Shown here piece after piece: positions 1 to 64,000 of a stretch of 64,000 bases of DNA (positions are counted from its first letter, which is position 1; each line of letters begins with the position of its first letter). The translations under genes were made by a program, and so were the position numbers. Location: contig CALAMI010000016.1 of NCBI GenBank assembly GCA_937925685.1, forward strand, positions 67,001 through 131,000, written 5' to 3'. Below the pieces are notes generated by a model that ran no database searches, was not told where the DNA came from, and saw only the letters and a program-made list of their open reading frames with translations. This DNA is from Candidatus Binatia bacterium. GTDB taxonomy: Bacteria; Desulfobacterota; Binatia; HRBIN30.

Positions 1-612
1 GCGCTTGAAGGCGACAAACAAGCCCGCGCTTCGGAAGAAGCTCAAGGCGGGCGTTTCCAAGTCCCAGAAAGGGGTGTCGGCGCAACCACGAGCACAAAGG
101 TAAAACCGAAAGCTGGAGCTTCAGCTGCTGGGGCGGAGGATGGTGACGCCACGGCCGACTCAGGATACGACGAGCCAGACCCAGACGACATTCCGGCCCT
201 CAAACGCATGGCACTCGAAGACCCGGATCCTGACCGGCGCCTTGCCGCGGTAACGCTTCTCGGTGCATCAGACGATCCCCAAGCAATCCCTATTTTGGCG
301 GAGGTTCTGAAGGACCAGGATGAGGAAGTTCGACTTGCGGCAATCCAGTCCCTTGCGGACATGACAGGCGACGTGCCGGTAGAGGTGCTGGGAAACGCGG
401 CACTTAGTGACCCTTCCCCAGACAACCGCTACGAAGCGCTCGAGGCGCTCGCCGATCTTGCCGGACCTGCAGCTCGGCCTTACCTGGAGCGCGCGCTGCA
501 CGATCCCGATGAAGACGTTGCCTCCCTTGCGGAAAGTCTGTTGGAACTCGAGCGTGAGGGAGAAGAGGAGCGGGGGGACTCTACTTCGCCCTCCATGAGG
601 GAACCACGCTAA
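1..612 (+). CDS. HEAT-repeat protein, 5' end outside the window
   Basis: The frame is open from the first base and ends at TAA 610-612, so the true start lies upstream. The first ~65 visible codons encode a polar, Ala/Gly/Asp-rich tract. The rest contains three to four HEAT-type helical repeats of about 30 residues with the recurring D-P-D-x-x-x-R-L-A-A pattern, for example DPDPDRRLAAV, DQDEEVRLAAI and DPSPDNRYEAL. Such repeats form an alpha-solenoid used for protein-protein contacts; no catalytic motif is visible. The ATG at 208 is an internal Met at the start of the first repeat and probably not the start. The partner is unknown. It could be the C-terminal part of a larger exported protein, which the window cannot show. 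Confidence 0.85.
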   Translation, partial: ALEGDKQARASEEAQGGRFQVPERGVGATTSTKVKPKAGASAAGAEDGDATADSGYDEPDPDDIPALKRMALEDPDPDRRLAAVTLLGASDDPQAIPILAEVLKDQDEEVRLAAIQSLADMTGDVPVEVLGNAALSDPSPDNRYEALEALADLAGPAARPYLERALHDPDEDVASLAESLLELEREGEEERGDSTSPSMREPR

Positions 613-657
613 GGGCGGGGCAGGTAGCGGCTGCACCCGCACATAGTGCTCCTCGGC

Positions 658-1794
658 TCAACGTGGGTGTTGAGCATTGGCTGCGCGAACCCCGCGGCTG
701 CCAACCGCCTTGGGGCTCACCACGGGCACCACAGCCAATGCCTGATCGTCAAATCGAATGACCAACTCACCCAGGCGCTCTCCTTTGGCTACGGGCGCCG
801 TAATTACCGTGGGAACTTGGAACAGCACCTCCACCTGCGCTTCGCTTGCTTTACGGCGAGGGATGCGTACCTCCGCGGCAGCGAGCGGTACGATGAAAGG
901 TTCCGTGCCCCCTTCCACGGAAATAGGCACAGCCAACGACTCGCCCGCTCGGACCACAGTCACCAACTCGAACTCCGCACGTGCTTGAAGCAAACTGCCG
1001 AGAAGGCCCTCCATCGCTGTATTGACGTCTTCAACTCCTAGTCGCACCGCCAACAGCGTCATTCCGTCCCTCTCGCTCAGCAAGATACCCAACCGCTGGT
1101 AATGGCGTGCTGTGCGCCGGGGATCGTGAAAGCGATCGTAAAACGCCCACACGCCCGCCTCGCTCGGCGGCAGATGCTTGTTGGCCAAAACAATGCGCCC
1201 CTGATCGAATGGAAAGCCGCGCAAGGTACCCCACCGGCGCACTTCTTCGTGATCCCGCCATAGCACCGCGACGAGCCGAGCCAACTCATAAGGCGTCGTT
1301 ACGCTTCCGGGAACCTCGCGACCTAAGTCGGCGACGCGGGTGGAGGTAAGCCCCATGCGGCGCGCCCGCTCATTTAACGCCTCGATCGCATTGGCTCGGG
1401 AGCCCCACATTGCCTCCGCCGCCACTGCAGCAGCTAGGTCACTGCGGGACAGCAAAATTGCCTTGAGCAAATCCGATAACAGATATGTTTTCTCGGCTGC
1501 TAGCCTCAGAGGCTCCCCGGGGCGCGCGCCTAATTCGTGCAACGTTTGAACGTCCACGCTCACGGGCACGTCCAGGGGGAGCATTCCAAGCTTGGCTTGC
1601 TCCAAAGCGGAAAGAAGAACAAGAAGCTGGTAAGTAGCCCCCGCCGGCTGCACCTCTTCTGCTCGCTCACCGAGCAACAACGCGCCGGTACGGACATCCA
1701 CCACGGCGCAATTGGCTGCTCCAACCCTCGGAGAGACGACGGCACCGTACGACAGGACCATCAATCCCATACGCACCAACCAGGGAAGCCGCAT
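658..1794 (-). CDS. Peptidase S11 (D-Ala-D-Ala carboxypeptidase) fold protein with lost catalytic motifs
   Basis: 378 residues with an N-terminal hydrophobic export signal (residues 8-26). The body follows the DacA/DacF layout: the strand NCAVVDVRTGALLL, then the helix that should carry SxxK, then the SxN helix, then the LGLTST...TTPYELARL segment typical of the family. All three catalytic motifs are gone. SxxK is PAGATYQ at residues 50-56, SxN is SRS at 116-118, and no KTG is found where YDRFHDPRRTARHYQ stands. The fold is well supported, but peptidase activity is not expected; a peptidoglycan-binding or regulatory role is inference. It follows the ferritin-like gene on the same strand after 32 bases, so the two may be cotranscribed. 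Confidence 0.75.
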   Translation of the reverse strand: MRLPWLVRMGLMVLSYGAVVSPRVGAANCAVVDVRTGALLLGERAEEVQPAGATYQLLVLLSALEQAKLGMLPLDVPVSVDVQTLHELGARPGEPLRLAAEKTYLLSDLLKAILLSRSDLAAAVAAEAMWGSRANAIEALNERARRMGLTSTRVADLGREVPGSVTTPYELARLVAVLWRDHEEVRRWGTLRGFPFDQGRIVLANKHLPPSEAGVWAFYDRFHDPRRTARHYQRLGILLSERDGMTLLAVRLGVEDVNTAMEGLLGSLLQARAEFELVTVVRAGESLAVPISVEGGTEPFIVPLAAAEVRIPRRKASEAQVEVLFQVPTVITAPVAKGERLGELVIRFDDQALAVVPVVSPKAVGSRGVRAANAQHPR

Positions 1795-1826
1795 AGGGGC
1801 CCCGCTACCACAATTGCTGCGCTTTG

Positions 1827-2450
1827 TCAGCGAAGCCCCCGAGCTTCCAGTGAGCGAGCCCGCTTGTTTCCCGAGCTCGGGCCATGGGCATTTTTGCGAA
1901 GCCGCTTTACTTGGCTCTCGAGCAACGCGTCAGCCCGAGCAAGCAGCTCCGGGTCTTGACCGTACTTTTCCACCATGTACGCCAAATCTCCCAAATCGTG
2001 GAGCAGCAATCGCACTGCTCGCTCCCGTTCGGCATCACCTCGCAGGTCTTGAATCAGCTCCAACACTAAGTTCTCGATCTCCGAACTCTCGATCTCGAGA
2101 GCGATGGCAAATGCCCGTGCAAGACTGAGGCCGCGTGCGGCCTCGCGATGAGCAGCACGCAAACACCGTCGTAGGTGTTCCAACCGCTCGGGATGCAGCT
2201 CTGGTTCTAACATCAGAGGACGGTCTTTCCGCCCTCGAAGCAAGCCGGCAACCAAGGCAAGAGCCCCAAAATGCCGCGACTCATGTTGCGCCATGTCGAA
2301 CCAGAACGACCGTAACTCCTCTGGCTCGGAGAATAAACTTTCGAACTTGCAGTAGAGTTCCATTGTTTGCCGTTCGAGTTCCATAGCGTCGCGGATCAAC
2401 ATTCCGATGTCACGTTGTCGCAAAGGCTGAGAATGGTGTGCTGCTGGCAT
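1827..2450 (-). CDS. Ferritin-like (rubrerythrin-type) four-helix protein
   Basis: 207 residues, almost entirely helical. The first helix has E26-x6-Y33 and the second has E57-x2-H60 (AQHESRHFG), the spacing of di-iron ligands in rubrerythrin and ferritin-like domains. The second half has Glu-rich helix IESSEIENLVLEL (about 120-132), but the last helix reads HDLGDLAYMVEKY instead of a second ExxH, so the ligand set is incomplete or unusual. Members of this fold carry out peroxide reduction or iron handling; which one applies here cannot be told. The ATG at 2450 is the only good start. The basic C-terminal tail is probably disordered. Confidence 0.72.
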   Translation of the reverse strand: MPAAHHSQPLRQRDIGMLIRDAMELERQTMELYCKFESLFSEPEELRSFWFDMAQHESRHFGALALVAGLLRGRKDRPLMLEPELHPERLEHLRRCLRAAHREAARGLSLARAFAIALEIESSEIENLVLELIQDLRGDAERERAVRLLLHDLGDLAYMVEKYGQDPELLARADALLESQVKRLRKNAHGPSSGNKRARSLEARGLR

Positions 2451-2607
2451 ACTACCCGCGTACCACGCCGCTTGCGTTCATGCTAGCGAATGCCGCAAAC
2501 TCCTCTTGGTCGGCTTGTGTTGCCGCCACGAGCCCTTCAAGGCATTCCCACGATGGCACCCACAGGCTACGTTCATTGCACCCCAAGCCTTAGGAGGTCG
2601 AGCAAAC

Positions 2608-2940
2608 ATGGCACTTCGTGATCGGCATTGTATGCCAACGTCTGCTACGACGCGCAAACTGCAAGCGCACGAGTTCGCGCAGTTCCTCGCGGAACTCCCT
2701 GGCTGGCACATTGTGGACGAACACCACCTGTATAAGAGGTATACGTTTCCGGACTTTGCCTCGGCGTTGGCTGCGGTTGAACGTATCGGGGGCATTGCCG
2801 AAGCGGAGGGCCACCATCCCGACATCACGCTGCGCTGGGGCGAAGTCGAGTTGCGCATTTGGACTCACGTCGTCAATGGCCTCACAGAAAACGATTTTAT
2901 CCTCGCGGCAAAATGCGACCATGCCGCTTACAGCACTTGA
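2608..2940 (+). CDS. phhB: 4a-hydroxytetrahydrobiopterin dehydratase (pterin-4a-carbinolamine dehydratase)
   Basis: 110 residues from the ATG at 2608, which is preceded by AGGAGG at 2592-2597. A longer open frame upstream lacks such a site. The enzyme dehydrates 4a-hydroxytetrahydropterin so that the cofactor of aromatic amino acid hydroxylases can be recycled. The family signature is clear: an N-terminal helix, PGWHIVDEHHLYKRYTFPDF, then EGHHPDITLRW with the catalytic His pair, and W..V.LTENDF near the end. Length matches the family. No phenylalanine hydroxylase gene is in the window, so the pterin partner is unknown; family members without one are common. Confidence 0.92.
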   Translation: MALRDRHCMPTSATTRKLQAHEFAQFLAELPGWHIVDEHHLYKRYTFPDFASALAAVERIGGIAEAEGHHPDITLRWGEVELRIWTHVVNGLTENDFILAAKCDHAAYST

Positions 2941-3154
2941 GTGCGTCGTCCCCGTAGTTTAGGGGTTTGTACTCCTGAACCGGGGGCGAAGCGCCAGGGC
3001 AGTTGTCCCAGGTCGCGGTGACTCTTACGGGCCTGCGGAGGCTTTGCCGGCAGAAGCGCCCAACTCGCCCTTCGTGGGGGCGGACCCGGGATAGTGCCAA
3101 CTTGCCGAGAATCGTCCCGGATCCGTCCGGAAGCCTCTTTAGGGGAGCCCGCAG

Positions 3155-4414
3155 TCAGTGAGCCACACTGATCAAATGGGAGATCGTGAACACCTCCTCG
3201 ACGTTCCCCGGAGCATAGGGGGAGCGCGCCTTCGGCCCTTGGTTGAAATACCAAGTATTCGGGTCAGGTGATGCCGGGCCAGGGATCATGATTACCGTTG
3301 CGTGGTTCATCTGGGTGTCGATCATCGTGGCCGAGGTAAACCCCATTTCATCCTCGTAAACAAGGTCCGATCCTGGGGCCTGTTTGCGAAAGGAGAAATA
3401 CTCGATCCATACTTTCCACAGCTCGCCACGCTTATCGTAAATGTCGGAGGCCAGAACCACCCATGCTTCGGCGTCAATGTACAACACCCTTTTGCCGTAA
3501 GCATACTGCGGCAATTTGGTGATCCCCTCGATGATGTACACCTTACGCTTCTCCCAGTTGTCGCAAAAGGCGAAGTCAGCCCCACCTTCACAGCGCTGCG
3601 GCCTGAAGTGTTCGCGGTGCAACACACCAAGCATCTCCTTCACTCCCAGAAGCTTCCATTCGCTCCAAGCAATATGTCCGCTGTAACCCCAAAATGAGTC
3701 CTGGTCAGCATCTTGCCCGAACAAGGCATCGCTTCGCTGGGCCGTGGACATGCGGCGCACACGGCGCACCGCCGGCACGTACAGCCAACTATCATCTTGC
3801 CGCGAGGCGTCGATGTAACGGAAATACAAGCCGCCCACGCCCTTCATGTCGTACGGGGCAACCACCGGCGCCAACAACTCCTTATATCGAATGCCATCGG
3901 GGTTGGGCATTTCTGGTTTGGGCTCTACGAACAACCGCCCGTTGTAGTAGAGACGACGCATATCGCCGATCGTAAACTCCCGGTCGGGTACCATCGGGGC
4001 GGTGTACGTCAGCGGACCGCTCGGCACCTGAAAATCCCGCATCAAAACGTCATCCGTGATCAGCGGTTTATACTGGTAGTTCCACATAATTTTGATGGCC
4101 GCGTCCGGATCGTTCACGTCAATGTTGGGAAACGGCATCCCGGCAACATAATTTTCCAGGCGATTGCGATCGGGAGACAGCCGAACCTGCGCTGAATACT
4201 TTTCGGTGGCTTCACGATAGCGGCGAGGCCACTCCACCGTGCGTGGCGCCACAATATGAAGCTTCATGCCATGCTCCACGCACCAGCGCAGACCCGGACC
4301 CATTAAATCCGCGGCCGTGGCTACGTTTTCTTTCGTAACCACGTCGCCAGGCTGCACATCTGCAAACGCGGTCAGCGCAACGCACACAGCAACAGCGACC
4401 AACACCGCCTTCAT
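3155..4414 (-). CDS. DUF1329 exported protein
   Basis: 419 residues from the ATG at 4414. A GTG six bases upstream is in frame but abuts the Shine-Dalgarno sequence GAGGAG, so ATG is preferred. A signal peptide is obvious (MKAVLVAVAVCVALTAFA, then DVQ). The mature part matches the DUF1329 family, a LolA/LolB-like periplasmic or outer-membrane-associated beta protein: GDVVTKENVATAADLMGPG near the start, the DDSWLYVPAVRRVRRMS segment, then DQDSFWGYSGH. These families usually occur with DUF1302 proteins and an RND-type exporter, and are thought to handle a hydrophobic substrate; that substrate is unknown. The gene lies 21 bases downstream of the DUF1302 gene, so the two form an operon. Confidence 0.87.
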   Translation of the reverse strand: MKAVLVAVAVCVALTAFADVQPGDVVTKENVATAADLMGPGLRWCVEHGMKLHIVAPRTVEWPRRYREATEKYSAQVRLSPDRNRLENYVAGMPFPNIDVNDPDAAIKIMWNYQYKPLITDDVLMRDFQVPSGPLTYTAPMVPDREFTIGDMRRLYYNGRLFVEPKPEMPNPDGIRYKELLAPVVAPYDMKGVGGLYFRYIDASRQDDSWLYVPAVRRVRRMSTAQRSDALFGQDADQDSFWGYSGHIAWSEWKLLGVKEMLGVLHREHFRPQRCEGGADFAFCDNWEKRKVYIIEGITKLPQYAYGKRVLYIDAEAWVVLASDIYDKRGELWKVWIEYFSFRKQAPGSDLVYEDEMGFTSATMIDTQMNHATVIMIPGPASPDPNTWYFNQGPKARSPYAPGNVEEVFTISHLISVAH

Positions 4415-4435
4415 AGGCACCTCCTCAACGACTCA

Positions 4436-6220
4436 CTAAAACTGCAAGGTAAACTTGATGCCGGTTTCCGTCCGACCTCGGTTCAGGCCACCCACACCCC
4501 ACGACTCGAACACCGGACGTTCTGTCGTGTTAACGAAAAACCGCTGGGACAAACTGAGGATGGCATGGTTGGTGATAAAGTAATCCACCAACACCATCAC
4601 TTCCTGGTTGTAGCTGTTGACTGGGTCCAACAAGTACACCACGAAGGGGACGATTTTCCCCCCCTTGTAAAACGTCGTGGCCGTCAGCGTAAGAAGCAGC
4701 TCCCAGTCACGCACCTTGTCGATGTACGCCAGCTGACCGGGACTTCCACTGGTGGCGACACCGCTGGTGGAAAACTGCCCACGAAAGCCTTTACCTTGCC
4801 CGCTGCGCGCGCATGGTGGGCGCTCGTTGGGATCGCGACACACGATGTCCGGATTGTCAATCAAGTAGTGCCAAAAGAACTGGCCGAGAATTAGGAATGT
4901 CGCCTTCCTGTTCAGGGCGCGAATCCACGTGGGGCGGTCGAATCCTATCATGCCTTTCCACATGTCGCGCTTGCTGACGCCGTAAACGTCATTGGCCAAA
5001 AGGGCAAACGGGGAAGCCAAATTGAAGCTTTTCGAGGCATCGAGGAAAGGCACTCCGAACTCGTAAATCGTTTCCAAACGATACACTGTCTGGGTGTAGT
5101 GTTCCTCTGCGTAGTTCGCGGAAACCCCGACAGCGTGCACGTAAGGAGCAATGAACTCTAAAGGTGCCTCGCCGCGCAAGACGGCTGCGCGAGCTTCTCG
5201 AGGATCCAGTACCGCGCGGAAAGCGGCCGCATTCGTGCCGTCGTCTCCCGGCCAGCGCTGATAGAAATAATTCAAAGTGAATTGGATCCCCTCCGGAAAA
5301 ACCGGGACGTTAGAGCCCGTAACGGCGCTGAACCTCACTCCCACTTGGCTGTTATCCGCAGGGTTGCGCACGTAGTCCCCCTGCTGGAAGAGCCGAGTTC
5401 CACGGTATAGCTTTGTAATCGGCCGCTGATAAAAACGGCTGAGAATCTGCAACAGCCCACGGCCTCCGTCCGGTGGGGAACGAGGGTCAACAAGAGGATT
5501 CACGATCGGGGCACTCCACGGCCGCGGCAAAAACGCTTTTTTCGCCGGTACCCAGTCCCCGGGGTTCCAATAAAACTCGACAAATGCATTGTTGAGGGGG
5601 CCAAGCCGATCGATGTCCCACAGCCCCTTGATCATCCAGAGAGGAATGCGCAGCTCGTCCCAAGTCTCTTGCTGCAGGTGCCAGGATAGGTCCAAGGGAT
5701 TCACGCGGTCCAGCATGCGGAAGTTATCCGTTTCTCCCCAAACGATCTGCTGACGACCGAGACGGAAGCTCAAGGGCAGGTGTTTGAGTTTAAGGTCCAA
5801 GTAGGCCTCCCGTAACCGGTTTTCAAAGCGCAGCCCCTCCCGCGACCGGGCCGGCAGATCGCTTAGCCGCAGGCCAATGGGCAACCCGTAAATATCGTTT
5901 TGCTCGAATCCCGGGGTAAGGTCATAAACGCTATCGTAGACGCCTCGGTAAAGCACAAACAGTTTGGCGCGTTCGATGCCGGGAATGTCCAGTAAGTCTG
6001 CGAGTCGGCCTCGTTCGAGAAGGTTATAATCAACTCGTAACTTGAGCGTATTTCGCTGCTGGACCAACCCCCAAGTTTCCACGTCCGGCGACCGGAACAG
6101 CTGTTGTGCGCTCATGTTACCGCTGACCTCGAGAGGGCCGTACCGAGGCAGGGCCGCGGCGCTGCCAGCACAGCAGCAAGCCACACACAGCGCAACCCAT
6201 CGCAGATACCTGGACGCCAT
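4436..6220 (-). CDS. DUF1302 outer-membrane protein
   Basis: 594 residues from the ATG at 6220, preceded by AAGGAGGT. The frame stays open upstream to 6523, but that extension is not protein-like and overlaps the divergent gene. A signal peptide precedes LPRYGPLEVSG. The rest is rich in aromatic, amphipathic strands ending in ...TETGIKFTLQF, with a terminal Phe as in outer-membrane beta-barrels. The segments RLGRQQIVWGETDNFRMLD and NPLDLSWHLQQETWDELRIP are diagnostic for DUF1302. With the downstream DUF1329 gene it forms a conserved pair believed to act in export or surface handling of lipidic substrates (family context, not proved). No RND exporter gene is adjacent here. Confidence 0.87.
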   Translation of the reverse strand: MASRYLRWVALCVACCCAGSAAALPRYGPLEVSGNMSAQQLFRSPDVETWGLVQQRNTLKLRVDYNLLERGRLADLLDIPGIERAKLFVLYRGVYDSVYDLTPGFEQNDIYGLPIGLRLSDLPARSREGLRFENRLREAYLDLKLKHLPLSFRLGRQQIVWGETDNFRMLDRVNPLDLSWHLQQETWDELRIPLWMIKGLWDIDRLGPLNNAFVEFYWNPGDWVPAKKAFLPRPWSAPIVNPLVDPRSPPDGGRGLLQILSRFYQRPITKLYRGTRLFQQGDYVRNPADNSQVGVRFSAVTGSNVPVFPEGIQFTLNYFYQRWPGDDGTNAAAFRAVLDPREARAAVLRGEAPLEFIAPYVHAVGVSANYAEEHYTQTVYRLETIYEFGVPFLDASKSFNLASPFALLANDVYGVSKRDMWKGMIGFDRPTWIRALNRKATFLILGQFFWHYLIDNPDIVCRDPNERPPCARSGQGKGFRGQFSTSGVATSGSPGQLAYIDKVRDWELLLTLTATTFYKGGKIVPFVVYLLDPVNSYNQEVMVLVDYFITNHAILSLSQRFFVNTTERPVFESWGVGGLNRGRTETGIKFTLQF

Positions 6221-6412
6221 GGGCCACCTCCTTAGGCAGCACTTCCTGCAGCAACCGTGCCCTGGCCCGACTACGCCAACCTTGTTCCTTATTCTCAACC
6301 ATTTTTTTACATGGCGGACGTCCGCGAAGAACCGTGCGTCCCACGCCTCGGAAAAAGGGGGAAAACACAAACAGACTTGCATCAAATGAAAATTCTTCGG
6401 TAACGGGGCAGT

Positions 6413-8203
6413 ATGGCTCGGCAAGTCACTGGAGGCTCGATCATTGCCCGAATGCTTCGGGCCGAGGGCGTCGACGTCTTCTTTGGTATCGTTGACGGAA
6501 CCTACACGCAGCTTTTTGCCCACTGCGTAGAACTAGGGATGCGCATGTACTCGCCCCGCCACGAGGCCGTGGCCGCCCACATGGCAGGTGCGTACGCCCG
6601 CGTTACTGGGCGACTCGGCGTCTGCATTGCCAGTAACGGGCCGGGAGTGGCCAACATGTTGCCTGGGGTAGCGGTAGAACATGCTGAGGGGAACCGGGTT
6701 CTACTACTGACGAGTTGCCGGCGTACTGGCGTCTCCTACCCGAATCGCGGAGGCACGTACCAGTGTTTTGACCACGTGGCGGTCATTCGTGGCATGTCTA
6801 AGTGGTCGCAAGCTGTGCCGTCGCCCGAACGCTTGCCCGAGCTTTTGCGCGAGGCTTTCCGCCAGTGTTTCACTGGCCGCGCCGGTGTGGTGCATTTGGA
6901 CGTGCCGGAAAACATTATCAATGGCTTCTGTGAGGATGTGCCGATTTGGCCACCCTCCGCGTATCGTCCTACGGCCGCGGTCGAACCTGAACCCCAGTTG
7001 TTAGACACGGCAGCCGAGTGGCTAGCAGAAGCCCGATTACCGCTGGTCCACGTGGGCGCTGGAGTTATTTACGCCCAGGCCTGGGACGAGCTCGCTCACT
7101 TAATCGCCATGCTCCAAGCACCCTTGACCACTTCCTGGAGTGCACGCGGCGTCGTTTCCGAAGAAAACCCGCTGGTCTGGCCCATGATTTATATCGAGGC
7201 GTGCACCGAGGTAAGGAATGCGGCCGACCTGGTGCTGTGCATTGGATCCGAGGTGGGAGAAACTGATTGGTGGGGCAAACCCCCTTTTTGGGCTCCGCGC
7301 AGCCGGCAGCGGTGGATCCAAATCGACATCGACCCTAGCCACATTGGCCGAACCCGACCTGTGGACCTTGGCATCGTCGGCGATGCCCGCAGGGCGCTGG
7401 CTGGGCTCCTTGGCCGGCTGCCCTCGAAGCTTCAGGGCTTGGATTTCAACGATCGAATTACTCAGCTCAAACGCTTGGCAAGACGTAAAGAAGAAACACG
7501 GCGAGAGCTCGATCAAGCGCTGGAGAACCGCAGTGCACCCATGCTTACAGCCCACGTGCCAGTGATTTGTCAAAAAGTACTAGGGCCTGACGCGATAACG
7601 GTGTTGGACGGCGGCAATACAGCCGTCTGGGGGCACTTTTATACCTCACTCCAACGGCCCAATCGCTTGCTCACGACCGCCCACTTTGGGCACCTGGGCG
7701 CAGGAGTTGGCCAAGCACTCGGTGCCGCCGTCGCTGCCCCGGAGCGACCAGTGTACTGTATCATTGGCGACGGAGCCATGGGTTACAATGTTCAAGAAAT
7801 CGAAACCGCCGTTCGGTACGGGCTTCGTCCGCTGTACCTCGTGTGCAGTGACCGTCAGTGGGGCATGGTAAAAATCAACCAGATGGTCGCCCTTCAACCA
7901 TTTCGCCACGAACTCTCCCACGCTCTCGGGCCGGATGGCTCGCGTACGATCGAAACCGACTTTGCTGAAACCGACTGGTGTCAAGTTGCTCAGGCGATGG
8001 GAGCTTACGGCGAGCGCGTCGCTCATCCGAGCGAACTCGAACCTGCCCTTGTCCGGGCGCTCGCCAGCAGCCGATGCGCGGTGATTCACGTCGATGTCGA
8101 CCCCGTTGCCCATTTGTTTGCCCCCGGGCTGCAAGCTTTCAAAGACATGCACCAAGAGCCGCGGGGAAGCTACGACGAAACGCAGGGAAACGAGGCATCA
8201 TGA
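6413..8203 (+). CDS. Thiamine-diphosphate-dependent enzyme, acetolactate synthase-like
   Basis: 596 residues with the three domains of the ThDP decarboxylase/acetolactate synthase superfamily. The N-terminal PYR domain carries the catalytic Glu, E51 in SPRHEAVAAHMAGAYAR. A central FAD/nucleotide-like domain follows (about 190-340). The C-terminal PP domain has the cofactor motif GDG at about 450, but the usual Asn-Asn 26 residues later is Ser-Asp (VCSDRQWGMVK). It is clearly not a standard IlvB, because no small-subunit gene is present and IlvB-specific regions differ. Possible activities are a 2-oxo acid decarboxylase, a carboligase or an oxalyl-CoA decarboxylase-like enzyme; I cannot choose. 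Its stop overlaps the start of the SDR gene (ATGA), so they are translationally coupled. Confidence 0.88.
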   Translation: MARQVTGGSIIARMLRAEGVDVFFGIVDGTYTQLFAHCVELGMRMYSPRHEAVAAHMAGAYARVTGRLGVCIASNGPGVANMLPGVAVEHAEGNRVLLLTSCRRTGVSYPNRGGTYQCFDHVAVIRGMSKWSQAVPSPERLPELLREAFRQCFTGRAGVVHLDVPENIINGFCEDVPIWPPSAYRPTAAVEPEPQLLDTAAEWLAEARLPLVHVGAGVIYAQAWDELAHLIAMLQAPLTTSWSARGVVSEENPLVWPMIYIEACTEVRNAADLVLCIGSEVGETDWWGKPPFWAPRSRQRWIQIDIDPSHIGRTRPVDLGIVGDARRALAGLLGRLPSKLQGLDFNDRITQLKRLARRKEETRRELDQALENRSAPMLTAHVPVICQKVLGPDAITVLDGGNTAVWGHFYTSLQRPNRLLTTAHFGHLGAGVGQALGAAVAAPERPVYCIIGDGAMGYNVQEIETAVRYGLRPLYLVCSDRQWGMVKINQMVALQPFRHELSHALGPDGSRTIETDFAETDWCQVAQAMGAYGERVAHPSELEPALVRALASSRCAVIHVDVDPVAHLFAPGLQAFKDMHQEPRGSYDETQGNEAS

Positions 8204-9192
8204 GCACCGCCGCGAAGCCGAAGCGTCGGGTGCTGGTCACGGGCGCCGCAGGATACATTGGCCAACAGCTGGTACTCCGCTTGAAAAACGATGCGGCGGT
8301 AGAAGTCGTCGTTGCCACCGATGTTCGACCGTTTCCGCGTAGCGGCTGCGACAAGGTGATCGTCGATGTCCGCGACGTCCGTGACCCTGCCCTAGCTGAG
8401 TTGATGCGGTCTTACGGCATCGACTCTGTCGTCCACTTAGCTTCTGTCGTCACCCCGCCTCCCGGTATGCCGCGCAAAGAAATCTACTCCATCGACGTTG
8501 GCGGCACAGAGAACGTCCTTCAAGCGTGCGTTGCATCCAAGGTCCGGCGTCTCGTCGTCAGCAGCAGTGGTGCTGCGTACGGCTACCACCCGGACAACCC
8601 CGAATGGATTGAAGAAACAGCCCCGCTGCGGGGCAACGAATCGTTTGCCTACTCTCACCACAAACGGCTCGTCGAGGAAATGCTTGCCCGCTATCGCGCG
8701 CTGCACCCCGACCTGATCCAAATTGTCTTTCGCTTCTGCACGATTCTAGGAGTTCGAGTGAATAACCAAATTTCCGCGCTTTTCGAAGGACGATTTGTCC
8801 TCGGTGTTCGAGGGTCGTCCGCACCCTTCGTGTTTATCTGGGATGAAGATGTCGTCGAAGTGCTGCGCCAAGCGCTGTGGTGCGAACAGCCCGGAATTTA
8901 CAACGTCGCCGGCGATGGCGCCTTGCCGCTGCCCGAAATTGCCCGTCGCATCGGAAAACCTTACATCGCGTTGCCGCGCTGGCTGTTGACCGGGGCGCTC
9001 GCGCTTCTTCGCGCCTTTCGGCTGACTCAGTACGGACCCGAGCAAGTCAACTTCCTGGCGCACCGCCCGGTGCTCAGCAACCGAAAGCTCAAGGAAGAAT
9101 TCGGCTATGTTCCCCGCTACACTTCTGCGCAAGCATTCGAGCGCTATTGGGCCGAACGAAAACGGCCGTACCCTCGCCAACAACAAACCTAA
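8200..9192 (+). CDS. NAD(P)-dependent epimerase/dehydratase (extended SDR)
   Basis: 330 residues from the ATG at 8200, which overlaps the stop of the ThDP gene by four bases. The Rossmann motif is VLVTGAAGYIGQQL, followed by a dinucleotide-specific Asp in VVATDVRPF, VVHLASVVTPP, the Ser in VVSSSGAAYG, and the catalytic YSHHK (YxxxK). This is the layout of UDP-sugar 4-epimerases and related extended short-chain dehydrogenases. The substrate is unknown. Coupling to the ThDP enzyme suggests that it reduces or oxidises the product of that enzyme, which is inference. The C-terminal half is basic and ends at 9192, 10 bases before the convergent M20 gene. Confidence 0.9.
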   Translation: MSTAAKPKRRVLVTGAAGYIGQQLVLRLKNDAAVEVVVATDVRPFPRSGCDKVIVDVRDVRDPALAELMRSYGIDSVVHLASVVTPPPGMPRKEIYSIDVGGTENVLQACVASKVRRLVVSSSGAAYGYHPDNPEWIEETAPLRGNESFAYSHHKRLVEEMLARYRALHPDLIQIVFRFCTILGVRVNNQISALFEGRFVLGVRGSSAPFVFIWDEDVVEVLRQALWCEQPGIYNVAGDGALPLPEIARRIGKPYIALPRWLLTGALALLRAFRLTQYGPEQVNFLAHRPVLSNRKLKEEFGYVPRYTSAQAFERYWAERKRPYPRQQQT

Positions 9193-9202
9193 CCGGCGCT
9201 CC

Positions 9203-10627
9203 TCAAGCGTGCAGCGACTGTGTTCCTAGAAGGGCTAGGACCTCGACCAACACCGCGCTAATACGCCGCGCTGTTGGCAAATGCAAGAACTCGTTTGGCC
9301 CATGCGCGTTGGAGTGAGGGCCAAGCACGCCAGTCACCAGGAACTGCGCCTTCGGAAACATTCGATTCAGCATTGCCACAAACGGGATGGTGCCGCCCTC
9401 CCCCATGAAGCATGGGGGCGCCCCAAAGTATCCCTCGGAAGCCTGGTAAAGGCTGTGACGCAGGGGTGGCGCCAGTGGCGGTGCGTTCCAGCCTGTGGCC
9501 GCTTCCACCTGGTCAAAGGAAACCCGCGCCCCATAGGGGGGATCCCGCTCGAGCACGTTCTTCAACTCTCTGGCTGCAATCTCGCCATCCACACCGGGCG
9601 GCAATCGCAAGGAAAGCTTGAGCTGAGTCATGGGTCGTAAGACATTTCCTGCAGCCGGTGGAGTCGGCAGGCCAGCTCCGCCGGTCACCTCCAATTGAGG
9701 GCGCCAGGTGCGGTTCAACAGCAACTCGGTGACCTCCTCTCTCACGGCATGAACGCCCGGAAGAAATGGGATCGTTTCGAGGAGATTCCGACCGACAACC
9801 GCTGCCATCTGTTCGCATTCTTGCCGCCTCTCTTCTGGAATCGAAGGGCAAAGGTCGGGCAAGAGAACAACACCTGTCCGTTCGTCCTCGAGCCGCGACA
9901 ACAGCATACGAGCGATTCGAAATGACGACGGAACAATTCCGCTTCCGGCACCTGAGTGAATCCCCTCCCGCAAGACCGCCACTGTAAGCAGGCCATTCAC
10001 TAGCCCCCGTAGCGAAACGGTGACCCATAAGCGTTCGTAGTCCCCACACCCAGAATCCAAAGCGACCACCAACTCCGGGCGACCTATACGACTGCGCAAC
10101 GCCTCGATGTACGCCGGCAAGTCGCCACTGCCACTTTCCTCACAAGCTTCAATCAACGCCACGCAGCGCGGGCGCGGGACTCGATGTTCGGCGATATAAG
10201 CCATTGCAGCAACCATCGCGAACGCTGCATAACCATCGTCAGCACTGCCCCGACCATAAAGCCTTTCCCCACGAACGACCGGTACAAACGGATCCAAGCC
10301 CGGCTCCCATCCCTCGAACGGCGGTTGCTTGTCGACGTGGCCGTAGAGCAGAACTGTGCGGTCTGTGTCCCCGCTCCATTCCAGGAATAACAGCGGAGTC
10401 CGACCCGGTAAGCGAACAATTTCAGCGTGCAACCCAGGCACTGCGCAAGCCCGCACCCAACGTTCCACCAATTCCACAGCCTGGTCCAGGAGCCCGTTAT
10501 GCTCCCAGTTCAGGTCAAACGCTGGAGATTGGTTTGGAACCCGGATGTACTCACAAAGCGCAGGCAAAACCGCATCGGACCAAAACTCGTCCATCCAGTG
10601 GCTTGTTTTTTCGTAGTCCATAAACAT
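9203..10627 (-). CDS. M20 family metallopeptidase (dipeptidase-like)
   Basis: About 474 residues from ATG 10627; a TTG at 10642 and a second ATG at 10621 are alternatives, and none has a strong ribosome site. Metal-binding motifs of the M20 family are intact: YGHVDKQPP with the first His and Asp, GRGSADDGYA with the bridging Asp, and the Glu pair in IEACEESGSGD. Near the end PHSNAHGPNEFL carries the last metal His. The lid/dimerisation domain lies between about residues 210 and 330. Family members hydrolyse dipeptides or acylated amino acids in the cytoplasm; the order and spacing here fit the M20 dipeptidase/CNDP-like group better than ArgE or DapE. It converges with the SDR gene. Confidence 0.9.
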   Translation of the reverse strand: MFMDYEKTSHWMDEFWSDAVLPALCEYIRVPNQSPAFDLNWEHNGLLDQAVELVERWVRACAVPGLHAEIVRLPGRTPLLFLEWSGDTDRTVLLYGHVDKQPPFEGWEPGLDPFVPVVRGERLYGRGSADDGYAAFAMVAAMAYIAEHRVPRPRCVALIEACEESGSGDLPAYIEALRSRIGRPELVVALDSGCGDYERLWVTVSLRGLVNGLLTVAVLREGIHSGAGSGIVPSSFRIARMLLSRLEDERTGVVLLPDLCPSIPEERRQECEQMAAVVGRNLLETIPFLPGVHAVREEVTELLLNRTWRPQLEVTGGAGLPTPPAAGNVLRPMTQLKLSLRLPPGVDGEIAARELKNVLERDPPYGARVSFDQVEAATGWNAPPLAPPLRHSLYQASEGYFGAPPCFMGEGGTIPFVAMLNRMFPKAQFLVTGVLGPHSNAHGPNEFLHLPTARRISAVLVEVLALLGTQSLHA

Positions 10628-10704
10628 TCTCTGCCTAACCAAGACCCCGTCGCTGTCAAACCCACCCTTCTCCCGGCACTTACCTTCCGATAGAAGCCCA
10701 CTGC

Positions 10705-11901
10705 ATGTCGATTACCCGGCGAGAGTTTTTTCGGCTGTGCTCAACGTTGGCACTTGCGGGCTGCACGGGGCGGGGGAGCGATTATACTGACGAGGATCGA
10801 GAACACTTGCATCGCCAGCAAGTTACCGAGTCATTGCGCTCGGGCAGTGGCCCGTTCGGGCCAATGGTTTTCGCCGGCTACCGCGACCTCGCCCGACTTA
10901 CTTACTTCCGATTGACGGACGACGGGCGCTTGGCTGTAGCCACCGATCTCCCCCCCGTTATCGACTGCCACACCCACCTCGGTTGGTCCTACTTTCTTGC
11001 TCCTGACGTCGACCTTCTGCGTGCAACGCCCCGAACCCAGTACCTGCTAGATTGCGATGCACAAGCGCCGCCTTGTGAACTCGACCTGGATGTTTACGTG
11101 AACAGTAATTTCACTGAGTCCATGCTCAACTCATTGCGTTGGGAAACCATTCGCACTTTGCTGTTAGGCGGTCAGGCCGCCTCGACGCACACGATCCCTA
11201 ATCTGGTAACAGAAATGGATCTTCTGCGAATTCAGTCCGCAGCGGTACTGCCAATCGCTGTTACGCTACCCTTCAGCAGCGACCCTACCCTGCACCAGCT
11301 CGAGGCAATCGAGCGGGCGAAGGTAAGTCATCGACTCATCCCCTTCGCTTCGGTGCATCCGGGTGACCGCCACGGCACAGCCAAGTTACGCGATTATGCA
11401 AACCGCGGTGTACGTGGCTTAAAGTTGCACCCGGAAATGCAGCGCTTTTACCCCGACTCTGATGAGGCGATGTCCATTTATGCTGAATGCCGGCGACTAC
11501 AGCTTCCGGTCATTTTTCATGCTGGCAGATCCGGAATTGAACCCGAATTTCTGCGGCCGTATGCCCTTATTCGGCGGCTGAAACGTGCCGTTCAAGAGTT
11601 TCGTGATGTGGCGTTTATCTTCGGCCACGCTGGAGCAAGGGACAGCGAAGAAGCCGCTGCCCTTGCTCGCCAAAACGATAACGTCTGGCTTGAGCTGTCG
11701 AGCCAAGGACTAACGCGGATCTACGAGTTGTATCGGGACCTTGGTAGTAGCAAGCTTCTTTACGGGAGCGACTGGCCTTTCTACCCTCAAGCCGTCGCAC
11801 TGGCCAAGGTTCTGTTGGTCACTGACCACGACGAGCAAGCGCGACAGCGGATTTTAGGGGGAAACGCGCTGGAAGTCCTGCGGATTACCCCAGCCGCTTG
11901 A
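10705..11901 (+). CDS. Exported amidohydrolase (amidohydrolase-2 family) with Tat-type lipoprotein signal
   Basis: 398 residues. The N-terminus reads TRREFFRLCSTLALAGC: a twin-arginine motif (R5-R6) followed by a lipobox ending at C20, which predicts folded export by Tat and lipid anchoring. The catalytic barrel has DCHTHLG (H89, H91), a Lys in GVRGLKLHPEM, FHAG, FGHAG and YGSDWPFY with the metal Asp. That set is typical of amidohydrolase-2 enzymes such as decarboxylases and hydrolases acting on ring compounds. An insert of about 80 residues separates the first motif from the rest of the barrel. The substrate is unknown. The gene stands alone between divergent and convergent neighbours. Confidence 0.85.
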   Translation: MSITRREFFRLCSTLALAGCTGRGSDYTDEDREHLHRQQVTESLRSGSGPFGPMVFAGYRDLARLTYFRLTDDGRLAVATDLPPVIDCHTHLGWSYFLAPDVDLLRATPRTQYLLDCDAQAPPCELDLDVYVNSNFTESMLNSLRWETIRTLLLGGQAASTHTIPNLVTEMDLLRIQSAAVLPIAVTLPFSSDPTLHQLEAIERAKVSHRLIPFASVHPGDRHGTAKLRDYANRGVRGLKLHPEMQRFYPDSDEAMSIYAECRRLQLPVIFHAGRSGIEPEFLRPYALIRRLKRAVQEFRDVAFIFGHAGARDSEEAAALARQNDNVWLELSSQGLTRIYELYRDLGSSKLLYGSDWPFYPQAVALAKVLLVTDHDEQARQRILGGNALEVLRITPAA

Positions 11902-12064
11902 AGTTCGGTCCAATCACGCCGAGCATTCTCAGGAGCCACGCCCCTAGGACAGATATCAAAGACCGAGCCGCGCTCCAGCACCGTTGCGGCGGCAGCCATC
12001 GAGCGCAGCTTCGAGCTTTCCACCGAGGGCAGTAGAGGGCCTAGGGCTCGGACCGAGGTGACTC

Positions 12065-13225
12065 TTATATCTTATGGCGTTCCAGCAATTGGCGGGCGAT
12101 CACCAGCCGCTGAATTTCGTTAGTCCCCTCGCCGATAATCATCAGCGGTGCATCACGGAAATAGCGCTCAACGGGGAATTCTGCCGTGTACCCGTAGCCG
12201 CCAAGCACCCGCATCGCCTCGGTGGCTACCTCCAAGCATGTTTCCGACGCAAACAACTTCGCCATACCAGCTTCCAAATCAGCACGCTCGCCGCGGTCTT
12301 TCTTCTCCGCGGCGTGATACGTTAACAGACGAGCCGCTTGAATCTTCGTGGCCATATCGGCAAGTTTGAGCTGAATTGCCTGGTGCTGAGCAATGGGCTT
12401 TCCAAAAGTTTCTCGTTGTTGGGCATAGCGAATTGCTTGTTCAAAAGCAGCGGTCGCGACACCGACGGCTCGTGCTGCAATGTTCACACGGCCCACTTCA
12501 AGTCCGCTCATGACTTGAAGAAAGCCTCGGCCCTCGCTGCCTCCCAACAAGTTAGCGGCTGGCACTTGGTAATCCTCAAGATGGACCTCGCAGGTTTCGA
12601 TGCCTTTATAACCCAGTTTATGGATGTCGCGGCTCACACTCAGGCCGGGCCCCTTTTCTCCTAAGATCACACTAATCCCTTTGTACGGGGGGTTTGCTTG
12701 GGGATCGGTTTTTGCAGCAATGGCGTAGATGGTTGCTGTACGCGCATTGGTGATGAACATCTTACTACCGTTCAGCACGTAGACATCCCCCCGGCGCACC
12801 GCCGTAGTGCGAATCCGCTGCACGTCACTACCGGCATGAGGCTCGGTCAGGCAAAGAGCACCTCGATGATCCCCGCGAGCCATGGCAGGCAGATAGCGCT
12901 GCTTCTGCTCCGTGGTGCCGTATTCCCGAAGTAAGTAGGCAACCATGAGGTGAGTGTTCAGCACCCCGCTCAAGCTCATCCACCCTCGTGACAGTTCCTC
13001 GACGATGCGCGCGTACGTTGTCACGTCAAGCCCGAGGCCACCGAACTCCACTGGGATCGTTGCACCAAATAACCCCAGTTCCTTCATTCGAGCCACAAGA
13101 GCATGGGGGTACTCATCGCGGTGCTCGAGTTCACCGGCGATAGGAATGACGTCGCGTTCGACAAATCGTCGCACCGCGGCAACAACTTCATCTGTCACTT
13201 CTGTCCGCGTTATACTGCTTGTCAT
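12065..13225 (-). CDS. Acyl-CoA dehydrogenase
   Basis: 386 residues from the ATG at 13225; an in-frame GTG at 13252 is possible but less likely. It introduces a double bond into an acyl-CoA, passing electrons to ETF. All landmarks are present: the helical N-domain, LCLTEPHAGSDVQ and GSKMFITNA in the FAD-binding beta domain, GRVNIAARAVGVA, RETFGKPIAQHQAIQLKLADM, RVLGGYGYTAEFPVERYFRDA, and IIGEGTNEIQ holding the catalytic Glu. The IGEGT form is seen in short/branched-chain and related dehydrogenases; chain length cannot be fixed. It stands alone on the minus strand and is divergent from the transglutaminase-7TM gene across about 240 bases. Confidence 0.93.
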   Translation of the reverse strand: MTSSITRTEVTDEVVAAVRRFVERDVIPIAGELEHRDEYPHALVARMKELGLFGATIPVEFGGLGLDVTTYARIVEELSRGWMSLSGVLNTHLMVAYLLREYGTTEQKQRYLPAMARGDHRGALCLTEPHAGSDVQRIRTTAVRRGDVYVLNGSKMFITNARTATIYAIAAKTDPQANPPYKGISVILGEKGPGLSVSRDIHKLGYKGIETCEVHLEDYQVPAANLLGGSEGRGFLQVMSGLEVGRVNIAARAVGVATAAFEQAIRYAQQRETFGKPIAQHQAIQLKLADMATKIQAARLLTYHAAEKKDRGERADLEAGMAKLFASETCLEVATEAMRVLGGYGYTAEFPVERYFRDAPLMIIGEGTNEIQRLVIARQLLERHKI

Positions 13226-13463
13226 GGCCCGAGAGTGTCGAGAACACAGCACTAAGGCAAGAGGCGTCTAAAGGCTACTAGGGAACCAGTTCAACGATGG
13301 TGATGCGAATGCTGTTCGCCTTCACACGATGCCATCTCGATGGCCTAGATTACGCTCCTATCGCACCTCCGGTGACGTTTGTCCCCCGCTCCGCCCCGGG
13401 TTTGCAACGCTGCCGAACTTTCTTGCGCGCGCGTCTACGCGCTGGTACTCACGCGGAACATTC

Positions 13464-15665
13464 ATGAGAACGTTTCTAATGGCGCTGCCCTGGCTGCTCC
13501 TCGGCTCTGCAGCTTTGGCCACAACTACGCCTACGCCGCTTCCCACCACGGGCGTTTACCCCACAACACAAGATCACCTTCCACAGCGAGAGCGACCGAT
13601 CAGCGCGACGACCACTTACTGGCACGTCAAGTTCCTCCTACGGGCGTCTAACCTTCCGAGCGGCAGCGCGGTACGCGTGCTCTTGCCGGTGTCCGATGCT
13701 CACCAGGAGGCGCAGCAGCGGACTGTGCGTGCCCCTGGATTCCGTTTTGCGGAGGAGCCAGCAACTCCGAATTTGACCGGCATCTGGATACGCAACCACG
13801 AAGAGCGTCAGGGAGAGATCGAAGCTGAATACGAGTTCGCGGTGAGCGACCGGATTTACAATCCCCCGAGCGACCCCGTCGGCCGGTTAAGTTCCGTGCA
13901 AGACGCGACGCGGCGTTATTTGGAACCTTCGGCGCTCATTCAGAGTCGTGAAGCAGCGATCCGCCAGCGTGCCCGGGATTTAATTGCAGGCGCTCAGACA
14001 AGCGACCAGCTTCTTTGGAATCTCTTTCAGTTCGTTGCCACTGCAATTCGCACCGTCCCGGCGGCAACACGAGAGGATGCCCTCACGGTTCTCCAGCGTG
14101 AAAGGGGTAGCGTTACCGGCAAGGCTCGCTTACTGGCTGCGTTGCTACAAGCCAGCGGAGTTCCCGCACGTGTCGTGGGCGGTCTAAGTTTGGACGATGC
14201 CACAAAAAAACGTGCAACCATCGCCTGGGTAGAGGCGCACGTCGGGGGCACATGGATTCCGCTCGACCCGAGCGGGGGACATTTCGGTTGGTTGCCCAAC
14301 CGCTACCTCGCTCTCTACCGCGGCGATCTGCCTCTCATTGTTCACCCTGCGGGAGCGAGCGTGGATTATGAATTCTTGGTGCGACGGATCCGCAAAGAAG
14401 GAGCTGAACCATCCGCACCCGCCAGAGGTCGGATCGTCGCCCCGCCCCAACCGTTGGCCCGAATGGCCTCTGCGTACGTGGAGCAACCACTGGCTACGGT
14501 TGTTGTTTTTACCGATCAGAACATACCCCGCGCTGCTAGTGAGAGAATTTTCCGGGAAGCGAACGAAGCGCAAATTGACCTTGTGATGCTAAGCGTGCCC
14601 GAGGCTCCTCGTTACTTCCGCCAACAGTACTTGCAGCGTCTCATCGCCAACAATTTGCCGTTGGTGCAAAGCGCGCACGTGCTTCTCGTCCACACCAGAG
14701 ACGATGCTGGGCTTTACGCAGGACTCGTGCTTGGCGAAGCAAACATCAAGCTGGGAGATTCTCGCGTGATCATCGCCGGCCAATTCCCAAAGGTCGTGGG
14801 GACGACGTTAGGCTCGGTCTTGTTCCAACTCCTCGACGCCGGCGAGGTCGCTCTCATTCCGCAACCAACGACATGGCCAGCCCTCTGGGCCTTGGTCCGT
14901 GCAAACGCCATTGACGGCACCCCGATTGACGAAGCGGCTCGGAAGTGGGGGCTTAAACCGGTCATCGTTGACGTGCTGTCATATGAACGCCTCGGCGCTT
15001 ACCGCAAACGAGTTATCGGGGCCTGGGCTCGCGCCGTAACAGCACAAGTGCCGCTTCAGGCACTCACCTTCATTTTGGTCCTCCCGGTCATTGCAGCACT
15101 CGTTGTCGTGATTCGCGTCCTCGTGGGGGTCGAGACCTTCGGCATCTTTGCTCCAGTGATCGTGTCACTGGCTTTCCTCACCACGGGACTCAAATGGGGT
15201 CTGGTCATTTTTGTCGCCATCGTAGGCACGGGAATCCTAGTGCGCGCCGCACTCCAGAGGGTGCGGCTGCAACTGGTATCGCGCTTGGCCATACTCATTA
15301 CCGTGGTTGCCGGGATTATGGCCGGGCTTGCCATTCTAGGTGCATCGTTTGGAATCGGCGCGTTATTGAACGTGAGCATTTTCCCTATGGTCATCATGTC
15401 GAACATGATCGAGAACTTCGCGTCATCTCGCGCCCAATTTGGAACCCGGGAAGCAGTTCGCCTGACCGCGAACACGCTGTTGCTCGCCTCCCTGTGCTAT
15501 TTGACGGTGGAATGGGGAGGTTTGCAATCGTTGTTGCTGAGTTTCCCTGAGCTTCTACTTGGTGCCATTGTCATCGATGTGGCCTTGGGAAAATGGCGCG
15601 GCTTGCGTGCTCTCGAGTACAAACGGTTCTGGCCCCTGACGAGCGAGCGGCAGCTATGGCGTTAG
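13464..15665 (+). CDS. Inactive transglutaminase-like domain fused to a multi-helix membrane domain
   Basis: 733 residues from the ATG at 13464, which starts an obvious signal peptide (MRTFLMALPWLLLGSAALA). Residues about 150-290 have a transglutaminase-like core, RLLAALLQASGVPARVVGGL then IAWVEAHVGGTWIPLDPSGG, but the Cys position reads GSVTGKA and the His of HAWVE is replaced by Ile. Only the Asp remains, so it should be inactive. A mixed domain of ~200 residues follows, then about seven membrane helices from residue 535 on. This matches the family described as inactive transglutaminase fused to 7 transmembrane helices. The ATP-grasp gene overlaps its 3' end, the known partner arrangement. 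The role is unsettled; envelope peptide or metabolite modification is inferred. Confidence 0.85.
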   Translation: MRTFLMALPWLLLGSAALATTTPTPLPTTGVYPTTQDHLPQRERPISATTTYWHVKFLLRASNLPSGSAVRVLLPVSDAHQEAQQRTVRAPGFRFAEEPATPNLTGIWIRNHEERQGEIEAEYEFAVSDRIYNPPSDPVGRLSSVQDATRRYLEPSALIQSREAAIRQRARDLIAGAQTSDQLLWNLFQFVATAIRTVPAATREDALTVLQRERGSVTGKARLLAALLQASGVPARVVGGLSLDDATKKRATIAWVEAHVGGTWIPLDPSGGHFGWLPNRYLALYRGDLPLIVHPAGASVDYEFLVRRIRKEGAEPSAPARGRIVAPPQPLARMASAYVEQPLATVVVFTDQNIPRAASERIFREANEAQIDLVMLSVPEAPRYFRQQYLQRLIANNLPLVQSAHVLLVHTRDDAGLYAGLVLGEANIKLGDSRVIIAGQFPKVVGTTLGSVLFQLLDAGEVALIPQPTTWPALWALVRANAIDGTPIDEAARKWGLKPVIVDVLSYERLGAYRKRVIGAWARAVTAQVPLQALTFILVLPVIAALVVVIRVLVGVETFGIFAPVIVSLAFLTTGLKWGLVIFVAIVGTGILVRAALQRVRLQLVSRLAILITVVAGIMAGLAILGASFGIGALLNVSIFPMVIMSNMIENFASSRAQFGTREAVRLTANTLLLASLCYLTVEWGGLQSLLLSFPELLLGAIVIDVALGKWRGLRALEYKRFWPLTSERQLWR

Positions 15666-16636
15666 GTTTCTTTTCTCGCCTGCGAACGCTCCGCCAAGAT
15701 GTTCTTGGCCTCAACCGCCGCAATCACGAACTCGGCATTCCCCTCAATGCGCCACAATTCGTAGCACTCGTCGACAACAAAAGAGCAACGAAGGAAGCAC
15801 TGGCCTCGCGCGATCTGCCCGTCCCCAAAACCTTCGCTTCTTTGCGCACAGCGAACGACGTCAGAAGCATGGAGGAAGCCCTCGCCGGTCGTTCCAGTTT
15901 CGTCATGAAGCCAACGAGGGGCGCTGGGGGAGAAGGAATCGTGGTCATCGTCGACCGCTCGGGAAGCGACTTTATCAAGGCGAGTGGCGAGCGACTGCGC
16001 TGGCCTGACCTACACATGCAAGCGACGGAAATCCTTTCTGGCGCGTTCGCAGTCAGTCAAGCCTATGACGAGGTGCTGATCGAAGAGCGATTGGAGATGC
16101 ACCCAGCGTTAAGTCGCTTCGCTTATCGGGGGGTACCGGACGTGCGAGTTTTAGTCGCTCATGGCGTCCCCATTTTGGCTATGATGCGCCTTCCGACAAA
16201 ACGCTCCGACGGCAGAGCCAATCTACACCTTGGTGGTGTGGGTGTAGGCTTGAACCTCGCGACTGGCCGCGCGGTGTACGGCACTTGGGGCGAACATCCG
16301 CTGGTATTGCACCCCGATACTCACGCGCCCCTGGCAGAGCTCGTGGTCCCTCATTGGGAGGCTGTCCTCCAAGTAGCCGCAACTTGTTTTGACTGCATTC
16401 CCTTAGGCTACTTCGGGGTCGACTTAGTCGTAGACCCGCACAAAGGCCCGTGTGTGCTGGAGCTCAACGCTAGGCCCGGCCTAGGAATACAGTTAGCCAA
16501 CCACATGGGGTTACGACCGATCTTGGGGCAACTTCTCGCCGCGTTGCCTTCGGCAGGGTCGCCTGCGACTGACCGTGTGGCTTTAGGGCTCCACGTCTAC
16601 CGGATGTGTGTCATGGCTCGAGAACGAAGAACTTGA
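15656..16636 (+). CDS. ATP-grasp ligase, alpha-L-glutamate ligase (RimK)-like
   Basis: 326 residues from the ATG at 15656, inside the end of the upstream gene (10-base overlap). ATP-grasp features are clear: FVMKPTRGAGGEGIVVIVD as the ATP-binding loop with Lys, VLIEERLEMH, VPDVRVLVAHGVPILAMMRLP, GVDLVVD and LELNARPGLGIQLAN with the Mg-binding Glu/Asn. Such enzymes join a carboxylate to an amine or thiol with ATP. The combination with an inactive transglutaminase-7TM protein is a recurrent family pairing, often together with a retropepsin-like protease, which is not seen here. The natural substrate is unknown. Coupling predicts equal expression of the pair. Confidence 0.88.
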   Translation: MALGFFSRLRTLRQDVLGLNRRNHELGIPLNAPQFVALVDNKRATKEALASRDLPVPKTFASLRTANDVRSMEEALAGRSSFVMKPTRGAGGEGIVVIVDRSGSDFIKASGERLRWPDLHMQATEILSGAFAVSQAYDEVLIEERLEMHPALSRFAYRGVPDVRVLVAHGVPILAMMRLPTKRSDGRANLHLGGVGVGLNLATGRAVYGTWGEHPLVLHPDTHAPLAELVVPHWEAVLQVAATCFDCIPLGYFGVDLVVDPHKGPCVLELNARPGLGIQLANHMGLRPILGQLLAALPSAGSPATDRVALGLHVYRMCVMARERRT

Positions 16637-18251
16637 CACGCCAGGCGAACAATCGTTAGTTGCCGTCGACATGCCGAGTCCACATGACCTGAGGCGTCGA
16701 GACTCGTTCTTACTCCCCACGTCAACAGATTTCTTGCGCCTCCAAGCGGAGCGGTGGCGTAACACGCGCGGGCTGATCTTCCGTGACCGCCTATGCTCGT
16801 ATGGCGCCCTCGCCGAGTTCGCCGAACAACTCGCCGAGGCTCTCGCCGGGGTCGGTTGTGGCCGGGGTGCCCGGTTAGCCTTTCGTGCGTCCAACAGCCC
16901 TTTAACGGTGGCGAGTTACTATGCCGCCTGGGCACTGGGAAGCACAGCCGCACCACTCAGTGTGCGCGCCACCGGAGAAGAGCTGCTGCAGGCGTTGGAG
17001 CACCTTGATGTGCATGCACTCATCCTCGATCCGCGATCGGTCATGTCCTTGGAAACTCTCTGGCGGCAACTTCCCATCCCTGTCCTCGAGGTCAGGGAGG
17101 AGCCAGGAGGTGAAATTCGCATCGTGCACCAACGCTCCGCGCCGGCAAACAGGCCGGGCCCTCTGCGTCCTCGAGAGCGAATTGCCGTCCTCGCTCCGAC
17201 GTCGGGCACGACAGGTAGGCCAAAGGCGGTGATGCTGTCTCACACGAATCTTTTCTGGTCGTCACTGGCATGTGCAAGTGCCCGAGGAGACAACGGGACC
17301 GAAGTTGGAGCAGCCTTGAGCTTGCTCAGTCACACGCCCGTTTTCGTATCTCACGTACTCTGCCGGATCTTGTTCGGCGCCAACGTGGTCTTATTTCCGC
17401 GCTTCGACCTGGACGAATTGTTTTGGGCTACGGAGCGCCACGGTATCACGGATTTTACGCTCATCGGTGGAATGGTCGCCGATGTCATTGAACGTGGGCG
17501 CGTGCCGGAAACCGTCGAGAGCCGGGTCAGAAAACTTTCCGTCGGGGGGACCTTCACCCCAATGGAGGCCAAAGAGTCGCTGCGAAGCATCTTTCGTCAT
17601 GCCGAAATCATCGAGGCCTATGGCCAGTCCGAAGCAACAGACGGTGTCACCATGGCACGCGGCAACGAGGTGTTCGAGCGGCCTGGCACGGTTGGTCGGC
17701 AAAACCCGCACATCCTTGTACGCGTCCGTAGACAAGACGGGAACTGGGCAGTCGCCGGCGAAGAGGGCGAAATTGTCGTGAGAGGTCCCACGGTCATGCG
17801 CGGGTACTGGCGTGATCCGCAAGCAACTCGATACGCTCTGCGCAGCGGCTGGCTACACACTGGGGATCTGGGCCGACAAGACGGCGAAGGCTTTTTCTAC
17901 ATCACCGGAAGGATTAAAAACTTGATCATTACCGGAGGGGAGAACGTCTCCCCAATCGAGGTCGAGGAAGTCTTACGGAAACACCCAGCCGTGGCGGACG
18001 TTGCCGTTCTGGGCACACCGCACCCGAAGTGGGGGGAGCAAGTTACGGCGGTTGTCGTCCGACGGCCCGGGGCGAACGTAGATGCGAAAGACCTTGTCGA
18101 CTTCGCTGGCCAACATTTGGCGGGGTTCAAAAAGCCGCGGCGTGTGGAGTTCGTGACTTCTTTACCCCGCAATGCAACGAACAAAGTTGATTTAGTGGCG
18201 TTGAAACGCCTTCTACTGCCTTCGAAGGAACCTTTGTCAGCACACGATTAG
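16608..18251 (+). CDS. AMP-binding acyl-CoA synthetase / ligase (first copy)
   Basis: Up to 547 residues from GTG 16608; an ATG at 16671 is the alternative start, and neither has a good ribosome site. It activates a carboxylic acid as acyl-AMP and probably transfers it to CoA. Motifs in order: LAPTSGTTGRPKAVMLSH (P-loop), YGQSEAT, the hinge region WLHTGDLGRQDGEGFFYITGR, IKNLIITGGENVSPIEVEE, and near the end PRNATNKVD, which holds the catalytic Lys but has Asn where Gly is usual. The frame overlaps the 3' end of the ATP-grasp gene and the CaiB gene follows after 12 bases. The acid is unknown; the fold fits medium- or long-chain or aromatic acids. Confidence 0.9.
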   Translation: MSWLENEELDTPGEQSLVAVDMPSPHDLRRRDSFLLPTSTDFLRLQAERWRNTRGLIFRDRLCSYGALAEFAEQLAEALAGVGCGRGARLAFRASNSPLTVASYYAAWALGSTAAPLSVRATGEELLQALEHLDVHALILDPRSVMSLETLWRQLPIPVLEVREEPGGEIRIVHQRSAPANRPGPLRPRERIAVLAPTSGTTGRPKAVMLSHTNLFWSSLACASARGDNGTEVGAALSLLSHTPVFVSHVLCRILFGANVVLFPRFDLDELFWATERHGITDFTLIGGMVADVIERGRVPETVESRVRKLSVGGTFTPMEAKESLRSIFRHAEIIEAYGQSEATDGVTMARGNEVFERPGTVGRQNPHILVRVRRQDGNWAVAGEEGEIVVRGPTVMRGYWRDPQATRYALRSGWLHTGDLGRQDGEGFFYITGRIKNLIITGGENVSPIEVEEVLRKHPAVADVAVLGTPHPKWGEQVTAVVVRRPGANVDAKDLVDFAGQHLAGFKKPRRVEFVTSLPRNATNKVDLVALKRLLLPSKEPLSAHD

Positions 18252-18263
18252 GAGGTCAGGAGC

Positions 18264-19463
18264 ATGGCCCATCAACATGGACCATTAGCTGGTATCCGGG
18301 TCATCGACTTCAGTCACCAAGCGGCTGGGCCTTGGTGTACGACTTTGCTCGGTGACATGGGAGCCGACGTTTGGAAGATCGAAAAGCCAGGCCGTGGGGA
18401 CAGTATCCGTTACGCTCGCGGGGCCGACCCACGTGTGGGAAGCTACAACTTTTGGGGGCTCAATCGCAACAAGCGCTCCGTTGCCGTGGACATCAAACAC
18501 CCGGACGGGGCTAAGCTAGCCCGGGAAATGGTGAGCGGGGCAGATGTCGTGGTCGAAAATTTTCGCCCCGGAGTGATGGAGCGGCTCGGCCTTGGCTACG
18601 ACCAGCTCAAAGAGACGAACCCGCGGCTTATCTATGCCTCGATCACGGCATTCGGCGACCGCGGGCCAATGGCTCATCAGCCCGGCATGGATCTAATACT
18701 CCAGGCAACCGGCGGTATGATGGGACTGACCGGGTTTCCCGACGGCCCTCCCGCCAAAGCTGCGGGACCGGTGGCAGATATTTCTTCCGGTATCTACTGC
18801 GCTTACGCGATCGCCCTTGCCCTTTTTCACCGTGAGAAAAGCGGGATAGGACAGCGTATTGACTTGACGATGTTGGACGCTGTCATTTCCCTCCTTGCTG
18901 ACATCTCCACCGCTTATTTGAACACCGGTGACGACTACCCTAAGTTTGGCAATGGCCACCCCGATCTGGTCCCCTATCAAGCCTTCGCCGCGCGTGACGG
19001 TTACTTCATCGTCGCTTGCCTCACCAACGCTTTCTTCAAGCGCCTGTGTGCTGCTCTGGGCCGCGAGGATTTGCTGCAAGACCCCCGCTTTGCCACCAAC
19101 ACGGCGCGCTGTGCGAACCGCGAGGTCGTGGTATCGACCCTCCAAAAAATCTTCCTCACGAACACCTGCAGCCACTGGATTGAACTGTGTCAGCGTCACG
19201 ACGTTCCAGCCTGCAAAGTGAATTCGCTCAAGGAGCTTTTCGAGCTCGAACAGCTCAAGGTGTTGGGATCGGTCGTGGAATGGCAACACCCCAGGATGGG
19301 GCGTTTTCGGACCATGAACGTAATTTTCCGGATGAGCGAAACCCCCGGCTCGTTGCGGATTCCTCCGCCCGCACTTGGGGAGCACACGGAAGAGTGCTTG
19401 CGCCAACTGGGAAAGTCGGACGCTGAAATTGCAGCGTTACGTGCCGCTGGCGTTTGTGCCTAG
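18264..19463 (+). CDS. Family III CoA-transferase (CaiB/BaiF)
   Basis: 399 residues; the ATG at 18264 is preceded by AGGAGG and a second GGAG. Enzymes of this family move CoA between carboxylic acids through an aspartyl-CoA thioester, or racemise acyl-CoAs. N-terminal LAGIRVIDFSHQAAGPW, NRNKRSVAVDIKHPDG, VVENFRPGVMERLGLGYDQL and PGMDLILQATGG, where D143 is the expected catalytic Asp. The C-terminal part has LPLGEHTEE-type (here ALGEHTEECL). Length is standard for a monomer of the interlocked dimer. It is flanked by two AMP-ligases on the same strand, which implies joint processing of one class of carboxylic acid (inference). Confidence 0.92.
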   Translation: MAHQHGPLAGIRVIDFSHQAAGPWCTTLLGDMGADVWKIEKPGRGDSIRYARGADPRVGSYNFWGLNRNKRSVAVDIKHPDGAKLAREMVSGADVVVENFRPGVMERLGLGYDQLKETNPRLIYASITAFGDRGPMAHQPGMDLILQATGGMMGLTGFPDGPPAKAAGPVADISSGIYCAYAIALALFHREKSGIGQRIDLTMLDAVISLLADISTAYLNTGDDYPKFGNGHPDLVPYQAFAARDGYFIVACLTNAFFKRLCAALGREDLLQDPRFATNTARCANREVVVSTLQKIFLTNTCSHWIELCQRHDVPACKVNSLKELFELEQLKVLGSVVEWQHPRMGRFRTMNVIFRMSETPGSLRIPPPALGEHTEECLRQLGKSDAEIAALRAAGVCA

Positions 19464-19487
19464 GTTGACCTAGCCCCGGAGGTAGCC

Positions 19488-21095
19488 GTGGCAGCTCGAA
19501 CCCTCGCTGGATTCCTGGAGGAAGCGACTGTCCGCTTCGGCGACCGCGAAATGCTTGCTTTTGCTCCTGGGCCTAAGGTGACAGCCCGCTACTCCGGGGC
19601 CGAACTAAGAAAGCAAGTCGAAGCTGCTGCGTGCTGGCTCGCCGCTTTAGGAGTGAGCAAGGGAACCCACGTAGGTGTTTTGTTCACGAACCGACCAGAG
19701 TGGATTTTTTATGCTTTCGGCGCCTGGGTTCTCGGGGCAGTGGTCGTGCCTTTGTCCACCTTGTGGAAGACCCAAGAGCTTGCCTTCGCGCTGCGTCATG
19801 CGGACATCGAAGCGCTCATCGCCATGTCGGCTTTCCGAACGCGCAATTTTAACGCCGACCTTGCCGCTTTGTTGCCCGAGCTCTTGCCTGCGCCCTCGGA
19901 CAAGCCCCTGTTCAATCCCAGTTTCCCGAACTTGCGCTGGGTGCGCTTCCTCCCGGTACTGGCAACCCCTGAAAGTATGGAACACGCATGCGGCAGCACT
20001 CCTGGGCGGAACTACGTACGAGCACTCGAGGAAAGAGTTACCGCGAGCGACCGAGCAGCGATCTTTTTCACTTCGGGGACCACGGCGGTTCCGAAGGCTG
20101 TGGTCCATTGTCACGAGGCGCTCCTGGTTTCAGCTCGACGAATCGCGTTGGCACTGGGGATCAACGAGGAAGATGCGTGGTGGGGGCATATGCCGCTGTT
20201 CTGGACCGGAGGCTTCGTTCTGGGCCTTCTCGCCACCTGGTCTGGCGGTGGTCGGGTGGTGTTGCACGAGCGCGTAGAGCCCGGTGAAGCGCTCCTCCTC
20301 CTCGAAGAAGAGGGTTGTACGATCATGGCCGGGTGGCACCAAGCCGGAGCACTCCTGGAACATCCTGACTTTCCAACGCGTCACCTTCGACTTCGCAAGG
20401 GTTCTGCGCACAGCGTTGCGCCTCAGCTTCTGGTTCAACCGCATTTTGCGGTTGGAATGTACGGGCTTAGCGAAACGGCAACATGCGTTGCCGCCGCTCG
20501 GTGGGACGAACCGGAGGAGATAAGGATGTTGACCTGCGGAAAACCTCTGACGGGCACGGAGGTCAAAATCGTGGATCCGCAAACCGGCACCGAGTTACCG
20601 CAACGGGCCACCGGCGAAATTTGCGCCCGCGGAGTCACGTTGATGGAAGGGTACTACAAGGTCCCTGTAGAGGAAACGTTCGATCACGAAGGGTTTTTCC
20701 ACACGGGGGACCTTGGCTTTCTCGACGAAAGCGGCCGCTTGCATTTCGTCGGCCGACTCAAAGATGTGATTAAAACCGCAGGCGTCAACGTGGCGGCCCT
20801 GGAGGTAGAGCAAGTATTACAGCGCCATGCGGCGGTGGAATCCGCACACGTGGTCGGCGTCCCCCACGAAACACGCGGCGAGAACGTCGCCGCCTTCGTT
20901 ATTTTACGCGCAGCAGCTAGCAAAGAAGAACTAACGAAATTCTGCCAAGAGCAGTTAGCAAGCTACAAGGTGCCGCGGTACATTTTCTTCGTGAGCAACC
21001 CGGAGATCCCACGCACGGCGACCGGCAAAGTGGAAAAAACTGCCCTGAAAGCCGAGGCGCGCCGGCGGATCGAGCAACAAGAGCGCCAAGGTTGA
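19488..21095 (+). CDS. AMP-binding acyl-CoA synthetase / ligase (second copy)
   Basis: 535 residues from GTG 19488, with CGGAGG just upstream. Motifs: FFTSGTTAVPKAVVHCH (P-loop), MPLFWTGGFVLGL, MYGLSETAT, FHTGDLGFLDESGRLHFVGR, LKDVIKTAGVNVAALEVEQ and IPRTATGKVEKTALK with the catalytic Lys. This copy has a complete C-terminal signature, unlike the copy at 16608. It is the last gene of the plus-strand run that starts at 13464. The substrate class is unknown. The two ligases are only distantly similar, so they are probably not a recent duplication and may act on different acids or in series. Confidence 0.9.
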   Translation: MAARTLAGFLEEATVRFGDREMLAFAPGPKVTARYSGAELRKQVEAAACWLAALGVSKGTHVGVLFTNRPEWIFYAFGAWVLGAVVVPLSTLWKTQELAFALRHADIEALIAMSAFRTRNFNADLAALLPELLPAPSDKPLFNPSFPNLRWVRFLPVLATPESMEHACGSTPGRNYVRALEERVTASDRAAIFFTSGTTAVPKAVVHCHEALLVSARRIALALGINEEDAWWGHMPLFWTGGFVLGLLATWSGGGRVVLHERVEPGEALLLLEEEGCTIMAGWHQAGALLEHPDFPTRHLRLRKGSAHSVAPQLLVQPHFAVGMYGLSETATCVAAARWDEPEEIRMLTCGKPLTGTEVKIVDPQTGTELPQRATGEICARGVTLMEGYYKVPVEETFDHEGFFHTGDLGFLDESGRLHFVGRLKDVIKTAGVNVAALEVEQVLQRHAAVESAHVVGVPHETRGENVAAFVILRAAASKEELTKFCQEQLASYKVPRYIFFVSNPEIPRTATGKVEKTALKAEARRRIEQQERQG

Positions 21096-21130
21096 GGACT
21101 GGCTAGCCACGGAAACGGCAGTTAAAGCGA

Positions 21131-22060
21131 TTACAGACCGAACTCGCGCAGCCGCCGAGGGTCTTTCGTCCAGTCTTCCTGCACCCGGACAAAAAGTTCC
21201 AAATACACCTTTTTTCCCAGCAGAAGTTCGATTTGTTCCCTTGCCGCCTGCCCGATCGACTTGATTTTGTTGCCACCCCTGCCGATCAAAATCGGCTTTT
21301 GCGACTCGCGCTCGACGTGAATGGTGGCATGGATGACAACCACATGGTCTTTTTCCTCGAAACTCGAGACAGTCACCGCCACAGCATAGGGAACCTCTTG
21401 CCGAGTTTGTAACAGCACTTGCTCCCGAATCATTTCCTCGACCAAGGCGCGCTCCGTCTGATCCGTGAACGTCTCCGGATCGTAGAGCCGCGGTCCCGGC
21501 GGAAGCTTATCCGTCACCACGCGCAGCAGCTCCCCGATGTTCGCCCCCTCCCGCGCGCTAATGGGAACTACGTGAACTTGCGAAATCCACCGCTCCAACT
21601 GCGCCAAAATCGGAATCAGCTCGTTTGGCTTTCGACAATCGATCTTGTTCAAAGCGATGATCAGCCGATCCTGAAAACGTTGTAGCCGCGGCAGAAGCGC
21701 TTGATCCTCTTCCGTAAGCCCTTCGGAAGCGTCGACAATCCATAAGATTAAGTCTGCCTCTTCCATGGTTTCCTCAGCAATCTGCACCATGCGGCGGTTG
21801 ATCAACGTCTTCGCCTGGTGAAGACCTGGAGTGTCGACGAATACGATTTGAGCGTGCGGTAAGGTGAGAATCCCGCGAATACGTCCTCGCGTCGTTTGGG
21901 GCTTCGGCGTCACGATCGCAAGCTTCTGCCCCAGTAGCTGGTTGAGGAGCGTCGACTTGCCTACGTTCGGCCGCCCCACCAGCGCCACAAAGCCAGAACG
22001 GTGAACTTCGCCTCCCTCTGTCACAGTGACCGTTGCTAGCAGCGAACCACGGTGGCGCAA
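21131..22060 (-). CDS. era: GTPase Era
   Basis: 309 residues. It binds 16S rRNA and is needed for maturation of the 30S subunit. G-motifs are GRPNVGKSTLLN (G1), PQTTRGRI (G2), DTPG (G3), NKID (G4) and SAREGAN (G5). The C-terminal KH domain has IGRGGNKIKSIG, followed by a conserved VYLELFVRVQEDW. The open frame begins at TTG 22060, with GTG 22024 as an alternative; conserved sequence starts only at about VHRSGFVALVG. No good ribosome site is seen at either, so the start is uncertain. It is divergent from the PHP gene and converges with the AMP-ligase gene. Confidence 0.96.
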   Translation of the reverse strand: MRHRGSLLATVTVTEGGEVHRSGFVALVGRPNVGKSTLLNQLLGQKLAIVTPKPQTTRGRIRGILTLPHAQIVFVDTPGLHQAKTLINRRMVQIAEETMEEADLILWIVDASEGLTEEDQALLPRLQRFQDRLIIALNKIDCRKPNELIPILAQLERWISQVHVVPISAREGANIGELLRVVTDKLPPGPRLYDPETFTDQTERALVEEMIREQVLLQTRQEVPYAVAVTVSSFEEKDHVVVIHATIHVERESQKPILIGRGGNKIKSIGQAAREQIELLLGKKVYLELFVRVQEDWTKDPRRLREFGL

Positions 22061-22199
22061 TTACAAAAGAGAGCCGATTTCAAGGGGACAAGACCTGCGG
22101 CCTTCGTTTCGGGGGCGCGCTACCAATCTTGACATTCCAGCGACAAATCTGGGAAAAGACCTCAGCCGGAGCCACTGCTCGAGAGCAGGGAGGGAAATC

Positions 22200-25100
22200 A
22201 TGCACAGGGTAGCTTTCTTCGCTTTGATGATTGCCTTTGCTTGTTGGCTAACCCCCCTGCAAGTGCGTGCGGCGTGTGGGCCTTGCAAGGCTGTACAAAT
22301 TACGACCGCGAATGCCAACGCTTTGCTGTTCGGGGGAACGGACGCCGCTGGCGGCATTGGTGACTGGTATCTCACGAACGGCAAGCTAGTTGCGATCATC
22401 GATAATATCGACACCGAAACCATCTCCACTGTGAGTGGCAACGCCACTGTGGATCTGACTTCCTCCAATGCCGTGCAAACAGGCGGCACGTTGATCGACC
22501 TCGGCTTAAAAGGCAAACACAACGACCAGTTTCCACAGGGGTTCAACACGGGCGGGTTCAGCTTGGCCAACGTCTTCTTGTTCCGCAAAGGCGATGAGAC
22601 CGTCTGGGGTCTGCCCCTGGGGAACAATCCCTGCGCTACGGTCGAGAGCTCGAACTCGCTTTGCCCGACCGACCCCGACTGCGCGGCAATCACTGTGTAC
22701 GGAATTATGCTCGGATCCTGCACGTCAGCCACCGACTTTTGCTCAACGCGAAGTAACCCTAAGGTCCGGGTGCGAACAACTTACAAGGCGTGCAAGAACC
22801 AGCGTACGCTGTGGGTCACCACGGAGGTTTGGAATCAGACAGGCAACGCCCAGCAGTTGCCCATCTTCGATGTCCTGCTCTGGGGAGGGCGCGGCCTTAT
22901 GCCCTTCGTCCCGGACAAAGGACGTGGCTTCACTCACCCGATCCTGGACCTCTCCAACACCTCGGCGATCTTGGCTGCCATGACTTCTGCGCCCTTTTTT
23001 GCCGTTCCAGGCAACGTGGACGCTAAGGACGGTCTCGGGGCGAGGAACAAAAAAGTCGGCGCTATCGCTTACGGGTACTTTTCCGACGGAGGGATTGACG
23101 ACTCCAACGGCCCTGCGCTTGGTGGAACCCAAACACCCATCGCTGGACCTTTCGAAACCATCGGGTTGCAGGGTGGCTTCCTATCCGCGGCAACGCTCCC
23201 TACCCTTCTCGGACCGACTTTACCCAACAATGCCTCTAGAATCTTTGAGCGACGGATCATCGTCGGAGATCGAAACGACCCTGCAGCAGTGATCGGTGAT
23301 CAGCGCAACCCAGAAAGTATTTTGCTCCTGAGCCCCTTAAATTCTCAGCTTGGCACAGTATCTGGAACGCTGAGCCCAGCGTCCCCCGTCGAAGGAACGA
23401 TTACTTTCGTTCGCGTTGGCGGGCCAAGCTTTTCCGGCCTAGGATCCCAGTGGGGCTTGCTGAACACGGCGCCGATCTCCGCGGTGCGCACCAAAAGCAA
23501 GTTCAGTCGCATCTTGCTTCCCGAAGGGGACTACGTGGCACACGTGGTGGTTCCTGGACAGAATGATTTTTTTACCTCGCCGTTTACCGTGAACGCTAAC
23601 CAAAACACCGTCATCCCCCCGATTATGCTTACACGACCGGGAAAGCTGAAAATCGAGGTGCGCGACGCCGACACGAATCTCGGCATCCCCGCGAAGGTGT
23701 CGCTCAGCCCCTCTCCCGAGATGAAACGTGAGTTTGCAACTTTTTCCTTCGATACCCGCAACGGCATGTGCTCGAATAACCTTTCGCTGGCTTGCACGAA
23801 CGATAGTGAGTGCGGGTCCGGAAACACGTGCTTCCGCACTTGTACGAACAAAGTTCCAGTTCGCTGCAGCCCAGGCTGCCCGGCGGGCTTTGTCTGTGCC
23901 AGCGACGGTCGCTGCCGCAAACATGATTGTAACTCGGACGCCGACTGCGACCCGGGGTACGTTTGCCGTGCGAACACGACCGACGGAGAGGCTGGCGTTC
24001 CGGGGGCGCAGCCCGGTGGGGGCCAGCTGAACGTCATTTATACCGACGCCAAGGGAAAAGCCGTCGTCGACGTCAAGCCTGGCACGTACACGGCCACGAT
24101 TTCGCGCGGTCCGGAGTACACCATTACTCAAGTTACCGGGGTGACAATCACCAGTGGAACATCAACTGACCTCGGCATCCAAACGATTAAACGAGTGGTC
24201 GACACCACCGGGTATATGTCAGCCGACTTCCACATCCATTCGGCCCGCAGTTTGGATTCCTCGGCGCCAATGGAACCCAGAGTCCGCAGCTTCGCCGGCG
24301 AGGGTTTAGAAGTGATGGTGTCGACCGACCACGACATCAACACGGACTACGCGCCCATAATCAAGAAGCTGAAAATGCAACCGTTCATTGCTTCGATCAT
24401 CGGTACCGAGGTGACAACATCGGTGCCGAACCCTCCCTTCCTCGCGAATGCTTGGGGCCACATCAATGCTTGGCCGTCGATTTACGACCCCAATTTGCGC
24501 CGCGGTGGGTCAGTAGAAGACGAAAGCGTAAGTGCAAACGTGATCTACGACCGTTTGCGGGCTCAAAGTAATTTTCAGTGCGTAGGGGGGAGTAAAAACG
24601 GGCGCGCTTGCGCAACGAACTCTGACTGTGGGGGCGCTCCCTGTGTTGACGTCGGAGAACAGGTCGTCCAGTTGAACCACCCTCGCGCTGGTCTCGGAGG
24701 GGTGGTGAACATTGGCATGTTCGACAACATCGGGTTCAACCCGCCCGGGGCGGTGGACACTTGCCAGCTTTACCCGGTCCGATGCGCCAGTAACTCGTGC
24801 GCTGGTGGCAACAACGACGGCACTTCCTGTACCAGCGACGCTCAGTGCACCGGCGGTGGGCGCTGCGGTTGCAACAGTGGAAGTATCCCTGGGGCAGCAA
24901 ACGGGTGCAACCGCATCTTGCTCGATCGCAATGTGGTTCCGCAGGGGACACTGTGTACGACGGCCAGTTGTGGAAGCGGTTTCGAGAACCCAAACGGCAC
25001 CCGGAATATCGATTTCGACGTTATCGAAATCGATAACGGAGGGAACCGCAGCGGTTTTGGCGATCTAAAATTGGTGCGACGGGACTGGCTAAGCTTACTC

Positions 25101-26066
25101 AACCAAGCGATCAACGTCGGAAAACTCGGCCAACGGCATCTCCCCTGGGGTACCGGTGTTTCAGATTCCCATCGCCTAGTGGTGGAGTTACCCGGTTACT
25201 CGCGGACGTACGTCGGGGCTGGAGATTTTCCCAGCACCGGGAGTATCGACGTGAAGACCTTCAATACCGCCGTGCTCGGGGGCAACATGAGCATCTCGTC
25301 TGGTCCGTATATTTCCTTCACTGCGGACGCGGGAGGACCCTCAGTCAAGATGGGTCAAACTCTGGGGCCGAGCGTGAGTTCGGTCAATTTGCACATTCAA
25401 GTGCAGGCAGCCCCTTGGGTGCCGGTTGATGAAGTCCGTATCATCAAAAACGGTTGTGTGTTTGCGTGCTACAATAGTAGCACGTCCCCAGCCGTGGCCC
25501 CGAATCCCAGCGATCCTTTCGAACAAACCAACGCGAATGTCGTGCGCTTCAATGCAACGATTACGGACTCCGTTAGCGGCGACAGTTATTACATTGTGGA
25601 GGCCAGCCAAAACCTGCCCGTTAGTGGAGCTCCTCCGGTGGATCCGGTAATGAATCTTGTCGCCAAGGATGCTGTCCCGTGGGCTATGACTAACCCCATT
25701 TTGGTCGATGGAGACGGAGACAATGCTTACTCGGGTATCTCTCTACCGGCGGGCGCTGGCGAGCCAAGTTGTCCAGTACTTCCGCCGTCGTGTTCCGCTG
25801 GCTCGGCCACTGTGACCCTTGCCACCCCTGCGATCATGGTTGCCGATGGGCATGAGACGCGGCGTTCGTCGTGGCTCGCTAGAATACTCGATCGTGTCGT
25901 TGGACGAGCCGCTGCGGAGAGTGACGGAGCGCCCCGCGTCATGGACGATCGCGAGCGTGTGCGCGAACGCGAAGAGGCAGCACAGAAGGGCGAGGGGGAA
26001 CATCTTCCGTGGAATCGCATTGTGTTTCCGACCCCCGTGCCAACGCCACAGCCACCGACCCAATGA
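22200..26066 (+). CDS. Large secreted PHP-domain metallohydrolase with cysteine-rich inserts
   Basis: 1288 residues from the ATG at 22200 (AGGGAGG upstream); an open extension to 22026 is unlikely to be translated. A signal peptide ends near VRA-ACG. The N-terminal half (to about 650) consists of beta-rich domains with FTVNANQNTVIPPIML and a carboxypeptidase-regulatory-like VKPGTYTATISRG. The PHP domain begins with SADFHIHS (about 675), then STDHD (about 706) and GVSDSHR (about 985), the usual metal ligands. Cysteine-rich modules occur at about 522-600, 793-816 and 861-895, two of them inside the PHP domain. A similar arrangement occurs in CehA/McbA-type hydrolases. The basic C-terminus ends with a short TPVPTPQPPTQ tail. 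The substrate is unknown; a phosphoester is possible. Confidence 0.82.
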   Translation: MHRVAFFALMIAFACWLTPLQVRAACGPCKAVQITTANANALLFGGTDAAGGIGDWYLTNGKLVAIIDNIDTETISTVSGNATVDLTSSNAVQTGGTLIDLGLKGKHNDQFPQGFNTGGFSLANVFLFRKGDETVWGLPLGNNPCATVESSNSLCPTDPDCAAITVYGIMLGSCTSATDFCSTRSNPKVRVRTTYKACKNQRTLWVTTEVWNQTGNAQQLPIFDVLLWGGRGLMPFVPDKGRGFTHPILDLSNTSAILAAMTSAPFFAVPGNVDAKDGLGARNKKVGAIAYGYFSDGGIDDSNGPALGGTQTPIAGPFETIGLQGGFLSAATLPTLLGPTLPNNASRIFERRIIVGDRNDPAAVIGDQRNPESILLLSPLNSQLGTVSGTLSPASPVEGTITFVRVGGPSFSGLGSQWGLLNTAPISAVRTKSKFSRILLPEGDYVAHVVVPGQNDFFTSPFTVNANQNTVIPPIMLTRPGKLKIEVRDADTNLGIPAKVSLSPSPEMKREFATFSFDTRNGMCSNNLSLACTNDSECGSGNTCFRTCTNKVPVRCSPGCPAGFVCASDGRCRKHDCNSDADCDPGYVCRANTTDGEAGVPGAQPGGGQLNVIYTDAKGKAVVDVKPGTYTATISRGPEYTITQVTGVTITSGTSTDLGIQTIKRVVDTTGYMSADFHIHSARSLDSSAPMEPRVRSFAGEGLEVMVSTDHDINTDYAPIIKKLKMQPFIASIIGTEVTTSVPNPPFLANAWGHINAWPSIYDPNLRRGGSVEDESVSANVIYDRLRAQSNFQCVGGSKNGRACATNSDCGGAPCVDVGEQVVQLNHPRAGLGGVVNIGMFDNIGFNPPGAVDTCQLYPVRCASNSCAGGNNDGTSCTSDAQCTGGGRCGCNSGSIPGAANGCNRILLDRNVVPQGTLCTTASCGSGFENPNGTRNIDFDVIEIDNGGNRSGFGDLKLVRRDWLSLLNQAINVGKLGQRHLPWGTGVSDSHRLVVELPGYSRTYVGAGDFPSTGSIDVKTFNTAVLGGNMSISSGPYISFTADAGGPSVKMGQTLGPSVSSVNLHIQVQAAPWVPVDEVRIIKNGCVFACYNSSTSPAVAPNPSDPFEQTNANVVRFNATITDSVSGDSYYIVEASQNLPVSGAPPVDPVMNLVAKDAVPWAMTNPILVDGDGDNAYSGISLPAGAGEPSCPVLPPSCSAGSATVTLATPAIMVADGHETRRSSWLARILDRVVGRAAAESDGAPRVMDDRERVREREEAAQKGEGEHLPWNRIVFPTPVPTPQPPTQ

Positions 26067-26485
26067 TGGCGCACCCAAGTGGGCTTGCGAGGGCTAGCCG
26101 CAGGTGGCTAGCCCTCGGCTCGTCCGCCGTTTTCATCCTTTTAGGCGCCCTCATCAGACAAGAGGTCGAAGCACACTGGATTCCTCCTGAGCAAATCGTC
26201 TCGCTGCTTCGTAATGACCCTGCCCTACGGACACACCTGGGCGTGCAAAGTGTGGAACGGCAAGGCCGCCTACTGATCATCCGGGTGGAGCCGCGGGTTT
26301 GGAATGCCGCTCCTTCGGACAAGCGACAAGCATTGGCAACACACTGGCAGCGAGTTTGGCGCCACAATGTCCAGCAAGGAATCGTCGCGGTTGTTGCCGC
26401 GGGGACCGACCAGCCGCTAGTCAACTACGATGCTGCCGGGCAGGCCCGTTTGCTCGACGACGCCAAAGGCAGCGAGAATTTTTGA
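26063..26485 (+). CDS. Small membrane-anchored protein, function unknown
   Basis: 140 residues from the ATG at 26063, whose A-T-G-A overlaps the stop of the PHP gene. Residues ~12-30 form one hydrophobic helix (WLALGSSAVFILLGALI) with Arg residues before it. The remaining ~105 residues are soluble and mixed: HWIPPEQIVSLLRNDPALR, then RLLIIRVEPRVW, and a C-terminal stretch ending in DDAKGSENF. I do not recognise a family. Translational coupling suggests that it assists the PHP protein or its export. It is followed after seven bases by the convergent dgt gene. Confidence 0.7.
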   Translation: MMAHPSGLARASRRWLALGSSAVFILLGALIRQEVEAHWIPPEQIVSLLRNDPALRTHLGVQSVERQGRLLIIRVEPRVWNAAPSDKRQALATHWQRVWRHNVQQGIVAVVAAGTDQPLVNYDAAGQARLLDDAKGSENF

Positions 26486-26492
26486 CAGCTCG

Positions 26493-27647
26493 TCACACAC
26501 GCTCGGCTGGGTCGAACAATTTTCGATGCTCTTCCAAGGCAAAGCGGTCGGTCATGCCAGCAATGTAGTCAGCGACGACCCGTTCTAATGTTTCGCCATC
26601 ACGGTCGCACCTGGCCAAAATATGGGGGGGAAGGAGCCGGGGTTCGGCACGATAGGCCTGGAACAGCTCCTCCACGACGCGCTGTGCTTTAGACATCATT
26701 CGGGTCACGCGGTAGTGCCGATACAAGCTCTCGAACAAAAACTGCTTGAGCTCGGCTCGTTTCTCATCGAGTTCGTCACTGAAGCCCACGAGCGGCTTAC
26801 CGTGTTGGCGTACCGCCTCCGGCGAGTCGATTCCCTCCTGGGCGAGGAGACGCTCAGTATGCTCCACCAAGTCGGTGACAAAAAGGTCGATCAACCGTCT
26901 TTGGACCTGGTAACGCCAAATGCGGAAGCCGGCCTGAGGCCATTGAGCGCGCACCGCACCGAACGTTTCCCGCCAGAGCCGCACTTGCTCCAGTTGTTGT
27001 GGGTCCAGTAATCCCGACTTCAGACCGTCGTCGATGTCATGCGTATTGTATGCGATTTCGTCGGCGTAATCGACAATCTGTGCTTCCAAAGAAGGAGCAG
27101 CACCGGGATCGAAGCGGCGAGCCAAGTCTTTGTCGTACGGGGGAGAATGCTTGACGATACCCTCGCGCACCTCCCAGGTGAGGTTGAGACCGCGGAATTG
27201 AGCGTACCGTTCCTCGAGCACTTCCACGATTCGCAGGCTTTGGGCGTTGTGCTCAAACCCACCGTAGGGCTCCATTAAATGGTGCAATACTCTCTCCCCA
27301 GCATGACCAAATGGGGTATGACCGAGGTCGTGTGCCAGGGCGATGGCTTCAGCCAGGTCTTGATTCAGTCGCAAGGCTTGCGCAACCGTACGAGCAATTT
27401 GTGCAGCCTCCATCGTATGCGTCAGTCGGGTTCTGTAGTAATCCCCTTCGTGATTCACGAACACCTGGGTCTTGTACTCTAGGCGGCGAAAGGCCGTCGA
27501 GTGGATAATCCGATCTCTGTCACGTTGAAACGGGAGCCGAAAGGCATGCTCTTCTTCGTAGTGGTCACGCCCTCGGCTTCTCGAACTGCGCACCGCATAT
27601 GGGGCGAGGAAATCATCTTCGAATTTGAGCAGGATAGCTCGGGTCAT
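26493..27647 (-). CDS. dgt: dGTPase-like HD-domain triphosphohydrolase
   Basis: 384 residues. Enzymes of this type cleave dNTPs to deoxynucleosides and triphosphate. The HD-domain metal ligands are visible as RLTHTMEAAQIAR (first His), IALAHDLGHTPFGHAGE (HD pair with the following His) and IVDYADEIAYNTHDIDDG (last Asp). The N-terminal HAFRLPFQRDRDRIIHSTAFRRLEYKTQVF is typical of the dGTPase type 2 group. Length fits. The ATG at 27647 has an AAGGGGG site. The symbol is given by family; specificity for dGTP over other dNTPs is not shown. Confidence 0.9.
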   Translation of the reverse strand: MTRAILLKFEDDFLAPYAVRSSRSRGRDHYEEEHAFRLPFQRDRDRIIHSTAFRRLEYKTQVFVNHEGDYYRTRLTHTMEAAQIARTVAQALRLNQDLAEAIALAHDLGHTPFGHAGERVLHHLMEPYGGFEHNAQSLRIVEVLEERYAQFRGLNLTWEVREGIVKHSPPYDKDLARRFDPGAAPSLEAQIVDYADEIAYNTHDIDDGLKSGLLDPQQLEQVRLWRETFGAVRAQWPQAGFRIWRYQVQRRLIDLFVTDLVEHTERLLAQEGIDSPEAVRQHGKPLVGFSDELDEKRAELKQFLFESLYRHYRVTRMMSKAQRVVEELFQAYRAEPRLLPPHILARCDRDGETLERVVADYIAGMTDRFALEEHRKLFDPAERV

Positions 27648-27762
27648 CTACCCCCTTTATAAGGGTGGTTTCCGAGGTTGCGCAATTGCGGAGGTGGTTT
27701 GCAACGCAATTGGGGTAGCCGCATGAGACACCACGAGCGCGATGCAAGAAAATGCCCTTTGG

Positions 27763-27790
27763 TTGAGCGGTTCTCGGTGTTTGCTATACG
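27763..27790 (+). promoter_or_regulatory. Candidate sigma70-type promoter directly before the 27797 gene
   Basis: TTGAGC at 27763-27768 and TATACG at 27785-27790 are separated by 16 bases. The expected transcription start falls about at the A of the ATG at 27797, so the message would have little or no leader. No Shine-Dalgarno sequence is visible upstream of that ATG, which agrees with this reading. It is a pattern match only. Confidence 0.35.
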
Positions 27791-27796
27791 GCGCCA

Positions 27797-28480
27797 ATGA
27801 ATTTTGTGTCACCTGACGATGCTGAAGGGCTTTTCGGCAAAAGCTTCTTCGGTCCGGCTGACCTGGAACGTAGCTTTCGCAGGCCGGGGCACAGTCCAGC
27901 GGCGCCGATTCCCTTCGATGTCCAAACCCTACAGGAGGCAGCCGCACGGGGTTTCCTTCTCATTTTCCGAGACCCGACGGTGGATGGAGCCCCCTTTGTT
28001 CTCGAGCGGGCTGTTTCTTCGTTCCCGGATCTTTTCGATTCTAGGTTTCTTCAGCAAGTCGGCTACCAACTCAAAGAAGAATGGGGCATTTTGTTAGAAC
28101 CGTTAGCAAGAACAGAGATACCACGGCCTGGATGGGTCCTAGTCCAGAAGCAACCTCTTCCTGGCTCGCTGAACCGAACATATCACGAGCAAACTAAGCT
28201 TTTGCGCCAATGGGCCCAGCCATGGGAAGCACGCGGACTACAAGTCAGGCGACGCCTTGCCGTAGAAATCGTGTACGACTGCTTGCTGGTTTTCCGCAGC
28301 CGGGGGGAGCGGCTGCTGGAGCGGCAGTGGGATTGGTCTGCCTCGAGTACGCAAGACGGAGGCTACCTCAACGTTGGGGGCTTCACGGAGAGAGGAATTC
28401 AGATTTTCAGCTATTCGGCAGCGGTCCGCCACAACGCTCTCGGTGTGTGCCCAGAAATTTGTTTCGCGGAAGGAAAGTAA
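27797..28480 (+). CDS. Unrecognised protein, first of a two-gene unit
   Basis: 227 residues, soluble, with no signal peptide or membrane segment. The coding pattern is regular and the frame is well separated from its neighbours, so the gene is probably real. It contains FDVQTLQEAAARGFLLIFRD, then a central DLFDSRFLQQVGYQLKEEWG and a C-terminal half with YLNVGGFTERGIQIFSYSA. I see no catalytic motif. The sequence ends two bases before a second small unknown gene on the same strand. It is divergent from dgt across about 150 bases. The ATG at 27797 has no ribosome site (see the promoter entry). Confidence 0.65.
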   Translation: MNFVSPDDAEGLFGKSFFGPADLERSFRRPGHSPAAPIPFDVQTLQEAAARGFLLIFRDPTVDGAPFVLERAVSSFPDLFDSRFLQQVGYQLKEEWGILLEPLARTEIPRPGWVLVQKQPLPGSLNRTYHEQTKLLRQWAQPWEARGLQVRRRLAVEIVYDCLLVFRSRGERLLERQWDWSASSTQDGGYLNVGGFTERGIQIFSYSAAVRHNALGVCPEICFAEGK

Positions 28481-28482
28481 GA

Positions 28483-28767
28483 ATGTTTTTCGTGACAACG
28501 AAGCATCCCGACTACGTGCTGTTTGCGATGACGCCAAGCGAGCGCGCCGCAATTGGTGTCACCGAGAAACACGATGTGCATCTGTTGTCTCGCAACTCGC
28601 CAGCTGCGGCCTGGCAAGTGTTTGCCCGATGGAATGGGCAAGACTTCTCTCACACGGACTTCATGGCTGCCTGGCATTATCGCGAAGAGCCAAGCGAACC
28701 GGCAAGCTTGTTGGACGTTTTGCCGCCATCTCTGCGGGAGGCGGTAATTCGGTCGTCGCTTCACTAG
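28483..28767 (+). CDS. Unrecognised small protein, second of the unit
   Basis: 94 residues from the ATG at 28483, with GGAAAG just upstream (AAGGAAAGTAAGA-ATG). An open extension to 28210 lies inside the previous gene and is not needed. The product is soluble and acidic: MFFVTTKHPDYVLFAMTPSE, a central HDVHLLSRNSPAAAWQVF and a C-terminal LLDVLPPSLREAVIRSSLH. No family is recognised. Tight spacing with the preceding gene suggests that the two proteins work together. Confidence 0.65.
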   Translation: MFFVTTKHPDYVLFAMTPSERAAIGVTEKHDVHLLSRNSPAAAWQVFARWNGQDFSHTDFMAAWHYREEPSEPASLLDVLPPSLREAVIRSSLH

Positions 28768-28895
28768 GCGAAGCTATGCACCACCTCACACTTTCGAGCA
28801 TTGGAGGGACCAGTCGCTCTCGCTGAGAGAATTCACCAAAGCGACCTACGAGTGAGACAGCGTTTCACCCTAGTCGCCGGCTGGCTTGCCGACCC

Positions 28896-29621
28896 TCACT
28901 CAGTCGTTGCCGCTGCAAGCAGTGCCTGTTGCAGCGACCGGTTGCGGCGGGCAAGTTCGTACGCTGCCGCGGTAATCTCAGCGATCGAATTTCCGCGAGC
29001 CACAAAAACAACGTCATTCACTCGCTGCTGCAAGCGGAGCAATTCGCTCGCACTGAAGTCACACAGCTGCGCCGTCGAGTTTGCAACGAAGTCAAGCAGT
29101 ACCCGCACAAGTGCCTCGGAGGCGGGATCCACGTTGACCTCACGCCCGTAAACTAGGGCACGCATCACGTTCGTACCACTGCCTGCAATCAAAACCTTGC
29201 GGCATCCGAGGACATCTCGTGCCTCTGGATCGACGATGCGATAACGCCCATCGGCTTCCGTAATGGTGTCCAAATTTAACGGTAAAGGGCTATCGATCCG
29301 CCCGTCAGCAAAGTCTACCCAGTCGAGCTGAGCGAGCGATACGAGCACGCCTGCTCCCACAGGACTGACTCCCTGCAAAGCTACGACAGGGGCCGGTAAA
29401 AACGGCCCGAGCACGTATCCCATCAGGTGCGAGCCTTGCGTGTTTGCCATGACGCCATTGGGGGCCAGGACAAAGCCTGTCACAATCGGCTCGTTCGAGC
29501 TTCCGCCTGGGGGAATTATTACGGAGGAGGATCCGTCACTTCCACAACCTGCAGTCGCCAACCCAATTACCCCAGCCAGCAAAACCGAGAAACCGCGACC
29601 GAGGCTCCTGCATTTTTTCAT
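28896..29621 (-). CDS. Putative lipoprotein, function unknown
   Basis: 241 residues from ATG 29621 (the ATG at 29627 lies too close to the AGGA site). A lipoprotein signal peptide is clear: MKKCRSLGRGFSVLLAGVIG then LATAGC, with the lipobox Cys. A Ser/Gly-rich tether follows (GSDGSSSVIIPPGGSS). The body has a carboxypeptidase-regulatory-like part, SPLPLNLDTITEADGRYRIVDP, and a helical C-terminal half rich in Leu/Arg. No catalytic motif. It stands alone and is divergent from the CoA-transferase pair across about 280 bases. Confidence 0.72.
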   Translation of the reverse strand: MKKCRSLGRGFSVLLAGVIGLATAGCGSDGSSSVIIPPGGSSNEPIVTGFVLAPNGVMANTQGSHLMGYVLGPFLPAPVVALQGVSPVGAGVLVSLAQLDWVDFADGRIDSPLPLNLDTITEADGRYRIVDPEARDVLGCRKVLIAGSGTNVMRALVYGREVNVDPASEALVRVLLDFVANSTAQLCDFSASELLRLQQRVNDVVFVARGNSIAEITAAAYELARRNRSLQQALLAAATTE

Positions 29622-29904
29622 CCCCATTTCCTAAACCTCTCGCTAATCAAGCTCTTACACATCCTACCGCGGCCTGGCGCAAGGCACTGGTCATCACGTT
29701 CCGCGTAGCTCACCACCTCGCATCAGTTCTTGTCAAGCAAATTCTCAGTGCACTTTCCAAGCGAAGCAGCGCTGGAAGCTACCACGGAGCACGTGTCTGG
29801 AAAAGAGCCGGAGCCCGCAGCACAACTCAAGAGCCACTGTGGCAAGCCGCAATCGCTGGAGTCCTTCTGCCTGCTGTGATATCGCTGGTACGTCTCACGT
29901 AGCT

Positions 29905-31113
29905 ATGATTAGCGCCGGTCCGTTGCAGGGGCTAAGAATTGTGGAGTGTGGTGGCCTGGTTTCGGCCGCATATGCCTGTAAGCTCTTTGCCGACCTAGGA
30001 GCGAAAGTCATCAAAATCGAGCCACCTTGGGGCGACCCGAGCCGGCAAAGGGGCCCTTTTCCGCGTGGCCGTCCTGACCCGGATGCTAGCGGCTTGTTCA
30101 TTTACCTAAACTGCAACAAGCGGGGCGTCGTTGCTGACCTCTCTCAGCGAAGTGGGCAGGAGTTTCTCTGTGGCCTAGTGCGCGAGGCAGATCTACTGAT
30201 CCACAACGTGCCACCTTCACGAATCGACCGGCTAGGTCTTAACTACGAACATCTTTCCCGCGTGAACCCTAAGCTCATCAAGGTTTCAATCACGCCATTC
30301 GGCATCCATGGCCCGCTGAGCGCTTACGAGGCTAGTGATTTGATACTTTGGGCTGCCGGAGGGTTAGCTTACTTGAACGGCGCCGGGCCAGGTAGCGACG
30401 ACCTTCCGCCGCTCAAGCCTTTCGGCTGGCAGGCTAGCGTTCAAGGCGCCTTGAACGCTGCAGTTGCGGCGCTGGGAGCTCTATTTGCCCGGCGCAAGCT
30501 GGGTAGGGGGCAACACGTGGTGGTGTCCGTGCAGCAATGCGTGGCCTCAATTCTCGAATTGACCTTCGAGTACTATCCATACATGGGATTGGTTGCTTCG
30601 CGTCTGGGGCAAAAGCCTATCCAGCCTCTGGACTTTTTCGAGTGTCGAGATGGCTGGATTTTCGTCTGCTGCGTAGAAGAACACCAGTGGCAACAGCTGG
30701 TGGAGCTCATGGGTCACCCGGACTGGGCTGATCTCGAGATTTTTCGCGATCGGTTGTCGCGGGCCAGAAACTGGGATGCTCTAAAGCTCCTCATGCAGGA
30801 GTGGATGGCCGAGCAATCTGTGGAGGAGCTCTATCACGCCGGTCAGGCTCGCCGCATTCCGCTCGCACCGGTGTCAACCATGGGTGATCTCTTGCGCTCC
30901 CCGCACCTCAGCAAACGAGGATTCTTTGCAGTTGTCGATCAGCCGATTGCGGGCCGCACGACCCTCCCCGGGGCCCCTTATCGGTTAAGCCGAACACCTT
31001 GGCAACTGCGGCGGCCGGCGCCGCGACTCGGCGAGCACACAAGCGAGGTGCTCCGGGCTTTGAACACGGGCAGTGTTTGGGATGAAGCAACCTCTGAGGA
31101 GAGTTCACGGTAA
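29905..31113 (+). CDS. Family III CoA-transferase, pair member A (catalytic Asp present)
   Basis: 402 residues from the ATG at 29905; an in-frame extension to 29839 is less likely. It has the CaiB/BaiF layout: LQGLRIVECGGLVSAAYACKLFADLGA, LNCNKRGVVADLSQ, and EASDLILWAAGG, where D145 is the expected catalytic Asp. The C-terminal end has RLGEHTSEVLRAL. The stop overlaps the start of the next CoA-transferase gene by one base. The two proteins are distant paralogues of normal length. The pair is reminiscent of heteromeric enzymes of this family such as BbsEF or SmtAB. The substrate is unknown. Confidence 0.88.
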   Translation: MISAGPLQGLRIVECGGLVSAAYACKLFADLGAKVIKIEPPWGDPSRQRGPFPRGRPDPDASGLFIYLNCNKRGVVADLSQRSGQEFLCGLVREADLLIHNVPPSRIDRLGLNYEHLSRVNPKLIKVSITPFGIHGPLSAYEASDLILWAAGGLAYLNGAGPGSDDLPPLKPFGWQASVQGALNAAVAALGALFARRKLGRGQHVVVSVQQCVASILELTFEYYPYMGLVASRLGQKPIQPLDFFECRDGWIFVCCVEEHQWQQLVELMGHPDWADLEIFRDRLSRARNWDALKLLMQEWMAEQSVEELYHAGQARRIPLAPVSTMGDLLRSPHLSKRGFFAVVDQPIAGRTTLPGAPYRLSRTPWQLRRPAPRLGEHTSEVLRALNTGSVWDEATSEESSR

Positions 31114-32318
31114 TGCCGCTCAGCGGGATCAGGGTAGCGGATTTCACCTGGGTTTGGGCTGGGCCCTTTTGCACGCTTCAGCTGGCTCATCTTGGCGCGG
31201 AGGTGATTCGCGTGGAGAGTGCCGCTCGGCCCTGTGTGACGCGGTTACTACCGCCTTGGGCCGAGGGCCAGCCGGGCCTCAATCGCAGTGGCTACTTCAA
31301 CCAATACAACCAAGGAAAGTACAGCATTGCGCTCGATCTAAAACATCCCGACGCCTTAATGGTAGCCAAAGACCTCGTCCGCCACTGTGACATCGTTTGC
31401 GAGAACTTTGCTGCCGGGGTGATGGAACGACTGGGGCTTGGTTACGAGGCTTTGCGAGCTATTCGTCCCGACATCATCATGATCTCCATGTCTGGGTATG
31501 GGGCCACGGGCCCGGAGCGAGAGTACGTCTCGTACGGACCAGCGCAGGTGCCCTTATCGGGCCTTTCCTCGCTCACAGGCTATCGGGGGTATCCTCCGAT
31601 GCACGTGGGGATTTCGTATGGGGACCCGACCGCTGGTCTGCATGCAGCATTCGCAGTACTCGCAGCCCTGTGGCATCGGCAGCAAACCGGCGAAGGGCAG
31701 TTCATTGATCTATCCCAGTGGGAAACAACCATCGCCGTCATCCCTGAGGCTATCATCGAATACGCCTGGCATGGTACCCAGCCCGAAAGAAACGGCAATC
31801 GGGATCCTATGATGGTACCCCACGGGGTATTCCGGTGCGCGGGAGAACAGCGCTGGGTTGCCATTGCGGCACGCGACGACGTGGAGTGGCAGCGACTTGC
31901 CGTAACCATCGGTCGACCCGACCTTGCTGAAGACCCTGCTCTAGCGACCCTGGCGGGGCGCCTCAGCGCGGTGGAGTTGATTGAACGAGCCGTCGAGCAG
32001 TGGACCTCGCAGCGCTCCCCGCTGGAAGTGACCCAGGCTTTGCAGGCTGCGGGCGTAGCCGCGTTTCCCTGTTACGATAGTCGGGATTTGGCCGAAGATG
32101 AGCACCTGCGCGCCGAGGGCTTCTTTGTCGAACTCGAACATCCCGAGGTGGGGAAGAAGCTTCACCTGGGCATCCCATGGAAACTCTGCGGCTCACCTTG
32201 CTTCGTCAAGCGCCCGGCTCCCCTGCTAGGGGAACACACGGATTACGTTCTTCGTGAGATCCTCAACTACGATGACAGACGGATCGAGGGGTTGCGGGCT
32301 TCTGGAGTCCTGCGATGA
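31113..32318 (+). CDS. Family III CoA-transferase, pair member B (Asp position is Gly)
   Basis: 401 residues; the ATG at 31113 shares one base with the TAA of member A. Family sequence is clear: LSGIRVADFTWVWAGPFCTLQLAHLGAE (spread over residues 3-30), DLKHPDAL, CENFAAGVMERLGLGYEALR and LGEHTDYVL. In the catalytic segment it reads EYVSYGPAQVPLSGLSSLTG, which puts G142 where its paralogues in this window have Asp. Taken alone it should not form the aspartyl-CoA intermediate. A heterodimer with member A, in which A supplies the Asp, is the simplest reading (inference). DUF5658 follows with a four-base overlap. Confidence 0.87.
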   Translation: MPLSGIRVADFTWVWAGPFCTLQLAHLGAEVIRVESAARPCVTRLLPPWAEGQPGLNRSGYFNQYNQGKYSIALDLKHPDALMVAKDLVRHCDIVCENFAAGVMERLGLGYEALRAIRPDIIMISMSGYGATGPEREYVSYGPAQVPLSGLSSLTGYRGYPPMHVGISYGDPTAGLHAAFAVLAALWHRQQTGEGQFIDLSQWETTIAVIPEAIIEYAWHGTQPERNGNRDPMMVPHGVFRCAGEQRWVAIAARDDVEWQRLAVTIGRPDLAEDPALATLAGRLSAVELIERAVEQWTSQRSPLEVTQALQAAGVAAFPCYDSRDLAEDEHLRAEGFFVELEHPEVGKKLHLGIPWKLCGSPCFVKRPAPLLGEHTDYVLREILNYDDRRIEGLRASGVLR

Positions 32319-32647
32319 AAGTGATTCAGGGCCAGTGGAGAGAGCGAACTCTCGATGACCTTTTTCTTCTAAACCTAGCCCTTCAACTATTCGATGGAGT
32401 GGCAACGTACCAGGGGCTGCGTTTAGGATTTCAGGAAGCCAACCCAATTCTTCGGTCGACGTTCACGTTGTTGGGCGTCGAGAGTACCCTCGTCCTCTTC
32501 AAGGCTCAAGCCTGCGGCGTGCTTTTCTTGTTGCATCGGCATCGCCAACATCGCTCGGTACAACTAGCCCTGGCGGCCGTCGCCATCGTGCACCTACTGC
32601 TCTCGTTTGTACCGTGGACAGCAAAATTGCTGTCCTTGGTCGTATAG
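32315..32647 (+). CDS. DUF5658 small membrane protein
   Basis: 110 residues; the ATG at 32315 overlaps the TGA of the CoA-transferase (ATGA). It has three hydrophobic segments and the DUF5658 signature LLNLALQLFDGVATYQGLRLG then EANPILR. Residues about 55-105 form two more helices, with LFKAQACGVLFLLHRHR between them. The function of the domain is unknown. Its coupling to two CoA-transferases is unexpected and may only reflect compact packing. Confidence 0.8.
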   Translation: MKVIQGQWRERTLDDLFLLNLALQLFDGVATYQGLRLGFQEANPILRSTFTLLGVESTLVLFKAQACGVLFLLHRHRQHRSVQLALAAVAIVHLLLSFVPWTAKLLSLVV

Positions 32648-32713
32648 GTTGCACGCACGGTGCGCGCACCGCTCGTGTCAGCAAGGCCAGCCGTTAGAGC
32701 GGTCCGTAAGGGT

Positions 32714-33211
32714 TCAGGCTGCTGGCCGTGTCACCTTTTGTCGGTTTTTCTTTCGCCGCCGTGGTACAAACGGAAGGATTTTGTGGCGACGAGCGGCGCG
32801 CAAGCGCACGCGGCTAATTTTAGCCCGCACTTCCGGCGGCTGCGCAAGCAACTCATCCTTCCAGCGAAGAAGATGACGCCGGAAGTACTGAGCATCGATG
32901 TTCAGCACACTGCAAATGGATTCGAACGAAAATATCCAGCTGCTGTCCGTATCTAAGAACCACTCCTCGGCTTCCTGAAAAAGTCGCCGTGAACGCGGGC
33001 GGGTTGCTCCCGCGAATTTCTGAAAACAAGCGACTGCGTCTTCCAAAATTGCCAGCATGAGGCGACGCTCGCCCTCGAGCACCCGTTGCTGACGCATCCG
33101 CTGATAAAACTGCGTCGGCAACAAAATCTCCGGAGAAACCAGCCGAGGTAGCACGCCGTCGAAACTCGTGGCATCATGCTCTCGGACTCGACGCGCCGAA
33201 AATCCGTCCAT
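32714..33211 (-). CDS. Conserved-looking hypothetical protein, possibly DNA-binding
   Basis: 165 residues, preceded by AAGGGAGAGAG. Soluble, with a helical centre: RRLMLAILEDAVACFQKFAG, then RRLFQEAEEWFLDTDSSWIF, SFESICSVLNIDAQYFRRHLLRWKDE (residues about 94-119) and a highly basic tail (RRRKKNRQKV). The helical SICSVLNIDAQYFRRHL part could be a helix-turn-helix that contacts nucleic acid. I have the impression that similar proteins occur in other deltaproteobacteria-like genomes, but this is memory and needs a search. No operon partner. Confidence 0.68.
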   Translation of the reverse strand: MDGFSARRVREHDATSFDGVLPRLVSPEILLPTQFYQRMRQQRVLEGERRLMLAILEDAVACFQKFAGATRPRSRRLFQEAEEWFLDTDSSWIFSFESICSVLNIDAQYFRRHLLRWKDELLAQPPEVRAKISRVRLRAARRHKILPFVPRRRKKNRQKVTRPAA

Positions 33212-33429
33212 GTCCGCTCTCTCCCTTAGTTCGCAGCGTCAGTTGCCGTACGAGCATCAATGACCCGGCGACGGAGCACGTCTGATGCCAACCAACAAAT
33301 GCAAGGAGATTACTACCCAAACTGCAACGTTCGATTTAATCCCCTCCTCGAGCCTCCGCATCTCAAGCAACCTGGTGGGCTATTTCGCCACATCACCTTG
33401 CTACGGAATGAGACAAGAGCGTCGCTGAT

Positions 33430-34578
33430 TCAACCGGCGAGCCCCAGGACCACCACACACGAGACTGCTCCAGGACCACCAACATTATGGGCCAATCCCA
33501 CTTCCGCATTTTTCACTTGTCGCTCTCCGCAACGGCCTTGGAGCTGGGTAACGCACTCGTAAATCATGCGGACCCCGCTGGCGCCAATTGGGTGCCCGAA
33601 TGACTTAAGCCCCCCACTCGGGTTAATTGGTAAGTCTCCGGTTAGAGAAGTGCGCCCCTCCTTCACCCAGTATGCCGCCTCTCCTTTGCCGCAAAACCCC
33701 AGATCTTCCATGTTGGATAGTTCCGTCCACGTGAAGCAGTCATGCACCTCGGCAAAGTCGACGTCGCCTGGTCCAATGCCGGCCATGGCATAAGCTTGTC
33801 GTGCCGCGTCCTGTGTCGACCGAAAGCCCAGGTAGTCGAACGTTGGGTCAAAGTATGGTCGCCCAGCAGTCACAGCCAAGCCCACACCCTTCACCAGGAC
33901 GAAGTCGTCACGAAATCGCTTTGCCCAATCTGCGCGACATACAATGGCGGCCGCAGCGCCATCAGTCGTCGGACAGCAATCGAACAACCCAAAGGGCCAC
34001 GCGATGATCGGCGCCCGTAAAACTTTCTCCTCCGTAATCTCCATTCGCAAGTGCGCTCGCGGATTTCGGGCGCCGTTATAGTGGTTCTTCACCGCTACTT
34101 TTGCGAGGACATCTCTGCCGACTTTAAACGTGTGCATGTAACGGTTTGCTGCCAGGGCAAACAGCCCGGGAGCTGAATTTCCCTTTGCCAGCAACGGATG
34201 ACCGAAACGGGGCAAACCCCTTCCAGGGCGGTCCTTAAGCTTTTCCGCCCCCACAACGAGAACCATGTTGTACGTTCCCGAGGCGACCGCGAGGCAAGCA
34301 TGACGAAATGCGTCCGTTCCTGTTGCACAGTAATTCTCTACCCTCGTGATCGGTCGGCCGTACAAGCGCAGGGCATCGGCTAGAGATGTTGCAGACTTGC
34401 CCCCGCCTGGCCCTGGCATATAGGTGCCTAGGTATCCCGCCTCGATATCTTCTGGATCAACTTTTGCGTCGGCATAGGCTTCGAATGCTGCCTCGCAAAT
34501 GAGTTCCTCGTAACCCTTCTCGAAGAGATCACCAAACTGGGTGCATCCGACTCCGATAACCGCAACCTTGTCACGCAT
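33430..34578 (-). CDS. Thiolase superfamily protein (SCP-x/Ltp2-like)
   Basis: 382 residues from the ATG at 34578 (AAGGGGGG upstream). The nucleophilic Cys is C84 in ENYCATGTDAFRHA and the catalytic His is H329 in SFGHPIGASG, with VHDCFTWTELSNMEDLG in the middle. The second Cys of biosynthetic or degradative thiolases (CxG near the end) is absent; that region reads LAHNVGGPGAVS. This is the pattern of SCP-x/Ltp2 proteins, several of which work as thiolases or aldolases with a DUF35 partner. The gene lies 23 bases downstream of a fusion that carries DUF35, so an enzyme complex is plausible. The substrate may be a branched or steroid-like acyl-CoA (inference). Confidence 0.9.
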   Translation of the reverse strand: MRDKVAVIGVGCTQFGDLFEKGYEELICEAAFEAYADAKVDPEDIEAGYLGTYMPGPGGGKSATSLADALRLYGRPITRVENYCATGTDAFRHACLAVASGTYNMVLVVGAEKLKDRPGRGLPRFGHPLLAKGNSAPGLFALAANRYMHTFKVGRDVLAKVAVKNHYNGARNPRAHLRMEITEEKVLRAPIIAWPFGLFDCCPTTDGAAAAIVCRADWAKRFRDDFVLVKGVGLAVTAGRPYFDPTFDYLGFRSTQDAARQAYAMAGIGPGDVDFAEVHDCFTWTELSNMEDLGFCGKGEAAYWVKEGRTSLTGDLPINPSGGLKSFGHPIGASGVRMIYECVTQLQGRCGERQVKNAEVGLAHNVGGPGAVSCVVVLGLAG

Positions 34579-34601
34579 CAGACCCCCCTTTGCTCGAACC
34601 C

Positions 34602-36008
34602 TCAGCGAACAGGACGAGCCTTCCAAAAGTAATTGATATTACCTCCGCCCTGATGTAGCCGCCGAAAGGTGAGGCTGACGGGTTGTCCTACCTCCACTTC
34701 GCCTTCGGCGAAATCCGTCACCTGAAGATAGATTCGTCCCCCGCCATCGAGGTCGACCACTGCCATCGGTAACGGATGTTCGACGTTCGCGATCAGGTAA
34801 TCCAACGTATACGTAAAGATTGTCCCCTTGCGGCTTAACCGTACTTCCTCCATGTGACCGGCCTTGCGACAACCGATGCACACGGGAGCAAGGGGGTATT
34901 GAACCATCCCACAACTCTTGCACCGACAGCCATGCAAACGGGCGTTTTGGGTAAGCTCTTTGAACTCAAGGACGTTGGTGATAACCTCCCCCCCGCCTTC
35001 ATTTTCGTGAAAAAGCCCCCGGTACTTCAAATATTTTTGATAAGACGGCAGCGGTTGCTTGGCTGCCAGCCACTGGGACCAAGAGTTGCCCGCTCGACCC
35101 TCCGCCACAAGTGGCGTCGTGCGCAGCAAAACTGCCTCTGCGCCTTCAGCGAAAGCGGCCGCGACCACCCACTGGCCTGGTTCTGCCTGGTCTAGCACGG
35201 CTCCTAAAGCTAGCAGGGCCTCAGCGGCACCGGTGCTCCCAATTGCTGAGCTTACCAACGGGGCAAGTTGCTGCTTCGGGTCCAGCCCCAGTTTCCGCGC
35301 AAGATCAAAAGCAGCACGCGGCTCGGGGGCGTGGCAAGCCAAGTGGGTAATGTCTTTCGACCCCAAGCCATGTTCTGCCAGCAAGCTTCCGATCGCGTCG
35401 GCCATGTCCCGCACGTAGCCGTAAGTTTGTGAAAACTTGCCGGTGTGTGCGTCAACGAATGGGCTCGCCGTTGGGCGCCAGAAATACGTAAACTCCTCGC
35501 TAATGCTTGCGCTTCCGACAATTTCTGCGGTCACATGATCGCGCGCAATCACGACGGCGGCGCTTGCGTCACCGAGTAGACCCTCGCACTCTGATTCTGG
35601 GACTGCGGCCCTCGATTCGCCCGCAGCGACCAGACACGACTCGACCCTGCCGCTCTTGACCATTGCATCAGCAACTATGAGCGCGTGGAGTCCGGCACGT
35701 GCTGAACCCCCAAAGTCGCAGCAAAGCGTTTTTCGAGGGAGATCGCACACGGTAGCGATGAACGCGGAAAGCTGCTTTTCAAGATAAGGCGCGCTCGTAC
35801 TCGCAAACAGAACCCCGCCGGGCACCTGGAAAACAGACTCCACGCAACTCAGGGATGCCTCCACTGCGAGCGTGAAGGCATCTTCATCGTAGTTGGCCAC
35901 GGCAATTTCCCCTGCCTCTGAAGGAGCTCGGCCCCAAGCCCGCGCTATTTCTGCACGGCTCATCCGCAAGCGCGGAACATAAGCACAGTACTTAGCGATG
36001 CCGACCAC
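34602..36008 (-). CDS. HMG-CoA synthase-like domain fused to a DUF35 (zinc ribbon/OB) domain
   Basis: 468 residues from GTG 36008 (GGAG upstream). Residues 1-340 have the thiolase-fold pattern of HMG-CoA synthase-like proteins: [12 protein letters not shown] at the start, ESCLVAAGESR, EGLLGDASAAVVIA, then CHAPEPRAAFDLARK. The catalytic Cys position reads DFGGSARAG (98-106), so Ala occupies the place expected for Cys; C96 and C97 lie just before it. The C-terminal part is DUF35: a zinc ribbon CRCKSCG...CIGC (about 361-380) followed by an OB fold. The thiolase gene is next downstream. The frame overlaps the 3' end of the FG-GAP gene by 17 bases. Condensation activity is therefore doubtful. Confidence 0.87.
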   Translation of the reverse strand: MVGIAKYCAYVPRLRMSRAEIARAWGRAPSEAGEIAVANYDEDAFTLAVEASLSCVESVFQVPGGVLFASTSAPYLEKQLSAFIATVCDLPRKTLCCDFGGSARAGLHALIVADAMVKSGRVESCLVAAGESRAAVPESECEGLLGDASAAVVIARDHVTAEIVGSASISEEFTYFWRPTASPFVDAHTGKFSQTYGYVRDMADAIGSLLAEHGLGSKDITHLACHAPEPRAAFDLARKLGLDPKQQLAPLVSSAIGSTGAAEALLALGAVLDQAEPGQWVVAAAFAEGAEAVLLRTTPLVAEGRAGNSWSQWLAAKQPLPSYQKYLKYRGLFHENEGGGEVITNVLEFKELTQNARLHGCRCKSCGMVQYPLAPVCIGCRKAGHMEEVRLSRKGTIFTYTLDYLIANVEHPLPMAVVDLDGGGRIYLQVTDFAEGEVEVGQPVSLTFRRLHQGGGNINYFWKARPVR

Positions 36009-37506
36009 GGCTCCGACCTGCGTTCCGCTTTCGAAAAACGGTTACAACACCCCACAGCAAGGGCAACTGCATTAACCACCACGCACCGTAGTTCGATGCC
36101 ACGACGTGGCACCCTTCTCCGCTCACGCACACGCCACCAGCAAAACACTTCGGGGTCGGCGTATCGGTTGGTCCCGGAGTCGAAGTAGGGACCCGGGTTC
36201 GAGTTGGTGTGGCGGTGAAGGTCTCCGTTGCGGTAGCTGTCGCCGTGGGGGTTTCTGTAGGTGTCGAGGTGGCGGTGGCCGATGGCGTGCGCGTTCGTGT
36301 AAAGGTGGGCGTCGTTGTGGGGGTGGGCGGCGGCTGGCTACTCAGTAGCGCTGTCAAAGAACCCCCTTCCCCGGCAACCAACACGTCTGGCCGCCCGTCA
36401 CCATCAAAGTCACTCGCAGCCACCAGCCGCGACCCAATCCCTAAGAGGCAGCGCCCAGTGGCAGGCTCTCGCCAATTACAAAGGTCACGAGCTTCACGCA
36501 ATGATTGTCCGTCGTTCATTAGGATCGCCAGGGTAGAAGAAGCCCCGCTGACTACTGCTGCATCCATGAGCCCGTCACGATTCCAATCCGCCACAACAAC
36601 ATCGCTAGGCTGGGGTAACGCCTCGGAAAGGGTGGCGCTCACCGCTGTGCCGAACGAGTAAGAGGCTTCTGGCGACCAGCGTCCCGGGAGCACAAGCACC
36701 AACCCTGTCGCACCTCCACCGACAACAACGACATCCAAAACCCCGTCCCCGTCCATGTCTCCTATTGCCATTCCGGTGGGAGCTACAACTGCAAAGCGCT
36801 GATCAGCACGGACAAAGGTTGGATAACCCTGCTCCGAAAGCCTATCCTGCAAGTAAACGGAAACGCTTCCCGTGGCGCGCGAGAGCGTGAAAATATCCAG
36901 CCGCCCGTCCAGATTGACGTCGCTAATTTGGATACGGGTGACCGGACCTTCATTATCGATCAAGGTTCCCACAACGAACCCAGTTAGCGTCCGGTACAGG
37001 ATAGTGATGAGGTTATCATTGCCACCACCCACCACGAGGTCGGCCTGTCCGTCCCGATTCATGTCGGCCACCCTGACAATTTGGGGGTCGCCTCCCACTT
37101 GCAGGGGGTCGCCCATGGGTACAAAGGTGCCATTACTTCCATTCAAAAGCACTGCAATTCCCGCATCTGTCGCCACTACGATGTCGGGGGCGCGATTGTT
37201 ATCCAGGTCGCCGGCGTCCACACCCCGCACCGTGCCACTGATCGTAAAAGTGCTACGGCTGATGGCGTTGAGACAATCTCCGAACGCGAAACGAGACCGA
37301 TCCACCAAGCCAACCACGGCCTGGTTCCCGGTGGCCTCGGAAAGCACCAGGTCGGTCGTACCATCCCGATTCAAATCTGATGATGCAACGCTGACGAAGC
37401 TACCGACAAAAGGGATGGTGCACACGACAAAGCCATTGCTGGCACCTGCCGATGTCGCCGTGACCAGAAGCGTCACCCACGAGACAACCACGACGCCTTT
37501 TCGCAC
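35992..37506 (-). other. Possible second product: third propeller starting at internal GTG
   Basis: GTG 37506 is in frame with the large FG-GAP reading frame, is preceded by the weak ribosome-site-like AAGCAGG, and opens with (M)[21 protein letters not shown], a good signal peptide. From here the frame would give a 504-residue secreted protein with seven FG-GAP repeats, one Thr/Pro linker and a GC-containing C-terminal tail. That layout matches the organisation of the upstream part. The reading frame is thus either a fusion of two tandem genes or a dual-start gene. Confidence 0.4.
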
Positions 37507-40464
37507 ACCCTGCTTTTGCGAGCAAAGACGGCGAATCCCCAACAACAAAAGCAGCGGCAATAAAGGGCCAACTCCGAACCATAACGACTTCCCACGACTC
37601 GGGCTCGTCAGCGCAATCGAGCATCCCCCTGGTGACAAATTCAGCGTACCGGGCTTCAAGGTCTTTGTGGGCGTGGCACTCGGCAGGGGAGTTGCCGAAC
37701 GCGTCCTTGTGGGGCTACCCGTGGGGGTAGGCGTTGAAGTTGCAGTCGGTGAAGGCGTCGGTGTTGCGGAACCCGTGGGTGTAGGCGTGCCGGTGTCAGT
37801 AGGAGTAGGTGTTGCGCGAGGGGTCGGGGTTGCCGGCGGGCGACTGCTTACCAACACGCTCACGCCGCCTCGCCCATTTCTTCCTCGGAGTCCCACCACA
37901 ACGTCAGCGATGCCGTCTCCATCGAGGTCGCTGACAGCAATGGATGAAGGTGATTGCCCGCGTAAATCCACCGGTAAAGTTGCAGCGCTAAAATTGCCGT
38001 CACGGCCAGCAAAAAAGAATAGCACCGTATCGCTTGCATCGTCAGCTAGCACGACGTCGTTCACGGCATCACGGTTGAAGTCTGCCGAACCAATGGCGAC
38101 TGGAAACGCAGCCGAAGCGCCTCCCACAGGAGGGATTTGGAGACGTTGTCGGAGGCGATAAGTCACACCTCTCCCACTGGAGCGCTGCCCTGAAATGATG
38201 CTCAGCTCGCCACGGCCCCCCACGGTAGACACGGCTAAATCGGGCACGTCATCGTTAGGTTCGTAAAAATCAGTCGCCACTGCGGTGGGGTCTCCGGACA
38301 GGGGAAAAGGTGTGAGAGGACGCATTCCCCCGGTTCCAGCTGGGCATACTTGCATCGAGGGGGTTACGGCGGATGGTTGCTGTTCAAGAACCACGAAGTC
38401 CGCCGTTGTACGGCTGACCACCCCTAAATCCAAGCGACCATCAACGTTGAGGTCGCGTGCCAACACAAAGTCCGATGGGCGCCCGACATTGAGCGCACAA
38501 GGAGCTAGGTAATCTCGCCGGCCCGTGGGCGAACGAACAAGGATCACAACTTCGTTCGCCAGGTCACCCGGCTTGCCAGCCACCAAATCAAGGGATCCGT
38601 CCCCGTTAACGTCGGCAAGTTCCAAACTCCCAATGCCAGCCGAACGAATCAACGGATTTTGCGGGTGGCCTGAAAAGTTGCCTCGTCCGTCTCCGTAAAA
38701 CAAGAAAATTCCTTCAAGACCTGCAACAGCGAGATCCAGGCGCCCATCGGCGTCAAGATCGCCCGCACGCACAGCCACGGGTCGAAGGAGAGAGATTTGC
38801 TCCAACCGGTTCTGCCACCCCAACACATCGCAAGCAGTTGGCCCTTCCCTTCGGATGTTGGTGAAGAACACGACGAGGCGGTCACCGTCAAAGTCGGCGG
38901 CGGCAATGTCGGGGCTGCCGTTACGATCGAAGTCACCTGTATCAACGGCAACCACTGCACCAACCGAACCGGGTTGGCCGGGATCACTGGTATTACACAC
39001 GGTAAATGGTGCTGTGGGAATCGGGGTGGGGGAAGGGGTCGCCGTGAGGGTCGGTGTGAGCGTGGGGGGAGTGGTCGGCGTGGGGCTCCCCGCCGCTGGG
39101 GTAGCCAGAGATGGAGTCGGGGTCGGAGTGTTTTCCGTTGGACTCACGCCTGTAGTATTCAAGAAGAGACGTAGAGACTCTCCATCTTGAGACAAAGCAA
39201 GGATATCGGCTCTCTGGTCGGCGTTGACGTCCGCCACCATCACTGTGGCCAAGTTCCCCAAAAGGCCCCCGATTTGCTTTTGAAACCCATTTTCGTCGGG
39301 CAAAACAGGAGGCGGCGCCGGGGGACCGGCATCGAAACACAAAACGCTCGGCTGGCGACAAAGGAAGTTAATTCCGATACCACCAGCTGCGTTGGTCACA
39401 ATGAGGTCAAGCTTCCCATCCCCGTCCAGGTCTCCAGCCGCCAGGCCTACCGAATCGACCTCGACAAAGTCTGTGTCCCCGACGCTAAAGCCTCCCGACC
39501 CGTCGCTGATCAACAATGTAACCCGAGCATCCACGTCCACTCCGGTCACAACGGCAACGTCATCGAAGGTAGCATCCCCACCAAAATCGCCCACTGCCAA
39601 TCCGCCCGGCCGCTCACCGACACTGAAGACACGTGCGGCTTCGAAGGTGCCGTCGCCCCGCCCCAACAAAACCGCCACACGATTGCCATCGCGACTGCTG
39701 ATCGCCAGGTCAACGGCATTATCTTGATTAAAGAAGCCGAATCCAATCTGATAATTCCCCCGCGTACCCGCTCCGGTCGACACACTAGGAGTAGGAAAGT
39801 CTACGAACCGGCCGTTCCCTCGGCCTTTGAGCAACCGAACAGAACTCGAACTCAAAACCGCTAGGTCAAGGAGGCGATCGCCATCCAGGTCCGCCGCCAC
39901 CACGTCCACCGGCGTAGGGTCGACGGGGAAGCCGTCTAAGAACTCGTCCTCTGCCTCGAACAGTAGATCGCTGCCCTGGAGCAAAACGCTCACCGAGCTG
40001 GCTGTGCGATTGACGGTAACAATATCGACCCTGCGGTCACGGTTAAAATCGCCCAGGACCACCGCAACTGGTCCGTCGGCCGTTTCGGCAGTATCGCTCT
40101 CCTCAAACTGCCCAGCCCCTCGATTCAAGAAGACCCGAACCTCGTTAGCCTCCGGTTCGGTCACGACAATGTCTGGCTGTTGATCTTCGTTTAAGTCGCC
40201 TATAGCAAAGGCTCGTGGACCAGGGTCTGAGCCAGCAGAGACTTCTAGCCTCGCTCCTGGCCGAAACGAGAGCTTGGCCTCTGCGCAGGGCGCGCTCGCG
40301 CCCAAACCCACAGCTAAAACGGCGAAGACATGCAGGTAGCGAGGAGGACAACGTTGGTGCCACGTCTTTTTCAGAAAAAAAACAGCGCAGGCCGAGGTAG
40401 CAAGGAAATCTTGCACTGCCCTCGGCCCGCGCCGCCCAGACAAGAAGGACGATGGCACTCTCAA
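35992..40464 (-). CDS. Giant FG-GAP/VCBS repeat protein (three sets of seven repeats)
   Basis: The open frame spans 1490 codons. I count 21 FG-GAP repeats of the type D-x-[DN]-x-D-G-x-x-D-[IVL], for example [15 protein letters not shown]. They fall in three groups of seven, each followed by a Thr/Pro-rich linker, so three seven-bladed beta-propellers with calcium loops are expected. Residues about 955-986 ([19 protein letters not shown]) are a C-terminal-type hydrophobic tail after GGCS, and residues about 987-1010 look like a signal peptide. The protein ends with a second tail (GEGCHVV then [11 protein letters not shown] then RKR). No canonical start is convincing: 40464 is TTG, and the first natural signal peptide begins at CTG 40374. 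Surface or envelope location is likely, the ligand unknown. Confidence 0.75.
36150..36337 (-). repeat. Thr/Pro linker-coding low-complexity tract 3 of the FG-GAP gene
   Basis: Degenerate ACN-CCN codon repeats that encode a Thr/Pro/Ala/Ser-rich linker of about 62 residues between the third propeller and the final tail. Such linkers are flexible spacers. The opposite strand reads as Val/Gly-rich, which creates long false open frames. Confidence 0.8.
37511..37632 (-). other. Internal sorting-tail-like segment (Cys, hydrophobic helix, Arg-Arg)
   Basis: Encodes [15 protein letters not shown], then [20 protein letters not shown] Gly-Cys motif, a hydrophobic helix and a short basic end is the plan of MYXO-CTERM-type tails, which are normally at the extreme C-terminus. 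Here it is followed without a stop by a signal-peptide-like stretch. The tail at the real end of the same frame (GEGCHVV...RKR) has the same plan. Confidence 0.5.
37662..37841 (-). repeat. Thr/Pro linker-coding low-complexity tract 2 of the FG-GAP gene
   Basis: About 60 codons of imperfect TPTPT/SPTAT units between the second propeller and the internal sorting-tail-like segment. It is the same kind of tract as the other two linkers but not identical in sequence. Confidence 0.8.
39003..39141 (-). repeat. Thr/Pro linker-coding low-complexity tract 1 of the FG-GAP gene
   Basis: About 46 codons of Thr/Pro-rich sequence ([19 protein letters not shown] and similar) joining the first and second propellers. 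Confidence 0.8.
40375..40432 (-). terminator. Strong intrinsic terminator downstream of groEL
   Basis: Read on the minus strand, GCGCGGGCCGAGG (40432-40420) pairs with CCTCGGCCTGCGC (40397-40385). This gives 13 base pairs including one G-U. The loop of 22 bases holds a small inner hairpin GCAAG/CTTGC. Two bases later come eight T (40382-40375). It lies 70-130 bases after the groEL stop at 40504. The same bases lie inside the 5' part of the open FG-GAP reading frame. Confidence 0.88.
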
Positions 40465-40503
40465 CCCACCAAAGACGCGTCGACCACAACCCGTGCGCTT
40501 TGT

Positions 40504-42132
<1,629 letters not shown>

Positions 42133-42149
42133 CTACCTCTCTCCTCACA

Positions 42150-42440
42150 TTATCCTTCGATCACACCGAGGATGTCATCCTCACGCATGATGAGATATTG
42201 CTCGTCATCGATTTCGATTTCGCTTCCCGCGTACTTTCCGAACAGTATCCGGTCTCCTTCTTTTACATTCATGGGCACCCGGTTCCCCTTTTCATCAATC
42301 CGCCCAGGCCCAACTGCTATGATTTTCCCCTGCTGCGGCTTTTCCCGGGCTGTATCCGGAATGATAATGCCACCTTTTGTCTTCTCTTCTTCTTCAATCC
42401 GTTGGACCAGCACTCGATCGTGCAACGGGCGGATTTTCAT
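42150..42440 (-). CDS. groS: Co-chaperonin GroES
   Basis: 96 residues with [27 protein letters not shown], the mobile loop that binds GroEL, and the end [39 protein letters not shown] (spread over 58-96). The seven-fold ring caps the GroEL cavity. The ATG at 42440 has AGGAGG. The gene follows dnaA by about 85 bases on the same strand. No CIRCE element (the HrcA operator) is visible upstream, so another mode of heat control is likely. Confidence 0.98.
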
Positions 42441-42477
42441 ACCTCACCTCCTCATGAATCATCGTATGGTCACCACA

Positions 42478-42493
42478 GCTGGGGCGACCCAGC
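42478..42493 (-). promoter_or_regulatory. Inverted repeat in the groES leader region
   Basis: GCTGGG-(4)-CCCAGC is a perfect six-base-pair stem with a four-base loop, about 40 bases before the groES ATG. It has no T-run, so it is not a classic terminator. A 3' end for the dnaA message or a regulatory hairpin is possible. Confidence 0.35.
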
Positions 42494-42523
42494 CCGCCGG
42501 CAAGCTAACTGGTTACGCGAAAC

Positions 42524-42532
42524 TTTCAAGGG
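42524..42532 (-). promoter_or_regulatory. Possible sigma32-like -35 element before groES, overlapping the dnaA stop
   Basis: On the minus strand the sequence is CCCTTGAAA, matching the -35 part of heat-shock (sigma32) promoters. It contains the dnaA TGA. No good CCCCAT-type -10 is seen at the right spacing, so the assignment is weak. Confidence 0.25.
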
Positions 42533-43908
42533 CGCTGGAGCGCCACACCTTCCTTTGGGTGCCCTAACAATTGGCGCTCAAGGGAATCAATCTTCGCCCC
42601 CCAAGCTGGCTCTCTTTTGCGTCGCTGCTCTGCAGCCCGAACGGCGTACAAAACGCTGGTATGGTCGCGCCCGCCAAATTCCGCAGCGATTTGCGAAAGA
42701 GATGCCCTGACTAACGAGCGACACAAGTACATGGCGGCCTGACGCGCTTGGGAAATCCGCGTGTCTCGAGCAGATCCAATGAGATCCTCCACCGTGACTT
42801 GAAAATCTCGGGCCACAGCGTCGCGAATCTGCGCTATGGTCAACGAGCGCCCCACTGGTGCGATTCGCTCGGGGCCTAAAAGTTGATCAACCAGCTCCGC
42901 ACTCAGGGTTCGCTGCATCATTTCTACAAAAGCCAAAATGCGATTGAGCCCCCCTTCTACTTCGCGCACGCTTGCACCGCAACGAGCCACGATAGCCCTA
43001 AGAATCGAATCTGGAAGGTTGTAGCCCCGGCATGCCGCCTTGCGCCGGAGAATTTCCACCCGCATTTCCTGAGTGGGGGGCGTCACGTCCGCAATCAGAC
43101 CGCTCTCAAAGCGACTCCGGAGCCGAGACTCGAATCGAGCCATCGCACTTGGAGGTTGGTCCGAAGTCAAAACCACCTGCTTCCCGGCCCCCACCAGGCA
43201 TTCGAAGGTATGAAAAAACTCCTCCTGCGTTCGCTCTTTTCCAGCGAGAAATTGGATGTCGTCCAAGATCAGAACGTCCAGTTCCCGGAAGCGATCTCGA
43301 AACTCAACCATTTTGTCGCTTCGCAGGGCGTGGATCATCATATTCGTGAACATCTCGGCCGATAGACAGGCCAGGCGCAGATTTCGCCGCGCGCGTAACG
43401 CCTCGTGGCCAATGGCATTCACTAGATGCGTTTTGCCAAGACCGACACCGCCCCACACAAAGAGTGGATTGAACTGCCGGCCCGGCTCAGCAGCCACACG
43501 GCGCCCGGCCGATGCTGCCAGCTCGTTCGTTGGCCCAACTACGAACGAGCCAAAATCGTACCCATCAAGCAGCCGTCCAACACGCAATAAAGAATTGAGT
43601 GCCCTCTGGGTTCGCTTCGGTCTCGATTTTGCGACGTCGCCAACCGAAGTCCCTCCTTGCCCACACCGCGGCTCGGCTCCCAGGGTCACCTCGCATCTGA
43701 CCCCCGGCCCCAAACGCTCCCGCAAGGTCGCTTCGATTGTGCCCAGTAAGTTACGGCCGAGCCATTCGCGGTGGAATTGGCTGGGTACTTCCAACCATAC
43801 TGCATCTCCTTGTCTCGACCAACATACTGGCTCGATCCACAAGGTAAAATTCCGTTCTCCAATCACGTGTCGCAAGTGCGTCAACGCTTTCCACAATTCC
43901 CCATCCAT
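42526..43908 (-). CDS. dnaA: Chromosomal replication initiator DnaA
   Basis: 460 residues from the ATG at 43908 (AGGGTGG upstream). An in-frame extension to 43992 is not conserved-looking. Domain I has LWKALTHLRHVIGERNFTLWIEP and domain II is short. Domain III (AAA+) has NPLFVWGGVGLGKTHL (Walker A), LDVLILDDIQFLAGKERTQEE (Walker B region) and sensor motifs. Domain IV, which binds DnaA boxes, has ARQAAMYLCRSLVRASLSQIAAEFGGRDHTSVL (around residues 405-440). The neighbours are unusual: groES-groEL follow, and no dnaN, recF or gyrB is adjacent. No DnaA box was found in the ~420 bases upstream. Confidence 0.97.
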   Translation of the reverse strand: MDGELWKALTHLRHVIGERNFTLWIEPVCWSRQGDAVWLEVPSQFHREWLGRNLLGTIEATLRERLGPGVRCEVTLGAEPRCGQGGTSVGDVAKSRPKRTQRALNSLLRVGRLLDGYDFGSFVVGPTNELAASAGRRVAAEPGRQFNPLFVWGGVGLGKTHLVNAIGHEALRARRNLRLACLSAEMFTNMMIHALRSDKMVEFRDRFRELDVLILDDIQFLAGKERTQEEFFHTFECLVGAGKQVVLTSDQPPSAMARFESRLRSRFESGLIADVTPPTQEMRVEILRRKAACRGYNLPDSILRAIVARCGASVREVEGGLNRILAFVEMMQRTLSAELVDQLLGPERIAPVGRSLTIAQIRDAVARDFQVTVEDLIGSARDTRISQARQAAMYLCRSLVRASLSQIAAEFGGRDHTSVLYAVRAAEQRRKREPAWGAKIDSLERQLLGHPKEGVALQRP

Positions 43909-44326
43909 CTGCGCGCCACCCTTTGAAACTTCTGCCTTGAGTTGTCGGTTCGCGCAGTGCCATCCCGTCAACGAGAACCCACCATCCTCCATTCTCCCAA
44001 TGGGAGACTTTCTCCGCCCAGTCCACCGCTCACACTCCCTCGTTCACACGCCCACGCCTCCCCACAGCCTAAGCCAAGGGGCAGTGCGCTCGACCGACCC
44101 ATTCATTCGTTAACCCCGAGTGGAAAGTCTTTGCTCGACTCGAGTAGTAGGCAGCGTCCAGTAGTGGCACCGGCTGACTGAGTCAACAACCTGCACACGG
44201 CACGTCTAGGTGCAGAACAGATCGAAAGCTTTTTCGTTCGACCACTATCGAATTGCGATACGGCCGCACTCCTCGGCGAACCCGAGGTCGCGCATCAGAG
44301 CGAAATTTCGTAGTTTTTGAAGCTAC
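43909..44326. other. Gene-free stretch upstream of dnaA
   Basis: About 420 bases between the dnaA start and the stop of the VKOR-DsbA gene. It must carry the dnaA promoter, which I cannot place. It contains the 15-base palindrome at 43993-44007 and a weak stem around 44225 (CGAAA...TTTCG). I looked for TTATCCACA-like DnaA boxes on both strands and saw none. Confidence 0.6.
43993..44007. promoter_or_regulatory. Perfect palindrome upstream of dnaA (operator candidate)
   Basis: TCTCCCA-A-TGGGAGA is a perfect seven-base inverted repeat with a one-base centre, 85 bases before the dnaA ATG. Its size fits a dimeric repressor site. The binding protein is unknown. Confidence 0.45.
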
Positions 44327-45535
44327 TCAAGGAGAGGCTTTCGAAGCCTCGGCCAACAGCAACGCTCGATGCAACGTCTCAGCGTCGACCGCCCCACGGA
44401 TAACTCGGCCATTTAAAAACATTGTTGGTGTAGAATTCACGCCCAGCTTGATCCCCAGGGCAATGTCATCTTGAATCTGCTGCCTACTGTCCGGATCTTG
44501 CATGCAGCGGTCAAAGCTCACGAGGTCCAGCCGCAGGTCTCGGGCGAAGTCGCGCAAACGCTTTTCCTCTAAACGCTTCTGATGCTCGAACAGTAAGTCA
44601 TGATATTGCCAGAACTTGCCCTGGCGTCCAGCGCACTCCGCAGCCACAGCCGCTTCACATGCAAGCGTATGAAACCGGGATTGCACAAGGGGGTTACAAG
44701 CCGAATCCAAGGGAAAATGGCGAAACACAATGCGTACCAACCCAGGCGAGCGCAGCCAGGTTTCGCGCAATGCCTTATGCAAGGACGCGCAGTGGGTACA
44801 CTCAAAGTCCGAAAATTCCACGATCGTCACGGGCGCGTCTGCGGGCCCCCTTGAGTTTCGAGCGTCCACGGGCACTTCGGCTACCGTCAAGTTGCGAAAC
44901 CACTGGGTTAGTCGCGGGTCGCTTCGTGCTACCTCCTCGGCCGACGCCGGCTCACGCCAAAGCCGCGCTGTCTCCCATAGAACCGCAACGAGGACAAGCA
45001 CTCCCGCCAGTGTCACTCCCGAGTACAGCCACAGGTCTCTGTGCCAGGTAACCGTTTTTTCCTTTCGGCCCGCCACCTGCAAGCTGCGGTGAAGTCTCCA
45101 AACGGCAAAAAAGGTTGCAAGTCCGACCAAATATAGCCCCGTGCACAGCACGCACACGGCACGCAGGACCCCAAAAGCGATCGCAGCCATGTAAAGGGAA
45201 AACCCAACTCCACTCGTAGCTGCTGCCACAAGGACCCCGGTCATGCGACGCCGGGTTACAGGAGCATCGGTAAACAAAAGCACCGTAGCAAGTAGGGCGA
45301 GAACAGCATAAAACACCGTTGCCAGTAGCGAGACTGAAACCCCGGCAACTTCCGACCACCGACTGCTCAGCACAACATCGCAATTCACGATGCGATTGAC
45401 GTTGCAAAAGCTGGTGAAGCCAGCGTCGGTTTTCAGCTGGCGGTGTACCAGCTCTGCCTCGTACGCTATTCCAAGGCCAAGCAGGCTCACTCCCAGGACT
45501 AAAAGTACTTCTTTTCGTTGTCCTTTCCGCTCCAT
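44327..45535 (-). CDS. VKOR-DsbA fusion, disulfide bond formation protein
   Basis: 402 residues. The N-terminal vitamin K epoxide reductase (VKOR) part has four to five membrane helices, a periplasmic loop with C44 and C52 (FCNVNRIVNCD) and the quinone-side motif CVLC (128-131). After a further helix (about 169-188) comes a periplasmic DsbA/thioredoxin-fold domain with FSDFECTHCA (CTHC at 246-249) and the cis-Pro in NSTPTMFLNG. It oxidises cysteines in exported proteins and passes electrons to quinones, replacing DsbB. That fits the Cys-rich secreted proteins in this window. It follows truB on the chromosome in the direction away from dnaA, on the same strand. Confidence 0.93.
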   Translation of the reverse strand: MERKGQRKEVLLVLGVSLLGLGIAYEAELVHRQLKTDAGFTSFCNVNRIVNCDVVLSSRWSEVAGVSVSLLATVFYAVLALLATVLLFTDAPVTRRRMTGVLVAAATSGVGFSLYMAAIAFGVLRAVCVLCTGLYLVGLATFFAVWRLHRSLQVAGRKEKTVTWHRDLWLYSGVTLAGVLVLVAVLWETARLWREPASAEEVARSDPRLTQWFRNLTVAEVPVDARNSRGPADAPVTIVEFSDFECTHCASLHKALRETWLRSPGLVRIVFRHFPLDSACNPLVQSRFHTLACEAAVAAECAGRQGKFWQYHDLLFEHQKRLEEKRLRDFARDLRLDLVSFDRCMQDPDSRQQIQDDIALGIKLGVNSTPTMFLNGRVIRGAVDAETLHRALLLAEASKASP

Positions 45536-45597
45536 GGGGCCACTCGATCAATCCGAGCAGCCGTGTAGCGATTCCCAGGGAGTCAAAACAACCACGA

Positions 45598-46491
45598 TCA
45601 GGCGCACGTCGTTTCTTTCCGGGTCTCGTGAAAGACCCGGAGATATTGCCACCCCCGGTCACCGCATGAGAGAAGGGCAATGACTTCGTCCTCCCGACCA
45701 ATCAGTAACGCTTTCTCGCCAGGTTCGCCCAAGGGAAGTCGAGCCAGCACATCCAAAGAGCCTTGGCGAGCTCGTCCTTCCAATGGGGCGGGAAGCGGAA
45801 AAGCACGAAGATGTCTCAGCGCTTCGCGAGTGGGTATCACAGGAGCTGATTTGGTGCCTTCTTCCACCCATGCCAAGGGCACCGAGCGAGAGAGGTCAAA
45901 CGCGCCAAATCGCACCCGTCGAAGCTGGACAAGGTGTCCGACGGTTCCCAACGCCGCGGCAATTTCTTCACCGAGAACTCTTAAGTAGGTCCCTTTCGAG
46001 CAACGAACGTGGAACTCAACTTGGTCTCGGCCGATCAACGCAAGCGCGAAAAAGTCGATTTCAACCTCTCGCGGGTCTCGTTCGACAACAATTCCTTGCC
46101 TAGCGAGTTTGTACAGGGGAACTCCGCCCCGCTTGATCGCGGAATACATTGGCGGGATTTGGAGCCGTCGGCCAGCGAGTTTCTCCGGCACTTGCGCCAG
46201 CAGCTGATCGAGCTCTCGGGGTATCGGAGCCTCCTCCAACGGGTTACCCGTATGGTCTCCGGTGTCGGTACGTCGTCCAAGTTGAAGCGTACCAACATAC
46301 TCCTTATCGGCAGCGTTTAGTAGCTGGGCGATCTTGGTCGCTTCGCCGATACACAGCGGGAGAACACCGGAGGCAAAGGGGTCTAGCGTGCCCAGGTGCC
46401 CAATTTTTTCGCGATAGCGCCGTTTGACTCTCCGAACCACCTCCGCAGAGGTAGGGCCGACCGGCTTGTCGATGACCAAAATCCCGTGCAT
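45598..46491 (-). CDS. truB: tRNA pseudouridine synthase B
   Basis: 297 residues from ATG 46491; a TTG at 46518 overlapping the rbfA stop is the alternative. It makes pseudouridine 55 in the T-loop of tRNAs. Family motifs: GILVIDKPVGPTSAEVV, KIGHLGTLDPFASGVLPLCIGEATKI with the catalytic Asp, YVGTLQLGRRTDTGDHTG, QIPPMYSAIKRGGVPLYKLARQG and SKGTYLRVLGEEIAAALG. Length fits. It is the last of the rimP-nusA-ylxR-infB-DUF503-rbfA-truB set. Confidence 0.96.
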   Translation of the reverse strand: MHGILVIDKPVGPTSAEVVRRVKRRYREKIGHLGTLDPFASGVLPLCIGEATKIAQLLNAADKEYVGTLQLGRRTDTGDHTGNPLEEAPIPRELDQLLAQVPEKLAGRRLQIPPMYSAIKRGGVPLYKLARQGIVVERDPREVEIDFFALALIGRDQVEFHVRCSKGTYLRVLGEEIAAALGTVGHLVQLRRVRFGAFDLSRSVPLAWVEEGTKSAPVIPTREALRHLRAFPLPAPLEGRARQGSLDVLARLPLGEPGEKALLIGREDEVIALLSCGDRGWQYLRVFHETRKETTCA

Positions 46492-46507
46492 GCAAAACGG
46501 TAAAGCG

Positions 46508-46858
46508 TCAGTCCTCAAGAGCCACGTCGCGCAGTGCTCGCGTTAAGCTTTCCAATTCCAACATGCTAGTATCGATTTCGAACTCTAGCTGTGGCGTCCT
46601 CCGCAAGTCCAGCTTTCGCCAAAGCTGGCTACGGAGAAACCGTTGAGCGCTACGCAAGCCAGCCAGGCAACGCTGTTGTGCTAGATCGTCGCCTAGGCAA
46701 CGAAACCGCACCCGCGCCGTGCTGAGATCGTCGCTGACCCTCACCGAAGTAATCGTCACGGAGCTCACCCTTGGATCCTTCACTTCTCGCAGGATAAGTT
46801 CCGACAGCGACTCACGGAGCAGCTGGCCGACACGTTGTGCCCGTCTTGCACTCATCAT
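46508..46858 (-). CDS. rbfA: Ribosome-binding factor A
   Basis: 116 residues, ATG at 46858. It is a KH-fold protein that binds the 30S subunit during late assembly. RRAQRVGQLLRESLSELILREVKDPR and VTITSVRVSDDLSTARVRF are typical, and the end RRTPQLEFEIDTSMLELESL fits the family. It lies between DUF503 and truB with the normal spacing of this operon. Confidence 0.95.
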   Translation of the reverse strand: MMSARRAQRVGQLLRESLSELILREVKDPRVSSVTITSVRVSDDLSTARVRFRCLGDDLAQQRCLAGLRSAQRFLRSQLWRKLDLRRTPQLEFEIDTSMLELESLTRALRDVALED

Positions 46859-46901
46859 TTGTCCTTACGCCCGCCATCGTCCTCTATGGGCTTTCCTAAC
46901 C

Positions 46902-47195
46902 TCAAAGGTGCAGAATTTCGATTTCCTCGTCACCAACCTCGGCAAGCTGGAGAGAATCGATGAATCGAACCACCTGCCTCAGCACCGAATCCACTTCACC
47001 CGCTTCATTGCCCACTCGGCTAATGCCCAGCACTGCGCGCTGCCACAAGTCATGCGCATCACACTCAGCCACGGACACATTAAACGTGTTAGCAACCCGA
47101 CTTTTGATCCTGTTGAGCACACCCCGTTTCCCCTTAAGACTGTGATTCTCGGGGAGAAACAAGGTTAGTTTGAGGACGCCGACTACCAATGCCAA
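46902..47195 (-). CDS. DUF503 (YlxP-like) protein
   Basis: 97 residues from TTG 47195; a TTG two codons later is also possible. The sequence VVGVLKLTLFLPENHSLKGKRGVLNRIKSR is the DUF503 signature, and VSVAECDAHDLWQRAVLGISRVGNE follows. YlxP-type proteins sit between infB and rbfA in many bacteria and have been linked to ribosome-associated functions; the exact role is unclear. Confidence 0.88.
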   Translation of the reverse strand: MALVVGVLKLTLFLPENHSLKGKRGVLNRIKSRVANTFNVSVAECDAHDLWQRAVLGISRVGNEAGEVDSVLRQVVRFIDSLQLAEVGDEEIEILHL

Positions 47196-47256
47196 TCCGT
47201 GCGTACGTTTTAACTTTCGGCGCTATGCAAAGCCACTGATTCGCTACCGTTGGTGA

Positions 47257-50148
47257 TCACCCCCGCCGCTCTCCAGCGACCGCCCGCCCTTGCGCAGGGG
47301 GGAGTTGACGGGCGACTTCCTGCTTCTCGAAAGCCTCGACGATGTCACCGACCTTGATATCCTGGAAGTTTTCCAGCCCTATTCCACACTCGTATCCCGC
47401 CAAAACTTCGCGAACGTCTTCCCTGAAGCGGCGCAGGCTGGCGACCCGGCCGGTGTAAACCACCACACTGTCACGAATCAGTCGCACCTCGGCGTTCCGG
47501 AGCATTTTTCCCTCGAGCACCTGCACACCGGCCACATTACCGACACCTGGTATTCTGAACACCTCCCGCACTTCAGCACGTCCCAGAACAACCTCGCGGA
47601 TGGTCGGGGCCAATAAGCCTTGCAAGGCGTCGCGCAAATCGTTGACGACGTTGTAAATCACGTCGTAGAGGCGGATCTCCACTCCTTGTCGCCGGGCTTC
47701 CTCCGTAGCCTTGCTTTCCGGGCGCACGTTAAACCCGATGACGATCGCCCCCGATGCCGCCGCCAAGTCCACATCGGATTCCTTAATTCCACCCACCGAG
47801 GCATGCAGAATCTTCAACTTCACTTCGTCACTAGAAAGCCGAGCCAGCGCCGTGGACAACGCCTCCACCGAGCCCTGAACGTCAGCCTTCAAAACCACTC
47901 GAAGCTCCTTCACGTCTCCGGCTTGGATGCGGCGATTCAAGTCCTCCAAGGTGATTCGAGCCGATTTCACCAACGACTCTTCTCGCGCCCTTGCCTGGCG
48001 TTGTTCCGCAATGGTCCGAGCGGTCGCCTCGTCCGGCGCGACAACAAATGCACTGCCAGCTTCTGGAACACCCTCGAGACCCAAGATTTCCACGGGCACC
48101 GAGGGCCCGGCCTCTTTCACCCGCTGACCGCGATCATTAATGAGTGCCCTGACACGGCCAAAAAATGGCCCACACACAAACGGTTCGCCCTCGTGAAGTG
48201 TCCCCTCCTGGATCAACACTGTCGCCACCGGGCCACGACCCCGATCCAACTTTGCCTCGATGATCGTGCCCGAGGCACGCTTACTCGGGTTCGCTTTAAG
48301 CTCGAGGACATCCGCCTGCAACAGAATCATGTCCAAGAGTTCTGAGATCCCCTCTTGGGTCTTGGCTGAGACTTTTACGAAAATAGTGTCGCCACCCCAT
48401 TCTTCCGGAACAAGCCCGTATTCTGTGAGCTGACGAGTCACGCGTTCCAAGTTGGCTTCGGGTTTGTCGATTTTGTTCACCGCAACAATGATCGGTACAT
48501 TCGCTGCCCGGGCATGGTTGATCGCTTCGACTGTCTGCGGCATCACCCCGTCATCCGCTGCCACAACCAGCACCACGATATCCGTTACTTTAGCACCTCG
48601 GGCTCGCATCGCCGTGAATGCTTCGTGCCCGGGAGTATCCAAAAAGGTAATTTGACGCCCGTGAACATCTACGGTGTAGGCCCCGATATGCTGAGTGATA
48701 CCGCCGGCTTCCTGGGCTGTTACATTCGTCTTTCGAACCGCATCTAGTAACGAAGTTTTACCATGGTCCACGTGACCCATAATCGTGACGACGGGCGGAC
48801 GCGGCTGGAGAAACTCTTCACCGGACACGGCCTGGCTTTCTTCTTCCAAGCGCGACTCTAAATTATCGACACGTCTTTCCAGGGTAAAACCAAAATGGTC
48901 GGCAACAAGTGTGGCTGTGTCGAAGTCTACGAGCTGATTCACCCCAGCCACAACCCCTAGCTCCAAAAGCGCCTTTACCACCTCCGCTTCGCGCACTGCC
49001 ATTTCACGAGCCAGATCCCGCACGTTGATCGCATCCGACCCAACGCGGATCACCCTTTTGTGGGCCCGGGGAATCGTAACCTCTGTCTTCTGAACTTCTT
49101 GACCAGGCGCGGCTTTCTTTTTCTTTGGCACCCGGCTGCGGTGGCGCTCGAGGTCAACCGCTTCGGCAAGTTCTCCTCGTTCCACCACCCGCCGTTTTTT
49201 CTTCCGCGGCCGATCGTCGGTTGGCGGTGGTGGGGGTACTAACGGAGGCATTCGATCCCGCGCAACCGGCGTCCCCATACGCTCGCGTGTCACGCGTCCC
49301 CGCCCTGTTGCGGGCTGTTGGTTGAGTTGATTAAGGTTAATTTTACCAAGCACTACGGGACCGCGGCGAGGTTTTTCCACGCCCGGGGTCGCAGTCGCGG
49401 TACCCCCACCGAGTGCTCCAGCGGTGACATTTTGGGGTAGCGCTTCCCCCGGTGTCGGAGCGGCTGAAATCCCACCAACATCGGCCACTTCTGTGGCGGA
49501 GGCGGCAGCGGCCCCTTCTTCTAACCACTCGGGCGAGATTGCATCTAGCCGCGTTCCACTTTCTGCCTCGACTGTAGGCAGGTTTTGACCCCCAGTTTGG
49601 GTTGCCGCTGCTGAAGTAGGGGCGGAAGGCATCCCACCTTCGTCCAACTGAGCGGGGGAAAGTTCGACACCCGCCCGATCGCCTCGCAAAAGTTCATCTG
49701 CAAATGGTAATGGCGGTGGTAAAACTGTCTCCTCCAAAGGCGAGGGAGTAATCGCCTCGAGGGGTTCCAACAAAGCATCCGAGCTCGCGGCACTGTCCGC
49801 CTGGGGTGAATCCGAGCCCGGGCTCGACTCTACCGCCTGAGAGGAAGTTGCCGAAGGGCTTTGTGAAGCAGCCCGACGTCGAATGACGTTCGCACTCAAG
49901 CGCCGCTCCACCCTCGCTTGACCTTCCTGATCTTTCACCACTCGTTCCTCGCCGACCCCAACACTGGAGGCACTGTCAGCGTCACGCCTCAGCGCCTGCT
50001 GGATCCGACGAGTTTCGTCATCCGTCAAGCTGCTCACCGCGCGTTTCCCGCGGATCCCCACTTTCTCCGCAGTCGCAAGCACTTCTTTCACATCAACGCC
50101 CAGTTCTCTCGCGACGTCTCGAACTCGTTTCGTAACCACGGATGGCAT
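47257..50148 (-). CDS. infB: Translation initiation factor IF-2
   Basis: 963 residues. It brings initiator tRNA to the 30S subunit in a GTP-dependent step. The N-terminus ([26 protein letters not shown]) is an IF2 N-domain, followed by about 270 residues rich in Ala, Pro, Ser and Glu. The G domain starts near residue 456 with [20 protein letters not shown], then [25 protein letters not shown] and VNKIDKP. The C-terminal domains II-IV end with [24 protein letters not shown]. Length is normal for a deltaproteobacteria-like IF-2. It lies 28 bases after ylxR. Confidence 0.98.
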
Positions 50149-50176
50149 GCTCTATCGTTTTCCTTACAGTTCAAAA

Positions 50177-50461
50177 TTATTGTTGTTTGGCCGCTCCAGC
50201 AAGTCTTTGCACCAAGGCCTCGCGCACGCTGCGTTCCAAGCGCTGGCGCAGGGAGCGGATCAGGCCTTTGTGTGCACTAAACGCGCGCCAACAAGATGGA
50301 TCGCGATGTAAATATGCCCCTCGCCCCCTTTGGTGTCGAGAAACTACCAAGTTTCCCGCTTTGTCCACAACGATGCGAAGCATGTCCTGTTTTGGCGAGC
50401 GCAACCCGCAACCCACGCACAGGCGCTCGGGCACATGTTTTCTTGCGCCAGGACCACTCAC
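50177..50461 (-). CDS. ylxR: YlxR (DUF448) RNA-binding protein
   Basis: 94 residues. The motif ERLCVGCGLRSPKQDMLRIV (20 residues) is the DUF448 signature, and GRGAYLHRDPSCWRAFSAHKGL follows in the same family pattern. The start overlaps the nusA stop by four bases. YlxR proteins sit between nusA and infB and bind RNA or regulate transcription in some species. Here the C-terminus is basic and ends AKQQ. Confidence 0.9.
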   Translation of the reverse strand: MSGPGARKHVPERLCVGCGLRSPKQDMLRIVVDKAGNLVVSRHQRGRGAYLHRDPSCWRAFSAHKGLIRSLRQRLERSVREALVQRLAGAAKQQ

Positions 50462-51822
50462 GATCTTTGCCCATCCTCGACAACCTTGGTAAGTGCCGGC
50501 CCGCTTTGTTCCATCGGAAAAGAATCGTTTCGCCCCTCGTTGACAGCGACCTCGCTCGGGCCTTCTGCAGTCTCTGAGGTGGACTGTAACAAGCGGCGTG
50601 CCGCCTCGATGAGAGACCGAGCCTGATCGAAACTCAGTTCCGCCGCTTCGGCCAAATCCTCCACGTTCGCAGCGGCCAGTTCGTTCAACCCCCTGATTCC
50701 TCCTTCGTAAAGCTGATCAGCCAAGGCTTCGTTTACTCCCCGCAACTGCATTAAGGAAAGCCGCGCATCTTGCTGTTCTTTGGCGACCTCCGACTCACTC
50801 TTCACGGTCAGGTCAAAGCCCGTCAGACGAGAAGCCAAACGAACGTTCTGGCCCTTACGCCCAATTGCCAGCGACAACTGATCGTCGGGAACGACGATTT
50901 CCATTTTGCGTTCTTCGTCGTCAATGATGATCCGGCTCACCTTTGCCGGCGCAAGCGCTCGACAAACGAATTCCGCGGCATCTGGGCTCCAAGGTACGAT
51001 ATCGATCTTTTCGCCTCGTAACTCTTGCACGACCGCTTGGACCCGAGTTCCCCGCGGACCCACACACGCCCCTACGGGATCTACGTCGGGATCCTTTGAA
51101 ACGACAGCAATTTTAGCCCGCACCCCAGGCTCCCGTGCAGCTCCTTTGATCTCCACGATCCCCTGATGGATTTCTGGAGCCTCATGCTCAAAAAGCTTGA
51201 TTAAAAATCCCGGGTGTGTGCGGGACAACACAATCCGGGGACCGCGACTGGGTGACATTTCCACATCAAGGATGTAGGCGCGGATCCGGTCCCCCTGCCG
51301 GTACCGCTCCCGCGGAATCTGCTCCTTCTCCGGCAAAATGGCTTCGGTTCGACCGAGGTTGACGATCATATCCCGGCGCTCGAAGCGCTGCACGGTTCCC
51401 CACTGGGTGATTTCCCCTTTCCGGTTCTTGAACTCGTTATAAATAAGGGCACGTTCGGCGTCACGCAGCCGTTGCTGAAGATTCTGGCGTGCGGCCTGCG
51501 CCGCAATGCGGCTATGACGCTGGTCGAGTTTTTCCAAAAGTTCATCTCCCAGTTGAGCTTCCTCGTCGTACTTTTGCCGCGCCTCCTGCAACGAGATTTC
51601 CGCTTCGGGGTCCTTGACTCGCTCCACCACTGTGAGTGTACGAAACAACTCTACCTCTCCGATCTCCGGATTGTACTTCGCTTCGAGACGGATCGACGGT
51701 GGCAAATTACGCCGCGCAGCCGAGAGTACGGCTTGTTCCACTGCCTCGATCACTTGGTCGCGGTCAATACCCTTCTCTCGACTGACTTGTTCGATCACAC
51801 GACTGAGTTCTGTTAGCGTCAT
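50458..51822 (-). CDS. nusA: Transcription termination/antitermination factor NusA
   Basis: 454 residues. N-terminal domain (SREKGIDRDQVIEAVEQAVLSAARR), S1 domain (EITQWGTVQRFERRDMIVNLG), KH1 (VGACVGPRGTRVQAVVQELRGEKIDIV) and KH2 (LSLAIGRKGQNVRLASRLTG), then a C-terminal helix-hairpin-type segment (ANVEDLAEAAELSFDQARSLIEAARRLL). It binds RNA polymerase and controls pausing and termination. An intrinsic terminator just upstream of rimP suggests autoregulation through this protein (see findings). Confidence 0.98.
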   Translation of the reverse strand: MTLTELSRVIEQVSREKGIDRDQVIEAVEQAVLSAARRNLPPSIRLEAKYNPEIGEVELFRTLTVVERVKDPEAEISLQEARQKYDEEAQLGDELLEKLDQRHSRIAAQAARQNLQQRLRDAERALIYNEFKNRKGEITQWGTVQRFERRDMIVNLGRTEAILPEKEQIPRERYRQGDRIRAYILDVEMSPSRGPRIVLSRTHPGFLIKLFEHEAPEIHQGIVEIKGAAREPGVRAKIAVVSKDPDVDPVGACVGPRGTRVQAVVQELRGEKIDIVPWSPDAAEFVCRALAPAKVSRIIIDDEERKMEIVVPDDQLSLAIGRKGQNVRLASRLTGFDLTVKSESEVAKEQQDARLSLMQLRGVNEALADQLYEGGIRGLNELAAANVEDLAEAAELSFDQARSLIEAARRLLQSTSETAEGPSEVAVNEGRNDSFPMEQSGPALTKVVEDGQRS

Positions 51823-51825
51823 GGC

Positions 51826-52305
51826 TCACCTCAACTGTGACCGCGGTTCGGCGATCAAATTCGCCCGCGCAATCTGCTCGAAACGGATCCAGTGTTCCCC
51901 GACGGTGTCGCGAACCCGGATGCGCTCGAGTTCAACGTCCTCCAGTACACCAACGAAAGAGCGTCGCCCTTCCAAAGCCTCGCTGGTGCGGACTTGCACT
52001 TTTTGGCCAATGTAGCGGCGGAAATGTTCGGGACGACGAAGCCGCCGGTTGATGCCCGGCGACGAAACTTCAAGTGTGTAACTCCCAGGCACCACATCGT
52101 GCACATCCAACAAATCGCTCAACTGCCGACTCACGTGGCTCAAATCGTCAAGCGTCACCCCCCGCCCATCCGTTCGGTCCACAAAAAGACGCAAAACGAG
52201 CCCCGCATGTTCTCGCCGAAACTCGATGTCGACGATTTCCATGCCCTCGCTTTCTACTAACGGCTCGGCAATTCGCCAAACCCGAGCTGGCACGTCTTCG
52301 TTCAT
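51826..52305 (-). CDS. rimP: Ribosome maturation factor RimP
   Basis: 159 residues from the ATG at 52305. The frame stays open to 52383 through the terminator hairpin, but that part is not conserved. Family motifs are RIAEPLVESEGMEIVDIEFR, LRLFVDRTDGRGVTLDDLSHVSRQLSDLLD and YTLEVSSPGINRRLRRPEHF. It helps assemble the 30S subunit. The nusA start follows after three bases. Confidence 0.93.
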   Translation of the reverse strand: MNEDVPARVWRIAEPLVESEGMEIVDIEFRREHAGLVLRLFVDRTDGRGVTLDDLSHVSRQLSDLLDVHDVVPGSYTLEVSSPGINRRLRRPEHFRRYIGQKVQVRTSEALEGRRSFVGVLEDVELERIRVRDTVGEHWIRFEQIARANLIAEPRSQLR

Positions 52306-52315
52306 CTTCGCGTCC

Positions 52316-52342
52316 AAAAAAAAGGTGGGCTTAGAACCCACC
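52316..52342 (-). terminator. Intrinsic terminator or attenuator directly upstream of rimP
   Basis: On the minus strand GGTGGG-(7)-CCCACC (52342-52324) is followed at once by eight T (52323-52316). The rimP ATG lies only 11 bases further on. It can end the greA transcript or attenuate the rimP-nusA-infB operon. A G-U pair could lengthen the stem by one. Confidence 0.78.
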
Positions 52343-52494
52343 CATCCCAGTGGTTCCTCAATTGTTAGCTTACCTTGTAGCACATGCTAAGCCGGGCCCG
52401 CAAGAACACACCTCACCCGCAGGTGACAATAAACCGGTTGCCCCTTCTTTGTCTGCCGCTGAATGAGGGATCTCGGCCGTTAAACTAAGCGGGC

Positions 52495-52977
52495 TTAAAA
52501 CGAGTCCCTCTCGTGCAGCGTTACCAGTTCAACGATGGTAAAGGTACGTCGCCCGCGTGGCGTCTGGACCTCGATCTCGTCTCCCACTTCCTTATGCAAA
52601 AGGGCCCGACCTATAGGCGAACTCAAAGAAATCAAACCAGCGGCTGGATTCACCTCCTCAGGCATAACAATTTCAAACACCGACCGTGTGCCATCTTCTA
52701 CGTCTTCTAACGTAACCTTGCTGCCGTAGCCGACCACACCTCGGGGAACCGAATTAATGTTGTAAAGCGACAACTGACTGATCCGGGTTTGCAACTGCGC
52801 GATGCGCGCGCGAACGTACTCCTGGCGGTGCTTAGCTGCGTCGTACTCCGCATTCTCGCTCAAGTCACCGTGACTGGCTGCCTCTTGCAGCTCCTTCGGC
52901 AATCTTCGCGTTAGCTCGTACTGCAACTCTGCAAGCTCTTTTTTAAGCTTCTCCAAGATCGGCAGTTCGTTCGGCAT
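52495..52977 (-). CDS. greA: Transcription elongation factor GreA
   Basis: 160 residues. The coiled-coil N-domain carries ASHGDLSENAEYDAAKHRQEY, which inserts into the polymerase channel to stimulate cleavage of backtracked RNA. The C-terminal FKBP-like domain has VGYGSKVTLEDVEDGTRSVFEIV and SPIGRALLHKEVGDEIEVQTPRG. Length is standard. It begins three bases after the stop of the CoA-transferase gene upstream, so these two are cotranscribed. Confidence 0.97.
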   Translation of the reverse strand: MPNELPILEKLKKELAELQYELTRRLPKELQEAASHGDLSENAEYDAAKHRQEYVRARIAQLQTRISQLSLYNINSVPRGVVGYGSKVTLEDVEDGTRSVFEIVMPEEVNPAAGLISLSSPIGRALLHKEVGDEIEVQTPRGRRTFTIVELVTLHERDSF

Positions 52978-52980
52978 GAC

Positions 52981-54174
52981 TCAAATCACCCCATCCCGTC
53001 TAAGTTGTTCTAATTCCTCGTCCGTCAGGCCGAGCAGTTCACCATAGACCTCACGATTGTGTTGTCCAAGCTCTGGCCCCAACGACCGGATTGCCCCAGG
53101 AGATTCCGAGAATTTGACCGGGATGCCGGTCACCGGAACTTTACCCAATTTCTCGTGGGGAATCTCTACCACCATCTCCCGAGCGCGAACATGAGGGTCG
53201 TTGACCAGCTGTTGCATCTCCATCACCGGAGCGCAAGGGATGTTAGCCCCTTGCGGTCCCAACACTTCCAGCACCTCTTCGACCGTTCTTTGCGCCACCC
53301 ATGCTTGCACGATGGCGTGGACCTCTTCGAAATTTTCCAGTCGGGCTTGCGGAGACTTAAATCGAACATCTCGCCCAAGCTCGGGCTGGCCAATGGCTGA
53401 CATCAAAGTCCGGAAAAGAGCACTGTTGCCGACCGCGATGACCACCCATCCGTCGCGCGCTTGGAAACAGTCGTAGGGAGCCGTAAAGGGATGCCGATTC
53501 CCGAGTCGTGGCGGTTTTTGCCCCGTCACGGCGGCAAGCGTGAGCCAGTTGTCCGTCATGCTTAAAATGGCGTCCATATTCGAGACATCCACGAACTGGC
53601 CAGCGCCGAAGTGATCGCGGTATCTTAGCGCGCAAACTGCAGCAAACGCAGCAAATATGCCACCGATGAAATCCCCAAGTGCCCCCCCTCCGCGAATCGG
53701 CGGCCCGTCGGGGAAACCGGTCAATCCCATTAAGCCCCCCATTGCCTGAGCGATGATGTCGTAGCTTGTGCGCTGAGAGTACGGGCCCGTTTGACCAAAG
53801 CCGGAGAGCGCAACGTAAACAAGGCGCTGGTTGTGCAATCTTAGATCCCGGTAACCAACGCCCCACTTTTCCATGGTTCCGGCGGCGAAATTCTCTACGA
53901 GAACGTCCGCCTTTGCCACAAGCTGCTTTAGCAGTTGCTTTCCGGCCTCGGTGCGGATGTCTAAGGTGACGCCTTTTTTATTTCGATTGAGCGCTGCAAA
54001 AGCCAGTGGCACGCCGCAAACCACGGGGTAGCCGTACCGCCCGTCATCTCCCTTAGCAGGAAGTTCGATCTTAATAACCTCTGCGCCCAAGTCCCCCAAC
54101 AGCATGGTTGCGTACGGCCCGGCCACCACTCTGGTTAGGTCGATCACTCGGACGCCGTGTAACGGCCCGGTCAT
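52981..54174 (-). CDS. Family III CoA-transferase (CaiB/BaiF)
   Basis: 397 residues. LHGVRVIDLTRVVAGPYATMLLGDLGAEVIKIE, LNRNKKGVTLDIRTEAGK, VENFAAGTMEKWGVGY and RTSYDIIAQAMGGLMGLTG give a textbook family III member with D139 as catalytic Asp. The end is LGQHNREVYGELLGLTDEELEQL. The substrate is unknown; VAGP and the GFPDGPP segment resemble formyl-CoA/succinyl-CoA type transferases. It is read into greA. It is the fourth member of the family in the window. Confidence 0.92.
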   Translation of the reverse strand: MTGPLHGVRVIDLTRVVAGPYATMLLGDLGAEVIKIELPAKGDDGRYGYPVVCGVPLAFAALNRNKKGVTLDIRTEAGKQLLKQLVAKADVLVENFAAGTMEKWGVGYRDLRLHNQRLVYVALSGFGQTGPYSQRTSYDIIAQAMGGLMGLTGFPDGPPIRGGGALGDFIGGIFAAFAAVCALRYRDHFGAGQFVDVSNMDAILSMTDNWLTLAAVTGQKPPRLGNRHPFTAPYDCFQARDGWVVIAVGNSALFRTLMSAIGQPELGRDVRFKSPQARLENFEEVHAIVQAWVAQRTVEEVLEVLGPQGANIPCAPVMEMQQLVNDPHVRAREMVVEIPHEKLGKVPVTGIPVKFSESPGAIRSLGPELGQHNREVYGELLGLTDEELEQLRRDGVI

Positions 54175-54187
54175 CCCTGCCGCGACT

Positions 54188-54364
54188 TCAGTCGCCTAAA
54201 ATTTCCCGCGCTTTCTCGTGGGCGGCATCACCACGGTAGCCAGAGGCGCTCTTATTTAGCCATGACCAAGCTCCGCCTGCGGTCTCCTCGCCGTGGTGCA
54301 GGATCCAGTACATGACCCCTATGCCCAAGAGGAACCCGAGGAAAAATCTCTTCAGGGCGTTCAT
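54188..54364 (-). CDS. Small single-pass membrane protein (58 residues)
   Basis: ATG 54364 to TGA 54190-54188. AAAGAG lies nine bases before the start. The product begins MNALKRFFLGFLLGIGVMYW and continues with ILHHGEETAGGAWSWL. There is one membrane helix (about residues 6-21) after two positive residues, then a soluble tail ending KAREILGD. It lies between the PKD gene and the CoA-transferase gene on the same strand, 13 bases before the latter. The intact frame, the ribosome site and the membrane helix make it a credible gene. The function is unknown. Confidence 0.72.
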   Translation of the reverse strand: MNALKRFFLGFLLGIGVMYWILHHGEETAGGAWSWLNKSASGYRGDAAHEKAREILGD

Positions 54365-54436
54365 ACAAACTCTTTATCTGAATCCGTAAGCCGCCAGTCA
54401 ACCAGAAATGCGGTCCGCAATCCGTAATGTCAACGG

Positions 54437-54865
54437 CTATTCCGCTGGGTCGACGAAGATGGTTAATTCATCACGCCCCCAGCGGTCCTCGACGTCGTCA
54501 ATGCGGCAGCTCACTTTGTACTCCCCCGGCTTTTTATAGGTATGCGTGGGACTGCGTTCTTTAGAACTGGTGCCATCCCCGAAGTCCCAGTGAAAACGGG
54601 GCTTCGTTAGCTCTTCGCCCAGGAGATCCACAGTGAACTTCACCTTGAGTGGCGCAACGCCACTGTCCGGCTCTGCTTCGATCGTGAAGATGATTTTCTT
54701 GAGCAGCTCAAGGTCCTCCGCACTCAGGGTCGGGGGCACCGTTGGCAATGCGGGAGAAGGGCTCATTTTCGGAGTCTCCGCGCTTGGCTCAACAATTTTT
54801 TCCACGCCGATAACCGCAGACGAGGTCAGCAAAACAACTAACGTGGCCCACGCAACTTTACCCAT
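54437..54865 (-). CDS. Exported PKD-domain protein
   Basis: 142 residues; the ATG at 54865 has GAGGAGG. A signal peptide or membrane anchor (MGKVAWATLVVLLTSSAVIG) is followed by a Pro/Ser/Glu spacer. The PKD fold is clear: GVAPLKVKFTVDLLG, then FHWDFGDGTSS and HTYKKPGEYKVSCRIDD. PKD domains are Ig-like and bind proteins or polysaccharides at the cell surface. It is divergent from comF over about 180 bases. Confidence 0.85.
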   Translation of the reverse strand: MGKVAWATLVVLLTSSAVIGVEKIVEPSAETPKMSPSPALPTVPPTLSAEDLELLKKIIFTIEAEPDSGVAPLKVKFTVDLLGEELTKPRFHWDFGDGTSSKERSPTHTYKKPGEYKVSCRIDDVEDRWGRDELTIFVDPAE

Positions 54866-55048
54866 CCGGATCCTCCTCGAATTTCTTTGACCGGCCTACC
54901 CTTGGCGGCCGGGCTTCTATCGGATGATGTTCTCGCCCGCAAGACTTCTCCGTAACTGCCTGGACGGACTCTCCCCTCGGGCGTTTGGGAACCACTCAGT
55001 TCAGGACTCTTCCCATTCAGGAACAGCTCCGTACAATACAATAAATGT

Positions 55049-55777
55049 ATGTCCCTGTGGACACGACTCGGCGAGTTCTTCTATCCCTGCGTTTGCCTTT
55101 CGTGCGAGAGACTCGTCGGTCACTCCTTTCCCCTCTGTGCCAAGTGTTCATCGTCCTTGAAGCCTGTTGCCAGACCATATTGTTCTCGCTGCGGTTTGCC
55201 GCTGGCCGGCACCGCAGCTAGAGAGGTGCTCTGCGGAGAGTGCCTTCGCCACCCGCCAGCTTTCGACCGCGCCCGAGCGGCATTCATCTATAATCAGTTC
55301 GATCATACAAGTGCGCTCGCACGGGCCATTGCCCGATTTAAGTACACTCGAAAGCTTGCTCTTGGCAGCGGCCTCGCTGAACTTCTCCGCCATGGCTGTC
55401 CGCTGGACCCCTTCTACTATGACTGGATCACCCCGGTACCGCTAACTTTGGAACGCTTGCGGTGGCGAGGATTCAATCAAGCGCTGGCGCTGGCACACAG
55501 CCTAGGCGATCGCAAACAAGTTGCCGCTAACCTCTTGGAACGCACTGCAGGAAATACTCCTCAAGCCGGACTTGGTCGCCGGGAAAGACTGACGAATGTT
55601 CGAGGGGCGTTCCGAGTGCGGGAGAGCTGCCGCGCCCAGGTAAGCGGTGCCAAGATTCTGCTAGTTGATGACGTTATGACAACCGGTGCAACGGTTAACG
55701 AATGCAGCGTAGCGCTCAAGCGGGGCGGTGCGCAAACCGTCGATGTTTTGGTTTTAGCGCGCGTCATCTTATCCTGA
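55049..55777 (+). CDS. comF: ComF-family phosphoribosyltransferase-like protein
   Basis: 242 residues. Two zinc-finger pairs (CVCLSCE, CAKC, then CSRCGLP and CGEC) precede a phosphoribosyltransferase-type domain with KILLVDDVMTTGAT, the PRPP-binding loop. WITPVPLTLERLRWRGFNQ is another family hallmark. ComF proteins act in DNA uptake or in phosphoribosyl metabolism; uptake genes are not in this window. TACAAT at 55032-55037 could be a -10 box, which would leave only a few bases of leader. The methyltransferase follows after 22 bases. Confidence 0.92.
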   Translation: MSLWTRLGEFFYPCVCLSCERLVGHSFPLCAKCSSSLKPVARPYCSRCGLPLAGTAAREVLCGECLRHPPAFDRARAAFIYNQFDHTSALARAIARFKYTRKLALGSGLAELLRHGCPLDPFYYDWITPVPLTLERLRWRGFNQALALAHSLGDRKQVAANLLERTAGNTPQAGLGRRERLTNVRGAFRVRESCRAQVSGAKILLVDDVMTTGATVNECSVALKRGGAQTVDVLVLARVILS

Positions 55778-55799
55778 TCCTAGGGGTTGTTAGCGAACC

Positions 55800-56429
55800 G
55801 TGTACGAGGACAAACGCAAGTGGGAAAAGCGGCACCAAGCCGGTTGCCAGCAACCAGACGATGCTACGTCGCCTTTCCTTGCGAAATGGGCTCGTCACCT
55901 GATGGCGCCTGTATTGGACTTGGCTTGCGGTCGCGGCCGAAATGCACTGTTTTTGGCTCGCCTGGGTTTCAAAGTGCACGCAATCGACATTTCCCACAAC
56001 GCCCTCGTAGATTTGCTGCGCACCGCACGCCGCGAGCAACTGCCTGTGCTAGCAATCGAGGCTGACCTCGAATCCTTCCCCTTGCCGGAAGGGTATTACG
56101 GAGGCATGATTGTGTTCCGGTTTCTCCAAAGACCATTATTCGACGCGATTCGGAAATCTCTCCGGCCAGGAGGGCTTATTGTTTACGAGACTTTCCTCAA
56201 AGAACAAAGTGCGTTCGGCGCCCCTCGAGATCCCGCACATTTGCTAGCCCGAGGCGAGCTCCGAGAACTGTTTCAGGATTTTGAGATCCTTTTCTACGAT
56301 GAGGGCTTGCTGCAAGAGACTCCCCCTGCCTATCTAGCGCGGCTTGTGGCACGGAAACCCGCGAGCAAAGTACATACTTCGACCCCAGGCACGAGGAGCG
56401 GCACAGCGATAGGAGGTGGGGGTTCATGA
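55800..56429 (+). CDS. Class I SAM-dependent methyltransferase
   Basis: 209 residues from GTG 55800. Motif I is APVLDLACGRGRNALFLARLG, followed by VHAIDISHNALVDLL with the acidic residue that binds SAM, and SLRPGGLIVYETFL. The general type is TehB/UbiE-like; the substrate is unknown. The C-terminus is Ser/Thr/Gly-rich and ends where the next gene starts: its TGA overlaps the ATG of the PQQ-type lipoprotein (ATGA). A role in modifying an envelope component is not shown. Confidence 0.88.
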   Translation: MYEDKRKWEKRHQAGCQQPDDATSPFLAKWARHLMAPVLDLACGRGRNALFLARLGFKVHAIDISHNALVDLLRTARREQLPVLAIEADLESFPLPEGYYGGMIVFRFLQRPLFDAIRKSLRPGGLIVYETFLKEQSAFGAPRDPAHLLARGELRELFQDFEILFYDEGLLQETPPAYLARLVARKPASKVHTSTPGTRSGTAIGGGGS

Positions 56430-57922
56430 AATGGTTGCGAGCTAGGGCGGTGCTCTTTGTCGCCTGGGCTGTTGGGTGTAACTCTGGAGGTTCAGGCTTC
56501 ACCACTGTACCGTCCTCTGCCTGGCCTAGGTTCCGGCACGACACAGCGCATACGGGGGCTGGCATTGGCCGCGTTGGCGGGATACGAAGCGCCCCGATTG
56601 CAATTCCAGTCGATAGCACGCCCCCTTACTCCCCAGTCATTTCCTCCCCCGCTTTAGGGATCGACGGTACCGCTTACGTACTCAGTAGCGCTGGGACACT
56701 AGCCGCCTTGAAAAGCACCGGGGAGGTCAAGTGGAGAGCGCAAGCCTGCGAACTTTGCCCCGCGGAACGGCAGAACATCGGCTCAACCTTTTCCTCCCCA
56801 ACGGTGCATGCCCCTCCGACCGGTGCTTCCGTTATATACATTGGCTCCAACAGCGGCCGAGTGTATGCCTTCGAAGACCGGCGAGATCACGCTGCGTGCA
56901 CGCTTTGTTTCGATGCAAATCTTCAGCGCCCTGGCTTTTCCGAGGTGCGCTTTCTGGCGCCGGTGACGTTGTTGACCCATGTGGTCACTGGCAAAGTCAC
57001 GCAAGTTCTGGCCCCAGCCATAGTTCGGAGAGATGCAAATGCCGAAGATGAAGGTTTACTGTTTTCTCTTTCCTCCAGTGGGGAACTTTTATGGACGTAC
57101 CCACGTTCTACCGCTTACCCAGCTGGCTTCGTAACCGCCGTGGCTTTCGGCGCGGGATCGACCGCTTTTGTAGGCAGCGCTGATGGATGGCTGCACGCAC
57201 TCCATCTACTGCTAGGCGGAGAGCCCGCATGGCGTACCTTCGTTGGGCCGTTTACCGACGTTGACACCCCCGTTGCCCTCGCGCCCATGACATCCGCAAA
57301 TAGCGTGTTCGCCTACACCTCAACCGGTAAAATTCTCGCACTCGAGGCAGTGGGGGGAACGGTAGTTTGGCAACGCGACTTGGGCGCAACTGGAATTGCC
57401 GCTTCGGCGGCTTTAGGGGTCCAGGCTGCGGCAACACACCAAGAAGCAACACCTACCCCGACTCGTCAGCTCCCACCCACTGCATCACAAAACGCCACGC
57501 CCGTGGCCACACCAATGGTAGCAGGCAGCGCCACCCCTAGCTCGACATCCACCCCGACAGCAACGGCAACGCCGACGGTAACGCCGCTTACACTCGTCCC
57601 GAGCCTCTTTGTGCTGTCGAAAGGTGGGCGGTTTCTCGCCATTGACGCTCGCAACGGCAACGACATTCCCACTGGCGATGTGCATCAAGCAATCGAGGGT
57701 GAAGTTCTCTCGAGCCCCGCACTTTCGTTGGATGGCTACCTGGTTTTCGGCAGTTCCCAGGGGAGCTTGTATGCGATTCACAATGGCTCCGGGCTCTCTG
57801 CCTGGCCGCCAATCGTTTTGGCTCCCGGAGTGCCCATTCGGTCTTCTCCGGCCATTGCCAGCGATGGAACCATCTGGATCGGGGGAGACAGCGGCTACGT
57901 CTACCGAGTGGGAGGCCAGTGA
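56426..57922 (+). CDS. PQQ-like beta-propeller lipoprotein A
   Basis: 498 residues; the ATG at 56426 is preceded by AGGAGGTGG. A lipoprotein signal with AVGC (Cys18) is followed by a Ser/Gly tether. The propeller repeats have the PQQ/BamB type, for example SSPALGIDGTAYVLSSAGTL, LYAIHNGSG and IRSSPAIASDGTIWIGGDSG (20 residues). Two CxxC pairs occur at C108/C111 and C158/C161. A Thr/Pro linker (about 337-392) interrupts the repeats, so the last blades follow it. There is no visible enzyme motif, and an alcohol dehydrogenase is unlikely because it lacks the PQQ-binding signature. A surface scaffold or BamB-like role is inferred. Confidence 0.82.
   Translation: MKWLRARAVLFVAWAVGCNSGGSGFTTVPSSAWPRFRHDTAHTGAGIGRVGGIRSAPIAIPVDSTPPYSPVISSPALGIDGTAYVLSSAGTLAALKSTGEVKWRAQACELCPAERQNIGSTFSSPTVHAPPTGASVIYIGSNSGRVYAFEDRRDHAACTLCFDANLQRPGFSEVRFLAPVTLLTHVVTGKVTQVLAPAIVRRDANAEDEGLLFSLSSSGELLWTYPRSTAYPAGFVTAVAFGAGSTAFVGSADGWLHALHLLLGGEPAWRTFVGPFTDVDTPVALAPMTSANSVFAYTSTGKILALEAVGGTVVWQRDLGATGIAASAALGVQAAATHQEATPTPTRQLPPTASQNATPVATPMVAGSATPSSTSTPTATATPTVTPLTLVPSLFVLSKGGRFLAIDARNGNDIPTGDVHQAIEGEVLSSPALSLDGYLVFGSSQGSLYAIHNGSGLSAWPPIVLAPGVPIRSSPAIASDGTIWIGGDSGYVYRVGGQ
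57434..57600 (+). repeat. Thr/Pro linker-coding tract inside propeller lipoprotein A
   Basis: Low-complexity codons for a Thr/Pro/Ala/Ser-rich linker of about 55 residues (for example TPTATATPTVTP). It resembles the linkers of the FG-GAP gene, so this organism uses such spacers repeatedly. Its position within the propeller, not between domains, is odd. Confidence 0.75.
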
Positions 57923-59208
57923 TGTCGCAGAGTCGCAATCCAGCAGCGCTTTGGTCCGTCCTGATCTGCACCCTTACCTGGGTGGCTTGCAATTCTAATG
58001 ACGGAATTCGGTGCAGCTTCGCTTCTCCAGCCCGCCTCGCGACGTCGAGCTGGCCCAAATTTCAGCGCGATTTGCAGAACACCGGGGCAATTGCCACCGC
58101 CGCCCTCGTTGCGGCCCCTGTCGTGCGGGCTCAGTTTCGCGATCCCAGCGGCGGGCGCTTCCTTACCTCTCCCGTGCTTGGCAACGGCTCGGCGAGCCAA
58201 AGTGCCCTCGATCAGCGCCTATACGTGGGCAGTTCGAATGGGGAGCTCTTTGCCTTGGAAACCACGTCCCTCACTCAATTGCCGACCACGGATTTCACGT
58301 TCTCGATTACTTCGCGGATCCAGACAACGCCCCTCGTTGCCGTCAGAAACGGCGAAGAGGTTCTTTTTTTCGGGAGCGAACTCGGCTTCGTCTATGGCAT
58401 TACAGCAAACGGTGGCCGACAACCGTCCGTTTGGCCTCTGAACACTGGTGGAGCAACAGGGCTGGCCATAGGGCTGCATCCGAGTGACGGTACGCTTTAC
58501 GTTGCGTCCACGGCACGGGGCCTCTTCGCCGTCTGCCCCAATGGGGTACGACGCTTCGTGAGCCCGAGCATCGCTCCACTGGTTAGCGCCCCCGCCGTGA
58601 CCCCAGCTGGAGAAGTGGTTTACGGTGGCGAGGATCGCCTACTTCGCATGGAGCGCGGAGACGGTTTCTTGCTTTGGGCGCTTAGCTTGTCGGCACCGTT
58701 GCGTAGCGCACCCGTGATCGAACTGGACGAAGCAGAACCGGCGACGCTCCGGGCCGTTTACGCCATCGACGCCGCTGGGCGGCTATTCAAGGTTTCGCCC
58801 CAGGGGGAGATTGTTTACGTGCGTTCCCTCACGGGTGACGCCGCAACATCGCCCGCAATCGTCCTCGGAAGCCCAGCTCTTGTTTCCGATCGCTTATACG
58901 TCGGCACCACGGGTGGTGAGCTCCTCGTAGTAAACTCCACCACGGGCGACACCGTGTGGTCGCTGTCTGTCAACGCCGAAATGGTTGCCAGCCCCGTCGT
59001 GCTCGTTCACGATCAGGCAAAAACCGTCGTCGTTGGCACTATCGAGGGTGAACTTCTCTTCGTGGAGGACCTGGGAGACGCACCCGGTGCGATCTTTACG
59101 GTTCGCGTCGGTGGCGCGATCCGCAGCCCCGTCGCCGTCAGCGCTGTAAGCCGCACACCCGTGTTTTTTGTCACTGACGACTCAGGCACGGTTTCTCGTG
59201 TCGAGTAG
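57919..59208 (+). CDS. PQQ-like beta-propeller lipoprotein B
   Basis: 429 residues from GTG 57919, or 428 from ATG 57922; the start overlaps the TGA of gene A. The signal peptide has a lipobox, WVAC (Cys24). Repeats: DQRLYVGSSNGELFALE, LFFGSELGFVYGITANGG, GTLYVASTARGLFAVCPNG, DRLYVGTTGGELLVVNSTTGDTVW and KTVVVGTIEGELLFVEDLG. These are BamB/PQQ_2 type blades. No enzyme motif. The two lipoproteins are paralogues with weak similarity and are coupled with the methyltransferase upstream. Confidence 0.82.
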   Translation: MMSQSRNPAALWSVLICTLTWVACNSNDGIRCSFASPARLATSSWPKFQRDLQNTGAIATAALVAAPVVRAQFRDPSGGRFLTSPVLGNGSASQSALDQRLYVGSSNGELFALETTSLTQLPTTDFTFSITSRIQTTPLVAVRNGEEVLFFGSELGFVYGITANGGRQPSVWPLNTGGATGLAIGLHPSDGTLYVASTARGLFAVCPNGVRRFVSPSIAPLVSAPAVTPAGEVVYGGEDRLLRMERGDGFLLWALSLSAPLRSAPVIELDEAEPATLRAVYAIDAAGRLFKVSPQGEIVYVRSLTGDAATSPAIVLGSPALVSDRLYVGTTGGELLVVNSTTGDTVWSLSVNAEMVASPVVLVHDQAKTVVVGTIEGELLFVEDLGDAPGAIFTVRVGGAIRSPVAVSAVSRTPVFFVTDDSGTVSRVE

Positions 59209-59234
59209 AGTACGCAGTTGGCTTGGCCACCGCC

Positions 59235-59480
59235 TTACCCGCGGCGCTCGAGCACTTGCCGCTCGCCGTAAAGTTTTTTCACACGCACACCGCCTGGGGG
59301 CGCCACCGAAAGACAGAGTTCGCACAACGTACACTCGTCAAGATTCTTTTCGACGATTTCAAGCGCATCCTTCGCTCCCAGCGCGAAAATATTGACCGGA
59401 CACACTTCCACGAGCTTACGGGCCAAATCCGGGCTGCTCGCAACCTGCGGCGCAACTTCCACATCGATAAACAATGCCAT
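59235..59480 (-). CDS. Single-cluster ferredoxin-type protein downstream of sucCD
   Basis: 81 residues from the ATG at 59480 (AGGAGG upstream); an open extension to 59762 lies inside sucD and is not needed. It has a Cys-Pro at C27-P28 (VCPVNIFAL) and C50-x2-C53-x2-C56 (DECTLCELC), followed by A60-P61 where a 2[4Fe-4S] ferredoxin would have its fourth Cys-Pro. That leaves exactly one set of four ligands. The layout also resembles the Fe-S domain of archaeal RNA polymerase subunit D. It may transfer electrons for a 2-oxo acid:ferredoxin oxidoreductase (inference). Confidence 0.85.
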   Translation of the reverse strand: MALFIDVEVAPQVASSPDLARKLVEVCPVNIFALGAKDALEIVEKNLDECTLCELCLSVAPPGGVRVKKLYGERQVLERRG

Positions 59481-59502
59481 TGCTGGGATGCCTCCTCGTT
59501 GC

Positions 59503-60402
59503 TCACAAGCCAAGCCGTTGTCTGACCATGCCGGGAATGTCCTCGATACGCTCGGCAACCGTGATGCCAGCAGCCTCCATCCGCGCAATCTTTTCCGTGG
59601 TGGTGTCCGCCTTTCCTTCCACAATGGTTCCAGCATGGCCGAAACGCATCCCAGGCATTTCGTCCATGAAACGACCCGCCATGAAAGCAACGATTGGGAG
59701 CCGCGACTTTTTTTCAACAACGTACTGTGCCAATTCCGCCTCCATCCGGCCTCCTGGTTCACAATAGATCACGATAGCCTTGGTTTCTGGATCCGCTTCG
59801 AAAAGCGGCATGAGATCAGCATAGGTGGAACCAATGATCGGGTCGCCGCCAATAGATACAGCGGTTGACTGACCTAAGCCGGCCGCGCTCAGGGTATTGC
59901 ACATCTCCGTGGTCATTCCGCCGCTGCGTGACATGACCCCGACGAAGCCTTTTTTGAATGCTTTCCGTGCGTCTTCGGCCCGTCCCCCGAGGCCACCCAT
60001 CTTCGCTTCGTCCGGAGACAAGATCCCTAGGCAGTTCGGTCCTATAATCCGAGCTCCGCGGACTCTTGCCATCTCCACCATCTGGGCTACTTCGTATCGC
60101 GGGATCCTCTCCGTAACGATCACGATCAACTTAATTCCGGCATCGAGTGCTTCCATGACCGCATCACGGGTAAATGCGGGCGGCACTGCCACCACCGAAC
60201 CGTCAACACGTGTACGCGAAGTAATTTGTCGCACCGTGTCGTACACGGGGACGCCATAGACCTCGCGCCCTCCTCGACCGGGCGTTACCCCTCCCACAAT
60301 CTTCGAGCCGTAATCCAAACACTCCCGGGTCATGTTTACCGCCTCACGGCCGGTAATTCCTTGAATAATGAACGTCGTCTCACGCGTGATCAAAATCGAC
60401 AT
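59503..60402 (-). CDS. sucD: Succinyl-CoA ligase alpha subunit (SucD)
   Basis: 299 residues from the ATG at 60402 (AGGGATG upstream); an ATG at 60408 overlapping the sucC stop is the alternative. It carries the active-site phosphohistidine in RFGHAGTIVEG, with IQGITGREAVNM, VAVPPAFTRDAVMEAL and GPNCLGILSP also typical, and the CoA-binding Rossmann part GSKIVGGVTPGRGGREVYGVPVYD (split). With SucC it interconverts succinyl-CoA and succinate with nucleotide triphosphate in the citric acid cycle. The family also contains malate-CoA ligases, and this pair cannot be told from them by eye. Confidence 0.94.
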   Translation of the reverse strand: MSILITRETTFIIQGITGREAVNMTRECLDYGSKIVGGVTPGRGGREVYGVPVYDTVRQITSRTRVDGSVVAVPPAFTRDAVMEALDAGIKLIVIVTERIPRYEVAQMVEMARVRGARIIGPNCLGILSPDEAKMGGLGGRAEDARKAFKKGFVGVMSRSGGMTTEMCNTLSAAGLGQSTAVSIGGDPIIGSTYADLMPLFEADPETKAIVIYCEPGGRMEAELAQYVVEKKSRLPIVAFMAGRFMDEMPGMRFGHAGTIVEGKADTTTEKIARMEAAGITVAERIEDIPGMVRQRLGL

Positions 60403-60404
60403 GA

Positions 60405-61613
60405 TCATCCCTCGCGCATCTTGGCAACAGCTCGTCCCGCGGCCTCGTACATCGACACCGTGCGATCACAGTACTCCACTCCGTAGTCCTCGAGGATCTT
60501 GAAGCCCTCGGACTCCCACGACCCAGGAATGCGAAAAATCGCAATCTTCTCCGACGGTTTGCAGCCTGACTCGATCACGCCCTTGATCACGCCCCGTGCG
60601 ACGAGATCAACGCGGGTGTTAGACACCACATTCATCATCACCGCGATCTTTTTTACCCCCGGCTTCGACAAAATGAGTTTCGTCAGTGCACACGTTTTCG
60701 CCACACTCGGGTTACCTCCGATCTCACAGTAGTTCGCTGGGCGCCCTCCGTGTTTGCGAATTGCATCGAACAGGGTCAGTGAGCCTCCTCCGGCTCCGAT
60801 GATCAACCCCAAGTCACCATCGAATTCCACCACATTGCCGGCAACCCCGCGTGGGTCTGCGGCGTCGATCTGCGACCCGCGAACTTCAAATTCCGTGGGC
60901 GGGCGGGCTTGCCGCTTTTCGTTGGGATCGATGCCCAATTCCTCCAGCAACGCCCGTTGCGACTCCCTCGCATCATCCTCCAAGTCCACGTGGCCATCGA
61001 GACACACAAAACGGCCATCTTCCAAACGGGCCAACGGATTGATTTCGGCGAGCGTCAGCCCGTGGTTCCGAAAGGCTCGGGCAAGCTGCGCCGCGATGTG
61101 GCTTAAGCGCAACAAGTGAGTGCCGCTGACTCCGAGAGAGGCAACCAGCTCTTTTGCCATGTAGTCCGAAAACGGATGGATGGTAGAGAAATGCCGTTTG
61201 GCAATGTGCTCAGGATGTTTTTCTGCCACTTCCTCGATGTCAATTCCGCCCATGTCGCTAAAGATCATCACTGGCAGGCGGGCAAAACCGTCCCACGTGA
61301 CGCCGATGTAATACTCCTGCTCGACCGGGGCGCGTGCCTCCACCAGGACACCACGGGGAGTATGCCCCTTGATCACCAAACCCAGGATCTTTTCGGCTGC
61401 GTGCGCTGCCTCTGATGGCGTCTCGGCGAACAACACGCCGCCAGCCTTCATGCGCCCGCCGGTAAGCACCTGGGCTTTTAACACGACGGGACCACCGATT
61501 TCCTCAGCAATCGCCGCCGCTTCATTCGGCGAGTGAGCGACTCGGGACCCTGCCGGCAAGGGAATACCGTACTTACCGAACAACTTCTTCGCCTCGAACT
61601 CGTAAAAGCGCAT
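60405..61613 (-). CDS. sucC: Succinyl-CoA ligase beta subunit (SucC)
   Basis: 402 residues; the ATG at 61613 has CGGAGGGG. It is the ATP-grasp subunit: FYEFEAKKLFGKYGIPLPAG, GPVVLKAQVLTGGRMKAGGV, EINPLARLEDGRFVCLDG and the CoA-ligase domain GLIIGAGGGSLTLFDAIRKHGGRPANYCEIGG. Residues about 230-250 (QARPPTEFEVRGSQIDAADP) match the family. The beta subunit supplies nucleotide binding and specificity. The sucD gene overlaps its stop. Confidence 0.95.
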   Translation of the reverse strand: MRFYEFEAKKLFGKYGIPLPAGSRVAHSPNEAAAIAEEIGGPVVLKAQVLTGGRMKAGGVLFAETPSEAAHAAEKILGLVIKGHTPRGVLVEARAPVEQEYYIGVTWDGFARLPVMIFSDMGGIDIEEVAEKHPEHIAKRHFSTIHPFSDYMAKELVASLGVSGTHLLRLSHIAAQLARAFRNHGLTLAEINPLARLEDGRFVCLDGHVDLEDDARESQRALLEELGIDPNEKRQARPPTEFEVRGSQIDAADPRGVAGNVVEFDGDLGLIIGAGGGSLTLFDAIRKHGGRPANYCEIGGNPSVAKTCALTKLILSKPGVKKIAVMMNVVSNTRVDLVARGVIKGVIESGCKPSEKIAIFRIPGSWESEGFKILEDYGVEYCDRTVSMYEAAGRAVAKMREG

Positions 61614-63091
61614 TCGCCTGGCCCCTCCGTAGCCTCAGGAAGAGAGGACGCGCGTAGCCATTTCCACGGCCAGGGTCAACCGACGGAGTCAACCGCTTCC
61701 TGCCCGCTCAACGAGTTTGCCAACCGGCAACGCCGCGAGCGATAGCCTCGTCCAGGCTACAACCGCAGGTGGGGCGAGGAATGGAGCTCGGATGATACAA
61801 TCCGTAGACGCAAGTCGCTGTCGAGCGAACGGATTCTCAGCAGGAAGGTTAGTAGCTTGCGATGGCCTTGGCAGCTCGGCGTTCTGGCCCAGTTATGACT
61901 CACTGAGGCAAGCACCAAGTAGTTGATACCGCCAGTTCAGCTCTCATGTCTGGTGGACGTTCCGGGGGCTCGCGCCTAGTAACAACAAACCCACCGCGGC
62001 ATAGCGCTTTCCTCAAGGCCTCAAAAACAACCATCCCCATTAAGGCGACAGGCAAGCATCGGCTTCAGGCAACAACGCCGATGGCAACACCCTAGTCCGT
62101 GCGTCGCCCCCAAGATACTTACAGCTGCCCCCCACCACACTTAAGGAGGCGAAACTTAAGGAGGCGAAGGATGGCTCCTTTGTCGGCAAAGACGGCGAAC
62201 CGCTTAACCCAGAAAGGAGCCCCTCGCCCCTTGCACCGAGTTCGCCCTCCCCACTCCGTTGCAAATCGAGGCTTATCGGTACATTGCCCGCTGCGTTGCC
62301 GCGCACAACAAGGCACTATAAGGAAATCATCCTCGCCGACGTTCACTGGGCTTACGCTGCTCCTTCCAGGCCAAACCTCGCATGCGCTCGTCGTCACTTC
62401 GTTCTCCCTAACGGGTCGTTTTACGCATCGGCGCGCGGTATCCTGCCTTATATCTCTTCGAGCCTCGGACATTTTCCCTCCGCCTCTTGAGGTGTGAGCT
62501 CTTGGGGCAAACGAAGGCCGTGCTGCCGTTTCCGAAGCAGTGTTGCCTTTGAATCGGGATCCTTGCCCTAGGTTGCGGCGATCGACCGCACTTCCCTCTG
62601 TTTGCACGTGTCGATCCGAGCAACCGATTCCGCCACCCCACCCTGCAGTGCCCCGCGTCTCGCGGGAAAATCAACAACCGGGGAATTGTCTGGAGCGTTG
62701 CGCAAGCCATTTTCAAGGTCGGGAAACTCCGCGTCGGTCATTGTCAGGCGCGGCTCTTTCGCTTCGCGCCCCTTCACTTAAAGGACGACCGCGCAGGGGC
62801 GCGCGCACCTCCTTAAACTCCCAGGCCACACCATCGCACGCTAAAATTCGCCGAACTGGTCGTTCGACGCCTGTCTCACTTAGTCAAGCGAGTCGGCCAT
62901 TCCATCTTAAAATGGCGTTCAACGCTACACGGCTACCGCATGGAACATGGAGGGGTAAGACTTCGCTCTCGAACCTCCGTTGCACTCGGATTTGCTTCTG
63001 ACTTAAAACTTGTCGCTGCCCGGATCGTTCCGCAACGCCCGCCACTACCCAAGGTTCACCCTTCGGCTAGAGTGAAAAATACTTTCTGAAA
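61614..63091. other. Gene-poor stretch of 1.48 kb
   Basis: No convincing gene is seen between sucC and the radical SAM gene. Open frames of 60-150 codons exist on both strands but are Arg/Ser/Pro-rich and have no recognisable domain. The stretch contains a tandem 15-base repeat (62139-62168), an inverted TTTAAGGAGGT (62807-62817 on the minus strand), and further TTAAA-centred words near 62780, 62906 and 63001. A decayed mobile element or an RNA gene is possible; no intact transposase is visible. Confidence 0.55.
62139..62168. repeat. Tandem 15-base direct repeat containing two Shine-Dalgarno sequences
   Basis: ACTTAAGGAGGCGAA occurs twice, end to end, without mismatch. Each copy contains TAAGGAGG. 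An ATG follows at 62171, opening a 108-codon frame to 62497 whose protein is not recognisable (Arg/Ser-rich). The repeat may be a slipped-strand duplication. Confidence 0.85.
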
Positions 63092-64000
63092 ATGCGGCCA
63101 GACCCGGTGGAACTAAGTCATCTTCACCCCCTCCCTGAGGCGGTGGTAAAGTTTATCCTTCCTGCCCCACCCGAGCCGGGCTACCTGCGATTGCTTCGCA
63201 CCGGGGAGCTCGCCCGGCGCGTGTTATCAGCTCGTGAGGAGTTGCGCTCCTGCAAGGTGTGTCCGCGCCAGTGCTCCGTCGATCGACTACATGCCATGCC
63301 CACCGGAGGGCAGCTTAGCGAAACGCAGATGGAGCAACGCGGCGCTGCTCGACGGGTACCATCCTATGTTCCGAAAGGCGCCGCCTGCTTCACTGGACGT
63401 TGGGCTCGCGTGTCGTCTGCATTTGCGCATTTTGGCGAAGAGGATTGTTTGCGCGGTTGGAATGGCTCTGGCACCGTATTCTTCGCATTCTGCAACTTGC
63501 GCTGCGTGTTCTGCCAGAACTGGGACGTGAGCCAGGTCGGGGAGGGCACGGAATTACGGGCAGACGACCTTGCTTGCGTGCTCCTCGACCTACAGCGGCA
63601 AGGCTGCCACAACATCAATTTCGTCACTCCGGAACACGTTGTGCCGCAGGTGTTAGAAGCGGTGTTACTCGCGGCGGAGGCGGGTTTGCAGCTCCCCCTC
63701 GTGTACAACACCAGCGCTTACGATTCTTTGCAGAGCCTAGCTCTGCTCGAGGGGGTGATCGACATCTACATGCCAGATTTTAAATATGCCTCGCCGCTGC
63801 TCGCCAAACGTTACCTGAAAGCAGCAGACTACCCGGCGGTCGCTCGTCGGGCAATCTCTGAGATGCACCGCCAAGTTGGCCCACTTTGCTTTGACCGCAC
63901 TGGCATCGCGTGCCGCGGCCTTCTGGTAAGGCACTTGGTTATGCCCGGAGCCCGAGAGGACTCCGTCGAGATTCTTCGTTTCCTGGCGCAAGAGGTTTCC
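63092..64000 (+). CDS. PflA-like radical SAM protein, 3' end outside the window
   Basis: 303 codons visible from the ATG at 63092, open to the last base. The radical SAM motif is CNLRCVFC (C134, C138, C141). Upstream lies a Cys cluster SCKVCPRQCSVDRL (C54, C57, C61), and downstream come GCHNINFVTPEHVVPQVLEA, PLVYNTSAYDSLQSL, VIDIYMPDFKYA, EMHRQVG and RGLLVRHLVMPGA. This is the radical SAM protein family often annotated as a pyruvate formate-lyase activating enzyme-like protein; the true substrate is uncertain. Between VDRL and FGEE there are about 30 more residues (67-96) than I expect. No pyruvate formate-lyase is seen in the window. Confidence 0.88.
   Translation, partial: MRPDPVELSHLHPLPEAVVKFILPAPPEPGYLRLLRTGELARRVLSAREELRSCKVCPRQCSVDRLHAMPTGGQLSETQMEQRGAARRVPSYVPKGAACFTGRWARVSSAFAHFGEEDCLRGWNGSGTVFFAFCNLRCVFCQNWDVSQVGEGTELRADDLACVLLDLQRQGCHNINFVTPEHVVPQVLEAVLLAAEAGLQLPLVYNTSAYDSLQSLALLEGVIDIYMPDFKYASPLLAKRYLKAADYPAVARRAISEMHRQVGPLCFDRTGIACRGLLVRHLVMPGAREDSVEILRFLAQEVS

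Follow-up and report, generated by a model that had tools for sequence, protein, structure and literature searches.

A single reading frame in the window, a 64,000-nucleotide stretch of the Candidatus Binatia bacterium contig CALAMI010000016.1, carries in its middle a protein-sorting tail followed by a signal-peptide-like stretch. The product is predicted, with moderate confidence, to be a membrane-hairpin precursor that signal peptidase and a myxosortase-like protease both cut. As shown in Table 1, the frame encodes a signal peptide, FG-GAP part A, a Cys/helix/Arg-Arg sorting tail, a signal-peptide-like stretch, FG-GAP part B, and a second sorting tail. Eleven stretches of it match Pfam FG-GAP_3 (2.1e-86), and two Cys of part B are invariant in all ten aligned relatives. 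No stop codon separates A from B in the window frame; 511 further residues follow the internal tail before the fused frame stops, and the true C-terminus repeats its Cys/helix/Arg plan. About ten residues lie between the Arg-Arg of the tail and the second hydrophobic stretch, which is opened by an in-frame GTG (37504-37506) and ends in ATSAGA; cleavage might occur there, at AGA^S (residues 1008/1009, 37441/37440). The two other frames at the junction, considered as an alternative, contain no continuing tail or signal and were rejected. The first-pass annotation had described this succession of tail and signal peptide; its description and coordinates are right, and the arrangement recurs between A and B in one frame in the related genomes G001, G002, and G007.

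Table 1. Parts of the fused A-B reading frame, in window coordinates
Feature	Coordinates	Strand	Basis or remark
Whole fused A-B reading frame	35992..40464	minus	Length 1490 codons without the stop; uncertain start codon
N-terminal signal-peptide-like stretch, before KLSF (residues 42-63)	40276..40341	minus	Sequence; visual comparison with the N-terminus in G001
Part A: FG-GAP regions and Thr-Pro-rich linkers	37630..40275	minus	Pfam; separate gene A in 6/10 loci
Internal sorting tail: GGC motif, hydrophobic helix, Arg-Arg (residues 946-979; Cys948 at 37621-37623)	37528..37629	minus	Sequence; tail alignment and model
Signal-peptide-like stretch after the tail, GTG987 to the putative AGA site (residues 987-1008)	37441..37506	minus	Sequence; junction comparison
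Part B: FG-GAP domain (residues 1009-1376)	36337..37440	minus	Alignment of relatives
C-terminal sorting tail: GEGC, hydrophobic stretch, Arg-rich end (residues 1450-1490)	35995..36117	minus	Sequence; tail alignment and model

Part B was searched against 58 related genomes, and the resulting B alignment was searched against 15 genomes of the order HRBin30, which is placed within Binatota (PMC8262859). Orthologs of B are found in 10 of these 15 genomes at E <= 1e-119, and the five genomes of family f4 give weaker matches (best 7e-48) or none at 1e-40. A and B are fused at four of the ten orthologous loci: in the window genome (G000), in G001 and G002, which complete the three genomes of genus g1 examined, and in G007, where the junction is shorter and reads WLRRAVGSRIFLPILLLCSLAGSSFA^QG. 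The B parts of the two other genus members are 70% and 52% identical to that of the window. The A end of the G002 frame runs past the contig edge, and the DNA of this contig is identical, over the stretch compared, to the public HRbin30 contig BEIG01000118.1. Among the matches listed (at least 30 loci), HRbin30 is the sole close relative (69% identical), with the other 29 at 23-33%.

The remaining six loci (G003, G004, G005, G006, G008, and G010) have separate A and B genes. In each, A ends with a tail and a stop, and B can start at an overlapping ATG or GTG; G005 has a second ATG one base past the A stop. According to Pfam, the adjoining genes encode a KAS III-like protein with an OB fold, a thiolase, a chaperonin, and DnaA. 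In 8 of the 10 loci, the window included, B is followed by the KAS III-like and thiolase genes, and neither occurs in the stretches examined for G003 and G006. Of the nine stretches examined from relatives, five contain DnaA and two the chaperonin. From these sequences, the conversion of the A-B pair into one gene by natural in-frame fusion of overlapping genes is well supported, and the separate genes presumably represent the older state. The earlier suggestion that tandem genes had lost the stop between them thus stands as an evolutionary account, given the six relatives that keep overlapping genes, but fails as a sequencing error, since all three genus genomes are fused and one of them is identical to the public HRbin30 contig. 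With four of the ten loci fused, it is also not the case that relatives always have two separate genes, which that annotation had raised as the outcome that would speak against it.

The fused state may reflect one event or two. G007 belongs to a different family from g1 according to its group code, and a tree of B gives no resolved branching. In a tree built from the two genes downstream of the pair (eight genomes), g1 and G007 are separated from the other genomes. In a test with DnaA, from which G004 was left out because only its second DnaA was found, neither a clade of g1 and G007 (AU p 0.163) nor family f1 as a clade (AU p 0.286) was rejected. A count of changes alone would also allow fission in the unfused genomes.

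The tail resembles a family known from other bacteria. Its invariant Cys (GGC), transmembrane helix, and RR follow the plan of MYXO-CTERM (TIGR03901); the extreme C-terminal location that goes with this plan holds for the second tail and not for the internal one. At E <= 1 the full-length fused protein has no match to the MYXO-CTERM model, the internal tail alone is matched only by JDVT-CTERM (0.11), and 10 of 20 tails chosen from the order match MYXO-CTERM at E <= 1 (best 3.5e-5). The Cys is invariant in all 20. A model made from these tails finds matches in 15/15 genomes of the order and in 0/43 others of the class (E <= 0.001), a count made in the same clade from which the model was built. 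Among the matches listed, with up to the best 121 candidates per genome scored, 57 of 63 in the order lie at the stop or within 16 residues of it. The six internal ones comprise four at the A-B locus, one in G008, and a weak one in G000. In the complete chromosome of the myxococcotal control Minicystis rosea, 0 of 53 listed MYXO-CTERM matches are internal (best 150 of 347 candidates scored). The tail and signal in mid-frame at the A-B locus are more than chance, because the arrangement recurs in G001, G002, and G007, because 57 of the 63 matches are terminal, and because none is internal in the control.

The junction keeps its plan while its sequence changes. The shared elements are the Cys motif, a helix, a loop with 2-9 basic residues (Arg/Lys), a second helix, and a small-X-Ala site. 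In comparisons among the three genus members, pN/pS is 0.24-0.45 for part B, 0.44-0.52 for the internal tail, 0.45-0.63 for the terminal tail, and 0.68-0.81 for the linker and second signal, the fastest-changing part; these ratios are rough, with silent sites near saturation. The linker and second signal are only 23-47% identical between genus members. Differences in junction length keep the frame on both sides, although whole-codon gaps taken from a protein alignment are not separate evidence of this. By a rule of our own rather than a trained predictor, the second signal has the features of a Sec signal peptide cleaved by signal peptidase I, namely a basic n-region, a hydrophobic core, and small-X-Ala, but it lies about 1000 residues into the frame instead of at the N-terminus. 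A small-X-Ala site follows the core at 6/6 internal junctions as compared with 54/200 internal hydrophobic cores, a loose baseline drawn from 33 mechanically chosen window ORFs, with three of the six junctions being orthologs. The first site picked by the script often differs from the one indicated by the B alignment (in G000 it is VTA, not AGA), and the contrast offers modest support.

A myxosortase-like CPBP protease, which the first-pass annotation had proposed looking for, is encoded in the genome. Three CPBP proteases were found there, and the one at C8:205399-205701 resembles myxosortases, scoring 109.7 bits against MrtP (250 needed), 100.1 against MrtC (195 needed), and 96.7-97.8 against Mrt_core (NF040914), just below the curated cut-off of 100. 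Its counterpart in the sister genome G001 reaches 100.5 bits, and the cut-off is exceeded in 8 of the 58 genomes. Matches of at least 90 bits occur in 14/15 genomes of the order and in 1/43 others of the class (G016, which has the protease match without a tail match). Seven of the 14 control genomes also give weak Mrt_core matches, but no such match exceeds the cut-off. The tail and protease patterns match across almost one single clade, and this co-occurrence is only suggestive; the C8 protein is the candidate tail protease.

These observations allow a processing scheme to be proposed. The first signal would export A until the helix of the internal tail halts transfer, leaving the Arg cluster in the cytoplasm. 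The former signal peptide of B would then complete a hairpin in the membrane as its second arm and export B, which the last tail would anchor. MYXO-CTERM tails are described as anchoring exported proteins in the inner membrane, with the Cys presumably lipidated and myxosortase cutting beside it (PMC11980579). By analogy, signal peptidase I may cut after the second arm, and the CPBP protease may cut each tail at its Cys, probably once this residue has been lipidated. A hairpin of roughly 60 residues would be discarded, and A and B would be left as two anchored proteins in a one-to-one ratio. The topology, both cuts, the lipidation, and the surface location of A and B are predictions from sequence features; an AlphaFold model of the hairpin with B, built from two sequences, has a mean pLDDT of 44.7 (low confidence). 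Division of the product in two would plausibly fit the retention of the Cys motif and the small-X-Ala sites.

The fused protein could instead remain one polypeptide, a two-headed inner-membrane protein with the hairpin as its permanent anchor. Sequence does not prove cleavage, and a hairpin with a loop of 2-9 Arg/Lys residues would have a stable topology. However, a plain anchor requires neither a Cys motif nor small-X-Ala, both of which are kept at the internal tail and junction despite the low identity of the linker and second signal, and a candidate tail protease is present in the genome; we consider the uncut form unlikely. A further alternative, rather improbable in our estimate, is that B is made mainly from its own start (GTG987, or ATG827 of the G002 frame), with the fused form as a by-product, much as separate B genes begin at the A stop in relatives. 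The GTG noted in the first-pass annotation is indeed present, but it may not be a start codon, as no ATG or GTG is conserved at the fused junctions: G001 and G007 have neither between the Arg pair and the core, and offer only TTG. The Shine-Dalgarno match is weak at GTG987 (3/6) and 1-2/6 at the G007 TTG, and without a stop, ribosomes on A would run on into B. The simplest reading is that A and B are translated together as one precursor.

That a stop was lost through an error in assembly or sequencing is highly improbable. The genome is a draft of 51 contigs and the internal tail at G000:C7 sits among frame breaks, but the same open frame occurs in three genus assemblies and in G007 of another family, and the junction sequences differ among the four fused loci. 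Neutral fusion, in which the junction or B no longer functions, is also very unlikely; the rapid change of the linker and second signal agrees with it, whereas B and the second tail are constrained, and the fusion is common to three species, whose B parts share only 52-70% identity with that of the window. The double-cut precursor remains the favored interpretation of the locus, at the moderate confidence given above.

The first-pass annotation had regarded a polyprotein-like surface system as new, which is too strong. Passages of one study state that ORFs with internal MYXO-CTERM tags exist "in rare cases", and suggest that MXAN_5598 may have arisen by the joining of two genes, with its N-terminal part being processed (PMC11980579). 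Like the A-B frame, MXAN_5598 has a sorting tail inside a longer ORF. Its C-terminal part is described there as an outer-membrane barrel with an OmpA domain, whereas both halves of the A-B frame are tail-bearing FG-GAP proteins; unfused relatives are shown for the A-B locus, and the passages on MXAN_5598 do not describe a second sorting tail (PMC11980579). In Myxococcus xanthus, the tail-bearing gene traA is reported to overlap traB by four bases (PMC3325183). The unfused A and B genes show the same overlap, but traA and traB are not fused and have unrelated domains. The MrtX/MrtC/MrtP systems with MYXO-CTERM share the Cys, helix, and Arg-rich tail and a CPBP protease (Mrt_core 97.8 bits), but belong to another phylum; here the tail and protease fall below the curated cut-offs, and one tail is internal.

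A text search of the open-licence literature for bacterial precursors with internal signals returned viral, animal, and parasite papers, with no such bacterial case among the best 15 of 41, and no earlier account of a conserved tail-tail fusion with unfused overlapping relatives was found among the papers listed from that literature. The Bradyrhizobium fbcH product is a cytochrome b/c1 precursor that is cut at an internal signal peptide. Signal peptidase splits this bacterial precursor into two proteins, as is proposed for A-B; it differs in being a respiratory enzyme without a sorting tail. The A-B product is probably divided in two once exported, an event rarely described in bacteria. These results add to the published cases a conserved fusion alongside its unfused overlapping state, tails on both halves, another example that is unrelated, and an extension to another phylum. 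If both arms are cut, it would be a natural case of two membrane proteases splitting one precursor into two surface proteins. A C-terminal sorting tail would then work in mid-protein, which bears on topology rules where stop-transfer and signal sequences stand back to back, and a pairing like that of myxosortase and MYXO-CTERM would reach Binatota. Controls already exist in the unfused relatives. The middle of such proteins would otherwise be annotated as ordinary transmembrane helices.

The unrelated example is G008:C30, a 1016-codon gene with DUF5122 repeats (Pfam) in which GGCTVV..RRARPR is followed by ALAMLVPLLSAARASA^APP and which has its own tail at the end. We tentatively suggest, as a possibility rather than an expectation, a recurrent bacterial polyprotein format in which overlapping genes for tail-anchored exported proteins fuse repeatedly and the hairpin serves as a removable two-protease spacer giving 1:1 products; it would have arisen at least twice in one Binatota order, at the A-B locus and at G008:C30. 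The internal tail at G000:C7 is a weak case: the tail (335623-335724) is followed by a signal-like stretch and a subtilase-like gene, with Peptidase_S8 (Pfam) matched only in an other-frame piece. In the G001 counterpart, a TAG lies between the two parts, and the second gene has frame breaks in both species.

A gene of 1016 codons in G008, a genome of the same order, is unrelated to the A-B locus and encodes, in order, a signal peptide, DUF5122 repeats, a sorting tail, another signal peptide, a second part and a further tail, which is the layout of the fused A-B ORF. On contig C7 of the source genome (G000), a tail-bearing frame continues into a subtilase-like gene that has a signal-like stretch of its own. 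Because TAG separates the two parts in the sister species and the frame breaks within the subtilase-like gene in both species, this case may reflect decay or misassembly.

Ahead of its N-terminal signal peptide, the fused ORF lacks an in-frame ATG, and eight consecutive T stand before the signal core (both window 40276-40464). The start codon must be GTG or TTG, e.g., the GTG at 40458. The T run and the missing ATG pose a start-codon or indel question distinct from the junction.

Coordinates of the features
Feature	Location
Tail-bearing frame continuing into subtilase-like gene	L201:3727-5899 (G000:C7)
Gene unrelated to A-B locus	L202:4102-7164 (G008:C30)
DnaA-like gene 1 (G000)	window 42526-43992
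DnaA-like gene 2 (G000)	G000:C43:34537-35526

The source genome carries two DnaA-like genes; at least two matches per genome occur in 31 of the 58 related genomes searched.
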